A DNA stretch of 55,942 nucleotides, from IMG/VR virus record IMGVR_UViG_3300042893_000841, positions 1 through 55,942 of that record; one strand, given 5' to 3'. The DNA is from a virus. Both the position numbers and the translations under genes were made by a program. Below are positions 1-55,942 of the stretch, piece after piece. The notes under the pieces are model-generated. The model was not told the DNA's origin and searched no databases. It was given only the letters and a program-made list of their open reading frames with translations. Numbering within the stretch: position 1 is the first letter of the stretch; each line of letters starts with the position of its first letter.

Positions 1-2
1 CA

Positions 3-1511
3 TATTATAAAGGAAGTCAGGGGGCATCACCATCAATTGGGGTTGCACCAGACCCAAGTGCGGGACAGACAGTTTACGATGAATCACCATTAGTACAATC
101 ACTAACGTCAACTTTAACTTGTGACGGCATGGTTTCACTACAATGTTATCAAGGTACTGGAACAGGAATAACCGTTAATCAAAATTGTGATGTTCCTTCA
201 GACCGGGTTAAACAAGGGTGTTATTGTTTGTTAAATAAAAAATACTTATTGGAGTATGGTGATGATGTTAAATTATTTTTAGAGTGGAAAACAAGATTTA
301 CAATGACATTTGCGGCTTGTAGGGGAGTATTCTCACAAACATTCCAAAACAATTGGATTAATGGGGTTTTATATATGTTTACCTTTAATAAGAGTACAAC
401 ATATAAGTTAAATCAACCTGATGAACCAATATATAATTATTGTAAAGATACGGTAATATTTAATAAATTTAATAATGGATTTTACTATAGAAGTTCTCCT
501 TGGGATGGAACTGATTTTATTGGAGTTAATTCACCACCACCAAGCCCATTTATACCAGTAGAACTTATAACTGAATACCCAGGATTAGGGTATAATAACC
601 AAAGAATCCAGTTCCCAACCACTGTTATGGATTTAGGGCCTAGAGATAGTTTTATTAGTGAAATATGTAATGATGGAAACTTTAATGGATATATTGCCGA
701 CCAAATTAGATCAACATCATATAAAGATAATTCAGACATAATACAAATGGGATTCATATCTAGATTATTAAATCAAAGTGTGATAGACCAAATGTTTCCG
801 GTAGGAAATCCTAATGGTGGAAGTAGTGAAGGTAAAGGAATTATACAATTCTTTAATAGTACTAGAGATGGTGAAAGAATTGATGGTGATATCGCACAAG
901 CGTTATCGATTAATTCTGAGTGGAGAGTTACACCTTATTTGAATGAAAATTATAGAGATTTTGATTTATTCATTGGTGATGATGGGGTTGGAGCTAAACC
1001 AAGACCTGTATTTGGAGTTTTCTTTTCTTCTAGCACTGAAGAATACCAATATAGAAGGAGATTAAGTCCGGGTATTGAAACTTACGCTAGTTCTTGTGGT
1101 AATTTAACATCTTATTATGGTTATCCTAACGACCAAGTTGTCCCACATTATAAATGGAAAATTGCGGGAGCATCAAATAACATTTTTGGTACTGAAAATA
1201 ATAACTGGGTTACAACATCTAATCAGAATGTTTCCGGTTTAGGGTTCTATAGTCAAGAATATCAAAACTTAGATTTTAATAATCCTTTAGAATATTACCA
1301 AGCAGGTACAAATCACGGATTTATAACTAGGTTTAATATTAATGGCAATCCTGTACCATATATTGCAAACCCAAACCCAACAATAACACACGGGACACCA
1401 AATGGAAATCCAATAATAGTCGGAGCACCATTCTTCTTTTACTTTGGGTTAAATAACGGAAACACCGCAATTGATAAATTCATAAAACTTTATGTTGAAA
1501 CTGCAGAATAA
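3..1511 (+). CDS. Phage structural (baseplate/tail) protein, 5' truncated
   Basis: The reading frame is open to the left edge, so the true start lies outside the window; the first internal ATG is at 129, but in-frame protein-like sequence precedes it. The visible part is about 500 residues, rich in Asn, Gly, Tyr and Phe, with no signal peptide or membrane segment. I recognise no named domain. It is placed as structural because it is the first of a run of tightly packed large plus-strand genes that ends in recognisable fibre proteins; its TAA overlaps the next ATG by one base (TAATG), suggesting translational coupling. It could be a baseplate wedge or tail-associated protein. Confidence 0.6.
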   Translation, partial: YYKGSQGASPSIGVAPDPSAGQTVYDESPLVQSLTSTLTCDGMVSLQCYQGTGTGITVNQNCDVPSDRVKQGCYCLLNKKYLLEYGDDVKLFLEWKTRFTMTFAACRGVFSQTFQNNWINGVLYMFTFNKSTTYKLNQPDEPIYNYCKDTVIFNKFNNGFYYRSSPWDGTDFIGVNSPPPSPFIPVELITEYPGLGYNNQRIQFPTTVMDLGPRDSFISEICNDGNFNGYIADQIRSTSYKDNSDIIQMGFISRLLNQSVIDQMFPVGNPNGGSSEGKGIIQFFNSTRDGERIDGDIAQALSINSEWRVTPYLNENYRDFDLFIGDDGVGAKPRPVFGVFFSSSTEEYQYRRRLSPGIETYASSCGNLTSYYGYPNDQVVPHYKWKIAGASNNIFGTENNNWVTTSNQNVSGLGFYSQEYQNLDFNNPLEYYQAGTNHGFITRFNINGNPVPYIANPNPTITHGTPNGNPIIVGAPFFFYFGLNNGNTAIDKFIKLYVETAE

Positions 1512-3268
1512 TGGGAATAGATAGTCCAACAACAATAGTTTTAGGGAGTTTACGAAATAAAACCGCAACTGATACTGATGGTTCTGAAAAAATAGTTTTA
1601 GAAGGAACCAATAAAGAAATTGTGGAATATGAAAGAACTATTGATGTAAATGCGTTACAAGTTTTTGATGATGAAAGACAAGAATCGGAAATATATAGAC
1701 CAACATCAAAATACGATGTTATTTTTAAAAACGCATATTCTGGTATCACAACATACCCACCATATAGGGATTATTTATATTACGTAAATATTGAAGAAAG
1801 TGCCGGACAAGTATTATGTGGTACCCCATTTAATATTGTTCCTTGGTTTGGATACCCCCAATACTCTGAGTTTGATTTTGAAAGAACGGACAACTCAAAA
1901 GTTGGATACACTTCAGGATTAAATAATCATCAAGATTTTTTAAATATTAGTGCAACAACATATAATTGGACACATTATTTAAGTTACCCATTTGATAATG
2001 ACTATAACCAACAGTTATTTGCAAATGACCCAACCAGTTTAACAACTTGGAATTGGGTTGCGTCAGATGGTATACCCTTTGTTATTATTTCTAACTCTGA
2101 TAATATCATTAGATTTAAATGTCCTATGTCACACGGGTTAATTACCGGTGAGTACGTACAGTTGTCTTTTGATTATAACGGAACCACAGTTTTTACCGTA
2201 GATTCTTTGGGTGATGGTGGATCTGGTAGTGAGTTTGTAATGTTTAATTTATTCAATATTGGTTATTTAGGAACAACATTTGATGTTGGAGTAACAGGAA
2301 CCTTTAAAAGAGTTTTAGACCCAATTAACTCCGGAGAAACAACATCAAAGTATTATGTTAGAGTTAATAAAATTTTAACAAATTCAGAAGATGCAATTTT
2401 AGTTAAAGCGGCTTTTGAACAAAACATTTTTAACGGTAAAAGTAAACTTGAAAAAGTTTTATCCGGTTTTACACCAACCTTAACGGTATTAACCCCACCT
2501 ACATTACCAAGAACCTCAATTTTAGAAGGAAGTCAAAGTTATACATTATCTTTTAATAGAGATATTGATGTATCATTGTTAATTGATAATCAAAAACGAC
2601 CAATAACGGAACTATTCTTTACTACTATTTGGAAAGGTTATTATGGATGGACAGATAGATTAAAAAAAGGACATTACTTTAATGTGTATCTTGATAGTTC
2701 TATTCCAAACCAATGGTGGGATTTAACAAACCCATTGTCTGACTCAACTATAGTAAATATTCCATACACCTCAAACTTAGGGTTTGGACCATTTTATTAT
2801 AATCAAGATTTATTTTCTGGGGATACTATAGATGGTGACTATTGTGAGTGGAATGACTATGAGCAACTTGAAAGAGTAATATCAAGACAAATTAATAAAT
2901 TCACATTTAATCAAAGTTGGTTTACTCAATTAGATTCTTCACCAAACACAAATAAATTTGGTTATTACTATTATCCACATAACCCAATAAAACTTAAAGT
3001 CTATTCTGATTATGTGGAAGAAGGGGACGCTCTTACGGTAGAGGGAATACCAAATTATGCGTTCTACTCAAATATGTCAAATAGTTTTAGATGGAGAGAT
3101 ATATATCCATATGGGTTTGTTGACAATTTAGGGAACGGAGTAGATTACCCGTTTTCAAACGGAAGACATTATCCGTTTAAAAATACAATATTCAGAATTT
3201 TTTCTGAAGGATCAGGAATTGCTGATATAACACAAATTGCAGAACCTACGATAGATGAGTGTGAGTAA
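1511..3268 (+). CDS. Phage structural protein (baseplate/tail), unknown family
   Basis: This 585-residue protein starts in a TAATG overlap with the gene before and overlaps the next gene by 14 bases. Its composition (Asn, Tyr, Phe, Ser and Thr rich, low Lys, no transmembrane segment) suits a beta-rich virion protein. I see no catalytic motif and cannot name a family. Position between other large structural genes is the only functional clue. Confidence 0.6.
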   Translation: MGIDSPTTIVLGSLRNKTATDTDGSEKIVLEGTNKEIVEYERTIDVNALQVFDDERQESEIYRPTSKYDVIFKNAYSGITTYPPYRDYLYYVNIEESAGQVLCGTPFNIVPWFGYPQYSEFDFERTDNSKVGYTSGLNNHQDFLNISATTYNWTHYLSYPFDNDYNQQLFANDPTSLTTWNWVASDGIPFVIISNSDNIIRFKCPMSHGLITGEYVQLSFDYNGTTVFTVDSLGDGGSGSEFVMFNLFNIGYLGTTFDVGVTGTFKRVLDPINSGETTSKYYVRVNKILTNSEDAILVKAAFEQNIFNGKSKLEKVLSGFTPTLTVLTPPTLPRTSILEGSQSYTLSFNRDIDVSLLIDNQKRPITELFFTTIWKGYYGWTDRLKKGHYFNVYLDSSIPNQWWDLTNPLSDSTIVNIPYTSNLGFGPFYYNQDLFSGDTIDGDYCEWNDYEQLERVISRQINKFTFNQSWFTQLDSSPNTNKFGYYYYPHNPIKLKVYSDYVEEGDALTVEGIPNYAFYSNMSNSFRWRDIYPYGFVDNLGNGVDYPFSNGRHYPFKNTIFRIFSEGSGIADITQIAEPTIDECE

Positions 3269-4070
3269 ATATAAATTATTGGTTCCAACAACGGATAAAC
3301 AAATAAATATTCCTATTGAAATAAAATGGGATTTTACTGAGCGCGACCAGGCAATTGACGTATATCAAGAACAAATTGTTGGGGATTTAATAGGAGAACC
3401 AACAGATTTTGAATTATCAAGATTTTCACATCAGTCTTATTTACCACTAAATGGTGGAACAAATTTACAAACAAGTGTTAATTATGAATTTAACTTTTTT
3501 GATAGTGGTCAAACAATAAATAACCCAGCGGCTTGGATAAATAGTTATCGATACGAAGGATTTTCTGCGTCGGATATATATTATTACATAAAACCTTTTA
3601 CAAAATCATTCTTTAAGTTGGATTTTTATGATACAAGAATCGACGCATCACAAACAAATTATTTTACAATAATATTACCAGTACAACAAGGTGATTTTGA
3701 AACTGTCACAATATCCCAATCTTTATCTAACATAAAAATTCGTAAACCAAAATTCAAATTAGATTTTGTTGGTGATAAAGAAGGGTTTTTTATTTATTGG
3801 TTAAGGAACAGAGGTTATATTGATATGGACGAATTCTATATGTCAGCTAAATTTTTTGATGCAAGAACTGGTGTGTATGTTAAAATGATGAATAGACCAC
3901 AAGGATCGTTATCAGGAAACTATTATACATTTAATGGGGAAGATTTTTTCTATTACAAAGTTAAATTAGATTATAATACAAAAACATATCAAGTATTTTC
4001 AACTGTAACAGGAAACCAGGTTGGGACCGACATAAACCCAATTTTATGGTATGAATACCTTAACCCTTAA
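3255..4070 (+). CDS. Phage structural protein, unknown family
   Basis: A 271-residue aromatic-rich protein without membrane segments. Its ATG lies inside the 3' end of the preceding gene (14-base overlap) and the next gene begins two bases after its stop, so it belongs to the same tightly coupled tail operon. No domain is recognised; a small baseplate component is the most likely role by context. Confidence 0.55.
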   Translation: MSVSKYKLLVPTTDKQINIPIEIKWDFTERDQAIDVYQEQIVGDLIGEPTDFELSRFSHQSYLPLNGGTNLQTSVNYEFNFFDSGQTINNPAAWINSYRYEGFSASDIYYYIKPFTKSFFKLDFYDTRIDASQTNYFTIILPVQQGDFETVTISQSLSNIKIRKPKFKLDFVGDKEGFFIYWLRNRGYIDMDEFYMSAKFFDARTGVYVKMMNRPQGSLSGNYYTFNGEDFFYYKVKLDYNTKTYQVFSTVTGNQVGTDINPILWYEYLNP

Positions 4071-4072
4071 TT

Positions 4073-5245
4073 ATGGAAGAACAAAAATATTATTTTAAAA
4101 TATCTCCGGAAAACATTGAGGCGGATCTTATTATTGTTGATTATACTGCAAGTACCGAAACCAATTATGAAATAGATCCTTGTTGTCCAATAACTGCAAT
4201 AACAACAAATGTTATTACTGGTAGTACTGGGGTTTATACCGGAATGACTTATATTTTGTCAGGAGGAACAAATGGCGAATCTTTATTAACGTGTTTAACA
4301 ATACCATTACTATTTACTGAAACCGCAATTGACTTTGGGTACTATACTCCATTTGATGGGGCGGCAATACAAAAGGATACTATAACTAACTTTTTGTATT
4401 CAGCAACAACCGCCAACCCTTATGATGTATTATTTTTTAACACATCAGATGAAGGGTTAAAGAAATTTTTATCACTATGTACTTTTGTTTTAGATTGGGG
4501 GGACGGTTCACCACTTTTTACATTAACAAATACCACACCTGTTTTACATACTTACCCTGCGGCAACAACACAATATGAAATTATATTAACTTGTTATTCA
4601 CCATGGGGAATATCCACAGTTACAAAACCTGTTAATATACCGTATACTGACGTTATAATACCTAACTCAGGGGGTACCGCATATTTTACTGCCTTTGGTT
4701 GTAATTGGACAGGAACACCAGTTAGTTACGATTATATATTTACTGGGGACTCAAACACATCAATTGATGATTATGATAGTAGTACATTTACTACAGTACC
4801 TTTTTTAATTACAGGGTATACACAAAGTACTTTGAGTGATTTATCACAATACGGACCAAAATACAATTTATTTGGAGGTAAATATAAATTAAATATTCCA
4901 GTAACAGGGACCTCCGCGAGTTACGGAATTGTATATGGACCAGACCCAACCAATACCTATACCGCATATACCGTAAATGATATTTTATATTGGGATATTA
5001 ACGACGGGACTACAATTTATTTTATTTCTTCTTATGGTATAGATAAGGATGAGTATGTTTTGTCAGCATTAACAAAAAATGAAGCATTATTAAATGTAAT
5101 TGATGAACCACAAATACAATCTGAATTATTTATTGAAAGGGGTAAAATTTCTGGGTTAGAGGCGTTACAAAGGTTGGGGGAGGTTGATAATTTAGGTGAT
5201 ATAACAAAATATGGTTATGGATACTTTAATGTCAAAAAATACTGA
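4073..5245 (+). CDS. Structural protein with a PKD-like domain
   Basis: A 390-residue protein. Around residues 138-190 it has the hallmark of a PKD (polycystic kidney disease, Ig-like) fold: WGDGSP, then a stretch ending in HTYP, then a further beta-rich segment. PKD domains in phage virion proteins usually act as surface decoration or carbohydrate-contacting modules; that role is inferred from the family. The rest of the protein is Thr/Gly rich. It starts just after the preceding stop and is followed by a short gap with a TATTTAT element before the next gene. Confidence 0.6.
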   Translation: MEEQKYYFKISPENIEADLIIVDYTASTETNYEIDPCCPITAITTNVITGSTGVYTGMTYILSGGTNGESLLTCLTIPLLFTETAIDFGYYTPFDGAAIQKDTITNFLYSATTANPYDVLFFNTSDEGLKKFLSLCTFVLDWGDGSPLFTLTNTTPVLHTYPAATTQYEIILTCYSPWGISTVTKPVNIPYTDVIIPNSGGTAYFTAFGCNWTGTPVSYDYIFTGDSNTSIDDYDSSTFTTVPFLITGYTQSTLSDLSQYGPKYNLFGGKYKLNIPVTGTSASYGIVYGPDPTNTYTAYTVNDILYWDINDGTTIYFISSYGIDKDEYVLSALTKNEALLNVIDEPQIQSELFIERGKISGLEALQRLGEVDNLGDITKYGYGYFNVKKY

Positions 5246-5251
5246 TTAAAG

Positions 5252-5258
5252 TATTTAT
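5252..5258 (+). promoter_or_regulatory. TATTTAT element upstream of 5290
   Basis: TATTTAT lies in the 44-base gap between the PKD protein and the GTG-started gene at 5290, 31 bases before the start. The same heptamer recurs before many other starts on both strands and may be a phage-specific promoter core. This copy is further from its gene than most. Confidence 0.3.
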
Positions 5259-5289
5259 AAAAAGATAAACAAATTTATAACTAAAAAAC

Positions 5290-6198
5290 GTGGCTACAGG
5301 AAATTATGGAACAATAAGACCATCAGATGTAAGTCCTGACGATGTTGAGATAATATTGAATTATACACCGTCTAGAGATAACACTGATAATTTTTTACTA
5401 ACAAAGTTAGACGCTAAAACTATATTGAAGCCGTATTTTCATAATGCAGATACTGGTGGAAACGCAAATGTTGAATTACTTGGTGGTTTATATAATTTAA
5501 AATTACCAGCAGACCAATTTAATAAACTTGGTATTTATACATTATACATAAGACCGGCAGAAATAAGAACTACAATCACTGATTGTGGTGTTTTATCGGC
5601 ATTACCAAATGTTAAAGGAATTGTTATTGATATTAATAATGTTCCGGTTGATTACAGAAATAAATTTATTAATCAAGGATTAATAGGTTTCAGAGTTGAA
5701 TATTTAAATGCGAATGGAACTAAAATACCTAATTTCTTTAGGATTATTACCTCATCATTTTATTGTGAACCTGTTTATCAAAACTTAACAAATACTTCAC
5801 AAAAATCTATTAGATATAGATATGTTGAGAGTAGTACTAATTTATTATTTTGTACTTTATCACCATCAGCATCGCCAACTAACAAACCAAGTGCAACACC
5901 GTACATTGGACAACCAAACCAAAATATAATAATAAGTAATACCTTCTTTAACCCAATCACTACTGAGATAGAGATTGTTGACCAAGACATCTCAACACTT
6001 GCAATTGCTCTTTATGGTAATCAAACTAAATCAATTGATGATGGTATTTACACAATTTACGACAATCAAAATAACATTTATAAACAATACAATCTATACG
6101 AAATTAAGGACCAGTTTAATGAATTATTATATGAGGTTAGACAGGATAGAGGAACTAATATAGATTTTAGTAAAAGTTTTAATAACATAACAGGATAA
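5290..6198 (+). CDS. Phage structural protein, GTG start
   Basis: A 302-residue protein that must start at GTG (reads M-A-T-G-N-Y), because no in-frame ATG precedes the conserved-looking N-terminus. A short Ser/Pro/Thr-rich linker sits near residues 195-207 (SPSASPTNKPSATPYIG). The stop overlaps the next ATG (TAATG). No family is recognised; by position it is a baseplate or tail component. The preceding 44-base gap with a TATTTAT element could mark a new transcript start. Confidence 0.55.
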   Translation: MATGNYGTIRPSDVSPDDVEIILNYTPSRDNTDNFLLTKLDAKTILKPYFHNADTGGNANVELLGGLYNLKLPADQFNKLGIYTLYIRPAEIRTTITDCGVLSALPNVKGIVIDINNVPVDYRNKFINQGLIGFRVEYLNANGTKIPNFFRIITSSFYCEPVYQNLTNTSQKSIRYRYVESSTNLLFCTLSPSASPTNKPSATPYIGQPNQNIIISNTFFNPITTEIEIVDQDISTLAIALYGNQTKSIDDGIYTIYDNQNNIYKQYNLYEIKDQFNELLYEVRQDRGTNIDFSKSFNNITG

Positions 6199-9197
6199 TG
6201 GCAATTAATAAATTTACTTGTCCACCACAGGCCTCAGGCCAAGGATCGTTCTCAGACAACTTAGTTGGATTCCAATTAATTGATGGGGGAGGATTTACGC
6301 AAGGAAATTTTGAATTTACTACTGGTATTTCGGAAAAACAAGATAGAAATTTTGAGATAGGTGTCTTTTCTGACCCTATGAGTTTAACAAGTATGAATAT
6401 TGAGGATGTTGAACAATCAAAAATGTTAATTGCGAATAATTTCCAAGTTTATCCAAATTATGATTTAACCCAAATAACAAATTTTACATTATATGGTTCG
6501 TTAGTACTTAGAGTTTCTTCGTCTATTAGAAAGATTATTAATTTTTTTCCTGCTGGGTTAGAAGTTCTAAATTATAGACCTGATTATACAACTGGATATA
6601 CTGCAGTTAATATTGTTTATGACAGTGTAGAAAATGAAACTTATTTTGATTTAGATATATCCGCAATAAGAAACCCGTTTGGTATTGATTATACAACAAA
6701 TGCGGACAAAAACATTCTTTCATCTGAAATATCAATATCCCAGTTAAGAAATTTAAAACAAAATTTTAACAAATATGGTTTATTTGTGAATGGTGGGGTC
6801 TATTCAATAAATGAGATAGTTCCCACAACCGAAAACGATCAGTATCTAAGAATTTATGTTATTGGAGAACCATTCCCAAATAAATACCAAACTGAAGAAG
6901 ATATAATAATAAGACCTACCGATTTTTATGTTAATAAAGTATTTAATGAAGATTTAGATGCGGTTGAAAACTTCTTACTTAATAGACAGAATTACCCATT
7001 ATATACCGCATACTTTCAAGTACCGGTTGAAAATGAAGATGGGACATATACGTTTAGTTACCAAACATTAAGATTTCCTACCGATGGAAAATGGAATTTG
7101 GACCTTAGAACCAAATCTTTTGAGAATTACTTATCGGAATTAAATAAATTTGCAACAAATTTTGATTCATATAAAACAAATTTAATCTCTAGATTTTTAA
7201 CTACCGCATCCCTAAAAGAATTTGACACAACAGATAAAAAACTTGAAAAAGTTTTACAATTATATGGTAGAAGTTTTGACGAAACTAAAAAATTTATAGA
7301 CGCTCTTGCAAATATGAATTCAGTTAGGTATAATGTTAAAAATGACATACCATCACAATTACTTAGAAATTTAGCACAAACTTTAGGATGGAAAATAAAT
7401 ATGTCCCCTATTAGTGAAACTGAATTATTAGATTCCGTATTTAAGGGGGCTGAAAGTAATTTTAGTGGAGTCCCTATTGGACAAACTCCGGAAGAATTAA
7501 ATTACCAATATTTTAGAAATCTTTTATTAAATTCTGCCTTCTTATTCAAATCAAAAGGAACTAGAAAATCTATTGAAATACTAATGAGATTGATAGGAGC
7601 TCCGGAATTTTTAGTTGAGTTTAATGAACATATATATGTTGCCGACCAAAGGATTAATATTAATGACTTTGAAACAAAATACCTTTCAATATCTGGAGGA
7701 ACCTACGTTCAACAAATACCGGTATTAGATTACACCGATGTGTATTCTATTATGGGAGTACAATATACTGGAGTTACATTATCAAGTATAACTAGGGATG
7801 TTAGTGTTACTCTTTCTGATTACCCCATAGACCAATTTGGTTGCCCCAGCATGCCAGTTGAAAGTGACACATATTACTTCCAAATCGGAGGAGGGTGGTT
7901 TGAATCAACACCACAACATAGAATGCCGGAAAAGATAGATTTGACAACAAGTGTGTTTACCGGAACAAATCCTTCATATCAAACAAAATTATTACCATTT
8001 AATTATGGTGAAGAATATCTACAAAGATACAGACAATTCCCCTATATGGATATGGGATTCAGATTGAGAAAAATTGTGGATAATAAAAAAAGTTGGACAG
8101 ACCACGAAAGTATTTTAAGAAAAAGTTCTGATGGTAATTTTAATGCGTATTATCCAGTTTCGGAAGACTGTTTAGTTCTTAATGTTAAGAATGTTGATAT
8201 CATGTTAAATCCAAGTTTAGGGTTGGTCTATGATGTATGGTCTATGTCTAGATTATATAATTACCCAATACCTAATCAAGGATTAAATTATGTTGAACCA
8301 ACATATTGTAACCCAAACCCAAACACACCATACCCTAAAAGGGGTGGTATTGATTGGACTGAAATTATACCTAAACCAAAAGAAAAAACATTCTTTGAAT
8401 TTGCCCAAACTTTTTGGCATAATACAATTAATGTTAGAAATAGACAATTCATAACTGACGGTAAAACCGGTGGTTATCCTACATTACAATCAATCTATTG
8501 GAAATATTTGGAATCAAAACAAACTGTTAACATCCCAAATGATAATTTCACATATCAAACAATGATTGATTATGTGAATGGTCTTGGAGATTATTGGATT
8601 AGATTGGTAGAACAAATGGTTCCAGCAACAACAATATGGAATACCGGAGTTAGATTTGAGAATTCAATTTTCCATAGACAAAAGTTTGTTTGGAGAAGAC
8701 AATACGGATGTCAAATTGTTCCAATACCTTGTAAACCTTGTCTTTTAACTTCACAATTATTTGCTTTTGATTGTCCCACCCAGTTTATTGAATGTGGGTT
8801 ATATCCTTGGACAAATAATCCAAATATTGTTTCTTTTGGTACTATATTGGCAGAAACTTTAAATAATTATTTATTGGCGAATGGTTTAACTTTAAGTGAT
8901 TGTTTATTAAATACAATTGTTGTTCATTGGTATGTTGATTTAAGATTAAACGGAGTTCCATTAACTATAGACCTATTTACAACAACAAGTGGGTATTCTG
9001 TAATACCAACAAATTCTGAATGGGTGAGCGGATTAACCCAATCTTTAAATAATTTACAAAATGACGGACTAACTTATTCTATTGATGAGGAAAATAATTC
9101 CGTAACTGTTTTTAACATAAATTGTACACCACTTAGCCTTGACGATACGTTTGAGATTAATGTTGGTTTGGACTTTAATATACTGTGTAATCAATAA
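6198..9197 (+). CDS. Large baseplate/tail protein with P2 gpI-like KGTR motif
   Basis: A 999-residue protein, the largest of the module. Around residues 445-470 it reads FLFKSKGTRKSIEILMRLIG. A K-G-T-R followed by an amphipathic helix is the recurring signature of the P2 gpI/tail protein I family of baseplate proteins, which join wedge to central spike or fibres. A helical segment precedes it (about residues 310-440), and the C-terminal third contains several Cys pairs and ends in a beta-rich region. It is coupled to both neighbours by TAATG overlaps. Assignment rests on one motif plus context, so it is tentative. Confidence 0.55.
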   Translation: MAINKFTCPPQASGQGSFSDNLVGFQLIDGGGFTQGNFEFTTGISEKQDRNFEIGVFSDPMSLTSMNIEDVEQSKMLIANNFQVYPNYDLTQITNFTLYGSLVLRVSSSIRKIINFFPAGLEVLNYRPDYTTGYTAVNIVYDSVENETYFDLDISAIRNPFGIDYTTNADKNILSSEISISQLRNLKQNFNKYGLFVNGGVYSINEIVPTTENDQYLRIYVIGEPFPNKYQTEEDIIIRPTDFYVNKVFNEDLDAVENFLLNRQNYPLYTAYFQVPVENEDGTYTFSYQTLRFPTDGKWNLDLRTKSFENYLSELNKFATNFDSYKTNLISRFLTTASLKEFDTTDKKLEKVLQLYGRSFDETKKFIDALANMNSVRYNVKNDIPSQLLRNLAQTLGWKINMSPISETELLDSVFKGAESNFSGVPIGQTPEELNYQYFRNLLLNSAFLFKSKGTRKSIEILMRLIGAPEFLVEFNEHIYVADQRININDFETKYLSISGGTYVQQIPVLDYTDVYSIMGVQYTGVTLSSITRDVSVTLSDYPIDQFGCPSMPVESDTYYFQIGGGWFESTPQHRMPEKIDLTTSVFTGTNPSYQTKLLPFNYGEEYLQRYRQFPYMDMGFRLRKIVDNKKSWTDHESILRKSSDGNFNAYYPVSEDCLVLNVKNVDIMLNPSLGLVYDVWSMSRLYNYPIPNQGLNYVEPTYCNPNPNTPYPKRGGIDWTEIIPKPKEKTFFEFAQTFWHNTINVRNRQFITDGKTGGYPTLQSIYWKYLESKQTVNIPNDNFTYQTMIDYVNGLGDYWIRLVEQMVPATTIWNTGVRFENSIFHRQKFVWRRQYGCQIVPIPCKPCLLTSQLFAFDCPTQFIECGLYPWTNNPNIVSFGTILAETLNNYLLANGLTLSDCLLNTIVVHWYVDLRLNGVPLTIDLFTTTSGYSVIPTNSEWVSGLTQSLNNLQNDGLTYSIDEENNSVTVFNINCTPLSLDDTFEINVGLDFNILCNQ

Positions 9198-11506
9198 TGA
9201 GTTATATTAATTTTATATCGTTTACTGTTACTGGAGATTGTGGTAATCTGAGTGTTGGTGAAATGTCTTTCACTATAACCGGAGACTCACCTACTTGGAT
9301 TGTAACCGAAGGACCACCATATACTGGTTTATTACCTTTGTCTGGTTTAACACCTGGAGATGAAACCTATTATGTTGGTGGATTAAGTGCCGGAACATAC
9401 TCAGTTATCGTACAAGACACCGCACCAACCGGCCCAACACCACCATTTAGTGTAACAACAACATTTAATATTTCTTCAGGTACTACCGTTTATTTGGATG
9501 CGGAAGGAACTACTTGTGGTTTAAATAATGGTTCATTAACTGGTTATACCGGAAATTTTTATGGTAATTCATCATTTTATTTATATACACTTTTAGGTGA
9601 TTATGTAACAAGCGCTCAAACACCTTATAATATTGGATATGTTATTTTTCCTAATTTATCTGCCGACACTTATTATGTTATTGGTGATGATGGTGGTGGT
9701 TGTACTGGGAGAAGTGAATCGGTAATAATTAATGTAAGTAGTTCTTTTGATTATGGTTATTATGCCGTGGACGATGCGAGTTGTATAAACAACCAAGGTA
9801 GTGGTAAAATATACTTAACAGGACTTACAACACCAACAAGTGCCTACACAATTAATTGGATATCAAATGTTAATGGTCAAACAGGAACAACCGTAACCGG
9901 ATTAACACAAGGGTTATATACGGTCGAAGTTACCGACACAATCGGATGTATAGTTCAAAAAAACATTCAAATAGTTAATGTACCTAAAATAGGTATAGGA
10001 GCAACATATATTACATCACCAGGATGTTTCCAAAATAACGGAGAAGTAACGGTTGTTGTTACTGGAGGAACCGCACCATTCTACTACTACGCCTCAAATG
10101 GGGATGACTTTATTGGTTTTGGTACATCACATACATTTACAGGATTAACCAATGGGATATTAACAATAACGGTAACTGACGCTGGTCTATGTAATGACAC
10201 AATACAAGTTAATCTTGTTACACCAAATTCTTTTGGTGTTGTAAATGTCGTTACAACAAATTCAAATTGTAATTCAAATAACGGATCGATATATATAACA
10301 ATTAATAATGGAGTTGGGACTGGTAACTACAATTATACTATTTCTGGGTCTAACGGAACAAATCAAGTAAATGTTGCCGGAGGACTATCACAAACATTTC
10401 AAGTAGGTACTGGGGACTATGTGATTTTAATTGATAATGGGGCGGATTGCCAATATACTGGAACAACAAGTGTTTATAATGTTGATAAATACACAATAAC
10501 GGGTTTAACTCTTAATACGTCTTGTGGTTTAAATAATGGAACCATAAAAACATCGGTATCAACGGGGGCAGTTTATCCTTTGTCATATCAGTTAGTGGGT
10601 CCAATAGGTAATTCAATAACCACAACACAATTAAATGGTAATTTTAGTGGATTACAAGCGGGTACTTATAATTTAACTGTTACAGACGCAACTGGATGTC
10701 AACAAACAATACCAATATACATTGCACCATCAAGCCCTATGTATTTTGATTTTATGACCTTTAATCCGGTGTTTGGTAACGATGGTCAAATAAATGTTTT
10801 AATAACAAGTGGTACACCACCATTCTCATATACTTGGACTGGTAATGTGGGGGTACAAACAGGGATTGTAATTACAGGATTAACATCGGGAGTGTATAGT
10901 TTAACAATAGTTGATGATAATGGTTGTTCATTTACAAGAATTGTGAAATTAAAAGGTACTGAACTTTTTGGAACATACTCAGTGTTCAATATATGTGAAC
11001 AAAATTTTGAAGATTCTAACATTGTAGGTAAAAGAGGTATTTTACAAATGTTTAATGAAGGGTTTTACGATTTAACTTCCGGAGATACAAATTGTATTGT
11101 TAATTCTGCGGAATTTAACTTACAAGTTATTGTTGGTGGTGATGAATTAATTGAAACAATATATTATTCTACAGGACTTGATGATTACCCAAGTGAAGTT
11201 GTGTGGGCTGATTCATTAATAGAAATGTTACAAACATTTGTTGGTATTGGAGATGTAACAATAGATTATGTTAACAACAAAATAACAATAACTAATGATT
11301 GTGAAGAGATTATTAAAAATTGTAGAACAAAAACTTACAATTTATTAAATGATACTAAAATAACGGTTAATTTAATTATCAATTACGATATATCTTGCGT
11401 GGCGTGTGAACCAACACCAACTCCGGACATTCCAATTAATGCAATTATTACTAATAATAATGAATATATGGAAACTGGTGATGATGAATATTTACAATAT
11501 AATTAA
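9197..11506 (+). CDS. Tail fibre/adhesin with multiple SprB-like repeats
   Basis: A 769-residue protein built mainly from repeats of about 80-90 residues, each ending in a block like GLTQGLYTVEVTDTIGC or GLQAGTYNLTVTDATGC. I count about seven such blocks, some degenerate. This G-x-Y-x-V-x-V-x-D-x-x-G-C pattern is the SprB repeat of Bacteroidota gliding adhesins. The last 160 residues differ and end in a short Pro/Thr segment and an acidic tail. Role inferred: host-recognition or decoration fibre. It is coupled to the preceding baseplate gene by TAATG. Acquisition from a gliding host adhesin is plausible but unproven. Confidence 0.7.
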   Translation: MSYINFISFTVTGDCGNLSVGEMSFTITGDSPTWIVTEGPPYTGLLPLSGLTPGDETYYVGGLSAGTYSVIVQDTAPTGPTPPFSVTTTFNISSGTTVYLDAEGTTCGLNNGSLTGYTGNFYGNSSFYLYTLLGDYVTSAQTPYNIGYVIFPNLSADTYYVIGDDGGGCTGRSESVIINVSSSFDYGYYAVDDASCINNQGSGKIYLTGLTTPTSAYTINWISNVNGQTGTTVTGLTQGLYTVEVTDTIGCIVQKNIQIVNVPKIGIGATYITSPGCFQNNGEVTVVVTGGTAPFYYYASNGDDFIGFGTSHTFTGLTNGILTITVTDAGLCNDTIQVNLVTPNSFGVVNVVTTNSNCNSNNGSIYITINNGVGTGNYNYTISGSNGTNQVNVAGGLSQTFQVGTGDYVILIDNGADCQYTGTTSVYNVDKYTITGLTLNTSCGLNNGTIKTSVSTGAVYPLSYQLVGPIGNSITTTQLNGNFSGLQAGTYNLTVTDATGCQQTIPIYIAPSSPMYFDFMTFNPVFGNDGQINVLITSGTPPFSYTWTGNVGVQTGIVITGLTSGVYSLTIVDDNGCSFTRIVKLKGTELFGTYSVFNICEQNFEDSNIVGKRGILQMFNEGFYDLTSGDTNCIVNSAEFNLQVIVGGDELIETIYYSTGLDDYPSEVVWADSLIEMLQTFVGIGDVTIDYVNNKITITNDCEEIIKNCRTKTYNLLNDTKITVNLIINYDISCVACEPTPTPDIPINAIITNNNEYMETGDDEYLQYN

Positions 11507-11508
11507 AT

Positions 11509-11724
11509 ATGCAACAACTAACTTTAAATAGTATCATAGGGTTAGTACCCCCATTTAGTGGATACGCTTGTGACGTTTACGGGAACCAATGTGAATATAT
11601 TGGAACAATAACCTCAACACCAGTAACTATAACATTACCCCCACCTTTTGACATGGCCCCAACAATAGGGTTTAAATTAATTGATTCTACTGGGTGTGAA
11701 AAATTTGAAATCTTAGATTGTTAG
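11509..11724 (+). CDS. Small fibre-associated protein, paralogue of the 19381-19602 product
   Basis: A 71-residue Cys-containing protein immediately after the SprB-repeat gene. It aligns end to end with the 73-residue minus-strand protein at 19381-19602: both have I-x-G-x-x-P-F near residue 15, a C-D pair near residues 20-22, C-x-Y and TI near residues 27-34, and end in a D-x-x-x-C-x-x-x-E-I-L block. Both sit beside large fibre genes, so a small fibre chaperone or capping subunit is a reasonable guess. No known domain is recognised. Confidence 0.6.
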   Translation: MQQLTLNSIIGLVPPFSGYACDVYGNQCEYIGTITSTPVTITLPPPFDMAPTIGFKLIDSTGCEKFEILDC

Positions 11725-11797
11725 TGGTGTAATTAATAGTTACACAACATACATTAACTTAAAAAGTATTCCAGTTAATCCGGAAATAAATTCACTT

Positions 11798-11804
11798 TAT
11801 TTAT
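11798..11804 (+). promoter_or_regulatory. TATTTAT element upstream of the glycosyltransferase gene
   Basis: TATTTAT in the 100-base gap before 11825, 20 bases from the start codon. A GTGTAA/TTACAC hairpin without a U tract lies earlier in the same gap (about 11727-11745). Together they may mark a transcript boundary. Confidence 0.3.
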
Positions 11805-11824
11805 TTTAACAATATATTTTAAAT

Positions 11825-12805
11825 ATGAAAGATATTGTATTTGTAACTGCACAACCTGACGTTCCATATTTTCATTGGCAGGTTAAATTATATGTTCATA
11901 ATTTTATTGAGAAGGGAATTGACCCTAAAAAAATTCACGTAATTTTTGCTATGGTTCACGGATCAAAAGAACTAACAGAAGGAGCAAAAAAATTAATGGA
12001 CTATGGTATTAATGTTCATTTTTTTGATGATAATAGAAGTAAAAATTTATATATACCTAGCATAAAACCTTATTTGATATTTAAGTGGTTAGAAAAAAAT
12101 CCTGAATTAGGTAAATGTTTCTTTTTACACGATGCCGATATAATCTTTAATAAATTACCAAACTTTGATAGTTTATTAAGTGATGATATTAATTATTTAT
12201 CAGACACAATAAGTTATATTGGATATGATTACATTATGGATTGTGGTAATAGATATGAAAAACAACATCCTTCATCTGAAAAAGGACAATTAATAAGTGA
12301 AATGGCAAACATAATTGGGATTGATGTTAACACAATAAAAGAAAATCAAGAAAATTCTGGGGGAGGACAATACCTTATAAAAAACACCGATTATAAACTG
12401 TGGGAAAAAATATACATTGATTCAACACCATTATATAATCAAATGTTAAGTTACCAAAAAAGATTCCCAATTAATCCAGGACAAATACAGTTTTGGACTG
12501 CTGAAATGTGGTCCGTTTTATGGAATTTATGGTTACATAATCATAAAACAAAAATAACAAAAGAATTGGATTTTTCCTGGGCGACGGATAATGTTAATAG
12601 GTATAATTCTATGCCAATACTACATATGGCCGGAGTAACAGATGACCTAAAAGGAACTAAATTTTATAAAGGAGAATACATTAATGTCGACCCAATAGAA
12701 AAATTAAGAGAAGATGAGAATTACTTTAATTATGTTGATAAAAATAGCTCAACAATAAAATATATTGAAGTAATGAAATCTTTTATTCAAAAAACTAAAA
12801 TCTGA
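11825..12805 (+). CDS. GT-A type glycosyltransferase in the fibre cluster
   Basis: A 326-residue protein with a nucleotide-sugar transferase pattern: beta-strand start at residues 3-9, then Y-F-H-W-Q (15-19), and a DxD-type metal/UDP-sugar motif FFLHDADII at 99-107 (D103, D105). The C-terminal part holds W-rich segments and an ILHMAG stretch. The opening FHWQ and the late HMAG recall the serine/hydroxyproline O-glycosyltransferases of plants and algae, a weak resemblance by eye. It lies between fibre genes, with a 100-base gap upstream and 13 bases before the next gene. Inferred role: sugar addition to a virion protein; host surface modification is the alternative. Confidence 0.65.
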   Translation: MKDIVFVTAQPDVPYFHWQVKLYVHNFIEKGIDPKKIHVIFAMVHGSKELTEGAKKLMDYGINVHFFDDNRSKNLYIPSIKPYLIFKWLEKNPELGKCFFLHDADIIFNKLPNFDSLLSDDINYLSDTISYIGYDYIMDCGNRYEKQHPSSEKGQLISEMANIIGIDVNTIKENQENSGGGQYLIKNTDYKLWEKIYIDSTPLYNQMLSYQKRFPINPGQIQFWTAEMWSVLWNLWLHNHKTKITKELDFSWATDNVNRYNSMPILHMAGVTDDLKGTKFYKGEYINVDPIEKLREDENYFNYVDKNSSTIKYIEVMKSFIQKTKI

Positions 12806-12806
12806 T

Positions 12807-12813
12807 TATTTAT
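12807..12813 (+). promoter_or_regulatory. TATTTAT element 5 bases before ATG 12819
   Basis: The gap between the glycosyltransferase stop and the next start is only 13 bases and reads TTATTTATAATAA directly into ATG. If this is a -10-like element, the transcript would be essentially leaderless. Confidence 0.4.
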
Positions 12814-12818
12814 AATAA

Positions 12819-14597
12819 ATGGAAACTTGTTTTAAATTGCTTTCTTGTGATGGGTCTTATAATCCATTTAACTCTAATAATCCTAATTTATCTGGGTATG
12901 TTGATACATTTATTACCATTGATTTATTAGGTCCTTTAACAGGAACCCCAGAAACCCAATTTTTAGTTAAAAATTTAGGTGAAATTGATTGTGTTACAGG
13001 ACAAACTTTTAATATTATTAGTAGTGCCGAAACTTGTGATTGTCAGTGTTATATTTTTAAAACGCCCGAAGAACCAATATTAACCACATATGTTGATTGT
13101 GACTATAATTTGTTAGAGGTTTATTTACCTACAGGAAAAACAACAAACTTATGTAGTGTCATTAAACCAATTTTTGATATTGGAGATCCTTTACCAATAA
13201 AGTTAGGGGGAATATGTGTTAGTGGGGATTGTCCAAATTACGACATGCCTGTTACTATTGAACCCAGAAATGAATGTGACGTACTTACAATATTTCCTAT
13301 GGGTGTTGATTGTATTATCCAAAATCCAACTAACGATAGAACATTTGACGGAGCGGCAGCATTATCAATTACCGGAGGAACACCACCTTATACGGTAATT
13401 TGGGATAGTGGAGGTATTGCACCAACAATATATAATTTAAATGCTGGTTCATACGGAGCAACCGTAACCGATTTTTATGGTGATTTTATTATTAACACAA
13501 TTTGTGTTTTAACTGCCGAAACAACAACAACCACAACAAGTACAACAATAAAACCACCTATCGAATATAGTGATTTATGTGGAATTGCAACAATTAGAAG
13601 CAAAATAATCGGAGTACCCATTGACTATGTACAAATACAATTAGAACCTAATGGGGCAATTAACGGTAAAGAAAGTTGGATATCCCCAGACACCCAATAT
13701 TTATTATCTTGGATTACCGGAGCAACAAACCAATGGGTTTTAACTGGATATCCATCACCATACATTAATATCGTAAACGCAAATCCGGCAACACCACCAT
13801 TAACTGGATGGCAAGTATTAGGAGGAATAGAAGTTTATAATTTTACACTTATTAGTGGAGACTGTACAAGTGATAGTTTGGTAGGATTTAACTTAACCAA
13901 AAATGACCCTATTTGTGGTAATAGTGGAAGCATCCTTATCCAGGCTTATGGTGGAACTGGAATTTATGAATATTCAATTGATAATGGGATTAATTATACC
14001 TCAAACCCTATGTTCCAGAATTTAGGTTCAGGATCATATGTTGTTTACGTGAAAGATTCTAATGGAGTTACATTTCTTCAAAATGTGTCATTAATACAAC
14101 AACCAACAACAATTTATACAGTTGAATTAAACGTAAATACGGCAACAAATACATTTAGTATTAATTGTCCTTTATTATTACCAGGAGACACATTAACGTT
14201 TAATTTAAATAATAATAGTAATTTACAATATTACCCTAACACTCTTTCACCAGTACCTTTATATAATAATGTTGTTACTATAAATGGTTTTGGGCCAATG
14301 ACTTTAGTAACAACAAACAATTCACAAAATGTTTTAAGTTTACCTTGTTCTATAACACCAATAACTCAATTACAACAAGTAAAAGCATATAGTAATCAAA
14401 TAACATTAAGTTATGGTCAAACAATTACAGGTTCTTTTACCAATAGTTTAGTAAACTACTCACCTTTTGGTTATTGTGTGTTAGCACAAAAAAATTATCA
14501 ATTATTTATGACAAATGCAAAAATTAATAATTGTAAGTGTTGTAGTGTTATTATAAAAAACCCACCGTTATCTACCCCTATAATCGTAAAAAATTAA
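12819..14597 (+). CDS. Fibre protein with SprB-like repeats and a Thr-rich linker
   Basis: A 592-residue Cys-rich protein. Residues about 175-225 form one SprB-like repeat (ITGGTPPYTVIWDSG, then LNAGSYGATVTD), followed by a Thr-run linker near 230-243 (ETTTTTTSTT). A second repeat (GGTGIYEYSIDNG, then LGSGSYVVYVKDSNG) lies near 365-425. The N-terminal 120 residues contain a CDCQC cluster. No membrane segment is seen. It is probably a host-binding or decoration fibre; the Thr run is a candidate for the phage glycosyltransferase encoded just upstream. Confidence 0.65.
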   Translation: METCFKLLSCDGSYNPFNSNNPNLSGYVDTFITIDLLGPLTGTPETQFLVKNLGEIDCVTGQTFNIISSAETCDCQCYIFKTPEEPILTTYVDCDYNLLEVYLPTGKTTNLCSVIKPIFDIGDPLPIKLGGICVSGDCPNYDMPVTIEPRNECDVLTIFPMGVDCIIQNPTNDRTFDGAAALSITGGTPPYTVIWDSGGIAPTIYNLNAGSYGATVTDFYGDFIINTICVLTAETTTTTTSTTIKPPIEYSDLCGIATIRSKIIGVPIDYVQIQLEPNGAINGKESWISPDTQYLLSWITGATNQWVLTGYPSPYINIVNANPATPPLTGWQVLGGIEVYNFTLISGDCTSDSLVGFNLTKNDPICGNSGSILIQAYGGTGIYEYSIDNGINYTSNPMFQNLGSGSYVVYVKDSNGVTFLQNVSLIQQPTTIYTVELNVNTATNTFSINCPLLLPGDTLTFNLNNNSNLQYYPNTLSPVPLYNNVVTINGFGPMTLVTTNNSQNVLSLPCSITPITQLQQVKAYSNQITLSYGQTITGSFTNSLVNYSPFGYCVLAQKNYQLFMTNAKINNCKCCSVIIKNPPLSTPIIVKN

Positions 14598-14606
14598 ATA
14601 ATAAAA

Positions 14607-14613
14607 TATTTAT
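14607..14613 (+). promoter_or_regulatory. TATTTAT element 7 bases before ATG 14621
   Basis: The 23-base gap before 14621 reads AATATTTATCACATAA into ATG. It shares the TATTTAT core and close spacing seen at 12807, 50350 and on the minus strand. Confidence 0.4.
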
Positions 14614-14620
14614 CACATAA

Positions 14621-17296
14621 ATGGCATATATAATAAAAAATACATCAGGATTAGTTAACACAAGAGTTACCGACGTTGGTAGACAGAAAATGTCCCAGGG
14701 TAACTTTAATATTTCTTATTTTCAAGTGGGGGATAGTGAGATATCATACGATAAACTACCAGCAACTTATAATCAGGCAAATAGTTTTATTTTAGAACCT
14801 GGGTTTAATAGTCAAAATACTAGCGGAGCTCCCCAATCAAACAAACAATATGTTAAATACCCATATTATGCCGATTCAAACCAAAGAAATACATATGGAA
14901 TACCCTTTATGGACTCAACAATTGATCCGGTATTTAATCGAGCTCCTTTAAGAGGATTTTTTGGGGGAATAACAACCGCAACAACAATAAATTGGGAAGT
15001 TTTAGTTGGGGATAATTATGTCCTTAGTTCTAATTATATGGTGGATATGTCAATGCTTAATGGGTCAAATCAAATTGAGTTAATATATTCTGGTTGTAAT
15101 AGAACAAGTGAGACAACTCCACAAATTGGGGATATTATCACAATTTATTATGATGGGAATGCATTATTAAATTGTGAGTGTATAAACTTACCAACACCAA
15201 CCCCAACACCTTCAGTAAGTGTGTCCCCAACGGTAACTATGACCCCAACACCAACACCTTCACCAACAGATATTTGTGCGTCATCAACACCAACACCAAC
15301 ACCAACAAGAACTCCTTGTTTAACCCCAACACCAAGTCCTGAGTGTCCATTACCACCACCACCGGAGTGTTTTATGGGAATGAATAGTTGTTATACTATT
15401 TTAACATATAGAATTATTGATGTTTGCGGTGATTTAATAACTTTAGATAGACCAACACCAGATTATACAAACTTACTTGTTATGTGTTATTCAAGAGTAT
15501 TAATATACCCTCAAAATATGACACAAATATATGATAGTATAACACCAGGACCACATTGGAGTGAACAAGTTATAAATTTTGAATCTATATGTGATACTGA
15601 CCAGTTTGATGTTAAAGTTTGGAATATGAATATTCCTTGGACAGAAAATCCGGCAGGTTTAATCCCATCATTATTTGAGGACTACACTAAATTTGGTTCT
15701 ATTAATTATATAGGATCAAAAGAATATTTTGGATATAACTCAAGTTCTGGTCAAACAGATACTGATTATGTTTATTATTATAATTCATTTGACGAAATTG
15801 TTCAGGTTAAACCGGAAGAACAAAAGGCAATTGCGATTATACATTATACTAATCAAACAATAGATTTTTTCTATGGTGAGAAATTTGCGTTAGAACCATA
15901 TGATGTGACAAACCCAGAAGACACAACAGGTCAAGCAAGAAACTTTAAATTACATATTCCTTGGTTAATGTGGCATAAAAATCCTGAATGTTGTTTTGGA
16001 CAAACATTTTGGGTAGATCCTCCAGGGTTTGAAGACAAAGAATTATTTACGGTTCATTACCTCAAATCAACTAAGAATGAAGATATGAACCAACCTGGTA
16101 TGAGATATTACCATTTATGGGACACAAACCCTAATTCAGATGGAATCCCAAGTAGAATAGGTAAAGTTTTCCCTGACAGTAAGTTGGTTATTATTGATGA
16201 TGAAGAAATAATTGCCGCAATGTCTTATAAATCAAATAGAAACTGGACGTTACCGGCACCTCAAGTATCATTAATAACACCAAATACTTGTGATACCACA
16301 ACATCGGCAACTGGAATCCTAACAGGAAATTCAGAGACAATGTTTATAACATATAGATTAACTAATGACAATGAATTTACAAATTCATTGCATTGTAATT
16401 ACTATTCAAAAGTTATTGGTAATAATAATGATTGTAATCCGGATACTTCTAAAAATATTGCAATTAGATTTGGTCCTGAGTTTGGATGTTTAGTCCAACC
16501 AGTTCATAATCATATAACAACTACAACCACAACAATACCAGTTTGTCAAAGATATGAAATCATTAATAATGGTGATAAAGGTGTGATCGTAACGTTTACG
16601 CCTTGTTGTGATGAAACAAAAACATCACCACTATCATTACCCGGATCGACAGGAACACAACTTTGCTCAAGCACCGATATTGACCCAATTTCATCCGCGG
16701 TGACAATAACCAATTTAGGTGATTGTCCTTCGTGTATTACAACTACAACAACAACATTTTGTCCTACATGTGAGGTACCTTTAGGTTTTTATGGTAATAG
16801 ATTTGAAATATTAGCACAAAAAGTTGTAACAGGAACTAGACCAGATTCCACAAAATGGAAAGTCATTGATTTTACTCCACTTATTAGCGGAACCTCAATT
16901 AATGGATACTTAACTCAAAATGGTATTACTGGTAGTACTTTTATAATATCAAATGAGAATTATAATGTCGCACCTTACTATAATTTAAATACATTCATCC
17001 CATTAACACCTAACGGTAATGTTGGAGCAAAATTAAACTTTGGTGATGAATATTATTTTTATGGAGCTTTTGAAACAGATATACAGGCAACAATATATGA
17101 AATGAAATATAAAATTAATTTAAGTTCTAGTGAATTCCAGGTATCAACAAACCCATCTTGGACTCAAGGGACTACATCATATGTTACTGAAATTGCGTTA
17201 TTGGATGAAAATAAAGATATATTAGTTATGTCAAAACTACAATCACCAACAATAAGACAAGGTACCCAACAATACGTGATTAAAATAGATTTATAA
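14621..17296 (+). CDS. Large tail fibre with Pro/Thr linkers and Cys-rich domains
   Basis: An 891-residue modular fibre. The N-terminal region (1-185) looks like a virion attachment domain. Residues about 189-241 are a Pro/Thr linker with repeated TPTPTP units. A globular region follows, then a Thr run near 632-640, a Cys module of about 65 residues with an LCSSTD block, another Thr run near 706-712, and a distinct C-terminal domain (715-891) that is likely the receptor-binding tip. The Cys module resembles the C-terminus of the convergent minus-strand fibre at 18006-19379. The linker DNA contains a 19-base repeat inverted in that gene. Confidence 0.65.
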   Translation: MAYIIKNTSGLVNTRVTDVGRQKMSQGNFNISYFQVGDSEISYDKLPATYNQANSFILEPGFNSQNTSGAPQSNKQYVKYPYYADSNQRNTYGIPFMDSTIDPVFNRAPLRGFFGGITTATTINWEVLVGDNYVLSSNYMVDMSMLNGSNQIELIYSGCNRTSETTPQIGDIITIYYDGNALLNCECINLPTPTPTPSVSVSPTVTMTPTPTPSPTDICASSTPTPTPTRTPCLTPTPSPECPLPPPPECFMGMNSCYTILTYRIIDVCGDLITLDRPTPDYTNLLVMCYSRVLIYPQNMTQIYDSITPGPHWSEQVINFESICDTDQFDVKVWNMNIPWTENPAGLIPSLFEDYTKFGSINYIGSKEYFGYNSSSGQTDTDYVYYYNSFDEIVQVKPEEQKAIAIIHYTNQTIDFFYGEKFALEPYDVTNPEDTTGQARNFKLHIPWLMWHKNPECCFGQTFWVDPPGFEDKELFTVHYLKSTKNEDMNQPGMRYYHLWDTNPNSDGIPSRIGKVFPDSKLVIIDDEEIIAAMSYKSNRNWTLPAPQVSLITPNTCDTTTSATGILTGNSETMFITYRLTNDNEFTNSLHCNYYSKVIGNNNDCNPDTSKNIAIRFGPEFGCLVQPVHNHITTTTTTIPVCQRYEIINNGDKGVIVTFTPCCDETKTSPLSLPGSTGTQLCSSTDIDPISSAVTITNLGDCPSCITTTTTTFCPTCEVPLGFYGNRFEILAQKVVTGTRPDSTKWKVIDFTPLISGTSINGYLTQNGITGSTFIISNENYNVAPYYNLNTFIPLTPNGNVGAKLNFGDEYYFYGAFETDIQATIYEMKYKINLSSSEFQVSTNPSWTQGTTSYVTEIALLDENKDILVMSKLQSPTIRQGTQQYVIKIDL
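15187..15345 (+). repeat. CCAACA-type simple repeat encoding the Pro/Thr linker
   Basis: An imperfect 6-base repeat (CCAACA) encodes Thr-Pro dipeptides. The best stretch, 15290-15308, is CCAACACCAACACCAACAA. It is repeated exactly, in inverted orientation, at 19025-19043 in the convergent fibre gene, and both copies are read in the same codon phase. Confidence 0.85.
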
Positions 17297-17344
17297 AACT
17301 ACAATTTTTTAACATTTCATTTATAGTTAAAATAAAACTATTTT

Positions 17345-17950
17345 ATGGCAAAAACTATGAAAAATTCACCAAAAGTTTTAGGGTTAGATATTTCCACAAA
17401 AACAATTGGATGGGCTTTATTTGATATTAAAACCCAAGAGTTATTAGAATTAACTCACATATCACCAAGACCTAAAATGGGTAATGAAGTAGATAAACTA
17501 AAAGAGTTATTATTAAAATCAGAAATATTTGCCGAAAAAGTTAAACAATATGTTGGTTTAGGTATAGTAAAAGTAATTATTGAAGAACCACTACTTAACT
17601 CAAATAATGTTTATACCATACAAACCCTTTTAAGATTTAATAGTTTTATATTCAAAGAAATATATAATATTTTAGGTATTATTCCTGAATTTGTCTCAAC
17701 ATATAACGCTAGAAAATTTGCTTTCCCAGAATTAGTACAAGAAAATGATAAGAAAAAATTTGTCCTATTTGGGGGATTACCAAAAGACATTGATAAAAAA
17801 ATGATTATTTGGGAAAAGGTTGCAAAAAGAGAACCCCAAATTACGTGGAGTTATACCAGAAATAATACATTAAAAAAGGAAAATTTTGACCAAACAGATG
17901 CTTACGCTTGTGTTTTAGGGTTTATGAGAAATAATAATATATGGGAATAA
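17345..17950 (+). CDS. RuvC-like Holliday junction resolvase
   Basis: A 201-residue RNase H-fold nuclease. It opens with VLGLDISTKTIGWALFD (first catalytic Asp at 15), has the second acidic motif VIIEEP (Glu 80/81), and ends in DQTDAYACVLG (catalytic Asp near 185), the order expected of RuvC-type resolvases. The length is close to RuvC. In phages such enzymes resolve branched replication and packaging intermediates. It lies between two convergent fibre genes rather than in the replication block, and is followed by a strong terminator. Confidence 0.8.
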   Translation: MAKTMKNSPKVLGLDISTKTIGWALFDIKTQELLELTHISPRPKMGNEVDKLKELLLKSEIFAEKVKQYVGLGIVKVIIEEPLLNSNNVYTIQTLLRFNSFIFKEIYNILGIIPEFVSTYNARKFAFPELVQENDKKKFVLFGGLPKDIDKKMIIWEKVAKREPQITWSYTRNNTLKKENFDQTDAYACVLGFMRNNNIWE

Positions 17951-17976
17951 TATTGGTTTAAACATCAATAATTTAA

Positions 17977-18007
17977 AATACCATCTTTTTAGGTGGTATT
18001 TTTTTTT
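17977..18007 (+). terminator. Terminator between convergent genes
   Basis: AATACCATC / GGTGGTATT form a 9-bp stem (one T-G pair) around loop TTTTTA, followed by a run of nine Ts. It ends the resolvase transcript and, with T-rich sequence on the other side, may also end the minus-strand fibre transcript whose stop lies at 18006-18008. Confidence 0.85.
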
Positions 18008-19379
18008 AACCACAAATATTACCTGTTGGTGTGATTTGTAATGAAGGGTTGTACCCAATAGGGATCGTTGACGAACATATTATTAAACTTTGGTATGATT
18101 GTATCATACCGTCAATTGGTGGTTTATCCCCACAAATTGTATATTGGTATTCCTGTGATGTAGCAGCTTGATTCACCAAAAGATATTCCGTTATAATACA
18201 AGGAGATATGGTTGTTGTTGTTGTGGTTGTTGGTGTTGGAGACGGGCAAGGAACACTTAGTAATGTTGTGTTAAAATTTAAGTCAAAACAATCTACGGAT
18301 GGATTGGTATTTAAAACAATAACCCACTCTAATGTGGTACCTATTGGAAGTACGCTGTCTATTTCTAAATAAGCCCCTAAGATATTTGTTGTAGTTTCAG
18401 TTGCATTCCATCGACCATTGATATTATCCCAATAAATGTTATAAATGTACTGCGGTGAAATAGGGAATGGAAAACTCCATGTGTATGATAATTTTCCATT
18501 TATAAATGTGCCAGGATTAACATTTACAGTTCCACATTCAGAATTCATAATTAAACATTCTAAAATTGGATCGGGAGTTGGAGTAATACAATCTAAACAA
18601 GCTCCTTGATTAAACGGACCAATTAATCCTACAATTTGTATGTTGTCAATACCACTTATATTGTCGACTAAACCCTCAAATGTTGCACAAATACCAATAC
18701 CGTTAATGTATGTACTATACACGTATCCTTCACTAATTGTATTTCCTGATGAATCAAGTAAAATTTGTGTGGTGTAATATTCTAAACCAGTAAAACAATC
18801 AACAAACTTTTTAGTGTTACCACACCTCATATATTCGTCAAAAATATTAAAATTAACTATTCCATTAATATCACAAGGTCTTGTAACTTCAGGTGAAGGA
18901 GTTGGTGTTGGGGTATTTGTTGGAGTAGGAGTTGGGGTGTACCCAGTTATCATAACATCAATAAGAAATCCACCACAAGGATTTGATGTGGTTGGTGTTG
19001 GTGTTGGCGTTGGGGTTGGAGTATTTGTTGGTGTTGGTGTTGGAGTTTGGGAAACTAAACAATTAAAAATTGCGTTAAAATCAAAAGAATCACATGCCGA
19101 TGTTGTTGTTGTGGTTGTTGTCGGACATAACCCACTAAAAAAAAACCCTGAATCTAAGTCAGGAAAAGTGGAACCAACACCAGATGGACCAAATTGGTCA
19201 CAAGTACCCCCCAAACTTAAAGATAAACACCAAGAATCTTCAGTTAATGAATAATATATAAAATATCCATTAGTTAAACCTGTAAAATAATTATATCCAT
19301 TATATGTAAGAGATAAATTATATTCACCATCATAAGATTGACTCGTATTAAAAATACAATAGTTTTCGTCAGTGGCCAT
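18006..19379 (-). CDS. Tail fibre with Pro/Thr and Thr-run linkers, minus strand
   Basis: A 457-residue modular protein opposed to all surrounding genes. An N-terminal domain (1-84) is followed by a Thr run, a small domain, Pro/Thr linkers near residues 110-131 and 146-163, a central domain, another Thr run near 382-392, and a C-terminal Cys module of about 60 residues with an ICSSTIPI block. That module resembles the Cys module inside the 14621 fibre. The upstream small gene (19381-19602) ends one base before it. It is a likely alternative host-recognition fibre. Confidence 0.6.
   Translation of the reverse strand: MATDENYCIFNTSQSYDGEYNLSLTYNGYNYFTGLTNGYFIYYSLTEDSWCLSLSLGGTCDQFGPSGVGSTFPDLDSGFFFSGLCPTTTTTTTSACDSFDFNAIFNCLVSQTPTPTPTNTPTPTPTPTPTTSNPCGGFLIDVMITGYTPTPTPTNTPTPTPSPEVTRPCDINGIVNFNIFDEYMRCGNTKKFVDCFTGLEYYTTQILLDSSGNTISEGYVYSTYINGIGICATFEGLVDNISGIDNIQIVGLIGPFNQGACLDCITPTPDPILECLIMNSECGTVNVNPGTFINGKLSYTWSFPFPISPQYIYNIYWDNINGRWNATETTTNILGAYLEIDSVLPIGTTLEWVIVLNTNPSVDCFDLNFNTTLLSVPCPSPTPTTTTTTTISPCIITEYLLVNQAATSQEYQYTICGDKPPIDGMIQSYQSLIICSSTIPIGYNPSLQITPTGNICG
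18893..19050 (+). repeat. GGTGTT-type simple repeats (inverted relative to 15187-15345)
   Basis: Two blocks of imperfect GGTGTT repeats on the plus strand encode the Pro/Thr linkers of the minus-strand fibre. 19025-19043 is the exact reverse complement of 15290-15308 (19 bases). Shorter partial matches occur through both blocks and the Thr-run codons. Confidence 0.85.
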
Positions 19380-19380
19380 A

Positions 19381-19602
19381 TTATATTGTTAAAATCTCAT
19401 TTATTTGACATTCATTATTATCAATAACCCTCAAATTAAATTCTGTTGAGTTTGCATAAATAATTGGAACCTCAAACGTGTAAGGTAAATCTCCGGAATT
19501 TATTGTTGACACATAAACACAAGATGTCATACCTGTATCACACACGTAAACATCAAATGGTGTTGAACCTGAAATATCGTTTATTGTTATATCTATTGGC
19601 AT
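19381..19602 (-). CDS. Small fibre-associated protein, paralogue of the 11509-11724 product
   Basis: A 73-residue protein just upstream of the minus-strand fibre, one base away. It aligns over its whole length with the 71-residue product at 11509-11724 (shared P-F, C-D, C-x-Y, TI and terminal C-x-x-x-EIL positions). Each paralogue accompanies a large fibre gene, so the pair may be duplicated accessory subunits or chaperones. The start ATG lies 6 bases after a TATTTAT element. Confidence 0.6.
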   Translation of the reverse strand: MPIDITINDISGSTPFDVYVCDTGMTSCVYVSTINSGDLPYTFEVPIIYANSTEFNLRVIDNNECQINEILTI

Positions 19603-19608
19603 ACTACA

Positions 19609-19615
19609 ATAAATA
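19609..19615 (-). promoter_or_regulatory. TATTTAT element 6 bases before the minus-strand ATG at 19602
   Basis: On the minus strand the sequence reads TATATTTATTGTAGT directly into ATG. A nearly identical leader (AATATTTATTGTTAT) precedes the plus-strand gene at 50363. Confidence 0.45.
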
Positions 19616-19676
19616 TAGAACTTTATAAAAACTTCTGTAGTTGATAAATTTAAATATTTCTTGTATATTATAAAGG

Positions 19677-20576
19677 ATGGAAGAAAACGAAGCGTTAGTC
19701 GAATTATTAGAGGAAATTTTAGGTGATCATGGACTACACTACGGTAACCGAGGACAAATATCGTTCAACTGCCCAGTTTGTGATGACGATATGAACAAAC
19801 ATAATTTAGAAATAAATTATATAAGTAATGTTTATAAATGTTGGAGTTGTGGTGATGTTGAAGGTACTCATGGACCTTTGGGAAAATTATTTGATAAATT
19901 TGGGAACAAAAAACAAAAAAAACTTTATTATATATTAAAACCAGAAACTGCGCCCATAAAAGAAAAAAAATACAAAAAATTAAAGTTACCGGAAAGTTTT
20001 ACATTATTTAAAGATTCACATAAGATTTATCCAATTAGAAGACAAGCATATAATTACTTACAGAGTCGTGGAATAACAGATGAGATGATTGAAAAATATG
20101 GTATTGGTTTTTGTGATAAAGGAAATCATGTGGGTAGAATTGTCGTACCTTCTTATGATATAAATGGTGAGTTAAATTATTACGTTGCTCGTAGTTGGGA
20201 TTCACATACTAAATTTAAATACAAAAATCCTGAGGCGGAAAAAGACAAAATAATATTTAACGAAAAGTTAATTAATTGGGATAATGATATCTACTTGGTT
20301 GAGGGTGTGTTTGACGGATTTTTCCTGGACAACTCAATACCAATGTTAGGAAAACATATGTCCGAAATGTTATTTGATAAAGTTTATAATAACGCAAAGG
20401 GAAATGTTATAATTGCATTGGACGGGGATGCGTGGAATAACGCAATTAAACTTTACCACGAATTAAATGGTGGTAACTTATATGAAAAAATAAAAATAGT
20501 GAAATTACCTAAAGACCAAGATGTGTGTGATTTGAGAGGTAATATAAATGAATATTTTATAGAAATAAAAGATTAA
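19677..20576 (+). CDS. DnaG-like DNA primase
   Basis: A 299-residue primase. An N-terminal zinc-binding domain has CPVC (Cys 32, 35) and CWSC (Cys 55, 58). A TOPRIM catalytic domain follows with DIYLVEGVFDG (Glu 209) and VIIALDGDAWN (Asp 249, Asp 251). It is shorter than cellular DnaG and lacks an obvious helicase-interacting C-terminal domain, as is common in phages. It would make RNA primers at the fork. Its stop overlaps the start of the exonuclease gene, and it opens the replication block, divergent from the minus-strand fibre cassette. Confidence 0.85.
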   Translation: MEENEALVELLEEILGDHGLHYGNRGQISFNCPVCDDDMNKHNLEINYISNVYKCWSCGDVEGTHGPLGKLFDKFGNKKQKKLYYILKPETAPIKEKKYKKLKLPESFTLFKDSHKIYPIRRQAYNYLQSRGITDEMIEKYGIGFCDKGNHVGRIVVPSYDINGELNYYVARSWDSHTKFKYKNPEAEKDKIIFNEKLINWDNDIYLVEGVFDGFFLDNSIPMLGKHMSEMLFDKVYNNAKGNVIIALDGDAWNNAIKLYHELNGGNLYEKIKIVKLPKDQDVCDLRGNINEYFIEIKD

Positions 20577-21430
20577 TGGATTTAAATAAAATAGCGGAAG
20601 AGATTAGAGATATTATCTCAAAAAAACAAAAAGAATTCCAACTAACATTTGAGGAAGACGCTCATAAGTATACAATGTTGGATACTAGTGGTAAATTAAG
20701 GGACAATTTTCCTTCGGTTTCTAAATTAATGAAATTATTTTATAAGGAATTTGACTCTGAGGGAATATCATATAGAAAGGCAAATGGGGATCCATATGAA
20801 CAACAACGATTGTTGGAGGAATGGGCAAATGCTGGCACATATTCTACAAACATGGGTTCTCGTGTTCACTTCATATTAGAGAAACATACGTTAGAAGAAT
20901 TTGGTATTGGTAAAGAAGTGAGACAACCAATTTATGAATGTGATGCCGAACAGATAGTAAAAGGTGATACTATGGTTGTTGCTGGTAAACAATATATTGA
21001 TTTACTCAAAGAACGTAATTGTATTTTACTTGATACGGAGATGGTTTTAGGTCACCCTGAATTAGGATATACAGGACAACCAGATAAGGTATGGTTAATT
21101 ATTGGTGTCAATGGGGATCTTGGTATTTTGATTACTGATTGGAAGACAAACAAACCTAAAAACTTTGAAAAGAATAAGTTTACAAAACCGATGAAGAAAC
21201 CATTTGAAGATTTACCTGATAACGCTCTTGGTCACTACAACACCCAATTACCATTCTATGGTAAGTTATTATTAAAGATGTTGGAAGGGACAAAATATGA
21301 AAATATAAAACTGATGGGTTGTATTGTTGTGTTATTAACGGAAGAAAGAGAATTTGTTGAACATAGAGTTTCAAAAAAAACTATTAACACAATTCTTGAA
21401 ATGGATATGAAAAAGTATTTGACAAAATAA
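20576..21430 (+). CDS. PD-(D/E)XK exonuclease (RecB/Cas4-like)
   Basis: A 284-residue nuclease. Motifs in order: GSRVHFILE around residues 94-102 (His 98), TEMVLG (Glu 155), TGQPDKVW (Asp 170) and LITDWKTNK (Asp 188, Lys 190). The QPD and DWK pair is the catalytic core of RecB-family exonucleases, which act in recombination or end processing. It starts in the stop codon of the primase, so the two are coupled. The C-terminal third contains the expected helical segment with YNTQLPFYG. Confidence 0.8.
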   Translation: MDLNKIAEEIRDIISKKQKEFQLTFEEDAHKYTMLDTSGKLRDNFPSVSKLMKLFYKEFDSEGISYRKANGDPYEQQRLLEEWANAGTYSTNMGSRVHFILEKHTLEEFGIGKEVRQPIYECDAEQIVKGDTMVVAGKQYIDLLKERNCILLDTEMVLGHPELGYTGQPDKVWLIIGVNGDLGILITDWKTNKPKNFEKNKFTKPMKKPFEDLPDNALGHYNTQLPFYGKLLLKMLEGTKYENIKLMGCIVVLLTEEREFVEHRVSKKTINTILEMDMKKYLTK

Positions 21431-21452
21431 ATAAATTAAACTATATTATAGT

Positions 21453-21563
21453 ATGGAAATGACAATTACACCAATTTGGTACACAATCCAAGCAGTTTGG
21501 TACTCCAACACTACTTGGGACACTGAAAAAATTAAAATAAACATAAATTATATTATAAAATGA
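21453..21563 (+). CDS. Possible 36-residue protein
   Basis: A short frame starting at ATG 21453 and ending in TGA that overlaps the next ATG by four bases (ATGA), a coupling used elsewhere in this genome. The product is aromatic-rich with four Trp. The leader resembles those of neighbours. No family is recognised; it may be coincidental. Confidence 0.4.
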   Translation: MEMTITPIWYTIQAVWYSNTTWDTEKIKININYIIK

Positions 21564-21775
21564 ATGATGATATCATAAGACCTAAGATTGATCTTAGGCA
21601 ACAACCAACTATTATTTGTGAGGAGTGCAAATCAAAATTCTTCAAAGAAGTAACTATGTTGAAGAAAGTCCCTAAATTATTAACAGGAAGTTCGGAAGAT
21701 ACAGTGGTACCATTCCCAACATATATGTGTAATAGTTGTGGATTTGTAAATGAAGAATTCTTAATTTTTGAATAA
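21560..21775 (+). CDS. Small zinc-ribbon-like protein
   Basis: A 71-residue protein with two CxxC knuckles, CEEC near residue 20 and CNSC near residue 58, the spacing of a four-Cys zinc ribbon. Such small phage proteins often bind nucleic acid or RNA polymerase, but no specific family is recognised. It overlaps both neighbours (ATGA before, TAATG after), showing it is part of a coupled cluster of tiny genes. Confidence 0.6.
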   Translation: MNDDIIRPKIDLRQQPTIICEECKSKFFKEVTMLKKVPKLLTGSSEDTVVPFPTYMCNSCGFVNEEFLIFE

Positions 21776-21921
21776 TGGAAATAGGTAAAATGACAATAAA
21801 TCAGGCATACCCACACCTTAGAAGTGTGGCTTTGGCTTACGGATTAAATTTAAATAGAGTTAGAGAATTTAGATTCGCTAGACTTATATTGGTAAACCTA
21901 TATAATAGAGAATTAGTATGA
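21775..21921 (+). CDS. 48-residue basic helical protein
   Basis: A short gene linked to both neighbours by overlaps: TAATG with the zinc-ribbon gene and ATGA with the next. The product contains NLNRVREFRFARLILVNLYN, an amphipathic basic helix. No family is recognised. The double overlap makes it convincing despite its size. Confidence 0.6.
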   Translation: MEIGKMTINQAYPHLRSVALAYGLNLNRVREFRFARLILVNLYNRELV

Positions 21922-22157
21922 CACATAAAGAATTTTACATTTGGTTGGAAGGTTACCTATATGGTAAACTTGAAAATAAACACATTGAGATTACACCTAT
22001 AGTTGAAAAAATGGGTGAAGTAAAGGATGGACCAAAATTTGGAATTGCCGAACCCTACAGAATACCAATACCTATAAATCCATTCCCAATAAAAGATGAC
22101 CCTTATAAACCACCATTTGAAGTATATTGCGGAGATAAAACACAATTAAACGATTAA
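21918..22157 (+). CDS. Hypothetical protein, Pro-rich C-terminus
   Basis: A 79-residue protein with an N-terminal helix (HKEFYIWLEGYLYG) and a Pro/Ile-rich second half. It starts in an ATGA overlap and is followed four bases later by a membrane-anchored protein. Function unknown. Confidence 0.55.
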   Translation: MTHKEFYIWLEGYLYGKLENKHIEITPIVEKMGEVKDGPKFGIAEPYRIPIPINPFPIKDDPYKPPFEVYCGDKTQLND

Positions 22158-22160
22158 ATT

Positions 22161-22403
22161 ATGAAAAACGTATTATACATTATATGTTTATTAGTAGTTA
22201 TTATAACTTCTTATAAAACAAAATCTAATTGTGATGATTATACCCAAAAATTAAATAATGAGATAGACTCTCTTGAAACCCAAATTAAAAGTAAAAAAGA
22301 TTCTATTAATCTATTAAACAATTATATAGTTTTCTTAGAAAATGAAAACCAGTTTTTAGGTAGTGTTCTTGCAGAGAAAGAATTAGAAGACGGTATTGAA
22401 TAA
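22161..22403 (+). CDS. Membrane-anchored coiled-coil small protein
   Basis: An 80-residue protein with one N-terminal hydrophobic segment (residues 4-17) and then a charged heptad-like helix (about 28-70). This signal-anchor plus periplasmic coiled coil resembles Rz-type inner-membrane spanins, but it lies far from the amidase, so that role is only possible. No lipobox is visible. Confidence 0.5.
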   Translation: MKNVLYIICLLVVIITSYKTKSNCDDYTQKLNNEIDSLETQIKSKKDSINLLNNYIVFLENENQFLGSVLAEKELEDGIE

Positions 22404-22437
22404 CAAACAAATAAATTAAACAAACAAATAATTAAAA

Positions 22438-22695
22438 ATGAAAAAAAGAACACTTAATGAGTTAAGACAAGAGAAGGAATTTGGTTATAAGGCACCATTA
22501 ACAAATGTAGAAATTAATGAGATGGAAATAACAAAACAAATTAAACTTGCGTTAGAAAACTCTAACTTAAATGTTGTTATTACACCAATTATGTTTGATC
22601 CAAACGAATTTATACCAGTACTGGGTGTGTTAGTAAAAAACGAAGATTCGAGTTATACTAAAAAATATACAATAACGGTTAAACCAAACAATTAA
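22438..22695 (+). CDS. Hypothetical protein
   Basis: An 85-residue soluble protein with a basic N-terminal helix and a beta-rich C-terminal half. It is preceded by an A-rich leader (repeated AAATAAATTAAAC-like segments) and followed after three bases by the DUF1566-like gene. No family is recognised. Confidence 0.5.
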   Translation: MKKRTLNELRQEKEFGYKAPLTNVEINEMEITKQIKLALENSNLNVVITPIMFDPNEFIPVLGVLVKNEDSSYTKKYTITVKPNN

Positions 22696-22698
22696 ATA

Positions 22699-23073
22699 AT
22701 GAAATCAAGTATAATATTAAACATCCTTTTGTTTTTTATTACATTCACATCTGTATCTCAGATAATAGGAACAACATATAAGCTTGATAGTATAGAAATT
22801 GCACAATATGATTTACCAACAGAGGTAACATGGTATAACGCTAAAAGGGAGTGTAAAGAATTAGGTAAAGGTTGGAGATTACCAACTAAAGACGAATTAG
22901 ACAAAATGTATAACAATAAGGATTTTATAGGTAATTTTGTTAACACTAATTATTGGAGTTCTACAGAGTATAATTCTAATTATGTTTGGATGCAAGTGTT
23001 TACACACAAACTTATAGCAATAACCTTAAAAGAAGGACACATTAATGCTAGAGCAGTTAAAACAATTAAATAA
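22699..23073 (+). CDS. Secreted DUF1566/Lcl-like protein
   Basis: A 124-residue protein with a signal peptide (basic start, hydrophobic residues 5-20, Ser-rich cleavage region) and the DUF1566/Lcl C-terminal pattern: GWRLPTKDEL, YWSSTEY, then A-R-A-V near the end. In this family the domain is extracellular and often substrate- or surface-binding. In a phage it might act in the host periplasm or surface, for example in exclusion; this is inference. Confidence 0.65.
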   Translation: MKSSIILNILLFFITFTSVSQIIGTTYKLDSIEIAQYDLPTEVTWYNAKRECKELGKGWRLPTKDELDKMYNNKDFIGNFVNTNYWSSTEYNSNYVWMQVFTHKLIAITLKEGHINARAVKTIK

Positions 23074-23087
23074 TTAAAATAATAAAA

Positions 23088-23708
23088 ATGAGAGATTTAA
23101 AAAAAATATTCACTGAAATATACGAAAGTAATTCTTGGACTAGTTCCGAAAGTAGGTCAGGACTTGGTTCTGAATTGCTTAGCACTGAAACAATACGAAA
23201 AGAACTACCAGAAGTATTTAAAAAATTTAACATTAAAAGTGTTTTGGATATACCATGTGGGGATTTTAATTGGATGAGTAATGTTGACTTAAAAGAGGTT
23301 CATTATATTGGTGCTGACATAGTGGAAAATATGATTGAGGACAACAAAAATAATTTTAAAGATTATGAATTTAAAGTTTTAGATATAACCGAAGATGACC
23401 TACCCAAAGTAGATTTAGTTTTTGCTAGAGACATTTTAGGTCATTTTGATTATGAAAATATTGAAAAAACAATAAAAAACATAATTCGTAGTGGTAGTAA
23501 ATATTTGTTAACAACTTCTTTTACAAAATGGGAATATAATATAGACATAAAAAATGGAGATTGGAGACCAATAAATTTAATGTTAAAACCATTCTTATTT
23601 AAACCAATTTATTTAATTAATGAAAATTGTTTTGAAGGAGATTTTCAATATAATGACAAGTGTCTTATATTATTTGACTTAAATAAACTTTATTGTGGAT
23701 TAAAATGA
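23088..23708 (+). CDS. Class I SAM-dependent methyltransferase
   Basis: A 206-residue methyltransferase. The glycine-rich SAM loop is VLDIPCGDFNW (about residues 52-62), followed by YIGADI (motif II, acidic ribose-binding residue) and DLVFARDILGHF (motif IV region). The target cannot be read from sequence: no DPPY or SPPY motif is present, so DNA amino-methylation is unlikely and a small-molecule, protein or sugar target is more likely. Its stop overlaps the SbcD start (ATGA). Confidence 0.7.
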   Translation: MRDLKKIFTEIYESNSWTSSESRSGLGSELLSTETIRKELPEVFKKFNIKSVLDIPCGDFNWMSNVDLKEVHYIGADIVENMIEDNKNNFKDYEFKVLDITEDDLPKVDLVFARDILGHFDYENIEKTIKNIIRSGSKYLLTTSFTKWEYNIDIKNGDWRPINLMLKPFLFKPIYLINENCFEGDFQYNDKCLILFDLNKLYCGLK

Positions 23709-24484
23709 TTAAAACCCTAATACACTTTTCTGATTTACATATCAGATTATATAAGGATCACGATTTATACCGTTCAATATTAGAAACGGCAATTGAACAA
23801 TGGAAAGAATTGTCTCCTGACCGTATTATATTTACTGGAGATTTAGTTCATTCTAAAAATCAAATGACACCTGAACTTATTGAGTTTGTTGCTTGGATTT
23901 TAACTGAATGTTCATCAATCGCTAAAACAATTATTATACCAGGTAATCACGACTTTTTGGTAAACAACACCGAAAGATTGGATGCACTTACACCTATCAT
24001 TAACTCTTTGAATAATGATAATATTGTATACTACAGAGATAGAGGTGTGTATGAGGATGATAACATTAGTTGGTGTGTTTATTCACAATACCAAGGAAAC
24101 ATTCCTCCGGATTTAAATGTTGCAACTGGAATAAAAGTTGGGTTATTTCATGGACCAATTCAGGGGATGAAAACAGATCTTGGGTTTGACTTTGGGGAAG
24201 AGGCTTATGACACCGAAAAGTTTAATGGACTTGATGTTGTGTTGTGTGGGGATATCCATAAAAGACAAGAATTTAAATTTAAGACGGGTAAAGGATATAT
24301 GATAGGATCACCAATACAACAAAATATGGGAGAAAGCATATCCAAACACGGATATGGGATTTATGATGTTGAAAACAAGGAATATAAATATAAAGATTTA
24401 TTTAATCCAAAACCATTTTTAAAATTTAACATTAAATCATTTGAAGATATTGAAAATGGAACCGAATTACTCAAAAATCTTTAA
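23705..24484 (+). CDS. SbcD/Mre11-like recombination nuclease (gp47-type)
   Basis: A 259-residue calcineurin-fold nuclease. Metal-binding motifs in order: HFSDLHI (Asp 10, His 12), FTGDLVH (Asp 46), PGNHD (Asn 81, His 82), LFHGPI and CGDIHKR. It is the partner of the SbcC-like ATPase at 25755; together they would process DNA ends like T4 gp46/gp47. I chose ATG 23705 because it forms an ATGA overlap with the preceding stop; upstream TTG 23693 is unlikely. It overlaps the next gene by 29 bases. Confidence 0.85.
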   Translation: MIKTLIHFSDLHIRLYKDHDLYRSILETAIEQWKELSPDRIIFTGDLVHSKNQMTPELIEFVAWILTECSSIAKTIIIPGNHDFLVNNTERLDALTPIINSLNNDNIVYYRDRGVYEDDNISWCVYSQYQGNIPPDLNVATGIKVGLFHGPIQGMKTDLGFDFGEEAYDTEKFNGLDVVLCGDIHKRQEFKFKTGKGYMIGSPIQQNMGESISKHGYGIYDVENKEYKYKDLFNPKPFLKFNIKSFEDIENGTELLKNL

Positions 24485-25091
24485 TAAAGAAACTCTAAGC
24501 AGTGTCGAGAGTTTTTGTAAACTCAATAATATTGATGATGTTGATAGTTTTATTAAAAACGTTTTTCAAGAAGGGTTTAACATAAAGAAGTATGGTCTTT
24601 TGGGAAATACGGTTAATAAAGGTGAAAAAGACTTAAAAACGGGTATTGTTGGTGAAAAACAGGTAGAAATTGAGGTAATCCGTGAAATACGGGTGGAAGT
24701 ACCTGTTGAGGTTATTAAAGAGGTTGAGAAAATTGTCACAAAAATAGAATACATTAGTGACAAAACAAGTGAAAGCGAACTGTTGTTAAAAATACAACAG
24801 TTGGAAGAAGAATTTTCCACTAAAACGACAGAAATGGAAAATATTTTCCAAAATAAAATGTCTAAAAAGGATGAAGAATTAGACGAACTTAGACGTAATT
24901 TAGACATTCCTGTAACAAATAATAAGATAAATATGTTACAGGAAACACTTCAGAAGTTAAGAAAAGAAATGTCAAACAAAGACGAAAAAATAAAAGAGTT
25001 AGAAAAAATAAACAATAACCTCCAGAATACAACACAAAATAATGTAGGTGCGATATTCCTAAGGGGTTCAAATTTAAACAATAGATTATGA
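24456..25091 (+). CDS. Coiled-coil protein between gp47- and gp46-like genes
   Basis: A 211-residue Glu/Lys-rich protein. Residues 1-45 form a small helical domain. A repetitive VEVPVEVIKEVEKIV segment follows near 70-90, then a long coiled coil to about residue 185. Start chosen at ATG 24456 (reads M-E-P-N-Y); a TTG 15 bases earlier is less likely. Function unknown; its place between the two recombination nuclease genes suggests a role with that complex. Confidence 0.55.
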   Translation: MEPNYSKIFNKETLSSVESFCKLNNIDDVDSFIKNVFQEGFNIKKYGLLGNTVNKGEKDLKTGIVGEKQVEIEVIREIRVEVPVEVIKEVEKIVTKIEYISDKTSESELLLKIQQLEEEFSTKTTEMENIFQNKMSKKDEELDELRRNLDIPVTNNKINMLQETLQKLRKEMSNKDEKIKELEKINNNLQNTTQNNVGAIFLRGSNLNNRL

Positions 25092-25438
25092 TACAATTAT
25101 TAATTTTTATGGTCGTTGCATATGGTATGACAACGATTTTAGTTTATGGGTCCATATTTAACGGATTAAGAAATAAAATCCATAATTGGGGTAACAATAA
25201 AAACGCTCCTTTTAGTAAGGTGGGTAAGTTTATTTCAGAACTTATTTCCTGTATTTTATGTACTGGGACATGGGTTGGATTTATTTTATCCTTATTAATG
25301 TTTTCTCCAATATCACATTTCATTGGACTTAATGAATATTATTCCGTATTTTTTGACGGAATGTTATCTGCCGGTTCTGTATGGGCAATAAACGCAATTA
25401 TAGAATGGTTTGAAGAAAATAGACCAAGTAATAAATAA
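25088..25438 (+). CDS. Integral membrane protein, DUF1360-like
   Basis: A 116-residue protein with hydrophobic segments near residues 3-20, 47-70 and 85-103. The CILCTGTWVGF block followed by a helix containing LSAGSVWAIN is reminiscent of the DUF1360 membrane family of phages and plasmids. Its start overlaps the preceding stop by four bases (ATGA). Function unknown. Confidence 0.55.
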   Translation: MIQLLIFMVVAYGMTTILVYGSIFNGLRNKIHNWGNNKNAPFSKVGKFISELISCILCTGTWVGFILSLLMFSPISHFIGLNEYYSVFFDGMLSAGSVWAINAIIEWFEENRPSNK

Positions 25439-25454
25439 AATAAAATAAATAAAA

Positions 25455-25748
25455 ATGGGAAAGAAAGATAAAGAACACAGATCAAAAGTGGCAAAAAGAA
25501 ACGTAAAATCTAATCAAGAAAAATACGCAATGCAAAATGCATTAAATAAAATTATGAAGAGAATGGCCGAAGAGAAGGAAGCAGAAACCCTATCAGTTAG
25601 TGTTGGGGAAAAGGAAGTACCATTCCAAGTAGAATCACTTCCTGTAGGAAACTCTATCGTTAACTTCAAAGAAGAAAACGCACAACTACTAACCGTTGAA
25701 AAAGATATGGAAAGTACTGATGTTGATACAACAAAAGAAGAAAACTAA
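25455..25748 (+). CDS. Hypothetical charged protein
   Basis: A 97-residue soluble protein: a very basic N-terminal third, then an acidic C-terminus. No domain is recognised. It sits directly before the SbcC-like gene and is probably co-transcribed. Confidence 0.5.
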   Translation: MGKKDKEHRSKVAKRNVKSNQEKYAMQNALNKIMKRMAEEKEAETLSVSVGEKEVPFQVESLPVGNSIVNFKEENAQLLTVEKDMESTDVDTTKEEN

Positions 25749-25754
25749 AAAAGA

Positions 25755-28130
25755 ATGGATTTATTTAATCCACCAAAATTATACAATTACAATATTATGA
25801 TTAAAGACTTAGAGTTTTCAAAATATGAAAACCCAACAATACAAGTTGTATGGGAGGATATACAAGAAAATTTTACTCAAGATAAAATTAAAAGTGTTAA
25901 ACATTATTTTCAAAAGAAATATAATACAACAAATGTTAATGTTTTAACTAAAGTTAAAAATGTTGATATGGAAACAACACAAACTGTTGATGTGTCGGTT
26001 AATATAACTGACGTTAATTATCAGTTGAATCTTTTAAAGAAATTTTTGGAATCTAAAGGATATGATAAAAATCTGGATGACATTTTAAATCTTAATCGTA
26101 CTGTTGAAAATAAAATGCAGGAAGACCACGAGGACACTGCCCAGTTTAATAAATGGTATATTAAAAACATTGAGTTTTCAAACTTCCTTTCATATGGTGA
26201 AAATCAAAGATTAGATTTTGATAAATGTGATGGCATTATAGTTGTTGAATCTAACCCACCAAACTTTGGAGGTAAAACAGTTTTGACTGTGGATTTATTA
26301 ATGTTCTTATTTTTTAATGAAACAACTAAGACAACAAAGGCAGAAGAAATATTTAACCGATTTACCGATAAAAACTCGGTAGTTGTTAAAGGTGAAGTTG
26401 CAATTGATGGTGAGGATTACATTATTGTTAGAAAGATTGAAAGAAAACTTTCTAAAAAGGAAGAATGGAATGTAAAAACAGAATTAGACTTCTTCAAAAA
26501 AATGTCGGACGGTAGTCTACAGAATTTTACTGGAGAACAAAGAAGAGAAACTGAAGCGTTTATTAAAAATTCAATAGGAACCAAAGAGGATTTCTTAATG
26601 ACAATACTTACAACCGCCACAAATCTTGAAGAGTTGTTGGAATCAAAACCAACGGCAAGAGGACAGGTCCTATCAAGATTTATGGGTCTTGAGTTTTTAA
26701 AAAGGAAAGAGGAGGTCGCAAAGGAGATATATAGTACCTTTAGTAAATCAAAACTATCAAATTTGTATAGTTCTGAACAACTAAAAACTGATATTGAAAC
26801 TTATGGGGCTAAAATCGTTGAATACAATGATCAGATTGAAGACAACAAAAAAGAACTGGAGGATATAGAAGAAAAGATATCCAAAGGTAAAGAATATCGT
26901 GATGATATGTTAAAGAAAAAACATAATGATATTGATAAAGAAATTGCTCTGATGAACCCTGATAAAACTCAAGATGAGGTTGTTAAGTTAAATAAAGAAA
27001 AAGACGAATTCCAGGTTAAGTCGTTAGAACTTAATGTTGTTGAACCTGAAAATTATTACCACGAAGATGACCACGACAAAGTAAAGGAGGATTATAAAAA
27101 AGTTTATACTGAAAAAGTAGAACTTGATACTAAAATTTCTGAGATTGAAAAACTAAAAAGTTCAGTTGAAGGCGGAATCAAATGTGAACACTGTGGAATT
27201 GAGTTAATGAACGCATTAATTACCCAACAAAAAATTGCAGAGCTTGATGGTTATATCATGCATAAAGACCAAAAAGAGGGGTTAATGACTGTTTTAACAA
27301 GCAAAGAAAAAACTTTTGTTGAATCAAAAAAACAGTTTGATGAATATGAAAAGAATAAGTTAATTAAAGAGAAATACGATTTAAGTATTGAAAGTTGTGA
27401 CCTTAAAATCAATGGTCTTAATGATAAATTAAGAAGATGGTCAGAAGTTCAGGATAAGATTAAATTGAACACTCAGATTGATGGTCAGTTAATAAAGGCA
27501 GATCTTAGATTGGAAGAGTTGGATATATTGAAAAAAAATAAAAACACTGAGATAACGACCTGTGAATATAACATCAAAACAACTGAGGAAAAAATAACCA
27601 ACAATAACTTGTTGATTGTTAAAATTAAAGGTGAAGAAGAAAAGGAAAAGATTTATAAAATGTATCTTGAGGCTTACGGAAAGAATGGGGTTTCAAAAAT
27701 CATAATGAAAACAATGATGCCACTAATCAATTCTGAACTACAAAGATTGATGGAAGATAGCTGTTATTTTAAATTAGAAATTAGGATTAACGATAAAAGT
27801 GAAGTTGAGTTTGTAATGATTGACAATGGAACTGGTGTTGAAAAATTAATGGTCTCTGGTTCCGGATATGAAAAAACAATTGCTTCATTAGCGTTAAGAT
27901 CTGTATTGAGTAAGGTATGTTCATTACCAAAACCAAATGTTGTTGTATTTGATGAGGTGTTTGGTAAAATCAGTAATGACAACTTAGAAATGGTATCTGA
28001 GTTCTTCATTAAGATTAAAGATTACTTTGAAAAGATATTCGTTATAACTCACAATCCTATGGTTAGCCAATGGGCAGATACAATAGTAAGAATTACAAAA
28101 GAAAATAATATTTCAAAATTGATAAATTAG
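25755..28130 (+). CDS. SbcC/Rad50-like ATPase (gp46-type) with N-terminal extension
   Basis: A 791-residue SMC-like ATPase. After an unusual N-terminal extension of about 135 residues, the ATPase begins with WYIKNIEFSNFLSYGENQ. The Walker A is atypical, NPPNFGGKT (Lys 174, Thr 175), with Pro where the first Gly is expected. Two coiled-coil arms flank a zinc-hook CEHC near residue 477. The C-terminal lobe has the ABC signature VSGSGYEK and Walker B NVVVFDEVFGK. It would pair with the SbcD-like nuclease at 23705 in end processing and recombination-dependent replication. Confidence 0.85.
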   Translation: MDLFNPPKLYNYNIMIKDLEFSKYENPTIQVVWEDIQENFTQDKIKSVKHYFQKKYNTTNVNVLTKVKNVDMETTQTVDVSVNITDVNYQLNLLKKFLESKGYDKNLDDILNLNRTVENKMQEDHEDTAQFNKWYIKNIEFSNFLSYGENQRLDFDKCDGIIVVESNPPNFGGKTVLTVDLLMFLFFNETTKTTKAEEIFNRFTDKNSVVVKGEVAIDGEDYIIVRKIERKLSKKEEWNVKTELDFFKKMSDGSLQNFTGEQRRETEAFIKNSIGTKEDFLMTILTTATNLEELLESKPTARGQVLSRFMGLEFLKRKEEVAKEIYSTFSKSKLSNLYSSEQLKTDIETYGAKIVEYNDQIEDNKKELEDIEEKISKGKEYRDDMLKKKHNDIDKEIALMNPDKTQDEVVKLNKEKDEFQVKSLELNVVEPENYYHEDDHDKVKEDYKKVYTEKVELDTKISEIEKLKSSVEGGIKCEHCGIELMNALITQQKIAELDGYIMHKDQKEGLMTVLTSKEKTFVESKKQFDEYEKNKLIKEKYDLSIESCDLKINGLNDKLRRWSEVQDKIKLNTQIDGQLIKADLRLEELDILKKNKNTEITTCEYNIKTTEEKITNNNLLIVKIKGEEEKEKIYKMYLEAYGKNGVSKIIMKTMMPLINSELQRLMEDSCYFKLEIRINDKSEVEFVMIDNGTGVEKLMVSGSGYEKTIASLALRSVLSKVCSLPKPNVVVFDEVFGKISNDNLEMVSEFFIKIKDYFEKIFVITHNPMVSQWADTIVRITKENNISKLIN

Positions 28131-28153
28131 TAATAATTTACTACATTTAAACT

Positions 28154-28963
28154 ATGGAAAAAAATACAATTTATTTGGAGGATAATTTGGTAACGTTATC
28201 TAATATGGAAGATAACTATATTGATATGAGTATTACGTCACCTCCGTATGATAATATTAGAAAATACCACGGATTTTCTTTTGATATGGATAAATTAGTT
28301 GTTGAGCTTTATAGAACCACAAAAATTGGTGGGGTTGTTGTGTGGGTTGCAAATGACCAAGTAGTGAAGGGTTCTGAATCTGGAACAAGTTTTAGACAAG
28401 CTTTAAAATTTATGGATGCGGGATTCCTATTACATGATACAATGATTTATGAAAAAAACTCAAGTTCTTACCCCGCTAGTGCTAAAAGTAACAGGTACAC
28501 TCAAATATTTGAATACATGTTTGTATTCTCAAAGGGTAAACCTAAAACCTCAAATCTTATTTGTGATAAAGCAAATAAATGGGCGGGACATACAAATTGG
28601 GGTAAAAACACAAAACGTATAGGTGAAAACGAACAATTGGTTGGAGTGGAAGATATTAAACCAGTCCCAGATTTTAGTCCAAGAAATAATATTTGGAGAT
28701 ATGTTAATGGTGGTGGGTTTGCATCTAAAGATAAAATAGCACACAAACATCCAGCAATCTTTCCTGAAGAATTAGTTAGGGACCATATAAATACCTGGAC
28801 TAATCAGGGTGATTTGATTTATGACCCCTTTATTGGGTCCGGAACCGTAGCTAAAATGTGTATTTTAATGAATAGAGACTACATTGGTAGTGAAATCTCA
28901 CAAGAATATGTTGATATATGTAACGAAAGAATAAAAATTACGTTAGATTCTTTGGGTAGTTAA
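28154..28963 (+). CDS. DNA amino-methyltransferase (N4/N6), putative R-M partner
   Basis: A 269-residue DNA methylase of the beta class: catalytic TSPPY at residues 28-32 near the N-terminus and the SAM-binding DPFIGSGTV near residue 232. The SPPY form occurs in both N4-cytosine and some N6-adenine enzymes, so the target base is not decided. The next gene encodes a PD-(D/E)XK protein with restriction-enzyme features, so it is probably the protective methylase of a type II system. No target recognition can be read by eye. Confidence 0.8.
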   Translation: MEKNTIYLEDNLVTLSNMEDNYIDMSITSPPYDNIRKYHGFSFDMDKLVVELYRTTKIGGVVVWVANDQVVKGSESGTSFRQALKFMDAGFLLHDTMIYEKNSSSYPASAKSNRYTQIFEYMFVFSKGKPKTSNLICDKANKWAGHTNWGKNTKRIGENEQLVGVEDIKPVPDFSPRNNIWRYVNGGGFASKDKIAHKHPAIFPEELVRDHINTWTNQGDLIYDPFIGSGTVAKMCILMNRDYIGSEISQEYVDICNERIKITLDSLGS

Positions 28964-28982
28964 TATTTTTTTATTAAATTTG
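28952..28982 (+). promoter_or_regulatory. Bacteroidota-type promoter before the endonuclease gene
   Basis: TTG at 28952-28954 and TAAATTTG at 28975-28982 with 20 bases between, matching the host sigma-A pattern. The ATG at 28989 is only 6 bases after the -7 box, so the transcript would start at or near the start codon. The -33 part lies in the end of the methylase gene, giving the endonuclease its own promoter. Confidence 0.6.
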
Positions 28983-28988
28983 TTGTAT

Positions 28989-29516
28989 ATGAGTAAGAAA
29001 CCTAATATTTATGGCGGTGGGGCAAACACAAATCTAAACGGACTTTCGTTTGAAGAAAGAACATGTCTTATTGAGGCCTTTAAAAATCACGAACAAATCA
29101 AAGTTAATGAAAAAAATCAAATAATTTTTAATGGGGAAGTTATTGGGTTTTACACAGAAAAACACAATTTTTATAAAGATTTTTTAAAACCATTTGGCAT
29201 TAACTATAAGGACATTATATCAAAAAAACTTTTACCCGATAGTGTTTTTGTTAACACTAAAAACAAAACCGTTTACATTATTGAAAAAAAGTTTCAAAAA
29301 TCTGAAGGTTCTGTAGATGAAAAACTACAAACAGGCCCATATAAAAAAAGAATGTTTGTTAAGTTATGTGCTGGTACCGAATATAATGTCGAGTACTATT
29401 ACTTATTAAATGAATGGTATTCTAAAGATGGTTACCGAGACGTAAAGGATTATTTAAGAGAATCAGGATGTAGATATTATACCAATACAATTCCCTTATA
29501 TTCTTTAGGGGTTTAA
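28989..29516 (+). CDS. Putative type II restriction endonuclease (PD-(D/E)XK)
   Basis: A 175-residue protein. Near the N-terminus it reads GGGANTNLNGLSFEE, a Gly-Ala-Asn-Thr-Asn then Phe-Glu pattern I associate with type II restriction enzymes. The catalytic core is LLPDSVF (Asp 84), 14 residues, then IIEKKFQ (Glu 99, Lys 101), a standard PD-x14-EKK spacing. It follows the methylase gene by 25 bases and has its own host-type promoter. Start taken as ATG 28989 rather than the upstream TTG codons. Other PD-(D/E)XK phage nucleases are the alternative. Confidence 0.65.
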   Translation: MSKKPNIYGGGANTNLNGLSFEERTCLIEAFKNHEQIKVNEKNQIIFNGEVIGFYTEKHNFYKDFLKPFGINYKDIISKKLLPDSVFVNTKNKTVYIIEKKFQKSEGSVDEKLQTGPYKKRMFVKLCAGTEYNVEYYYLLNEWYSKDGYRDVKDYLRESGCRYYTNTIPLYSLGV

Positions 29517-29557
29517 AAAAATTTGTAGTTAAATGATAGATATCACAGAAAAAACAT

Positions 29558-29565
29558 TACCTTTG
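29558..29565 (+). promoter_or_regulatory. TACCTTTG -7 box before 29585
   Basis: A match to the Bacteroidota -7 element (TAnnTTTG) 19 bases before ATG 29585. There is no clear TTG at the expected -33 position, so the site is weaker than the others. Confidence 0.45.
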
Positions 29566-29584
29566 TAATATAAAATATAAAAAT

Positions 29585-30097
29585 ATGAATTACTTACTTT
29601 TTGTCTACTACAATGTTGATGTAGTAGATTCAGAACAAATGACAAATGAAATTGGAATGTCAATCTCAGATAAAATGACTTCAAGGGAAGTTAAGTTTAT
29701 GTTTGGAGATAAACACGCAATATTTCATTTTGCATCTAACTTAACAATTGATGAAATGAGTGGATGGGTTGATATAATCTTAGACGACTTAGATTGTTTT
29801 GAGTATTTTTTAGTACCAAAACCAAGAAAGTACGAATCAAATTTTGACAAAGACAACCTAAACCATCTTCTTTCGTTAAAGAAAACAGTTAAAAAAACAC
29901 CACCAAAGGTTATTGAATTTGGTAAACACGCTGGTAAGGACTTTACGGAAATTGCGGAGCTTATTATGAGTTTTAAAAGACCTGAAGTTTGTAATATGAC
30001 ACTTGACGAGATACTTGATAAAATTAATTTAGAGGGTATGGATTCATTATCAGAATTAGAAAAACAAAAATTAGACGAATATTCAAAATCAATTTAA
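29585..30097 (+). CDS. Hypothetical protein
   Basis: A 170-residue soluble protein; the first half is alpha/beta-like, the second helical and charged. It has its own candidate promoter box and is followed nine bases later by the sigma factor gene, so it may be co-expressed with it. No family is recognised. Confidence 0.5.
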   Translation: MNYLLFVYYNVDVVDSEQMTNEIGMSISDKMTSREVKFMFGDKHAIFHFASNLTIDEMSGWVDIILDDLDCFEYFLVPKPRKYESNFDKDNLNHLLSLKKTVKKTPPKVIEFGKHAGKDFTEIAELIMSFKRPEVCNMTLDEILDKINLEGMDSLSELEKQKLDEYSKSI

Positions 30098-30105
30098 TTA
30101 AATAT

Positions 30106-30906
30106 ATGAAAGACAAAAATTTAGGATCACCAATTAACCAGGAAGAAATTTACCACTATCTTAAAGATATTAGGAAGATAAAAGTCATGACACCTGATCG
30201 TGAAAAAGAATTAGCAAAAAAAATGAAATCGGAAGAAACTTCTGATAGAGAAAAAAAGAAAATAGAGGAAGAACTATTACAGGGTAATCTTCGTTTTGTT
30301 ATTACGGTTGCAAAACAATACCAAAACCAGGGATTGGATCTTTCAGATTTAATTGCTGAAGGTAATTTAGGTCTTATGAAGGCAATTAAAAATTTTGATT
30401 GGAATAAAGACCTTAGATTTATTTCATATGCGGTTTGGTGGGTTAAACAATCAATACTTCAATCACTTAATGATAACTCAAGAACAATTAGGTTACCGGT
30501 CAATGTTGTTCAGGATTTATATAAGGCTAAAAAAGAGGTTGAAAAGACAGGTAAAAAAATGGATGATAAGTTTACATCATTACCCTCAATTATAAACCTT
30601 AATATGAGTATTAACGAGGACGGTGATACATTAATTGATATGATTAAGAATAATGACGCTGAAGCTCCGGATGCGGCGTTTGACACTAAAGATATTTTAA
30701 AAGATAAATTATTATCCTTACTCAACGTTTTAGATGACCGTGAAAAATCAATTATTGGTGACTATTTTGGTCTTACCGGAACACCAAGAACTTTAGAGGA
30801 TATCGGTTCTGATTTTAATTTAACAAAAGAAAGGGTTAGACAAATTAAAGAGAAGGCCTTAAGACGACTCAGAAATGATAGTTCTGAATTATTTGACTAT
30901 ATCTAA
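30106..30906 (+). CDS. Sigma-70 family RNA polymerase sigma factor, RpoD-like
   Basis: A 266-residue factor with nearly all conserved regions: region 1.2 near residues 10-45; region 2 with GNLRFVITVAKQYQNQGLDL, DLIAEGNLGLMKAI and the -10 binding RFISYAVWWVKQSI; region 3; and region 4 with LTGTPRTLEDIG and the helix-turn-helix LTKERVRQIKEKALRRLR. It is nearly the size of Bacteroidota primary sigma factors and far less diverged than T4 gp55-type factors. It should redirect host polymerase, perhaps to the TATTTAT elements found across the window (inference). Confidence 0.9.
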   Translation: MKDKNLGSPINQEEIYHYLKDIRKIKVMTPDREKELAKKMKSEETSDREKKKIEEELLQGNLRFVITVAKQYQNQGLDLSDLIAEGNLGLMKAIKNFDWNKDLRFISYAVWWVKQSILQSLNDNSRTIRLPVNVVQDLYKAKKEVEKTGKKMDDKFTSLPSIINLNMSINEDGDTLIDMIKNNDAEAPDAAFDTKDILKDKLLSLLNVLDDREKSIIGDYFGLTGTPRTLEDIGSDFNLTKERVRQIKEKALRRLRNDSSELFDYI

Positions 30907-30927
30907 ATAATTTTTTATACTTTTTGT

Positions 30928-30957
30928 TTGGCGGTTTAAAAAAAATCATTATCTTTG
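30928..30957 (+). promoter_or_regulatory. Bacteroidota-type promoter before 30981
   Basis: TTG 30928-30930, 19 bases, then TATCTTTG 30950-30957: an excellent match to the host sigma-A pattern. Predicted start near 30964, giving a leader of about 17 bases before ATG 30981. Confidence 0.75.
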
Positions 30958-30980
30958 TAATGTATCTAAAACGAAATATT

Positions 30981-31427
30981 ATGACAAACGAAATCATCAA
31001 AGTAACAGAAGGAACAATGGCAGGAGACGTATTCTACGGGTCTTTTAACACAAACATCAAAGGTAAAAGAATTACCGTTGGGGTATCTAACCACCTTAAA
31101 GACGCAGACAAAGAATACGAATTCCGTATCGCAAATAAATGTCAGGCAGGGTTCATCAATATCCACGACACTAAAGGAACTGCGTCAAGCGTAATCCGTG
31201 GATACCAAAAAAACTCATTGGTAAATATCCAAGCAAAAAATGAGTACGGTTACTGGATGAACGTTTACACCGTCAAAGGAGGTAAATGGTACTCAATCGA
31301 CAAAGGGTTCCTGGATGTGTTAACCGTAGGAACTATGAGAGAGTCATTCCCCGATATGTGTGACATGGAACTTTGGGGTAGAATGGGAGCAAAAACTTGG
31401 GCAGACAAATCATTTAAACAAAATTAA
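30981..31427 (+). CDS. Hypothetical protein with host-type promoter
   Basis: A 148-residue soluble protein (starts M-T-N-E-I-I-K). The upstream open frame to 30924 is discarded because the promoter at 30928-30957 lies inside it. The gene is richer in C-ending codons (ATC, TAC, AAC) than its neighbours, which may reflect high expression or different origin. No domain is recognised. Confidence 0.6.
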   Translation: MTNEIIKVTEGTMAGDVFYGSFNTNIKGKRITVGVSNHLKDADKEYEFRIANKCQAGFINIHDTKGTASSVIRGYQKNSLVNIQAKNEYGYWMNVYTVKGGKWYSIDKGFLDVLTVGTMRESFPDMCDMELWGRMGAKTWADKSFKQN

Positions 31428-31431
31428 AATT

Positions 31432-31764
31432 ATGGGAACTTACATTCACACTTACAAGAAAAAATTTGATAAAAACGCAACACTTAACGAGGAGAAGGTT
31501 GTTGTTGGACAGGCAACATTTATATGTCGCCAAGATTGGTCAGATAATTACTCACCATCTGAGAAGAGAGAAATGACAAGAGCTTATGCTTTAACTAAAA
31601 ATGACCAACCTGAATATATTACATTCGATGGTGAAATGGTTTATAAAAATAATAAAAAAGGTGTTTGGTCGGACGGAAGTGGTTTTTGGGGAGGTATTGA
31701 CCACAAAAATGATTTTGTTGGAACATTAAAAAAAGTTGGTAAAAAATATATAATTGAAAAATAA
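31432..31764 (+). CDS. Hypothetical protein
   Basis: A 110-residue protein starting at ATG 31432, four bases after the preceding stop; the longer open frame into the previous gene is not used. It is beta-rich with several Trp/Gly motifs near residues 77-92. Function unknown; likely co-transcribed with 30981. Confidence 0.5.
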   Translation: MGTYIHTYKKKFDKNATLNEEKVVVGQATFICRQDWSDNYSPSEKREMTRAYALTKNDQPEYITFDGEMVYKNNKKGVWSDGSGFWGGIDHKNDFVGTLKKVGKKYIIEK

Positions 31765-31769
31765 AAAAC

Positions 31770-32216
31770 ATGGGAAGCGTAATTGACTATATAGAATGTC
31801 CTAATTGTAAACAAGAAGCGTTTAGCGATTTCTATTACAAGACAGGAGAAGAATACATAAGTTGTAATAATTGTGGATATCATTATTCCCAATCTTATAA
31901 ACGAGATGATGATGGTAAATTTATTACTAAGGATGGTACTGATGATAATCATTTTGATAATTTAATTTTGGTTGTGAACGAATTAAAAAATCCATACGGT
32001 TCTTACCGGTTAAAAGTTTATCAATCACCAGCAACTCAGTGTGGTTCTTTTGAAACTGAGGAACAATATAACGAATTTAAATTGAATCTTAATGAGGATG
32101 TTGAAATTGAGTTTTGTTCTGTATCAAGATTTTTAGATGGTGATATCAAAGTTGAAATGTTAATTGATAATGGTCCTGAGGTTGATTCCTCCGGATTCAC
32201 CAAAGAAGATAGATAA
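31770..32216 (+). CDS. Zinc-ribbon domain protein
   Basis: A 148-residue protein with an N-terminal four-Cys zinc ribbon (CPNC near residue 10 and CNNC near residue 32) followed by an acidic beta-rich domain. No specific family is recognised; nucleic-acid or protein binding is possible. It ends the operon closed by the terminator at 32247. Confidence 0.55.
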   Translation: MGSVIDYIECPNCKQEAFSDFYYKTGEEYISCNNCGYHYSQSYKRDDDGKFITKDGTDDNHFDNLILVVNELKNPYGSYRLKVYQSPATQCGSFETEEQYNEFKLNLNEDVEIEFCSVSRFLDGDIKVEMLIDNGPEVDSSGFTKEDR

Positions 32217-32246
32217 TTAATTTAAAATAACAACCCTATCATATAT

Positions 32247-32274
32247 AACCCCCCACCTAAAATGGGGGTTTTTT
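32247..32274 (+). terminator. Rho-independent terminator
   Basis: AACCCCC / GGGGGTT stem with a 10-base loop followed by a T run, 30 bases after the stop at 32216. A TATTTAT element for the next gene follows at once. Confidence 0.85.
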
Positions 32275-32286
32275 GTTTATCTTTTA

Positions 32287-32293
32287 TATTTAT
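32287..32293 (+). promoter_or_regulatory. TATTTAT element before 32312
   Basis: Lies between the terminator at 32247-32274 and ATG 32312, 18 bases from the start. Terminator-then-TATTTAT is also seen at 41612/41604 and 50076/50070 on the minus strand. Confidence 0.4.
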
Positions 32294-32311
32294 TAAGTAT
32301 AGTTTATTAAT

Positions 32312-33502
32312 ATGAAAGAAAAATTTTTACCTTGGTTTATGTTATTTTGTGCGTTGGGTTTATCTGGAACCGCAGCATATTATTCGGTTGTTGGATTATC
32401 AATTGTTTTTGTTGGTGTTGCATTACCAGTTATTATAATGGGATCATTCCTGGAAATATCAAAAATTGCAATTGCAACATACCTTCACGATAAATGGAAA
32501 GAAACATATGGTATTCTTAAGATTTACATGTCAATCGCTCTTATAGTACTATCTATAATTACCTCTTTAGGTATATACGGATTGTTAAGTACAGGATTTC
32601 AAGGGAATATTGCAAAACTTGAAATAAATGAAAAACAAGTTAAAAATATTGAAGTTAAAAAGAAAAGGTTCGAAGAAGTTAAAGACGAACTAACAAAAGA
32701 AAAAAACACTTTAGACGGAGACATTACAAAGTTAAGAGACGGAGTATCTAATAACACAACAACACAATCTGTGGATAGAAAAACCGGACAGGTAGTTACA
32801 AGAGCCAACGACGGTAATAGAAAATTATTTGAATCTCAACTATTACAAGCACAAGTAAGAAGAGACACAATAGCAAAAAGAATTGATAATATGAATGATA
32901 GTATCACTAAGATTGATATTGACATTTTAAATATGGAATCAAAAGAAATTTCGGGAAGTGAGTTGGGAGCTTTAAAGTATGTTAGCGAACTACTTGATTG
33001 GGACATTAAACGAACGGCAAACCTTTTTATTTTAATTCTAATATTTGTGTTTGATCCATTGGCAATTACGTTAGTTATTGCAACAAACCAAGCATTTAAA
33101 GGAAAAAGAAAAGACAAAGATTCAGAGAGGGACACCAATGTCCCTCACAAAGAAGAGACCATACATGATACAATACATGATACAATACATGATGAGGTTG
33201 AAGTAACCGACCAAGTACCAAATAGGTACCGACCAAATACCGACCAAATAAAAAGGGTATGGGACAGGGTAAAAAAATTAAAAAAAGAAAGTAAATTACC
33301 AGAACCAACTGAAGAAGATTTAGTAGATGAACCTACGGAATTAACATTTACCCCCCACGACATTTATGAAAACGAAACACCAGTACCGTCAATATATGAT
33401 GTACCGGATGAGGAATTATTTGAGGAAGACATTTATTATGTTGAAAAAACTGACGAACCAAATAAAATTAAAAGATTAACATACAAAAAAACAAATGATT
33501 AA
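32312..33502 (+). CDS. Multi-span membrane protein with central coiled coil
   Basis: A 396-residue protein with hydrophobic segments near residues 8-28, 27-52 and 70-95, a long charged coiled coil (about 98-215), a further membrane segment near 236-260 and a hydrophilic, repeat-containing tail of about 135 residues. The fold layout recalls DUF4407-type proteins, but I do not claim the family. It overlaps the amidase start by eight bases, which places it with the lysis genes. Confidence 0.55.
   Translation: MKEKFLPWFMLFCALGLSGTAAYYSVVGLSIVFVGVALPVIIMGSFLEISKIAIATYLHDKWKETYGILKIYMSIALIVLSIITSLGIYGLLSTGFQGNIAKLEINEKQVKNIEVKKKRFEEVKDELTKEKNTLDGDITKLRDGVSNNTTTQSVDRKTGQVVTRANDGNRKLFESQLLQAQVRRDTIAKRIDNMNDSITKIDIDILNMESKEISGSELGALKYVSELLDWDIKRTANLFILILIFVFDPLAITLVIATNQAFKGKRKDKDSERDTNVPHKEETIHDTIHDTIHDEVEVTDQVPNRYRPNTDQIKRVWDRVKKLKKESKLPEPTEEDLVDEPTELTFTPHDIYENETPVPSIYDVPDEELFEEDIYYVEKTDEPNKIKRLTYKKTND
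33161..33196 (+). repeat. 12-base tandem repeat in the membrane protein tail
   Basis: ATACATGATACA is repeated twice, then partially (ATACATGATGAG), encoding a His-Asp-Thr-Ile repeat. A 7-bp hairpin (GAGGGAC / GTCCCTC) lies just upstream at 33127-33146. Length variation between relatives would be expected. Confidence 0.8.
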
Positions 33503-34091
33503 TATAATTGAAAAAAAAATTGAACATTTTGTTGGGGTTGAAAATAAAAAAACCCAGATAATTTTAACACATACCTCAAGAAACGTTAAAGAATATTTAA
33601 CATCATTAAAGTATAGATATAATAAAAAATATGATAAAATTCCTCACTTCATAATAACACGAGACGGTAAGATAATACAAACTTTAGACACAGAAAAGTA
33701 CTCAAAGTTTTTGAATAACTCCAAACACGATAAACAATCAATTATAATATGTTTAGAAAATTTAGGTTGGTTAGAAAAAGAACCATTAAAAAATTATCAC
33801 ATTAATTGGATTGGAAGTATTTATAAGGAAAAGGTATTAGATAAAAAGTGGAGGGATTATTTTTTTTGGGAACCTTATACAAAAATACAGTTGGATAAAA
33901 CGGCTGAGTTGTGTAAAAAATTATCAAAAGAACACCCAATAAATTTAACCTGTATTGGTCATAATACAAAAACAAATAGAATGGAAACATTTAATGGAAT
34001 TTTAACTAGGTCAAATATTGATGAAGATTCCACAGATGTAAGTCCAGCTTTTGATTTTGAATATTTTATAAAAAAATTAGAAAATGAATAA
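33495..34091 (+). CDS. N-acetylmuramoyl-L-alanine amidase (endolysin, Amidase_2-like)
   Basis: A 198-residue protein with the Amidase_2/PGRP order: ILTHTSR (His 26), PHFIITRDGKI (residues 50-60), CIGHN (His 156) and DVSPAFDF (Asp near 181), where zinc ligands and substrate contacts are expected. It has no signal peptide. It would cut the peptidoglycan peptide from the sugar strand at lysis. It starts inside the end of the membrane protein gene, overlaps the next gene by eight bases, and is followed by spanin-like genes. Confidence 0.75.
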   Translation: MINIIEKKIEHFVGVENKKTQIILTHTSRNVKEYLTSLKYRYNKKYDKIPHFIITRDGKIIQTLDTEKYSKFLNNSKHDKQSIIICLENLGWLEKEPLKNYHINWIGSIYKEKVLDKKWRDYFFWEPYTKIQLDKTAELCKKLSKEHPINLTCIGHNTKTNRMETFNGILTRSNIDEDSTDVSPAFDFEYFIKKLENE

Positions 34092-34725
34092 TTACGAAGA
34101 AATTAAAAATTTATTAAACGCATCAAGAAACCTTTTGGGGGGGTCACAAATGATTGAAGAACAAAAATCAATCAAAAAAAGATACGGCCTAATTACTGAA
34201 CAGGGGGGAGATGATACTGAAACAATAGATGCTCCAGACAACACCATTGACAGATCAAACCCAATGAAAGACATTGAGAGTAAAATCAAATATGACACTG
34301 CGGAAGATGGTGAAGAAGGTGAAGAAGTGGATGAAATGAAAAGCGATAAGAAAAAGGGTTATAGAATCTCTGGAGGTATATTCTATATTCATGGTAAAGA
34401 TAATAAAGATTTGCAATTAACAACCGACGATAAGATTGCGTTCCAGGAAAGTATGGATGAGTTTGTATCTGAGGTTGCTGAAATAGTGGACTTTAATAAA
34501 TTAAATTTATATCCAAACAACGTTGAGTGGTCAGGTAAAATTACTGAATATGATATAGAGTTTTTCTTTTCAATTGGAGAAAGTAATGGGGTTTATATAA
34601 ACGGTACTATGATGAAAGTTGACGCGGAATTTTTAACCATGATGAATAAACTACAAACATATTATGAAAAGTTTAAATCAAAATGGTCAAAAGTAATTGC
34701 CTCAAGAAAAAAAACTAAAGAATAA
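34084..34725 (+). CDS. Hypothetical acidic protein, lysis region
   Basis: A 213-residue protein. Its N-terminus is an amphipathic helix (NYEEIKNLLNASRNLL) followed by KKRYGLITEQ, then an acidic low-complexity stretch and a folded C-terminal half. It shares only an N-terminal short helix style with several other proteins here. Overlaps both neighbours; function unknown. Confidence 0.5.
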   Translation: MNNYEEIKNLLNASRNLLGGSQMIEEQKSIKKRYGLITEQGGDDTETIDAPDNTIDRSNPMKDIESKIKYDTAEDGEEGEEVDEMKSDKKKGYRISGGIFYIHGKDNKDLQLTTDDKIAFQESMDEFVSEVAEIVDFNKLNLYPNNVEWSGKITEYDIEFFFSIGESNGVYINGTMMKVDAEFLTMMNKLQTYYEKFKSKWSKVIASRKKTKE

Positions 34726-35078
34726 TGAAAGAATTTTTTAAAGTATATTATAAAGAGATAATCCAAGCAGTGCTTGGGTTGTTATTAATTTTTTTATTGG
34801 TGAGAACATTTACACCAGCTCCAGATAAATCCGAATTATTAAAATATAAATTAGAACAGTTGGACCAGAACATTAATAAAATGAAACAACTACAACTACA
34901 ACTTAATGATTCTATATCATCTTACAAAAAGGACATAAAAAAAATTGACGAGAATATTTCAAAAATAAAAATTGAAAAATCTACGGTTAATAATTTCTTT
35001 GAACAAAAAAAAGAAGAAATAAAAGGAATGGATAAAAAAGAAATTGACAGTTCATTTAAACAAAGATATAAATATTGA
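34725..35078 (+). CDS. Spanin-like membrane-anchored coiled coil
   Basis: A 117-residue protein: one N-terminal membrane segment (about residues 12-28, IIQAVLGLLLIFLLV) and a periplasm-sized coiled coil to the end. The topology and place two genes after an amidase fit an inner-membrane spanin (Rz-like). Sequence alone cannot prove it. Confidence 0.55.
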   Translation: MKEFFKVYYKEIIQAVLGLLLIFLLVRTFTPAPDKSELLKYKLEQLDQNINKMKQLQLQLNDSISSYKKDIKKIDENISKIKIEKSTVNNFFEQKKEEIKGMDKKEIDSSFKQRYKY

Positions 35079-35080
35079 TT

Positions 35081-35497
35081 ATGAAAAAAATTATATTAAT
35101 AACGTTATTAATGTTTTCTTTTGTTAGTTTAAGCCAAACAAACCCACAGAAAGAAGACACCACAACAATATGTTTTCCTGTTAATGTGGGTAAACAAATA
35201 TTATTAGATTTAAATGATCTCGATAGATTAAAAAAACAATCTGACTTAGATAAAAAAGAAATTCTGGAACTTGAAAATAAAGTAGTTAAAGTGGAAGGTA
35301 TTGTTAAATTTTTAGAACAAAAAGATAAAAATAACGAAGTTATTATTAAAGATACTGAGGAAAAAGTTAAACTTCTTGAGGAGGATAACAAAGATTTAAG
35401 AAAAGAAATAAAAAGAATTAAAACTAAGAATACAATAATTGAAGTTGTATCTGGAGCTATTGTTGGGGCATTAACCTATATTTTAGTATTTAAATAA
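35081..35497 (+). CDS. Secreted coiled-coil protein with C-terminal membrane segment
   Basis: A 138-residue protein, start taken at ATG 35081 (M-K-K-I-I). It has a signal peptide (residues 1-20, LLMFSFVSLSQT), a long Glu/Lys coiled coil (45-110) and a C-terminal hydrophobic segment (about 117-137). It may be an envelope-spanning lysis partner of the preceding protein. No lipobox is seen. Confidence 0.5.
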   Translation: MKKIILITLLMFSFVSLSQTNPQKEDTTTICFPVNVGKQILLDLNDLDRLKKQSDLDKKEILELENKVVKVEGIVKFLEQKDKNNEVIIKDTEEKVKLLEEDNKDLRKEIKRIKTKNTIIEVVSGAIVGALTYILVFK

Positions 35498-35498
35498 G

Positions 35499-35747
35499 AT
35501 GGCACTAACTCAAACCGAAAAAAAAGAAATGGAAACTTTGGTTAGAAAAGAAATAAAAGATTTCTTTGGGTCAAGTACCGCAAAACAGTTTGAGGATAAG
35601 TTAATAGACAGAGTTTCAAAAGAGATGAAACGAGGTGGTAAACTAGATGGTCAATTAAAAGACTTGATAATTAAATCTTTCAGAGAGTTCTATACTATTA
35701 TGTATCAACAAAGAAGTTTCTGGGAATCTAAATTCAAAGGAATGTGA
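35499..35747 (+). CDS. Small helical hypothetical protein
   Basis: An 82-residue, helix-rich, charged protein. Its TGA overlaps the GTG start of the next gene (GTGA). No family is recognised; small virion or scaffold-associated role is possible from the neighbours. Confidence 0.5.
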   Translation: MALTQTEKKEMETLVRKEIKDFFGSSTAKQFEDKLIDRVSKEMKRGGKLDGQLKDLIIKSFREFYTIMYQQRSFWESKFKGM

Positions 35748-36442
35748 AACCATCAATTACAGATACATTTAATAAAGAACTTAATGCCGCTATGTTTGAT
35801 AGTAATGTTTTAGGTCTTGAAGCATCAAAATCAAAAAAAGAGTTTGAGATTAAAGAAGATGGTGAAAGACATAATTATAAACCATTAGAATTTTTAAAAG
35901 ATGGTGAATCATTAAGTGAAATATTGTCATTAGTTAAGAATAAAAAAATCTCCAAAAATAAAATCAGAACTGGAATTAAAAAACTTTTAAAAAATCCCGA
36001 AGATTTAAATAATTTTTTACAATCAATTTTAGATGGTAGAACAAAAAAAGAGGAGAATAAAGAAGCTTCTGTTTCAGGAGCTGGTGTTGGTATGTTTTTA
36101 GGACAACTTTCAGGGGAAGAACCTAAAAAAGTTGAAACAAAAGAGGCGGCAGTATCAGGAGGTGGGGTTGGTGCTTATGAAACCCCCAAGGCCTGGGCAA
36201 AAAGTACATCAAAAAAAGATTGGAGAGGAAAGTCAAAAACACAAATACCAGGAGGTACATTCGTTCAGGTTAAAAAAAAATGTAAAAGTTTTCCATATTG
36301 TAATCAAGGCGATACAGGAGCTCTTAATTTTTATGAAAGTGAAAATATTAAAACGGTAATAAAAAATGTCTCACACAAATACGGATTATCTGAAAACGAA
36401 ATAAGAGAAATTATATTTAAAGAAATTAAAACAAATCGTTAA
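35744..36442 (+). CDS. Virion-associated-like protein with repeated EA-VSG-GVG motif
   Basis: A 232-residue protein starting at GTG in a GTGA overlap. A helical N-terminal part is followed by two copies of KEA(S/A)VSG(A/G)GVG near residues 107-118 and 133-144, then AYETPKAWAKS and a folded, Cys-containing C-terminus. Low-complexity linkers of this type occur in structural or virion-packaged proteins of environmental phages; that comparison is from memory. Function unknown. Confidence 0.5.
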   Translation: MKPSITDTFNKELNAAMFDSNVLGLEASKSKKEFEIKEDGERHNYKPLEFLKDGESLSEILSLVKNKKISKNKIRTGIKKLLKNPEDLNNFLQSILDGRTKKEENKEASVSGAGVGMFLGQLSGEEPKKVETKEAAVSGGGVGAYETPKAWAKSTSKKDWRGKSKTQIPGGTFVQVKKKCKSFPYCNQGDTGALNFYESENIKTVIKNVSHKYGLSENEIREIIFKEIKTNR

Positions 36443-36449
36443 TAACAAA

Positions 36450-36456
36450 TATTTAT
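36450..36456 (+). promoter_or_regulatory. TATTTAT element before 36471
   Basis: The 28-base gap reads AATATTTATAATAAAA, 14 bases before ATG 36471. The same 16-base sequence is found before 42818. Confidence 0.45.
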
Positions 36457-36470
36457 AATAAAATGCAATT

Positions 36471-37565
36471 ATGAGAAATTCAAAACAATACATAGATTCA
36501 TTGGTTAACAAACTTTTAAAAGAAACTTTAGAAGATAAGGCAAATGAGGTTATGGAAAAATTAAACTTCAAACCAGGTAAATCCTTTGACTATGTTCAAG
36601 AAGGTAATATGTGTGAAGAATGTGGTTCAGAAATGAATGAAGGTAACTGTATGGAATGTGGTTATAAATCCGGAGAAGTTATGGAAAAACTATATGGTGG
36701 ACAATCTGATTTAGATAAAAACGAAAACGGGATATTGGACGATGAAGATTTTAGAATGATGAGAAGAAAAAAATCTGAAATGTCTGAAGAAGATGAATAT
36801 TCCAATATGTGCGAATCATGTGGTGGTGATATGAGAGAAGGTGAGACATGTGAAGAATGTGGTGGTGATATGGGAATGGGCAAAAACATTAAAGAAACTG
36901 TTTATAGATTAGTTGATGGTAATAATTCTGAACTTTTTACAGAAAACGAAATAATTGATATCATTGAAAATATTGTTAAAGAAGAAAAGAAAAAAGAAGA
37001 CAACATTACTAAAGGGGCGTCACATAGAGGGTATAGTGAGTATGAGAAGGCACATAAAGGTTCCGGAAAAGAAAATAAACAATATCTTGATTCTGTGGCA
37101 AAAAAACTTACTGAATATTTAAAAGATGGTTCTAAAGGTAAGTATAATACAAATCCTAAACATTTTCCTAAAGGTAATGGTCAATTGGCTAAAATGGATA
37201 AAATGGCTTATGAAATTGATGATGAAGGAATTGATTTTAATGTGGAAATTGCTGGACAGAATATTCCTGATTACGACGGAAAACCACCTAAAAAAGAATT
37301 TATTGAAAAACAAATTAAAGGAAGTTCTACTAATGGTAACAATCAAGATTGGGCAAATGCTGAAAATACTGGAGTTAATGATAAGTTTGCCAAATATTTT
37401 GAAGATGACCAATTGGCAAAATGGAAAGATGAATCATACGGAAGAGTACCTTCTCCAGTTTATGATGAAATAACCGAGAAAGGTAAAAATAAAGGTAAAA
37501 CTAAATTGAAAGAAGAGTTTGATAGAATGAAAGGGTTGATTGGATACGACAGAAAAACCCAATAA
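36471..37565 (+). CDS. Acidic protein with two zinc-ribbon-like modules
   Basis: A 364-residue protein. Residues about 45-65 (CEECGS, CMECGY) and 105-125 (CESCGG, CEECGG) are two four-Cys modules. The N-terminal helix SKQYIDSLVNKLLKETL is echoed internally near residue 203 as NKQYLDSVAKKLTEYL. The C-terminal third carries RVPSPVYDEITEKGK. Probably a phage virion-associated or nucleic-acid-binding protein; no named family. Confidence 0.5.
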   Translation: MRNSKQYIDSLVNKLLKETLEDKANEVMEKLNFKPGKSFDYVQEGNMCEECGSEMNEGNCMECGYKSGEVMEKLYGGQSDLDKNENGILDDEDFRMMRRKKSEMSEEDEYSNMCESCGGDMREGETCEECGGDMGMGKNIKETVYRLVDGNNSELFTENEIIDIIENIVKEEKKKEDNITKGASHRGYSEYEKAHKGSGKENKQYLDSVAKKLTEYLKDGSKGKYNTNPKHFPKGNGQLAKMDKMAYEIDDEGIDFNVEIAGQNIPDYDGKPPKKEFIEKQIKGSSTNGNNQDWANAENTGVNDKFAKYFEDDQLAKWKDESYGRVPSPVYDEITEKGKNKGKTKLKEEFDRMKGLIGYDRKTQ

Positions 37566-37590
37566 TTTACAAATTCATAAAATAAATTAT

Positions 37591-37625
37591 AATTCTCCAT
37601 AGGACATCTTATGGAGAATTTTTTT
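37591..37625 (+). terminator. Terminator whose 3' arm contains a start codon
   Basis: AATTCTCCATA (37591-37601) pairs perfectly over 11 bp with TATGGAGAATT (37610-37620), loop of eight bases, followed by a T run. The ATG at 37611 of the next gene lies inside the 3' arm. Confidence 0.85.
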
Positions 37626-38084
37626 AATTATATAACTAAGCCTTTGGATTTTGACGAGATAGACATATGGTTCAAATCAAATAATATTATTTTTGAAAAA
37701 ATGGATTTGTTTTTTGATTTTACATATTCGTTAACCATGGTAGTGCTGGACACATATTTAGGTGGAAATTTAAATGATGGTGAGAGTAAAATTGAAATGA
37801 CAACTGAGGACAACTTAAACCATTTTAATTGGTGTTGGAAAAAAACAATAGAAGATTTTAAAAAAGAAAGTATTATAATTGAAGAAGAGGGAGAACACTA
37901 CAACTACTTTAAAGAGTTTTTTAATGAAATTTTTTATAACCATAAAGAAGATAAGGTTAGAAAATCAATAGGGGATTTTTTTGTGGAGATGTTTGATAGA
38001 AAAAAACCATTCACCAAATCTGATTTAGATGTAATTTTATCAATTTATCGTTCTATAGATAGTAATATGTCAATTACCTATTGA
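37611..38084 (+). CDS. Hypothetical protein with start codon in a terminator stem
   Basis: A 157-residue acidic, aromatic-rich soluble protein. The frame from ATG 37611 (M-E-N-F-F) gives a protein-like N-terminus, although ATG 37701 is an alternative. Its start codon is paired in the terminator at 37591-37620, so its expression may depend on read-through and hairpin opening. No family is recognised. Confidence 0.5.
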   Translation: MENFFNYITKPLDFDEIDIWFKSNNIIFEKMDLFFDFTYSLTMVVLDTYLGGNLNDGESKIEMTTEDNLNHFNWCWKKTIEDFKKESIIIEEEGEHYNYFKEFFNEIFYNHKEDKVRKSIGDFFVEMFDRKKPFTKSDLDVILSIYRSIDSNMSITY

Positions 38085-38140
38085 CAAAATAAAATATAGT
38101 ATTAAAATTAAGTTTAATAAACTTTTTAATTAATATTATA

Positions 38141-38320
38141 ATGACAGAAGAAACAACAATCCAAAAAATTAAGTTGTTAGTTGAAACACTTAGTGCTGAC
38201 TTTGATAAGTTTGGTAGCGGTAATAACGCTGCTGGAACAAGAGCAAGAAAAACATCACAAGAGTTAAGAGAATTACTAAAAACACTTAGAGGAGAAATCT
38301 TAGAAACAAGAAAAAAATAA
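38141..38320 (+). CDS. Histone H1-like protein, Hc1 type
   Basis: A 59-residue basic helical protein. Its core GNNAAGTRARKTSQELRELL matches the signature of the Bacteroidota Hc1-like family (N-K-A-A-G-T-R-x-R-K-x-x-Q-E-L-K), a nucleoid-associated small protein. Length equals the family. It starts after a 56-base A/T-rich gap and is followed two bases later by a small membrane protein. Role inferred: coating or organising phage or host DNA. Confidence 0.7.
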   Translation: MTEETTIQKIKLLVETLSADFDKFGSGNNAAGTRARKTSQELRELLKTLRGEILETRKK

Positions 38321-38322
38321 CT

Positions 38323-38508
38323 ATGTTAGACGTTAATAACATTTTTTTATTCTTATTCATATTCTCTTTATTAGGTGTGTTTAGAGTTATTTTAATGACT
38401 TTAGTTTCCCTATTTAGAACACCACCAACAAAAGTTGGGTTTTCTATTAGGGAAACTATTTTTTTTGGTATTTTCTTATCATACATATTAACTTATATTT
38501 TTAAATAA
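38323..38508 (+). CDS. Small two-span membrane protein
   Basis: A 61-residue protein with hydrophobic segments near residues 7-28 and 46-60 joined by a short polar loop. Size and topology would suit a holin or other small inner-membrane protein, but it is three kilobases from the amidase. No family is recognised. Confidence 0.5.
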   Translation: MLDVNNIFLFLFIFSLLGVFRVILMTLVSLFRTPPTKVGFSIRETIFFGIFLSYILTYIFK

Positions 38509-38513
38509 AAAAC

Positions 38514-38942
38514 ATGGCGTTTTATAAAGAAATAGAAAAAATAGTAAATTACTTAAAATCCATCAGAAAAATGGAGAAGTATTTAAGTTTTGATATGGAG
38601 TTCCCAAATACCTGGAGAATCCCTAAAAAATATGCGATTGAGGGTAAAGTGGTTGAACAGGAAAAAACAACTCCAAACACAAGATTAATTTCATTTATTG
38701 CCGAATTAACTGAAGAGGAAACTAATAAAACAATTAGTAACATTACAATGATAGTTGATTACAATAAAGAATTGGAAGAAAAAGAAATATTATTTCAAAA
38801 CAAAGTTGAAGAATTAAAAAAGATTTTTGAAAAACAAAATTTAGATAAATTACAAAGTTTAAAATTTGATTTAAAAGAATTTAAATTAGGAAGTGATGAC
38901 GATGAAGAACAAAGAAACACAGATTCAGTGGTTACAGAATGA
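38514..38942 (+). CDS. Hypothetical protein
   Basis: A 142-residue soluble protein: mixed alpha/beta first half, then a coiled-coil-like charged helix and an acidic C-terminus. It overlaps the next small gene by about 40 bases. Function unknown. Confidence 0.5.
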   Translation: MAFYKEIEKIVNYLKSIRKMEKYLSFDMEFPNTWRIPKKYAIEGKVVEQEKTTPNTRLISFIAELTEEETNKTISNITMIVDYNKELEEKEILFQNKVEELKKIFEKQNLDKLQSLKFDLKEFKLGSDDDEEQRNTDSVVTE

Positions 38943-39087
38943 ATTGAAGAAGGACCAACAGGATCTAGAAAAAGAAAAATTAAAATTTATTGAAAAAATA
39001 AAAGGAATTGATAAAGAAATAATCATTCCTAAACCAAAAAAATTAACATTATGGCAGAGGATAAAGCAGGTATTGATTCAATCTTAG
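38902..39087 (+). CDS. Small charged helical protein
   Basis: A 61-residue, almost wholly helical Lys/Glu-rich protein; ATG 38902 is chosen, with ATG 38896 and GTG 38893 as alternatives. It overlaps both neighbours (about 40 bases each), which is more than usual here, so it is less certain than most. Confidence 0.4.
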   Translation: MKNKETQIQWLQNELKKDQQDLEKEKLKFIEKIKGIDKEIIIPKPKKLTLWQRIKQVLIQS

Positions 39088-39383
39088 AGAGTCTAGCGTT
39101 AATAACCGATGGAGTCCAATCACTGTTCCCAACAAGTAAATCGGTTTTAATATATGAATTAAATTCTGGAGATTTTACTTATATCAAATCACACTTTAAA
39201 AATATTAAAATTGATGAGAATCAAATAAAAATAGATATTTCTGGTACAGAGGTTATTTTTATTTTGGAGAACTCATATAAAGAACAATTAATTAAAAAAG
39301 AAACTGAAAAAGTTAAAACTAAGTGGGAAAAAATAAAATTATTTTTCACTACTAAAAGTGGTAAATCTACGGTAGAGGGATGA
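39051..39383 (+). CDS. Hypothetical protein
   Basis: A 110-residue soluble protein. Its 3' end overlaps the opposing gene at 39339 by 45 bases, so the two are convergent without an intergenic terminator. No family is recognised. Confidence 0.45.
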   Translation: MAEDKAGIDSILESLALITDGVQSLFPTSKSVLIYELNSGDFTYIKSHFKNIKIDENQIKIDISGTEVIFILENSYKEQLIKKETEKVKTKWEKIKLFFTTKSGKSTVEG

Positions 39384-39977
39384 TTTAGAAATACCTTTTT
39401 TTTCTAATAAACCATACAAGTATTTTTTTTGTGATTTTGAAGAATCGGAAACCATAATACAATCTATTCTACCTTTACTAAACATATAGTTTTCAAGAAC
39501 TGTTAAAAATCTTGAACATTCATTTACACTTTTTAATGAAAAAATATTAATATTATCATCTTCCTGGACCGCAATTTTATTATTTATTTTTGATATAAGT
39601 TTTAACCCCGTTTTAGGTAAGTAATTTTTAATAAATGATTCTACGGTTATCTTTTTTTGTTTTTGTACATCATATATCATTTCCTCTATTTTATAATCGG
39701 ATATCTTAGTTAAAGAGTAATCAGGATCATCCAGGTCAACCTTTACTTGTCTCCCTAAGGAATCTTTCACAAAATATAAATCAAAATCTGTAGAATCTTT
39801 TTCTAAAAAACCAAGTTCATACACACAAGTTTTACCATTCTCAAATTTACGATCAAAAATAACATTATTGGACTTTATTAAATAATCATAATGGTCTTTG
39901 GCTCTATTAAGAGTTTTAAACTTCTTGATTATTTTCCTTCTTTCTTTATTTTTAAAGAGAACTATTAGATAATTCAT
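39339..39977 (-). CDS. Hypothetical minus-strand protein
   Basis: A 212-residue Lys-rich soluble protein, starting M-N-Y-L-I-V-L-F. It is divergent from the DnaJ gene and tail-to-tail with 39051-39383. No domain is recognised; length and composition support a real gene. Confidence 0.55.
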   Translation of the reverse strand: MNYLIVLFKNKERRKIIKKFKTLNRAKDHYDYLIKSNNVIFDRKFENGKTCVYELGFLEKDSTDFDLYFVKDSLGRQVKVDLDDPDYSLTKISDYKIEEMIYDVQKQKKITVESFIKNYLPKTGLKLISKINNKIAVQEDDNINIFSLKSVNECSRFLTVLENYMFSKGRIDCIMVSDSSKSQKKYLYGLLEKKGISKSSLYRRFTTFSSEK

Positions 39978-40022
39978 AATTTTTTAACTATAATATAAAA
40001 ATATAATCAAAATCATAAATAA

Positions 40023-40955
40023 ATGAATGTTCAGGATCATTATTCTGTTTTAGGTGTTGAAGAAACCGCAACTCAGGAAGAAATAAAAAAAGCGTATAGA
40101 AAGTTAGCAAAAGAAAATCACCCAGATAAAGGGGGAGATGAAGAGTTGTTCAAACAGATATCGGGAGCTTACGATATTATTGGAGATGAAAATAAAAGAC
40201 AACAATATGACCACCAAAGAAAAAATCCATTTGCCGGAATGGGGGGTTCACATGCCGATTCAATGAGTGATTTATTTAATCAGGCTTTTGGTCACCAAAG
40301 ACAACAACAAAGAGTTCATACCACAAACCTAACTATAAATGTTGGCGTATTAGAATCTTATCTTAGTGATAAAAAAGAAATTAACTACAAGAGAAAAACT
40401 ATGTGTGAACCTTGTGGTGGTAATGGAGGTGATAAAAAAGTTTGTGTTGTTTGTAATGGGGTTGGTCAAGTTATAAGACAAATGGGTAGTGGTATGTTTA
40501 TACAAGTGGTTGCAATGACTTGTGAAGGTTGTAACGGTAAAGGTAAAACAATAACAAACCCTTGTTTTGTGTGTAATGGAAGTGGAGATAAAGATGAAAT
40601 AAAAAATATTGAAATAAAAATACCTCATGGTATTGATAATGGTCAGTTTTTTAGATTACAAGGAATGGGGGATTTTAGAAATGAGGTATTTGGAGATTTA
40701 ATTGTTAGAGTAAATCTGGAACCACAAGATAATTTTGATAAATATGAGAATCATTTAGTTTATAATGCGTATTTTGATTTGGACGACATTAATAAAAACT
40801 CATTTGATATACCACATCCTGAAGGTAAACTTAACATTAAGTTCCCTAAAACGTTTGATACGTCAAAACCATTGAGAGTAAAAGGTAAAGGATTTAAAAC
40901 CCAGGTTATTGGGGATTTAATGGTTAATCAATATGTGAAGTTTCACAGGGATTAA
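40023..40955 (+). CDS. dnaJ: Type I DnaJ co-chaperone
   Basis: A 310-residue full DnaJ: J domain with HPD at residues 33-35, a short Gly/Met-rich linker with GMGGSHAD, a cysteine-rich zinc domain with four CxxCxG repeats ([30 protein letters not shown]; about residues 122-196) and two C-terminal substrate-binding lobes. It is slightly shorter than cellular DnaJ. It would recruit host DnaK, possibly for virion protein folding or replication. Its stop overlaps the stop of the opposing small gene. Confidence 0.9.
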
Positions 40956-41113
40956 AATAATGAACTAATATCCTTAATCAAGGATACTATACCATAGATT
41001 GCCAGTGTAAACATAACACCACCAAAAATAAAAACAAATCTTTGTGTTCTAACGGATCCTTTATCTGTCTTACAAGATTGACATCCTACTTTTGTTGCTT
41101 CTTTTTTTTCCAT
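40952..41113 (-). CDS. 53-residue CxxC membrane protein
   Basis: A short minus-strand gene found in the gap after dnaJ. The product has a basic N-terminus, CQSC (Cys 11, Cys 14), and one hydrophobic segment (about residues 27-45, ending in [10 protein letters not shown]). It is 8 bases downstream of the 41122-41598 gene and overlaps the dnaJ stop. Coding is supported by composition and by operon spacing. Function unknown. Confidence 0.65.
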
Positions 41114-41121
41114 AATTTAAG

Positions 41122-41598
41122 TTAATTGTGATAAATAATAATATCACCTCTTACAATTTTAGTAAAGTTATTTTTAATAAATTGTTCTTTTATGATTGTA
41201 TCACCATTACTTGTGATTATAACTAATGTGTTTTGATTTTTTATGTTTAGTTTTTGTGGGTGTTTAATGGCGGTTGCAATATTTAGTTTATATTCACCGT
41301 CATCAAAGTGTGGGTAAATGATAAAATCAAATCCATTCCAATTATCCCTAACAAAAATAGAATCTTTTTTACGGTTTACAATGACATCTTTAGCGACATT
41401 ACTGATAATATCGTCAAACTCAAATACAATATCCCCCAAATCCTCAAAGTTAGGTCTTGATTTTAATGATATTGGATTATTAGCAATTTGAGTATGATCT
41501 GTAGCAACAATATTAAATACATCACCCTCTTTCTCAAAAGAACCTAAGGTTATCCTATCCTCTACTATTAAGGATTTTAATACTGAAAGTAGTTTCAT
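41122..41598 (-). CDS. Hypothetical protein (start at 41598)
   Basis: A 158-residue protein starting M-K-L-L-S-V-L-K-S-L at 41598. The frame stays open upstream to 41826, but that part is the structured RNA region and includes a terminator, so it is not accepted as coding. The ATG is 5 bases after a TATTTAT element. The protein is beta-rich and soluble; function unknown. Confidence 0.6.
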   Translation of the reverse strand: MKLLSVLKSLIVEDRITLGSFEKEGDVFNIVATDHTQIANNPISLKSRPNFEDLGDIVFEFDDIISNVAKDVIVNRKKDSIFVRDNWNGFDFIIYPHFDDGEYKLNIATAIKHPQKLNIKNQNTLVIITSNGDTIIKEQFIKNNFTKIVRGDIIIYHN

Positions 41599-41603
41599 AT
41601 TAT

Positions 41604-41610
41604 ATAAATA
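41604..41610 (-). promoter_or_regulatory. TATTTAT element 5 bases before the minus-strand ATG at 41598
   Basis: Minus strand reads TATATTTATATAAT into ATG, directly after the terminator at 41612-41638. It could restart transcription for this gene. Confidence 0.45.
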
Positions 41611-41611
41611 T

Positions 41612-41638
41612 AAAAACCCCCCGAAAAAACGGAGGGTT
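41612..41638 (-). terminator. Minus-strand rho-independent terminator
   Basis: On the minus strand AACCCTCCG pairs with CGGGGGGTT (one U-G pair), loop of six Ts, followed by a T run. It ends the RNA that would start near 41830. Its left arm AACCC can instead pair with an upstream GGGTT (41678-41682), an alternative structure. Confidence 0.85.
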
Positions 41639-41830
41639 CTACAAGATAGTTTGTCCAATTGAGGAAGGTCTCTATCTAACCCGAATCGTTTTCCATCACC
41701 AGATTCTCGGCAGTCAGCTTTCAAGTGGGAGGGCTGACATTCCCTTTGCGTCGACACACCCAACACCAGGCGGTCAGATTGTAAATTAGGATTTCTGACA
41801 TCCTTGTTTTCAGTAGTGTTAACCACATCA
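41612..41830 (-). ncRNA. Candidate structured phage RNA with three similar hairpins
   Basis: A transcription unit of about 220 bases with no convincing protein. It has a host-type promoter at 41837-41868 and a terminator at 41612-41638. Its central 180 bases are about 46% G+C, far above the surroundings. Three hairpins have similar design: stems at 41773-41778/41794-41799, 41713-41718/41733-41738 and 41644-41649/41672-41677; the first two stems contain GTCAG/CTGAC, and all loops hold UCC followed by an A/U-rich part on the minus strand. It could be a free RNA or a regulatory leader of the gene at 41598. Confidence 0.6.
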
Positions 41831-41836
41831 ACAATA

Positions 41837-41868
41837 CAAAGATAGTGAAGTTTTTGGTTCTGCCAAAA
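41837..41868 (-). promoter_or_regulatory. Bacteroidota-type promoter for the structured RNA
   Basis: Minus strand: TTTTGG (41863-41868), 19 bases after its TTG, then TATCTTTG (41837-41844). This is among the best sigma-A matches in the window and points into the structured region. Confidence 0.7.
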
Positions 41869-41898
41869 CGTTTGTAATTTTTTTTTAAAAAACTTTCA

Positions 41899-41929
41899 TT
41901 GACTGATTACCATAAATATCTTATATTTT
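41899..41929 (+). promoter_or_regulatory. Host-type promoter-like sequence before the Dam gene
   Basis: TTG (41899-41901), 20 bases, TATATTTT (41922-41929), one base off TAnnTTTG. ATG 41934 follows by 4 bases. It is divergent from the structured-RNA promoter. Confidence 0.4.
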
Positions 41930-41933
41930 ATCT

Positions 41934-42773
41934 ATGTTAAGTTATATTGGTGGTAAGAGTAAGATCGGAAAGTGGATAGTCCCTTTCTATGATAAGAATA
42001 TGGAAACGTATGTTGAGACGTTTGGAGGAATGTTTTGGTGTTTTTATAATATGGACTTGAAAGAGTTCCCTAACCTAAAGAAAGTTGTTTACAACGACTT
42101 TAACCCATTGAACTACAACTTATTTAAGTGTATTCAAAACCCAACAGAGTTATTGAAGGCAATCAACTCAATTGATTGTCAAAAATTTGGTGAGGTACCA
42201 ACCCCACCATTATATAAAGAACAATTTATCAGGTTCCAGGCTGAAATATTTAATGAAGGTTTCAACGTAAAACCTGAAGATTACGAAGTTGCTGCAAAAT
42301 ATGTTTACATTTTAACTCAAGTATTCAGTGGATCAAAACCTGAGACAAGTTCTTTTATTGACCTTAAAGGTAAGTACAAGTCAAAGTATTTGACGTTTAG
42401 AGATAAACTATTAAAACCGGATTGGATAGAACATTTCTTAAAGATAACTCACGTTGAGAATATGGATTTTGCTGAGGTTATTGAAAAGTATGATTCACCT
42501 AACACTTATTTTTATGTGGATCCCCCATATTGGAAAACAGAGAACTATTACTCCAACCATGACTTTGATCGTCAAGACCACGAAAGACTTTCAAAATCTT
42601 TAATAAGTATGGAAGGTAAATTCAGTTTATCATATTATGATTTTCCTTTATTATCCGAATGGTTTCCAAAAGATACATATACCTGGGAGAAAAAAGAATT
42701 CGCTAAAGCGGCAGCAGCAAAGAAAGGAACAAAACAAAATATGGGTGAAGAATTATTAATAATGAATTACTAA
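41934..42773 (+). CDS. Dam-like N6-adenine DNA methyltransferase (D12 class)
   Basis: A 279-residue methylase. SAM-binding segment YIGGKSKIG (residues 4-12) and ETFGGMFW (28-35), a YNDFN acidic motif, and the catalytic YVDPPYW near 194-200: the alpha-class order of Dam and D12 enzymes. Unlike the 28154 enzyme it has no adjacent nuclease, so it is probably a solitary methylase that protects phage DNA or marks it for a host-like pathway. The recognition site cannot be read from the sequence. Confidence 0.85.
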   Translation: MLSYIGGKSKIGKWIVPFYDKNMETYVETFGGMFWCFYNMDLKEFPNLKKVVYNDFNPLNYNLFKCIQNPTELLKAINSIDCQKFGEVPTPPLYKEQFIRFQAEIFNEGFNVKPEDYEVAAKYVYILTQVFSGSKPETSSFIDLKGKYKSKYLTFRDKLLKPDWIEHFLKITHVENMDFAEVIEKYDSPNTYFYVDPPYWKTENYYSNHDFDRQDHERLSKSLISMEGKFSLSYYDFPLLSEWFPKDTYTWEKKEFAKAAAAKKGTKQNMGEELLIMNY

Positions 42774-42796
42774 TGACATTTTTTTATTGTTTCTAA

Positions 42797-42803
42797 TATT
42801 TAT
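42797..42803 (+). promoter_or_regulatory. TATTTAT element before 42818
   Basis: AATATTTATAATAAAA, 14 bases before ATG 42818; the same 16-base sequence and spacing as before 36471. Confidence 0.45.
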
Positions 42804-42817
42804 AATAAAAACTTATT

Positions 42818-44881
42818 ATGGAATTACTTGGTATTTTATCTAAGGTAGTAAAAGAAAACGTAAACGTTAAAAGGATATTATTAGAATATCCAGAATCTAC
42901 TGTTAATAAATTGGTTGCAAAGTTTTTAAAACAAACTGAAGATAGTGAAGATAATATAAAATTAGTTATTTCTGATTTTGAAAGATTTAAAGGTGGTTTT
43001 GCTATAGATGAAAAAAATGAACTTAAACAACTTAACAACGAGTTAAAAACTTTAGAACCGTCCTCTCAAGATTATAAAGATTTACAAACTAGAATTCGTG
43101 ATTTAAATAAAACGGTACAAGATACTTTAGACATATTTAAGTACGACTATGAGAGTTTAAAAAATCTGACTGCGGATAAGTCGACAAAACAAAAAACAAA
43201 AAAAGACCTTGAAAGTATTGCTCAAGAGTTTGTAACAAAATATAAAGGAACAGATTTACAATTAGTTAAATTAAATATTAAAAAATATTTTGAATTAAAA
43301 ACTTTATTCCCAGAACAAAAAGTGTTTAAAAAGGAGGTAACCGAATACACACCATCACAATTAAATGATATTTCATCAAAATTATTCTCAAAGTTTGATG
43401 AACGAGGAGAAAATGTCTTAACCAAAAGAATTACCGAAAAGTTTGCAAAAGAAAATCCGGACGACGACCAAATGACGGTAATCCTACCAAGAGCTAAAAG
43501 ATTTGTTAAACACTATGCGTTAATACCATTAAACACTAAATTAGTTGCTTATATGTCATTTGATGATTTTGAGCACATAGTTGATGGGTATACCCCAATG
43601 GAGGAAGACGAATATAGTTTACCTGAGATTGATTTAGGTGATGTTGATGTTGCTTATGAGGATGACAATATCTTAATATTTGCTCCGGATGAAAAACAAA
43701 AATGTATTAACATTAGAAAGAAACACGCTCCAGATAGAAGATGGTGTACATCTTGGGAAGGATCAAGTAACTATTATTACAATTATAGATTAAATCAAAA
43801 CTTAACGCTATATTATGTTATTAGTAAAAATTTACCAGAATCTGATTTAAATTATGCGGTTGTTGTTCTTGTTGATAGATATGGGGAAAAAAGATTAGCA
43901 GATGGTTCTAACTCCGGAAGGTTTGCTGGTAGTACGGTTATTCCTTGGAGAGAAATGGTACAGAAGGTACCGGCATTAGATGGTAAAGAACGATATCTTG
44001 AAGCTAAACCATATAGTGCGGAAGATAGTGATAAAATGCAAAGATATAAGTCATATAATTTAACTACAACCGACCCTATTAGTGAATTGGGTAGTATTGA
44101 AGAGGTTGAATTATGGATAGAATTAAGAGGACCTGACTTTAGAAATATGTCAATGGGAGATGAAATATTCTCTAACTTACCGGAGGAATTACAGAGAAAG
44201 TATATAGGTTTAGGTAGTGAGTTAAGCGCCGGAATGGTTAGAGGACTTAAAGAAGGTGCAATGACTTACTATGTTTCTAAAAAGAAAGAAAAGTTACTTA
44301 CAAAAAGGTTATCAGAAATATCTGAAAATGATATGCAGGTTATTTTGAGTAAAGAAATGAGACCATATTTTAGACAATTAAAAAGAAAATATTCAGAAGA
44401 ACTTGAAACTAGTTTTGATCCTGAGTTTATTCCAATATCATATCCTAGCGATAATAACGCTAAATTTGCCAGAATGTTTGGGTTAGAAACGTTATTTGAC
44501 CTATTACCGGATAATACAGAATTTTTACAGATTGAAAATAAATCAAAAGATAGTGTAATTTATACTATTCCAGAAACAATAGGTAAATTAACAGAATTAA
44601 CAACTTTAGTTTGTGATAACATTATTAGAGAGTTGCCAGAAGCAATAGGTAATTGTAGACAGATGATATTTTTAAATTTGACAAATAATAAAGAATTGAA
44701 TACACTTCCAAAAAGTATTGCCAAACTAAGTTGTTTGGACTTTATTTCTGTTATGGGGTCTAATATTGAGATTGACAACCTACCAAAAGATATTTTACCG
44801 TATATGGATCCTACATCGGATTTCTTTACGGTTAATTTCCCAGCAAAAATGAAAAAACACTGTAATTCAGAAACAAGTTAA
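42818..44881 (+). CDS. Large protein with WCTSW-type domain and C-terminal LRRs
   Basis: A 687-residue protein. The first 200 residues are helical and charged, beginning with an amphipathic LLGILSKVVKENVN helix. A central domain (about 275-370) has NIRKKHAPDRRWCTSWEG, then YYNYRLNQNLTLYYVI and VVLVDRYGEKRLADGSNSG, a pattern seen in phage proteins and PcfJ-like proteins of unknown activity. Residues about 580-660 form leucine-rich repeats (GKLTELTTLVCDN, LPEAIGN, LPKSIAKL). The gene has a TATTTAT leader. It may be a packaged or effector-like protein; unproven. Confidence 0.6.
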   Translation: MELLGILSKVVKENVNVKRILLEYPESTVNKLVAKFLKQTEDSEDNIKLVISDFERFKGGFAIDEKNELKQLNNELKTLEPSSQDYKDLQTRIRDLNKTVQDTLDIFKYDYESLKNLTADKSTKQKTKKDLESIAQEFVTKYKGTDLQLVKLNIKKYFELKTLFPEQKVFKKEVTEYTPSQLNDISSKLFSKFDERGENVLTKRITEKFAKENPDDDQMTVILPRAKRFVKHYALIPLNTKLVAYMSFDDFEHIVDGYTPMEEDEYSLPEIDLGDVDVAYEDDNILIFAPDEKQKCINIRKKHAPDRRWCTSWEGSSNYYYNYRLNQNLTLYYVISKNLPESDLNYAVVVLVDRYGEKRLADGSNSGRFAGSTVIPWREMVQKVPALDGKERYLEAKPYSAEDSDKMQRYKSYNLTTTDPISELGSIEEVELWIELRGPDFRNMSMGDEIFSNLPEELQRKYIGLGSELSAGMVRGLKEGAMTYYVSKKKEKLLTKRLSEISENDMQVILSKEMRPYFRQLKRKYSEELETSFDPEFIPISYPSDNNAKFARMFGLETLFDLLPDNTEFLQIENKSKDSVIYTIPETIGKLTELTTLVCDNIIRELPEAIGNCRQMIFLNLTNNKELNTLPKSIAKLSCLDFISVMGSNIEIDNLPKDILPYMDPTSDFFTVNFPAKMKKHCNSETS

Positions 44882-44882
44882 C

Positions 44883-45173
44883 ATGAAAAACGTAGACGTA
44901 GAGATTTATATAAGTAATTTAATTACATTTTTTGATAAAAATCCAAATGACTTAATGGAGTTAATTGGTAAATCACAAAAAGAAGAATTTTTTGTTAAAT
45001 TAAGAGAAAAATGTGAATTAAATTTTAAAGAGGGGAAGGATGTTGTTTTAACAAAGGAACAGATAATTGATGTTGTTTTGGAACTTAAATTACATATAGC
45101 TAAGGGGGAAAAAATCACAAAGATTACAACCGCAATTCAGAAAACAAAATTTGGTGATATTATTTTAAATTAA
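44883..45173 (+). CDS. Hypothetical protein
   Basis: A 96-residue soluble helical protein starting one base after the LRR gene stop. No family is recognised; it is presumably co-translated with the LRR protein. Confidence 0.5.
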   Translation: MKNVDVEIYISNLITFFDKNPNDLMELIGKSQKEEFFVKLREKCELNFKEGKDVVLTKEQIIDVVLELKLHIAKGEKITKITTAIQKTKFGDIILN

Positions 45174-45186
45174 TTTTTAAAAATGC

Positions 45187-45216
45187 TTGTTGATTTAATT
45201 TTATTTTGTACATTTG
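45187..45216 (+). promoter_or_regulatory. Bacteroidota-type promoter before the DUF932 gene
   Basis: TTG 45187-45189, 19 bases, TACATTTG 45209-45216, with ATG 45239 about 22 bases downstream. Strong match to the host sigma-A pattern. Confidence 0.75.
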
Positions 45217-45238
45217 TATTATAATAAAATTTAAACAT

Positions 45239-45994
45239 ATGATATACACACCAGAATTAATTAAATCAGTTGCCCCCGCTATCTTTGCAACAACTCCATC
45301 ATTAAAAATGACAAACAAATATGAGTTTGTCCCAACAGACAAAATCATGGAGTACTTTGATAAAGAAGGGTGGGAGGTTTCATCCGTCAAACAAAATGGT
45401 AGAGGAATCCATTCTTTACATGAAGTAAAATTCCGTAACAGTGAACTTCCTGCGGTAGGAGACACTTTAATTGAGGCGATTATCAGAAACTCACATAATG
45501 GAATGTCGTCATTCTCTATGAGTGCCGGACTACACCGATTAGTATGTAGTAATGGATTGACAGTACCAACATCAGTAGCTGACAAATTTAGTATCCGACA
45601 CAAAAACTTTGAACTTGACGATGTCAAAATGTTAACAGAAAGTTTTGCAAAAAAACTTCCAAAAATTGAACATTCAGTTAGTCGTATGATGTCTCGTGAA
45701 TTAACAATAGACGAAAAGATTAATTTTGTTAAAAAAGCAACAACACTTAGATGGAGTAATGGTTCAGTACCATCTACTTTAGATATGGTAGACCTTTTAA
45801 CACCTAATCGTAATGAAGATGAGGGTGACGACCTTTGGAAAGTATTTAACGTTGTACAAGAGAAATTTGTACGTGGTGGGGTTAAGTATCAAACAAACTC
45901 AGGACGTAACACAGGACTCAGAGGTTTAAAAAACATCATGGCCGTAAACACCATCAACACTAAGTTGTGGGAAATGGCAGAAGAGATGTTATAA
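45239..45994 (+). CDS. DUF932 family protein
   Basis: A 251-residue protein matching DUF932 (phage/plasmid-like protein) in layout: FVPTDKIMEYF near the start, HEVKFRN, SHNGMSSFSMSAGLHRLVCSNGL in the centre and a helical C-terminus ending in LWEMAEEML. The function of the family is unknown. Start is ATG 45239, downstream of a clear promoter; the open frame from 45206 overlaps that promoter and is rejected. C-ending codons are more frequent than in neighbours. It is closed by a strong terminator. Confidence 0.75.
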   Translation: MIYTPELIKSVAPAIFATTPSLKMTNKYEFVPTDKIMEYFDKEGWEVSSVKQNGRGIHSLHEVKFRNSELPAVGDTLIEAIIRNSHNGMSSFSMSAGLHRLVCSNGLTVPTSVADKFSIRHKNFELDDVKMLTESFAKKLPKIEHSVSRMMSRELTIDEKINFVKKATTLRWSNGSVPSTLDMVDLLTPNRNEDEGDDLWKVFNVVQEKFVRGGVKYQTNSGRNTGLRGLKNIMAVNTINTKLWEMAEEML

Positions 45995-46003
45995 AAAAAC
46001 AAA

Positions 46004-46030
46004 TGTGGGGGATTTACCCCCACACTTTTT
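46004..46030 (+). terminator. Rho-independent terminator after the DUF932 gene
   Basis: TGTGGGGG / CCCCCACA, 8-bp perfect stem, loop ATTTA, then a T run. It makes the DUF932 gene a single-gene unit and shows that a GTG start at 46005 for the next gene is wrong. Confidence 0.9.
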
Positions 46031-46034
46031 AAAT

Positions 46035-46364
46035 ATGGAGCACTTTAAAAAAGAAGAAGAATTTATAAAAACACTGATTAAAAAAACTGGATCATTGTTT
46101 AGTACGGTAATTGTAGAAACGGCAACCATAACTCCGGATGATTTAATTACGAGGGATAATTTTACGACGGAATACCTGGAAAGTATTTGGTTACCTATGG
46201 ATAAAAAAATATTTCATTTTGAAGGTATTTTCAAAAACAAGTCAGATATTTATCTTTACCTATCTAAATACGATAACGGACCATATAGGTTAAAAATAAT
46301 ATACGAAATTAGTAAACTTGATGAGGTTACTCTTTTCATTAAACAATTAAGTAAATTAAAATAA
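46035..46364 (+). CDS. Hypothetical protein
   Basis: A 109-residue soluble protein, start ATG 46035 just after the terminator. Alpha/beta composition; no family recognised. It precedes thioredoxin by one base and may be co-translated with the redox pair. Confidence 0.5.
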   Translation: MEHFKKEEEFIKTLIKKTGSLFSTVIVETATITPDDLITRDNFTTEYLESIWLPMDKKIFHFEGIFKNKSDIYLYLSKYDNGPYRLKIIYEISKLDEVTLFIKQLSKLK

Positions 46365-46365
46365 A

Positions 46366-46680
46366 ATGGAAATAAATAGTATTGATTTAAAAGAAAAAAT
46401 TAATAAAGGGGAAAAAATAATCGTTGAGTTTTGGGCTGAATGGTGTGGACCTTGTAAAATGATGAAACCAATATTTGAAAGAGTTGCAACAAATAATACG
46501 TCAGACGTTCAAATGTATACAATGAATATTGATAATAACCGAGAAGCCGGACAATCATTTGGAATTAGAAGTATTCCTACAGTTAAAATTTTTAATTCTG
46601 GAGAATTAATTGAAACTAAAGTGGGTGTGTTGTCTGAACAACAAATAAACGGAATTGTAAATGAATTAATCAATGGATAA
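46366..46680 (+). CDS. Thioredoxin
   Basis: A 104-residue thioredoxin with active site WCGPC (Cys 27, Cys 30), cis-Pro in SIPTVKIF and the GVLS tail segment. It likely donates electrons to a phage or host ribonucleotide reductase, or assists folding. Overlaps the glutaredoxin gene by eight bases. Confidence 0.9.
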   Translation: MEINSIDLKEKINKGEKIIVEFWAEWCGPCKMMKPIFERVATNNTSDVQMYTMNIDNNREAGQSFGIRSIPTVKIFNSGELIETKVGVLSEQQINGIVNELING

Positions 46681-46957
46681 AGTCGCGGTTTTATTCACAA
46701 TGAAAAGTTGTCCTTTTTGTGTGGATCTTAAAGAAATGTTAATTAAAGAGGGAATTAATTTTGTTGATAGGGATATTAACGAATATGAAGAAGAATATAA
46801 TCTTTTTGTTGAGGTTACTGAAAATGAATATGTACCCGCATTTATGTTAATTGAATCTCCGGAGAATGAACCAATAACTGAGTTGTTTGCCCCAGACAGA
46901 GATTTTGATGATATTAATGAAGGGTTTGAAATTATAAAAGCGTTTTTACAAGATTAA
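46673..46957 (+). CDS. Glutaredoxin-like protein
   Basis: A 94-residue protein with CPFC active site (Cys 13, Cys 16), a thioredoxin-fold N-terminal half, and VPAFMLI as the cis-Pro strand. The acidic C-terminus is longer than in typical glutaredoxins. Together with the thioredoxin it forms a redox pair commonly linked to nucleotide reduction. Confidence 0.8.
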   Translation: MDKVAVLFTMKSCPFCVDLKEMLIKEGINFVDRDINEYEEEYNLFVEVTENEYVPAFMLIESPENEPITELFAPDRDFDDINEGFEIIKAFLQD

Positions 46958-46976
46958 ATTAATTTTTTTTACGGTT

Positions 46977-47153
46977 ATGAGCAATATTGAAGAAATACTT
47001 TTTGAATCATATAATTTGGGAATCAAAGATGATGTGTTTAAAGAAGTTGATAAACTTATGTTATATAAAAAATACTACAATCTTAAATTGGCGTATGAAG
47101 AGGCATTTAATAATGTTATTAAAAATGTAGAAATTAAAAATTTTAATAACTAA
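46977..47153 (+). CDS. Small helical protein
   Basis: A 58-residue frame from ATG 46977, located between the glutaredoxin gene and a terminator. The product is helical with alternating charges (EEILFESYNLGIKDDVFKEV). Good spacing and a following terminator support it. Function unknown. Confidence 0.6.
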   Translation: MSNIEEILFESYNLGIKDDVFKEVDKLMLYKKYYNLKLAYEEAFNNVIKNVEIKNFNN

Positions 47154-47171
47154 TAAAAAATAATATATAAT

Positions 47172-47204
47172 AAAAAACCCCATCTTTACAGGTGGGGTTT
47201 TTTT
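47172..47204 (+). terminator. Bidirectional terminator between convergent genes
   Basis: CCCCATC / GGTGGGG with one T-G pair, loop TTTACA, flanked by an A run and a T run, so it can act for both strands: after 46977-47153 (+) and after 47207-47902 (-). Confidence 0.85.
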
Positions 47205-47206
47205 GT

Positions 47207-47902
47207 TTAAAACATTATTGTGTCTTTTAATCTATCTTGTGTTAGATATGGTTTTTCTTTTACTGGGAAGACGATATCTTGAAAAAGGTCATAGTCCTTA
47301 AGTTTTTCCGCAAAAGTAGTTAAATCAAAATCAAACACATCTAAAATTAATGACTCAATACTTTTATTATCTAACCTTGATTTTGACATGACTTTAATTT
47401 TTAAATCCTCATCTTCATTAATTTTTTTTGTAAAATAAAAATCTATCTCATCGGAACCTATCGTACTATAGATATGATTAAAAATATAATGAGAATAATA
47501 TATCATCAACCTACCACAATTTAAACTATAACCATATGGGAATTCGGAATTAACAGACAATTCAAAAAGTGGTTCAGGTTCATCAACAAAAACATCCTTG
47601 TTTACCTTAACCCAACCATTTTCAATATTATTAACTTCTTCACCATATCTGATAACATCAATGGTATTTAATTTATCAATCTCAATATCCGGAATTAATT
47701 CTGAAAACCAATCGGTAAATTCTTTTTTTATTTTTTCCAGGTCTAACACTTCGTTACTTGTTGTCACACCATTAATCACCATAAATGGGCCACAATCTGA
47801 AACCTGGATTATTGAGTTCTCTTTTTTATCTATTTTAGATAAAATAAAATCGGATAGTAAATTTACTACACCTCGTCTTGAATTTTTATTAATTAATCTC
47901 AT
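47207..47902 (-). CDS. Hypothetical protein
   Basis: A 231-residue acidic soluble protein. A segment near residues 34-56 (VSDCGPFMVINGVTTSNEVL) is striking but I cannot tie it to a family. It is the last gene of a minus-strand set starting at 50064. Function unknown. Confidence 0.5.
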   Translation of the reverse strand: MRLINKNSRRGVVNLLSDFILSKIDKKENSIIQVSDCGPFMVINGVTTSNEVLDLEKIKKEFTDWFSELIPDIEIDKLNTIDVIRYGEEVNNIENGWVKVNKDVFVDEPEPLFELSVNSEFPYGYSLNCGRLMIYYSHYIFNHIYSTIGSDEIDFYFTKKINEDEDLKIKVMSKSRLDNKSIESLILDVFDFDLTTFAEKLKDYDLFQDIVFPVKEKPYLTQDRLKDTIMF

Positions 47903-47942
47903 ATTCTGTTTTTAACAATGAATATGGTTTTTATTTGGATAT

Positions 47943-47949
47943 ATAAATA
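47943..47949 (-). promoter_or_regulatory. Possible TATTTAT element before the minus-strand gene at 47902
   Basis: TATTTAT on the minus strand immediately after the stop of the preceding gene, 40 bases before the ATG. Spacing is larger than at other sites, so this is weak. Confidence 0.25.
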
Positions 47950-47950
47950 G

Positions 47951-48958
47951 TTACTCCATATAATCCAAAAATGAATCATTTAAGTATTCTTTCACTAAAC
48001 TATAATCTGAGTATTCACGTAAGTTTAACTCAAAATGTCCTATACAATGGTTCATTTCTGTTGATAACATCTCTAAATAGGATCCTTGATTTATTAATTG
48101 TTCGTCATCATACTCTTTCATACAATCTAAAAAATTAAACATATCCACTTTTAAATTTTTAATTTTACAGTTAATATAACTTTTAGTTCTACCACCTCCT
48201 ATGTCTTTTTTTTCCCATTTAAAATCTGTATCAACGTAATCACTTAAATGAGTTTTTATTTGTTTAAATGCCACATCGTTCCAAACCTCATTATATGCCA
48301 CATTATGTAAAGACCGTAAGTTACTTTTTAATCTTGTTAAGTACCCGGACTTTATTAATTCATCAAATGTTTTTCTATCGGATAAAACATAATTAATGTT
48401 TTCATTATTTATTTGAACATTACCATTTTCATCCGTATTATTCTGAAAAAATAAACCACCAAAATGATCGGAATCAAGTTCAGAATTTTCTAAATCGCTA
48501 AGAATAATATTTTTTAATTCTAACAGATTTTTTTCATCCAGGTCTGAAACAATATCAGAATGATAACTACTCACGGTATCTGAAAACATTTCAAACCAAT
48601 CCTCACCCAGCACTTCTTTAACAACTTTAGCGTCAGACATATTACGACTATAACCATCATCAAAAAGAACTGAAAATTCAGTTAATGAGTCAATTTTCAT
48701 ATAATACTCATCCCCTATTTTATTAATATCATCAAAATAATCTAAAAAATAATCAGGACCATATTCTTTTAATAAAATAATACTAGCCTCGTTAAACTCA
48801 TATCCAGTTAATGAATCATACATAGATCTATAATCAATAAGATTAAGTTTATTTTTAGATTTAACATACTTTAAAAAAGTTTGAAAATCATTAAAAATAG
48901 ATTCAACCCTATCCCAATTACCACCATTAAATAATTCTATTACTTTATCTACATTCAT
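47951..48958 (-). CDS. Acidic protein, paralogue of the 48958-50064 product
   Basis: A 335-residue Asp/Ser-rich protein. Shared with its upstream neighbour: start M-N-x-x-K-x-I-E-x-F-N-x-G, an SIFN or similar motif near residue 22, a central DLxxLxxxIL segment, a L-x-S-x-H-N-x-A-Y-N motif, a conserved SYxEM(L/M) region, and a similar ending (YSDYSLVKEYLNDSFLDY). The two genes are coupled by TAATG. No outside family is recognised. Confidence 0.55.
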   Translation of the reverse strand: MNVDKVIELFNGGNWDRVESIFNDFQTFLKYVKSKNKLNLIDYRSMYDSLTGYEFNEASIILLKEYGPDYFLDYFDDINKIGDEYYMKIDSLTEFSVLFDDGYSRNMSDAKVVKEVLGEDWFEMFSDTVSSYHSDIVSDLDEKNLLELKNIILSDLENSELDSDHFGGLFFQNNTDENGNVQINNENINYVLSDRKTFDELIKSGYLTRLKSNLRSLHNVAYNEVWNDVAFKQIKTHLSDYVDTDFKWEKKDIGGGRTKSYINCKIKNLKVDMFNFLDCMKEYDDEQLINQGSYLEMLSTEMNHCIGHFELNLREYSDYSLVKEYLNDSFLDYME

Positions 48959-50064
48959 TATATGTAATCACCAAAATATTCATTTATATACTTATAAATT
49001 AAACGATAGTCGGGATAATCTGGAATTCTAAAATCAATACCATCATAAACATCATCATCAAATAAAGATTTCATCATTTCAGTGTAACTACCATAATAAT
49101 CTAAATTATTATAATAACTACCGTATTTGTTCTCATATAAAAATGATTCCACATTACCTTGAAAATCTGAAATTTTAATATAGGAATGCCATTTAACCTT
49201 ATCACCGGATTTAATTTCCTCATCAATTATTTTTGAACTAAAAAACTCAGTTAATCCATTATAAACAAGGTTATAAATCTCACTTTCATATGCCGAATTG
49301 TATGCGTTAGAATGTATTGAATATAATTCACTTTTTAAATCATCTAAATCACCATCAAGAAGTTCATTCATTGCTTCACTATCTTTAATTAAAGACTTAA
49401 CATTTTCACTTGTTATCCTAAAGAATCCTTCACGATTTTGTTCATCTGATAGTTCGTCAAAAAAATCTGAACTATAATCCTCCACATTTAAATCCACATC
49501 ACCAATATTCTTTAATATATAATTCTCTAAATATCCTAAATTAACCTCATTAAGTTCCCCAATCACATCGTTATAGATATCATCAACTGTGTCCCAATAC
49601 CTATCATAATCAAGACCCTCCTCACTTAAGGATGATTTTGCAACATCTTTAGCGGTTACATCACGACCACTATCATCAAAAAATTGTGCAAGTTCTTCTC
49701 TATCACTTAAAAACAAATAAAAACCATCAGACCTCATAGTAACATCTGATAACAATGAGTCACAGATATACTTAAGGGCAGAATTTGAATCCTCAGATAC
49801 CCAACGATAAAGAAATAAGTTTTTTATTTCATCTGGTAAGTAATTATATTCTAAAGAATCCATAAATTTGTTTTCATACAAGAAATCAAAAAGTTTTGAA
49901 TCCGAATCATAATCACTATAACTAATATTCCCCACATCAAGTTCTGATTGTCTACCTTTTTTTATTACCAGAGTTAAAAAAGACCTAACATTATTGAATA
50001 TGGATTTTAAGTCATTTTCAAAATGACCAGAATTAAAAGATTCTATTGCTTTGGATAAATTCAT
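48958..50064 (-). CDS. Acidic protein, paralogue of the 47951-48958 product
   Basis: A 368-residue Asp/Ser/Tyr-rich protein starting at ATG 50064 (M-N-L-S-K-A-I-E-S-F-N), 5 bases after a TATTTAT element; the TTG upstream is not used. It resembles the next gene product from end to end and probably arose by tandem duplication. The strongly acidic character could mean DNA mimicry or simply virion solubility; neither is shown. Confidence 0.55.
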   Translation of the reverse strand: MNLSKAIESFNSGHFENDLKSIFNNVRSFLTLVIKKGRQSELDVGNISYSDYDSDSKLFDFLYENKFMDSLEYNYLPDEIKNLFLYRWVSEDSNSALKYICDSLLSDVTMRSDGFYLFLSDREELAQFFDDSGRDVTAKDVAKSSLSEEGLDYDRYWDTVDDIYNDVIGELNEVNLGYLENYILKNIGDVDLNVEDYSSDFFDELSDEQNREGFFRITSENVKSLIKDSEAMNELLDGDLDDLKSELYSIHSNAYNSAYESEIYNLVYNGLTEFFSSKIIDEEIKSGDKVKWHSYIKISDFQGNVESFLYENKYGSYYNNLDYYGSYTEMMKSLFDDDVYDGIDFRIPDYPDYRLIYKYINEYFGDYI

Positions 50065-50069
50065 ATTGT

Positions 50070-50076
50070 ATAAATA
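50070..50076 (-). promoter_or_regulatory. TATTTAT element 5 bases before the minus-strand ATG at 50064
   Basis: Minus strand reads GTATTTATACAAT into ATG, directly after the terminator at 50076-50102. Confidence 0.45.
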
Positions 50077-50102
50077 CAAAAAAAGGTGGAAAATTCCACC
50101 TT
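50076..50102 (-). terminator. Minus-strand terminator after the small gene at 50132
   Basis: AAGGTGGAA / TTCCACCTT palindrome (50083-50102) followed on the minus strand by a run of seven Ts. It ends the 50132-50278 gene and is followed at once by the element and start of the next gene. Confidence 0.8.
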
Positions 50103-50131
50103 ATAAATACAAAAAGACAAATTATAACAAA

Positions 50132-50278
50132 TTATTTTTTATTATAATATTTCTCAATAACCTTTTTTACGGATTCCTGAACTGTTGCATTCTTAACTGT
50201 TTGTGGTTGTTGAGCATTTTGATTAACTTGAGGTTGAGCCGCTTGTTGGTTACCTTTATTTTTACATCCGCATCCCAT
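50132..50278 (-). CDS. 48-residue Gln-rich protein with CGC start
   Basis: A small minus-strand gene read from the gap. The product begins M-G-C-G-C-K-N-K-G, then a Gln/Ala/Asn-rich middle and a helical KKVIEKYYNKK end. The M-G-C-G start recalls small phage proteins annotated as hypothetical in related genomes (memory, not checked). It has its own terminator (50076-50102) and a TATTTAT element upstream. Confidence 0.65.
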   Translation of the reverse strand: MGCGCKNKGNQQAAQPQVNQNAQQPQTVKNATVQESVKKVIEKYYNKK

Positions 50279-50310
50279 AGTAAAGTGTTTTTATTAGGTT
50301 TATTTTTAAT

Positions 50311-50317
50311 ATAAATA
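50311..50317 (-). promoter_or_regulatory. TATTTAT element upstream of the minus-strand gene at 50278
   Basis: Located in the divergent gap between 50278 (-) and 50363 (+), 32 bases before the minus-strand start. A longer spacing than typical. Confidence 0.3.
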
Positions 50318-50349
50318 TCTTCATATCTTCATATTTGTAAATAATTCAA

Positions 50350-50356
50350 TATTTAT
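50350..50356 (+). promoter_or_regulatory. TATTTAT element 6 bases before ATG 50363
   Basis: The leader reads AATATTTATTGTTAT into ATG, almost the same as the minus-strand leader at 19602. Confidence 0.45.
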
Positions 50357-50362
50357 TGTTAT

Positions 50363-51871
50363 ATGAAAAAAATTATTAGGCTTAGTGAAAGCAACTTAAT
50401 TAAGTTAATTAAAAATATTTTAACAGAAGATGAATCAGAGAACTATGAGATATCTTCACAACAATATATGGACCTTTTAAAGAGGGTAAATAATATTGCT
50501 CATGCTATACCTAAACTACCCCAATTCAAAGGAAAAAGAATTGTTGTTAATGGAAGTTTAGATTTATCTAAAAAACCAATCACAAGTTTGGGTAATATTA
50601 TTGTAAATGGAAATTTAGGTATTTCAAACACTAATATAAAAAGTTTAGAAGGAGTTGAGGTTAAAGGACATATGAGTTATTGGAATACTCCATATTACGA
50701 AGTACAACAAAAAATTGCTAAACAAAAATTATATAGTGATGCTGAAGAAAGAAGAGAAGATAATGAGTGGGATTTAAATAATACTGATACTGAAGGTGAA
50801 ATGGCAAATGTTGCTTTTAAATACGCGGTTTCGGAGGGATTATTAGAGGTTTTGAGTGATGAAGAAAAACAAGAACTAATAGATTTAAAAAATAGAATAT
50901 CTGAATTAGAATCACGAATGGAAGTGGAAGATGATGAGGATATTTATGATGAATTATCGGAGGAAGTTGATGAGATGCAAGAAAGAATTGATAAATTATC
51001 GGAATATGTTGATATATATGACTTAGTCCCATCTGGAAGACATTATGATTTACACACGTTTGAGTCTTTAACAGAACAATTTACAATTTCTGTTGGTACC
51101 ACAGATGAAGCTGATGAATCAGTTAAAGATTATTTTCAAGATTGGATTGATAACCCAGAACATTATTTAAGTGCGAACCAATTAGAAGATCATATTGATG
51201 GTGACCAAGTTGCAGATGACTGGGAGGAAACCATTAGAGAATGGATATATGATAGTCCTGACTCATATTCTGTTGATAAAGAACTAAGTCGTGACCAAGA
51301 AGATGAAATTTGGTTACTTGAAATGGAAATGTGGGTATATAGAAATGAAGGGTTAAGAGCCCCAATTAAATACCCAACAAAAGAAGAAAATGGAAGAGTT
51401 TTTAATTTTTATGATGATGACACAGAAATTGAGTATGATTATAAAAATGAAAGTAGTGATCCACAAAAATCTCATTGGGTTTTATATAAAGATGGTGTGG
51501 TTGTCTCGCCACGTCAAATATATGACGATGAAGACACACAAGAACACGAAGATGAACGTGACAGTAGAATTTCAGATATTGAATCTGAAATAGATAATAT
51601 AAAAGATGACCCAGATGGGGATTTAGATGAAAGCTCCGTTGAAAGCTCCGTTGAAGACCAAAAATATGAAATTAGTCGTAATCCTGTTAATTTTTTAAAA
51701 AATGAAATGGGTTTTGATTCAAGTGATATTATTAAATATGTCGATAAAGATGGTCTTTTAGATAGTTTAATAAGTGATACTGATTATGGTGAAGCTCTTA
51801 ATGGTTATGATAATACTTACGATGAAATGACTATTAATGGTACTGAATATGTTGTAATGAGAACAGATTAA
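50363..51871 (+). CDS. Acidic protein with beta-solenoid/LRR-like repeats
   Basis: A 502-residue, very acidic protein. The N-terminus MKKIIRLSESNLIKLIKNIL is an amphipathic helix. Residues about 50-105 contain short repeats (GSLDLSKKPITSLGN, GNLGISNTNIKSLEG) like those of phage leucine-rich or solenoid proteins. Helical acidic segments, a WVLYKDGVVVSPRQIYDD block and a C-terminal domain follow. The N-terminal helix style is shared with other proteins here and may be a virion-targeting signal (inference). Confidence 0.55.
   Translation: MKKIIRLSESNLIKLIKNILTEDESENYEISSQQYMDLLKRVNNIAHAIPKLPQFKGKRIVVNGSLDLSKKPITSLGNIIVNGNLGISNTNIKSLEGVEVKGHMSYWNTPYYEVQQKIAKQKLYSDAEERREDNEWDLNNTDTEGEMANVAFKYAVSEGLLEVLSDEEKQELIDLKNRISELESRMEVEDDEDIYDELSEEVDEMQERIDKLSEYVDIYDLVPSGRHYDLHTFESLTEQFTISVGTTDEADESVKDYFQDWIDNPEHYLSANQLEDHIDGDQVADDWEETIREWIYDSPDSYSVDKELSRDQEDEIWLLEMEMWVYRNEGLRAPIKYPTKEENGRVFNFYDDDTEIEYDYKNESSDPQKSHWVLYKDGVVVSPRQIYDDEDTQEHEDERDSRISDIESEIDNIKDDPDGDLDESSVESSVEDQKYEISRNPVNFLKNEMGFDSSDIIKYVDKDGLLDSLISDTDYGEALNGYDNTYDEMTINGTEYVVMRTD
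51630..51653 (+). repeat. 12-base tandem duplication in 50363 gene
   Basis: GAAAGCTCCGTT occurs twice in tandem, encoding a repeated Glu-Ser-Ser-Val in an acidic loop. Likely a recent slippage event. Confidence 0.7.
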
Positions 51872-51910
51872 TATTTACAGAATTAGAATATATGTTTATG
51901 TTTATGTCAA

Positions 51911-52693
51911 ATGGGAAGAAAAAAGAAAATAGAGTTTTTAATGAGCACCGACTGGATGTTTGAAAAACCAATTGACAGAGAACACAAGGAATATAGATTA
52001 CTATCATATTTTCAAAAAATGGGTGAAAAATTGGATAAGATGGAACTTTACCCAGGTTTTATTGAATTATCATTGCATTTAGCAAATGTTCAAACTCTAA
52101 TAAAAGATAAAAAAATAATCTACACTAATAAAAAATTCGCAACAGTTGATGACGAACTGTTGGTAAAGGATTTAAAGGTAAGGGACGTTCCTGAGATGTC
52201 TGAAGAGGAATATCAAGAATTTATAAAAATATTATCATATTCCGCCCCAAGAATGTTTGAATATTTTGGTATTGCAAAATCTGTATGGGAATTAGTTTTT
52301 GATAGTGTAAATCTGAAAGTTAGAAAAAATACAAAAAACATATTATCCTTAAAAGGTTATTTTTATCATACCGATGAAAAAACAAAAAAATGGTATATTT
52401 GGGAATACGAGAAAAAACCAGCAGCAAAAGGATCTCCTGAAAATATTATGGTTGTTAATTTAATTTATTCCGATGTGAAAAATGATTTGACAATACCTAA
52501 AATAGTTTCTACATTTAGTCGATGGAATGTTGATGGAGGCACAAAAATGCCTGTGGTTGAAATGTTAAGTAAAGGAGATTTCCCAATAAATGAAACTCTT
52601 TTGCCTTTATTTAAAAGAAAATTAATTTCTTACATTGACCAAAAACAACTTATTGAAAATTATAAAAAGAAAAAAGAAGAATTAAATTCTTAA
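51911..52693 (+). CDS. Hypothetical protein
   Basis: A 260-residue Lys-rich soluble protein, starting M-G-R-K-K-K. The centre has alternating helices; GYFYHTDEKTKKWYIWEYEKK near 150-170 looks like a beta hairpin. No family recognised. It precedes two further genes with gaps of a few bases. Confidence 0.5.
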   Translation: MGRKKKIEFLMSTDWMFEKPIDREHKEYRLLSYFQKMGEKLDKMELYPGFIELSLHLANVQTLIKDKKIIYTNKKFATVDDELLVKDLKVRDVPEMSEEEYQEFIKILSYSAPRMFEYFGIAKSVWELVFDSVNLKVRKNTKNILSLKGYFYHTDEKTKKWYIWEYEKKPAAKGSPENIMVVNLIYSDVKNDLTIPKIVSTFSRWNVDGGTKMPVVEMLSKGDFPINETLLPLFKRKLISYIDQKQLIENYKKKKEELNS

Positions 52694-52696
52694 ATA

Positions 52697-52879
52697 ATGG
52701 GTTTTAATAAAAGATTTTTAAAGAAAGAAAACATCCTTATTCATCTTAATGACATTATGACCTATTTGGATGCTGATGCGGTTATCAGTACAGATGAATT
52801 TTCACATAATGTTTACAAAATATTTAATGAGGGAAAAACAAAAGAGGAAATAATAAAATATATAATAGAAAATAAATAA
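52697..52879 (+). CDS. Small hypothetical protein
   Basis: A 60-residue helical protein, three bases after the previous stop and eight before the next start. Function unknown; probably co-transcribed with its neighbours. Confidence 0.5.
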   Translation: MGFNKRFLKKENILIHLNDIMTYLDADAVISTDEFSHNVYKIFNEGKTKEEIIKYIIENK

Positions 52880-52887
52880 AAAGTAAT

Positions 52888-53715
52888 ATGGAATTATTAG
52901 AAGGAATGAGAAATGACTGTAAAGAAGGAAACATAAGTTGGTTTCCTGAAAGACAAAAAACATTAATTGACTTAATAAAAAAAAATAAACCTCATAGTAT
53001 AATTGAGATTGGTTTTAATATGGGCCACTCATCTCTAATAATATGTGATACTATTGCTAGAATGAAACAAGATGGTGAGTTTGACGATGAACCGGTAACC
53101 ATTAATATTTTTGATATTTGTGAACACGAATGTACTGTAGAAAATTTTGAAATACTTTCAGAATCGGTTAAACCTTATGGGATATTTATGAATCTAATTC
53201 CAGGGTCTTCTTTAGATACTATACCTAATTTTATGAAGGCTCACGATATTATGTTTGACTTTGTTGAAATTGATGGGTGTCATACTTATGAATGTTTACT
53301 TAAGGATGTTGAAAATACCTGGGACAGAGTTAAACCTGGGGGTATAATTTATATAGATGATTATAAATCTACTGAGGTTAATATACCTGATGTTGATAGA
53401 GGTATTGAAAGTATTAATTGGGAAGGATTTAACACTTATTATATTGATGGTGCATTTTGGGCCAAAAAGAAATTTTTAACACTTGAAGATTTATTAAAAC
53501 CTTATGAACAAGTTAATCACCCCCAACATTATGGAGGAGAAGATAATATTTATGAGGTAATCAAAGTGATAGATGCTTGGGATTTGGGATTCTCACTTGG
53601 TAACACAGTAAAGTATATTTCAAGAGCGGGAAAAAAGAATAAGGAAAAAGAATTAGAGGATCTTAAAAAGGCTTTATGGTATTTACAACACCATATTAGT
53701 AACTTAGAAAATTAA
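52888..53715 (+). CDS. SAM methyltransferase fused to a DUF3310 domain
   Basis: A 275-residue two-domain protein. Residues about 35-195 form a class I methyltransferase (IIEIGFNMGHSS SAM loop, then FVEIDGCHTYE and GGIIYIDDY), like the Methyltransf_24 group. From about 208 it is a DUF3310 domain: VNHPQHYGG, then VIKVIDAW, NTVKYISRAGKK, LKKALWYLQHHI. DUF3310 is found in T7 gp1.7-like proteins, which are linked to nucleotide phosphorylation. The fusion suggests linked roles. Its stop overlaps the opposing gene. Confidence 0.7.
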   Translation: MELLEGMRNDCKEGNISWFPERQKTLIDLIKKNKPHSIIEIGFNMGHSSLIICDTIARMKQDGEFDDEPVTINIFDICEHECTVENFEILSESVKPYGIFMNLIPGSSLDTIPNFMKAHDIMFDFVEIDGCHTYECLLKDVENTWDRVKPGGIIYIDDYKSTEVNIPDVDRGIESINWEGFNTYYIDGAFWAKKKFLTLEDLLKPYEQVNHPQHYGGEDNIYEVIKVIDAWDLGFSLGNTVKYISRAGKKNKEKELEDLKKALWYLQHHISNLEN

Positions 53716-54062
53716 GGTTTGATTATGACACTATCACCTTCTTTTATGTCATATTTGTCAGAATCACCACCATTAATTTCTAAAATTAAATCACCTTCAC
53801 CTTGATATGTTTGACATTTTTCTTTATTACAAGGGGGACAATCCTTATGTATCTTTGAAACTTTCATATCCTTTATAAAAATAATATCCAAATGAGTTTT
53901 ACAATTTTTCATCCAAAAAGAATGTTGCCCTGGTTTCATAACAAACAACATCCCATTGATATTATCACTAAAAGAGTTATTCATCATACCGTGTTCAATA
54001 TCCTTTTCGGAAATCATTGTAACAACATTAAACAAATTATTATTAATTATTACTTCATTCAT
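53712..54062 (-). CDS. DUF192 family protein
   Basis: A 116-residue protein with the DUF192 pattern: GMLFVMKPGQHSFWMKNC, LDIIFIKDMKV, then C-x-x-C-x-x-x-x-C and a final GDSVIIKP. Family function is poorly defined. Unlike many family members it has no signal peptide. It is divergent from the Nudix gene, sharing a palindromic leader. Confidence 0.7.
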   Translation of the reverse strand: MNEVIINNNLFNVVTMISEKDIEHGMMNNSFSDNINGMLFVMKPGQHSFWMKNCKTHLDIIFIKDMKVSKIHKDCPPCNKEKCQTYQGEGDLILEINGGDSDKYDIKEGDSVIIKP

Positions 54063-54074
54063 ATTTATAAATAT
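54061..54074. promoter_or_regulatory. Palindromic ATATTTATAAATAT between divergent genes
   Basis: A 14-base palindrome that contains TATTTAT on both strands. The minus-strand DUF192 ATG is 4 bases from its copy and the plus-strand Nudix ATG is 12 bases from the other. It may serve both genes. Confidence 0.45.
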
Positions 54075-54080
54075 TAAGTT

Positions 54081-54500
54081 ATGGCAGATTTTAAAAGATA
54101 TTCCGGAATACTACTAAAAAATAAAGACAATGTCTTATTATGTAAACGATCACCTAAAGAATCATTAGCGAATCAATGGTCTTTACCTTCAGGACATATT
54201 GAAGGCAAAGAATCGCCTTCAGATGCAGCATTAAGAGAATTTTATGAAGAAACCAACATCAAATTAAAAAATGATATTAATTTAGTTGGATTCATAAACA
54301 AATACAAAGAAGACGGAATAACAAAAAGAGGTATAATGTATGTGTTTAAATCAGAAACAAACACTGAAATCCTACCAAATTTAACTAAGGCTAAAGATGG
54401 TCACGAACATACAAAATGTAAGTATTTTAGTAAAAATGAAATACCAGTGGGTAAAAATAACGAACAATTGTTAAAAATTATTAAAAAAATTTTAAAATAA
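54081..54500 (+). CDS. Nudix hydrolase
   Basis: A 139-residue Nudix protein. The box reads GHIEGKESPSDAALREFYEE (residues 38-57): G-x5-E-x7-R-E-x2-E-E, with Asn where the box usually ends in Gly. Start ATG 54081. Substrate cannot be read; candidates are nucleoside diphosphate derivatives or RNA caps. Confidence 0.85.
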   Translation: MADFKRYSGILLKNKDNVLLCKRSPKESLANQWSLPSGHIEGKESPSDAALREFYEETNIKLKNDINLVGFINKYKEDGITKRGIMYVFKSETNTEILPNLTKAKDGHEHTKCKYFSKNEIPVGKNNEQLLKIIKKILK

Positions 54501-54524
54501 ATTGGTTTTTGGTAAGTATTGTGG

Positions 54525-54531
54525 TATTTAT
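54525..54531 (+). promoter_or_regulatory. TATTTAT inside a small hairpin
   Basis: GTATT-TAT-AATAC flanked by TTGT/ACAA forms a hairpin (54518-54540). The motif matches the promoter-like heptamer but may be only part of a hairpin; no start codon follows closely. Confidence 0.25.
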
Positions 54532-54585
54532 AATACACAAAACTTAACCCACCTTCTTCTTAAAATTAAAAAATGGTTTAGTCTC

Positions 54586-54627
54586 AAAGCCCGCAAAATT
54601 TGTAAAAAAATATTTGTGGGTTTTTTG
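54586..54627 (+). terminator. Rho-independent terminator
   Basis: AAGCCCGCAAA / TTTGTGGGTTT with one G-T pair inside the stem, loop of 15 bases, then a T run. It ends the Nudix transcript or a short RNA starting near 54540. No gene is visible in 54501-54585. Confidence 0.75.
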
Positions 54628-54656
54628 TTTTTATAAGAATAAAATGTTTATATTTG
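54625..54656 (+). promoter_or_regulatory. Bacteroidota-type promoter before 54661
   Basis: TTG 54625-54627, 21 bases, TATATTTG 54649-54656. ATG 54661 follows the box by 4 bases, which would give a leaderless transcript; alternatively the true start is ATG 54703. Confidence 0.55.
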
Positions 54657-54660
54657 TACT

Positions 54661-54936
54661 ATGAATAAAACAGGATATAATATTAGAGTGATAAACGAAA
54701 AGATGGGTGAATTCATCAACGAGACATTTGTTGACCAACTACAATTTAAATTGTTTTTAAAAATGGTACACGGATGTATTGAATTGGGTGAAGACCTATC
54801 ATTCTTTAATGGGACTACTTTTTTGGTACACATACCAAATAAAATTCTTAAGGATAGTGTTGTAATTACCACAACTAAAGAGGTAAGTATTGTTGAACAA
54901 GTTAAAAGCAAAATTGAGGCTTTTGTAACCAAATAA
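54661..54936 (+). CDS. Hypothetical protein
   Basis: A 91-residue soluble protein, mixed alpha/beta. Start taken at ATG 54661, with ATG 54703 as an alternative because of the close promoter. Its stop overlaps the lipoprotein start (TAATG). Confidence 0.5.
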   Translation: MNKTGYNIRVINEKMGEFINETFVDQLQFKLFLKMVHGCIELGEDLSFFNGTTFLVHIPNKILKDSVVITTTKEVSIVEQVKSKIEAFVTK

Positions 54937-55388
54937 TGAAGTGTATTATGAAAAATGTTTTTTATTTAATTTTAGTGGTTTTTGGGTTAACGTCTTGTAC
55001 GAAAGAAAATATCGGACCACCAAACCCACCACAACCAATTATCACGGATAGTACAACTATTGACTCAACATATAATTTGATTGGACAGACCTGGGTAATT
55101 AATGGGTACCGAGTTGGAGAAATTGGAAGTATTATAACAACTAACGATACCGTAACTTTCAATACATTAATAGGTTATGAGTTTAACGGAAATCCTGCAA
55201 CATACTCGTTCTACCCAACCGCATCGGCATATAATCTAACAATGAACTATACTCCTTGGGGTAATTTAAGTGGAACCATTTATGAGGGTAATCTTATTTA
55301 TGGTAGTATATTAGGATTAAAGTTTACTGATATAACTATGGGATCTGGTAATCAAACTAATTACTATCTGTGGATGTTTAGAATTTAG
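54936..55388 (+). CDS. Phage-encoded lipoprotein
   Basis: A 150-residue protein with a lipoprotein signal: basic start, hydrophobic YLILVVFG, then LTSC with the modifiable Cys at residue 21. The mature part starts T-K-E-N-I-G and is Thr/Pro rich, then a beta-rich domain. ATG 54936 is coupled to the previous stop; ATG 54948 is an alternative giving the same mature protein. Lipoproteins made by phages often block re-infection; inference only. Confidence 0.65.
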   Translation: MKCIMKNVFYLILVVFGLTSCTKENIGPPNPPQPIITDSTTIDSTYNLIGQTWVINGYRVGEIGSIITTNDTVTFNTLIGYEFNGNPATYSFYPTASAYNLTMNYTPWGNLSGTIYEGNLIYGSILGLKFTDITMGSGNQTNYYLWMFRI

Positions 55389-55421
55389 TTTCCTTGTTTA
55401 TAAAAATAAGGTGGTGGAAGA

Positions 55422-55441
55422 TCGACACAATCCTTGTGCGA
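55422..55441 (+). other. Hairpin upstream of terminator
   Basis: TCGACACAA / TTGTGCGA with a bulged A, loop TCC, lies just before the terminator at 55449. It may be a structured 3' end of the lipoprotein mRNA. Confidence 0.45.
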
Positions 55442-55448
55442 CCCTATA

Positions 55449-55477
55449 AAAGGAATCAGAAATGGTTCCTTTTTTTT
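55449..55477 (+). terminator. Rho-independent terminator after the lipoprotein gene
   Basis: AAAGGAA / TTCCTTT stem, loop of ten bases, followed by a T run. Confidence 0.75.
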
Positions 55478-55506
55478 GTTTTATTAGAAAATTATTCTTA
55501 AATTTG
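55476..55506 (+). promoter_or_regulatory. Bacteroidota-type promoter before the kinase gene
   Basis: TTG 55476-55478 in a T-rich stretch, 20 bases, TAAATTTG 55499-55506. ATG 55511 is 4 bases after the box and a second in-frame ATG is at 55520. Confidence 0.5.
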
Positions 55507-55510
55507 TTTT

Positions 55511-55903
55511 ATGGAAAAAATGTTATATTTAGTTAGAGGAATACCAGGAAGTGGTAAGTCTACATTTGCAAAACAATTAGCCCCAAATTGGGTTTTTGAA
55601 GCAGACCATTATTTTTATGATAAAAATGGGAACTATAATTTTATTGCGTCTGAAATAAAAGAGGCACATAAAGAGTGTCAAAAATATGTTGGATACGCGA
55701 TGGAGTCAAACACACCAAAAATTGCCGTATCAAACACATTTACACAAGAGTGGGAATTACAACCTTACTATGAGTTGGCGATTAAATACGGTTATTATGT
55801 AACTTGTATTGTGGTTGAAAATAGACACGGAGGTGTAAACCAACACGGAGTACCTGAAGAAAAAGTAGAACAAATGAAAAACCGTTTTGAAATAAAATTA
55901 TGA
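55511..55903 (+). CDS. P-loop kinase, N4BP2L/AAA_33-like
   Basis: A 130-residue P-loop protein: VRGIPGSGKST (Walker A, residues 8-18), a FEADHYFYD segment (acidic, acceptor side), then ENRHGGVNQHGVPEEKVEQM, which is typical of the N4BP2-like polynucleotide kinase group. It may phosphorylate nucleic-acid ends. ATG 55511 or 55520 is the start. Its stop overlaps the next ATG (ATGA). Confidence 0.75.
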   Translation: MEKMLYLVRGIPGSGKSTFAKQLAPNWVFEADHYFYDKNGNYNFIASEIKEAHKECQKYVGYAMESNTPKIAVSNTFTQEWELQPYYELAIKYGYYVTCIVVENRHGGVNQHGVPEEKVEQMKNRFEIKL

Positions 55904-55942
55904 GTTTTAAAAAATTATTGACAACAGGAAAAGTGTGGATAA
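55900..55942 (+). CDS. Start of a gene cut by the window edge
   Basis: ATG 55900 overlaps the kinase stop (ATGA) and the frame stays open to the end, reading M-S-F-K-K-L-L-T-T-G. Only 14 codons are visible; nothing can be said about the product. Confidence 0.45.
   Translation, partial: MSFKKLLTTGKVWI

Follow-up and report, generated by a model that had tools for sequence, protein, structure and literature searches.

The locus considered here raises the question of what is encoded between a host-type promoter and a terminator that enclose about 190 nt of GC-richer phage DNA, and what the product would do. The DNA comes from an IMG/VR virus record (IMGVR_UViG_3300042893_000841), and the window, that is, the whole stretch that was analysed, comprises 55,942 nt. 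The region of interest lies on its minus strand, flanked on one side by a gene for a D12-class DNA adenine methylase (41934-42773, plus strand) and on the other, beyond the terminator, by the gene for a 158-aa protein (41122-41598, minus strand) that is linked to the region and has no family match. It is a freshwater phage whose host is probably a member of the Bacteroidetes. Judging from sequence comparison, we put at roughly 0.95 the probability that the region encodes a non-coding structured RNA with a conserved fold. The phages that carry this RNA have a Bacteroidetes-type promoter, and it is co-inherited with the small gene beyond the terminator. Its 5′ leader is followed by one or two modules, each a pair of H-type pseudoknots, then by a 3′ pseudoknot that encloses a small hairpin, and last by an intrinsic terminator. 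Comparison of the window with L070, which has neither RNA nor gene, places one border of the insert directly upstream of the promoter.

The initial annotation had proposed a promoter, a structured region, and a terminator on the minus strand, and all three were located in the sequence. The promoter is of the Bacteroidetes sigma-A type (41837-41868, minus strand), with TTTTGGCA at 41868-41861 and TATCTTTG at 41844-41837. Its description as a promoter of host type holds up: it fits the −7 box consensus known for sigma-A of Flavobacterium, TAnnTTTG, located at −12 to −5 (PMC9723704), and the full form, TTTTGGC..TATCTTTGTA, occurs once in 56 kb. A looser form (TTTGG-N17-22-TAnnTTTG) is found three times in the window, with about one occurrence expected. 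Transcription would start near 41832, and the transcript would extend from there to 41612, roughly 220 bases. A hairpin is possible in the 5′ leader (41805-41832, minus strand), and the equivalent hairpins of relatives begin at the predicted +1 (GTGT/ACAC, TGTGAT/ATCACA, and TGTTGAT/ATCAACA). The rho-independent terminator (41612-41640, minus strand) is likewise real as annotated and is a strong one, with an 11-pair stem at 41640-41613 followed by Ts, and is also found in relatives. A second Bacteroidetes-type promoter was observed elsewhere in the window (30927-30957, plus strand; TTTGGCGG..TATCTTTG), directly behind a sigma-factor-like gene; it precedes a run of small protein genes, with a terminator near 32250, and these genes probably form an early operon.

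Next to the RNA terminator lies TATATTTATA (41603-41612, minus strand), a motif that recurs 11-27 nt upstream of gene starts and is a candidate phage late promoter for the downstream gene. Of the 57 ORF starts in the window, 12 have TATTTAT 11-27 nt ahead of them and 5 have its reverse complement; the motif, seen upstream of many window ORFs, may be the phage's own promoter element. All gene-anchored members listed have TATTTAT in the stretch from terminator to ATG, which suggests that the downstream gene may have its own promoter.

What lies between promoter and terminator had to be decided with relatives, because the folding energy of the single sequence is unremarkable: for nested folds it was not significant, with z −1.51 when the terminator was included and −0.30 when it was left out. 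The evidence for structure is therefore comparative rather than energetic. Relatives were gathered through the loci around 80 methylase homologues, through DNA patterns (hairpins, 3′ part, and promoter-leader), and through protein homologues of the downstream gene. Copies near homologous genes in other phages, for which a search had been suggested, do exist: about 15 different RNAs that share this design, here termed PK12, were found in uncultured phages. The loci often represent overlapping parts of a single contig or contigs that are nearly identical; pair counts use distinct sequences, and locus counts are redundant. A conserved ORF across the region would have counted against an RNA according to the initial annotation; the long frame that spans it in the window (GTG at 41826) is broken in relatives, which argues that the region is non-coding.

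Searches beyond these relatives returned little. None of the 4227 families of Rfam 15 exceeded its gathering threshold in the window, in keeping with the initial annotation, which recognised no known RNA family, and a permissive Rfam scan of the region gave only sub-threshold chance matches (best E 0.33). In named phages, neither similar DNA nor the downstream protein was found. The methylase alone has closer relatives, 53-56% identical, in uncultured phage records of 635-735 kb; in LR756502 and LR756501, the two records searched, the RNA was not above noise. The exact PK1 pattern (see below) gave a single match in 84,980 cellular genomes, in Sporolactobacillus, which was judged to be chance because of its apparent protein-coding context. 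Viral pattern matches in L090, L098, L100, L102, and L105 were judged by eye to be chance, and an R1 match in L141-L143 (22 bits) resembled AT-rich noise.

The fold proposed for the window contains two differing modules followed by the 3′ pseudoknot, all on the minus strand; across the RNAs, modules measure 57-61 nt and number one or two. In the first type of pseudoknot, the UCC(U/C) loop of a GTCAG/CTGAC hairpin pairs with an upstream AGGA or GGGA, leaving a short first and an A-rich last loop. This type is represented in module 1 by PK1 (41773-41804), which joins AGGA (41804-41801) to TCCT (41791-41788) and GTCAG (41799-41795) to CTGAC (41777-41773) and whose long loop is A-rich, and in module 2 by PK1′ (41713-41744), which joins GGGA (41744-41741) to TCCC (41730-41727) and GTCAG (41738-41734) to CTGAC (41717-41713). 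In the second type, the partner of CGCC is the loop GGUG in the stem that follows, which is highly variable; CACC/GGUG and CACU/AGUG occur as variants. Here, PK2 of module 1 (41748-41772) joins CGCC (41772-41769) to GGTG (41760-41757) and GTGTTG (41766-41761) to CGACGC (41753-41748), and PK2′ of module 2 (41683-41712) joins TGCC (41712-41709) to GGTG (41700-41697) and GAATC (41706-41702) to GATTC (41687-41683). The 3′ pseudoknot is built on GGUU/RACC, with an intervening loop (AGAUAG or GGAUA) that pairs beyond a 3-bp hairpin (with CUAUCU or UAUCC). In the window this is PK3 (41644-41681), with GGTT (41681-41678) paired to GACC (41670-41667), AGATAG (41677-41672) paired to CTATCT (41649-41644), and the inner TCC/GGA hairpin at 41665-41654. 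To our knowledge, RNAs with several serial pseudoknots that are supported by covariation are uncommon.

This arrangement revises the initial annotation in several respects. That annotation described three hairpins of like design: GTCAG/CTGAC does occur twice (the pattern GTCAGnnnTCC..CTGAC is present two times in the window, as against none expected from shuffles), but the third hairpin is part of the different 3′ pseudoknot. The UCC that was thought to be free in hairpin loops is instead paired with the upstream AGGA or GGGA. An antiterminator formed by GGGTT and AACCC was also proposed, but GGTT has a local partner, (R)ACC, in every PK12 member, and AGATAG/CTATCT, taken to be part of such a switch, is instead a helix of the 3′ pseudoknot, which in L128 shows the compensatory pairs GGATA/TATCC and ACC/GGT. 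GGGTT hardly varies, however, and an antiterminator form is still conceivable.

Whether the stems covary had been named as a check, and they do. In a first alignment of 13 sequences, 95.9% of the cells are paired and 21 are double-changed; in a second of 17 sequences, which includes module copies and L164, 95.7% are paired and 35 are changed on both sides. None of 500 shuffles reached the observed pairing or covariation score, and slid controls pair at only 21-40% (13 sequences) and 24-41% (17 sequences). In a whole-strand covariation test on the hand alignment, helices g (0 of 5000 shuffles), e (85 of 5000), and d (213 of 5000) receive support; helices a, b, c, and f are too constant to be judged by this test alone. 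Helix e is weak in several members, and helix a is supported by one compensatory change (A-U to G-C) together with its fit in nearly all modules. Because single short pseudoknots are frequent by chance, we place weight on homologous positions and not on mere presence. L164 bears on this point as a diverged copy that was found by protein alignment, not through the RNA, and was not used in deriving the structure. It is matched by the RNA model at E 8e-11 and has, at the expected places, GGGA/UCCU, GTTGGG/CCCAAC, CCCU/AGGG, GAACUG/CAGUUC, and AUC/GAU, such that nearly all stems are replaced; one of the four f pairs is lost when the alignment is read strictly, as the CCCU strand lies one position off.

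Two further sets of sequences were noticed. In group 3 (L006, L007, L056, L116, and L124) the locus is occupied by a different RNA, which resembles PK12 in its leader and in its 3′ part, where a hairpin pair is possible, but has a differing, almost invariant middle in which AAATGG/CCATTT with GACTTG/CAAGTC is possible (about 2837-2870 in L006); it always stands before a gene of the A4 type where the locus sequence covers the gene region. L140 (1440-1650) holds a remote RNA candidate with a Bacteroidetes promoter and a terminator, downstream of an A4-like gene and followed by another stretch rich in hairpins that has a terminator of its own. Taken singly, the pseudoknots of group 3 and L140 are not significant, being equalled in 15-24% of shuffles, and are thus leads only.

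The association between the RNA and the gene behind it is close. The RNA lies directly upstream in 19 of 19 gene-anchored loci. Among the methylase-centred and later loci, a redundant set partly fetched through RNA or promoter patterns, 31 have both, 63 neither, 3 the RNA only, and 4 the gene only. RNA type tracks protein type, with PK12 beside A3 and group 3 beside A4, two proteins whose main shared part is the N-terminal 37 residues. RNA and protein distances correlate (r 0.84; 0 of 5000 permutations), a result that linkage alone could give; cis-regulation or plain co-inheritance would likewise produce the common linkage and the matching distances. Exceptions occur on both sides. In two different phages, L107 (26-aa remnant) and L058, an internal deletion has removed most of the gene's coding sequence and the RNA is intact; since the deletions look recent, these cases carry little weight. 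In L094/L096, the RNA is followed by a protein with no relation to A3 beyond the N-terminus, and A4-type genes stand without the RNA in L013, L015, and L052.

The 158-aa protein had no match in Pfam, PADLOC, NCBIfam, or PDB sequences, and none above noise in PHROGs; PF13958 was not above its cut-off in the phages. Its AlphaFold model (pLDDT 78) has weak structural neighbours in the PDB, the best of which include toxins of the RelE superfamily (HigB2, Z 4.0; PfiT, 3.8; ParE, 3.0), and a Z of about 4 may reflect merely a common arrangement. Among the matches in BFVD is a phage protein that carries the annotation site-specific RNA endonuclease (TM 0.47, E 0.059). We treat these neighbours as hints and not as an identification. 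No ToxN chain is among the fold-search matches listed, an absence that excludes nothing, and the model obtained for the group 3 protein was of too low quality for use. The N-terminus of the 158-aa protein, MKLLSVLKSLIVE (MKLLxxLKxLIxE), resembles the capsid-targeting signals of T4, and a gene for a T4-type prohead protease (Peptidase_S77, E about 1e-23) is present in full-size relatives; together, these features suggest that the protein may be capsid-internal. The proteins at window positions 42818, 36471, 50363, and 41598 begin with a short helix-like stretch that closes on an L/I-x-E-like motif, as in T4 capsid-targeting signals, and the first of these, a 687-aa protein (42818-44881, plus strand), has a weak leucine-rich-repeat match at its C terminus.

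What might the RNA do? Our tentative preference, held at a little under even odds, is that it acts in trans on the neighbouring protein, as its partner or inhibitor. The RNA would be made early from the host-type promoter, end at the terminator, and act in trans with the protein, most likely by binding it and holding it in check in the manner of a type III antitoxin; an excess of RNA over protein would be maintained by the terminator, possibly together with a late promoter that serves the gene separately. Type III loci are ordered as promoter, pseudoknot RNA, rho-independent terminator, and toxin gene (PMC5086642). This layout, with one promoter before the RNA, is shared by ToxIN, CptIN, TenpIN, and the locus here, as is the H-type pseudoknot fold, here predicted from covariation. 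The one-base L1 and A-rich L2 of CptI (PMC5086642) are likewise present, and in both settings the RNA is kept where the gene is lost. A type III-like pair thus fits the layout and the one-sided loss, but the unrelated protein, the A4 genes without RNA, and the case of L094 call for caution. The differences are considerable: in place of an array of near-identical short repeats, the RNA has one or two compound modules, each combining two different pseudoknots, and a further pseudoknot at its 3′ end; the protein lacks a sequence match to ToxN, CptN, or TenpN, and its fold searches are weak; the gene may have a separate promoter; and related genes occur without the RNA. With the repeat array absent and no family match for the protein, we do not file the locus under type III, although it may work like one. 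An extension of the partner reading, in which a toxin-like protein bearing a capsid-targeting signal would be packed in the virion and injected, to be restrained in the next infection by the early pseudoknot-chain RNA, strikes us as improbable.

The strongest alternative, which we nonetheless consider doubtful, is a cis-acting leader (attenuator or riboswitch) whose pseudoknots would sense a ligand or protein and control terminator read-through into the gene. Leaders of this kind also place a structured RNA and a terminator just upstream of a gene, and the tight linkage observed here, with the RNA always directly upstream and the terminator in between, is what they would predict. Most members have in PK3 a GGGTT that could join the terminator's AACCC arm, but this alternative pairing is nearly invariant, shows no covariation, and is absent in group 3, where terminators have G-rich 5′ arms. 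Also against a leader are the TATTTAT between terminator and ATG, by which the gene may have its own promoter, and the RNA that is kept where the gene is deleted; no Rfam match, to a riboswitch or otherwise, was obtained.

Unlikely, in our estimation, is a trans-acting RNA directed at a host molecule, for example as a decoy for an RNA-binding protein such as a host type III toxin, with the neighbouring gene hitch-hiking. Pseudo-ToxI of the Myoviridae phage PhiTE (PMC3475682) is a precedent, being a phage pseudoknot RNA with a variable number of repeats, as here, but it mimics a host antitoxin and has no phage protein partner. The host-type promoter, the modular and duplicated pseudoknots, and the other or broken genes behind the RNA (L094/L096, L058, and L107) accord with a host target; the presence of the RNA in all 19 gene-anchored loci does not. 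Neither does the result from the 84,980 cellular genomes, where the exact PK1 pattern revealed no similar RNA, although a target need not resemble the RNA in sequence. Finally, short conserved peptide genes in place of an RNA (frames MSVLLINNL... and MDDLVHHL...) are very improbable: some members are open for 24-44 codons from ATG before TCAG, but ATG-TCAG frames end after 5-44 codons at differing places and in most members after 5-15, stem changes are compensatory and not synonymous, the group 3 frame is broken in L056 and L116 with the hairpin kept, and peptide-coding readings were rejected because no single frame is open across relatives.

Should the RNA prove to be the partner of the protein encoded beside it, the type III toxin-antitoxin layout would extend to phage genomes in which the protein is unrelated; should it act on the host, the phage would possess an RNA tool against Bacteroidetes. 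In both cases, the model, with its stems, loops, compensatory changes, and natural gene-less copies, makes direct tests possible.
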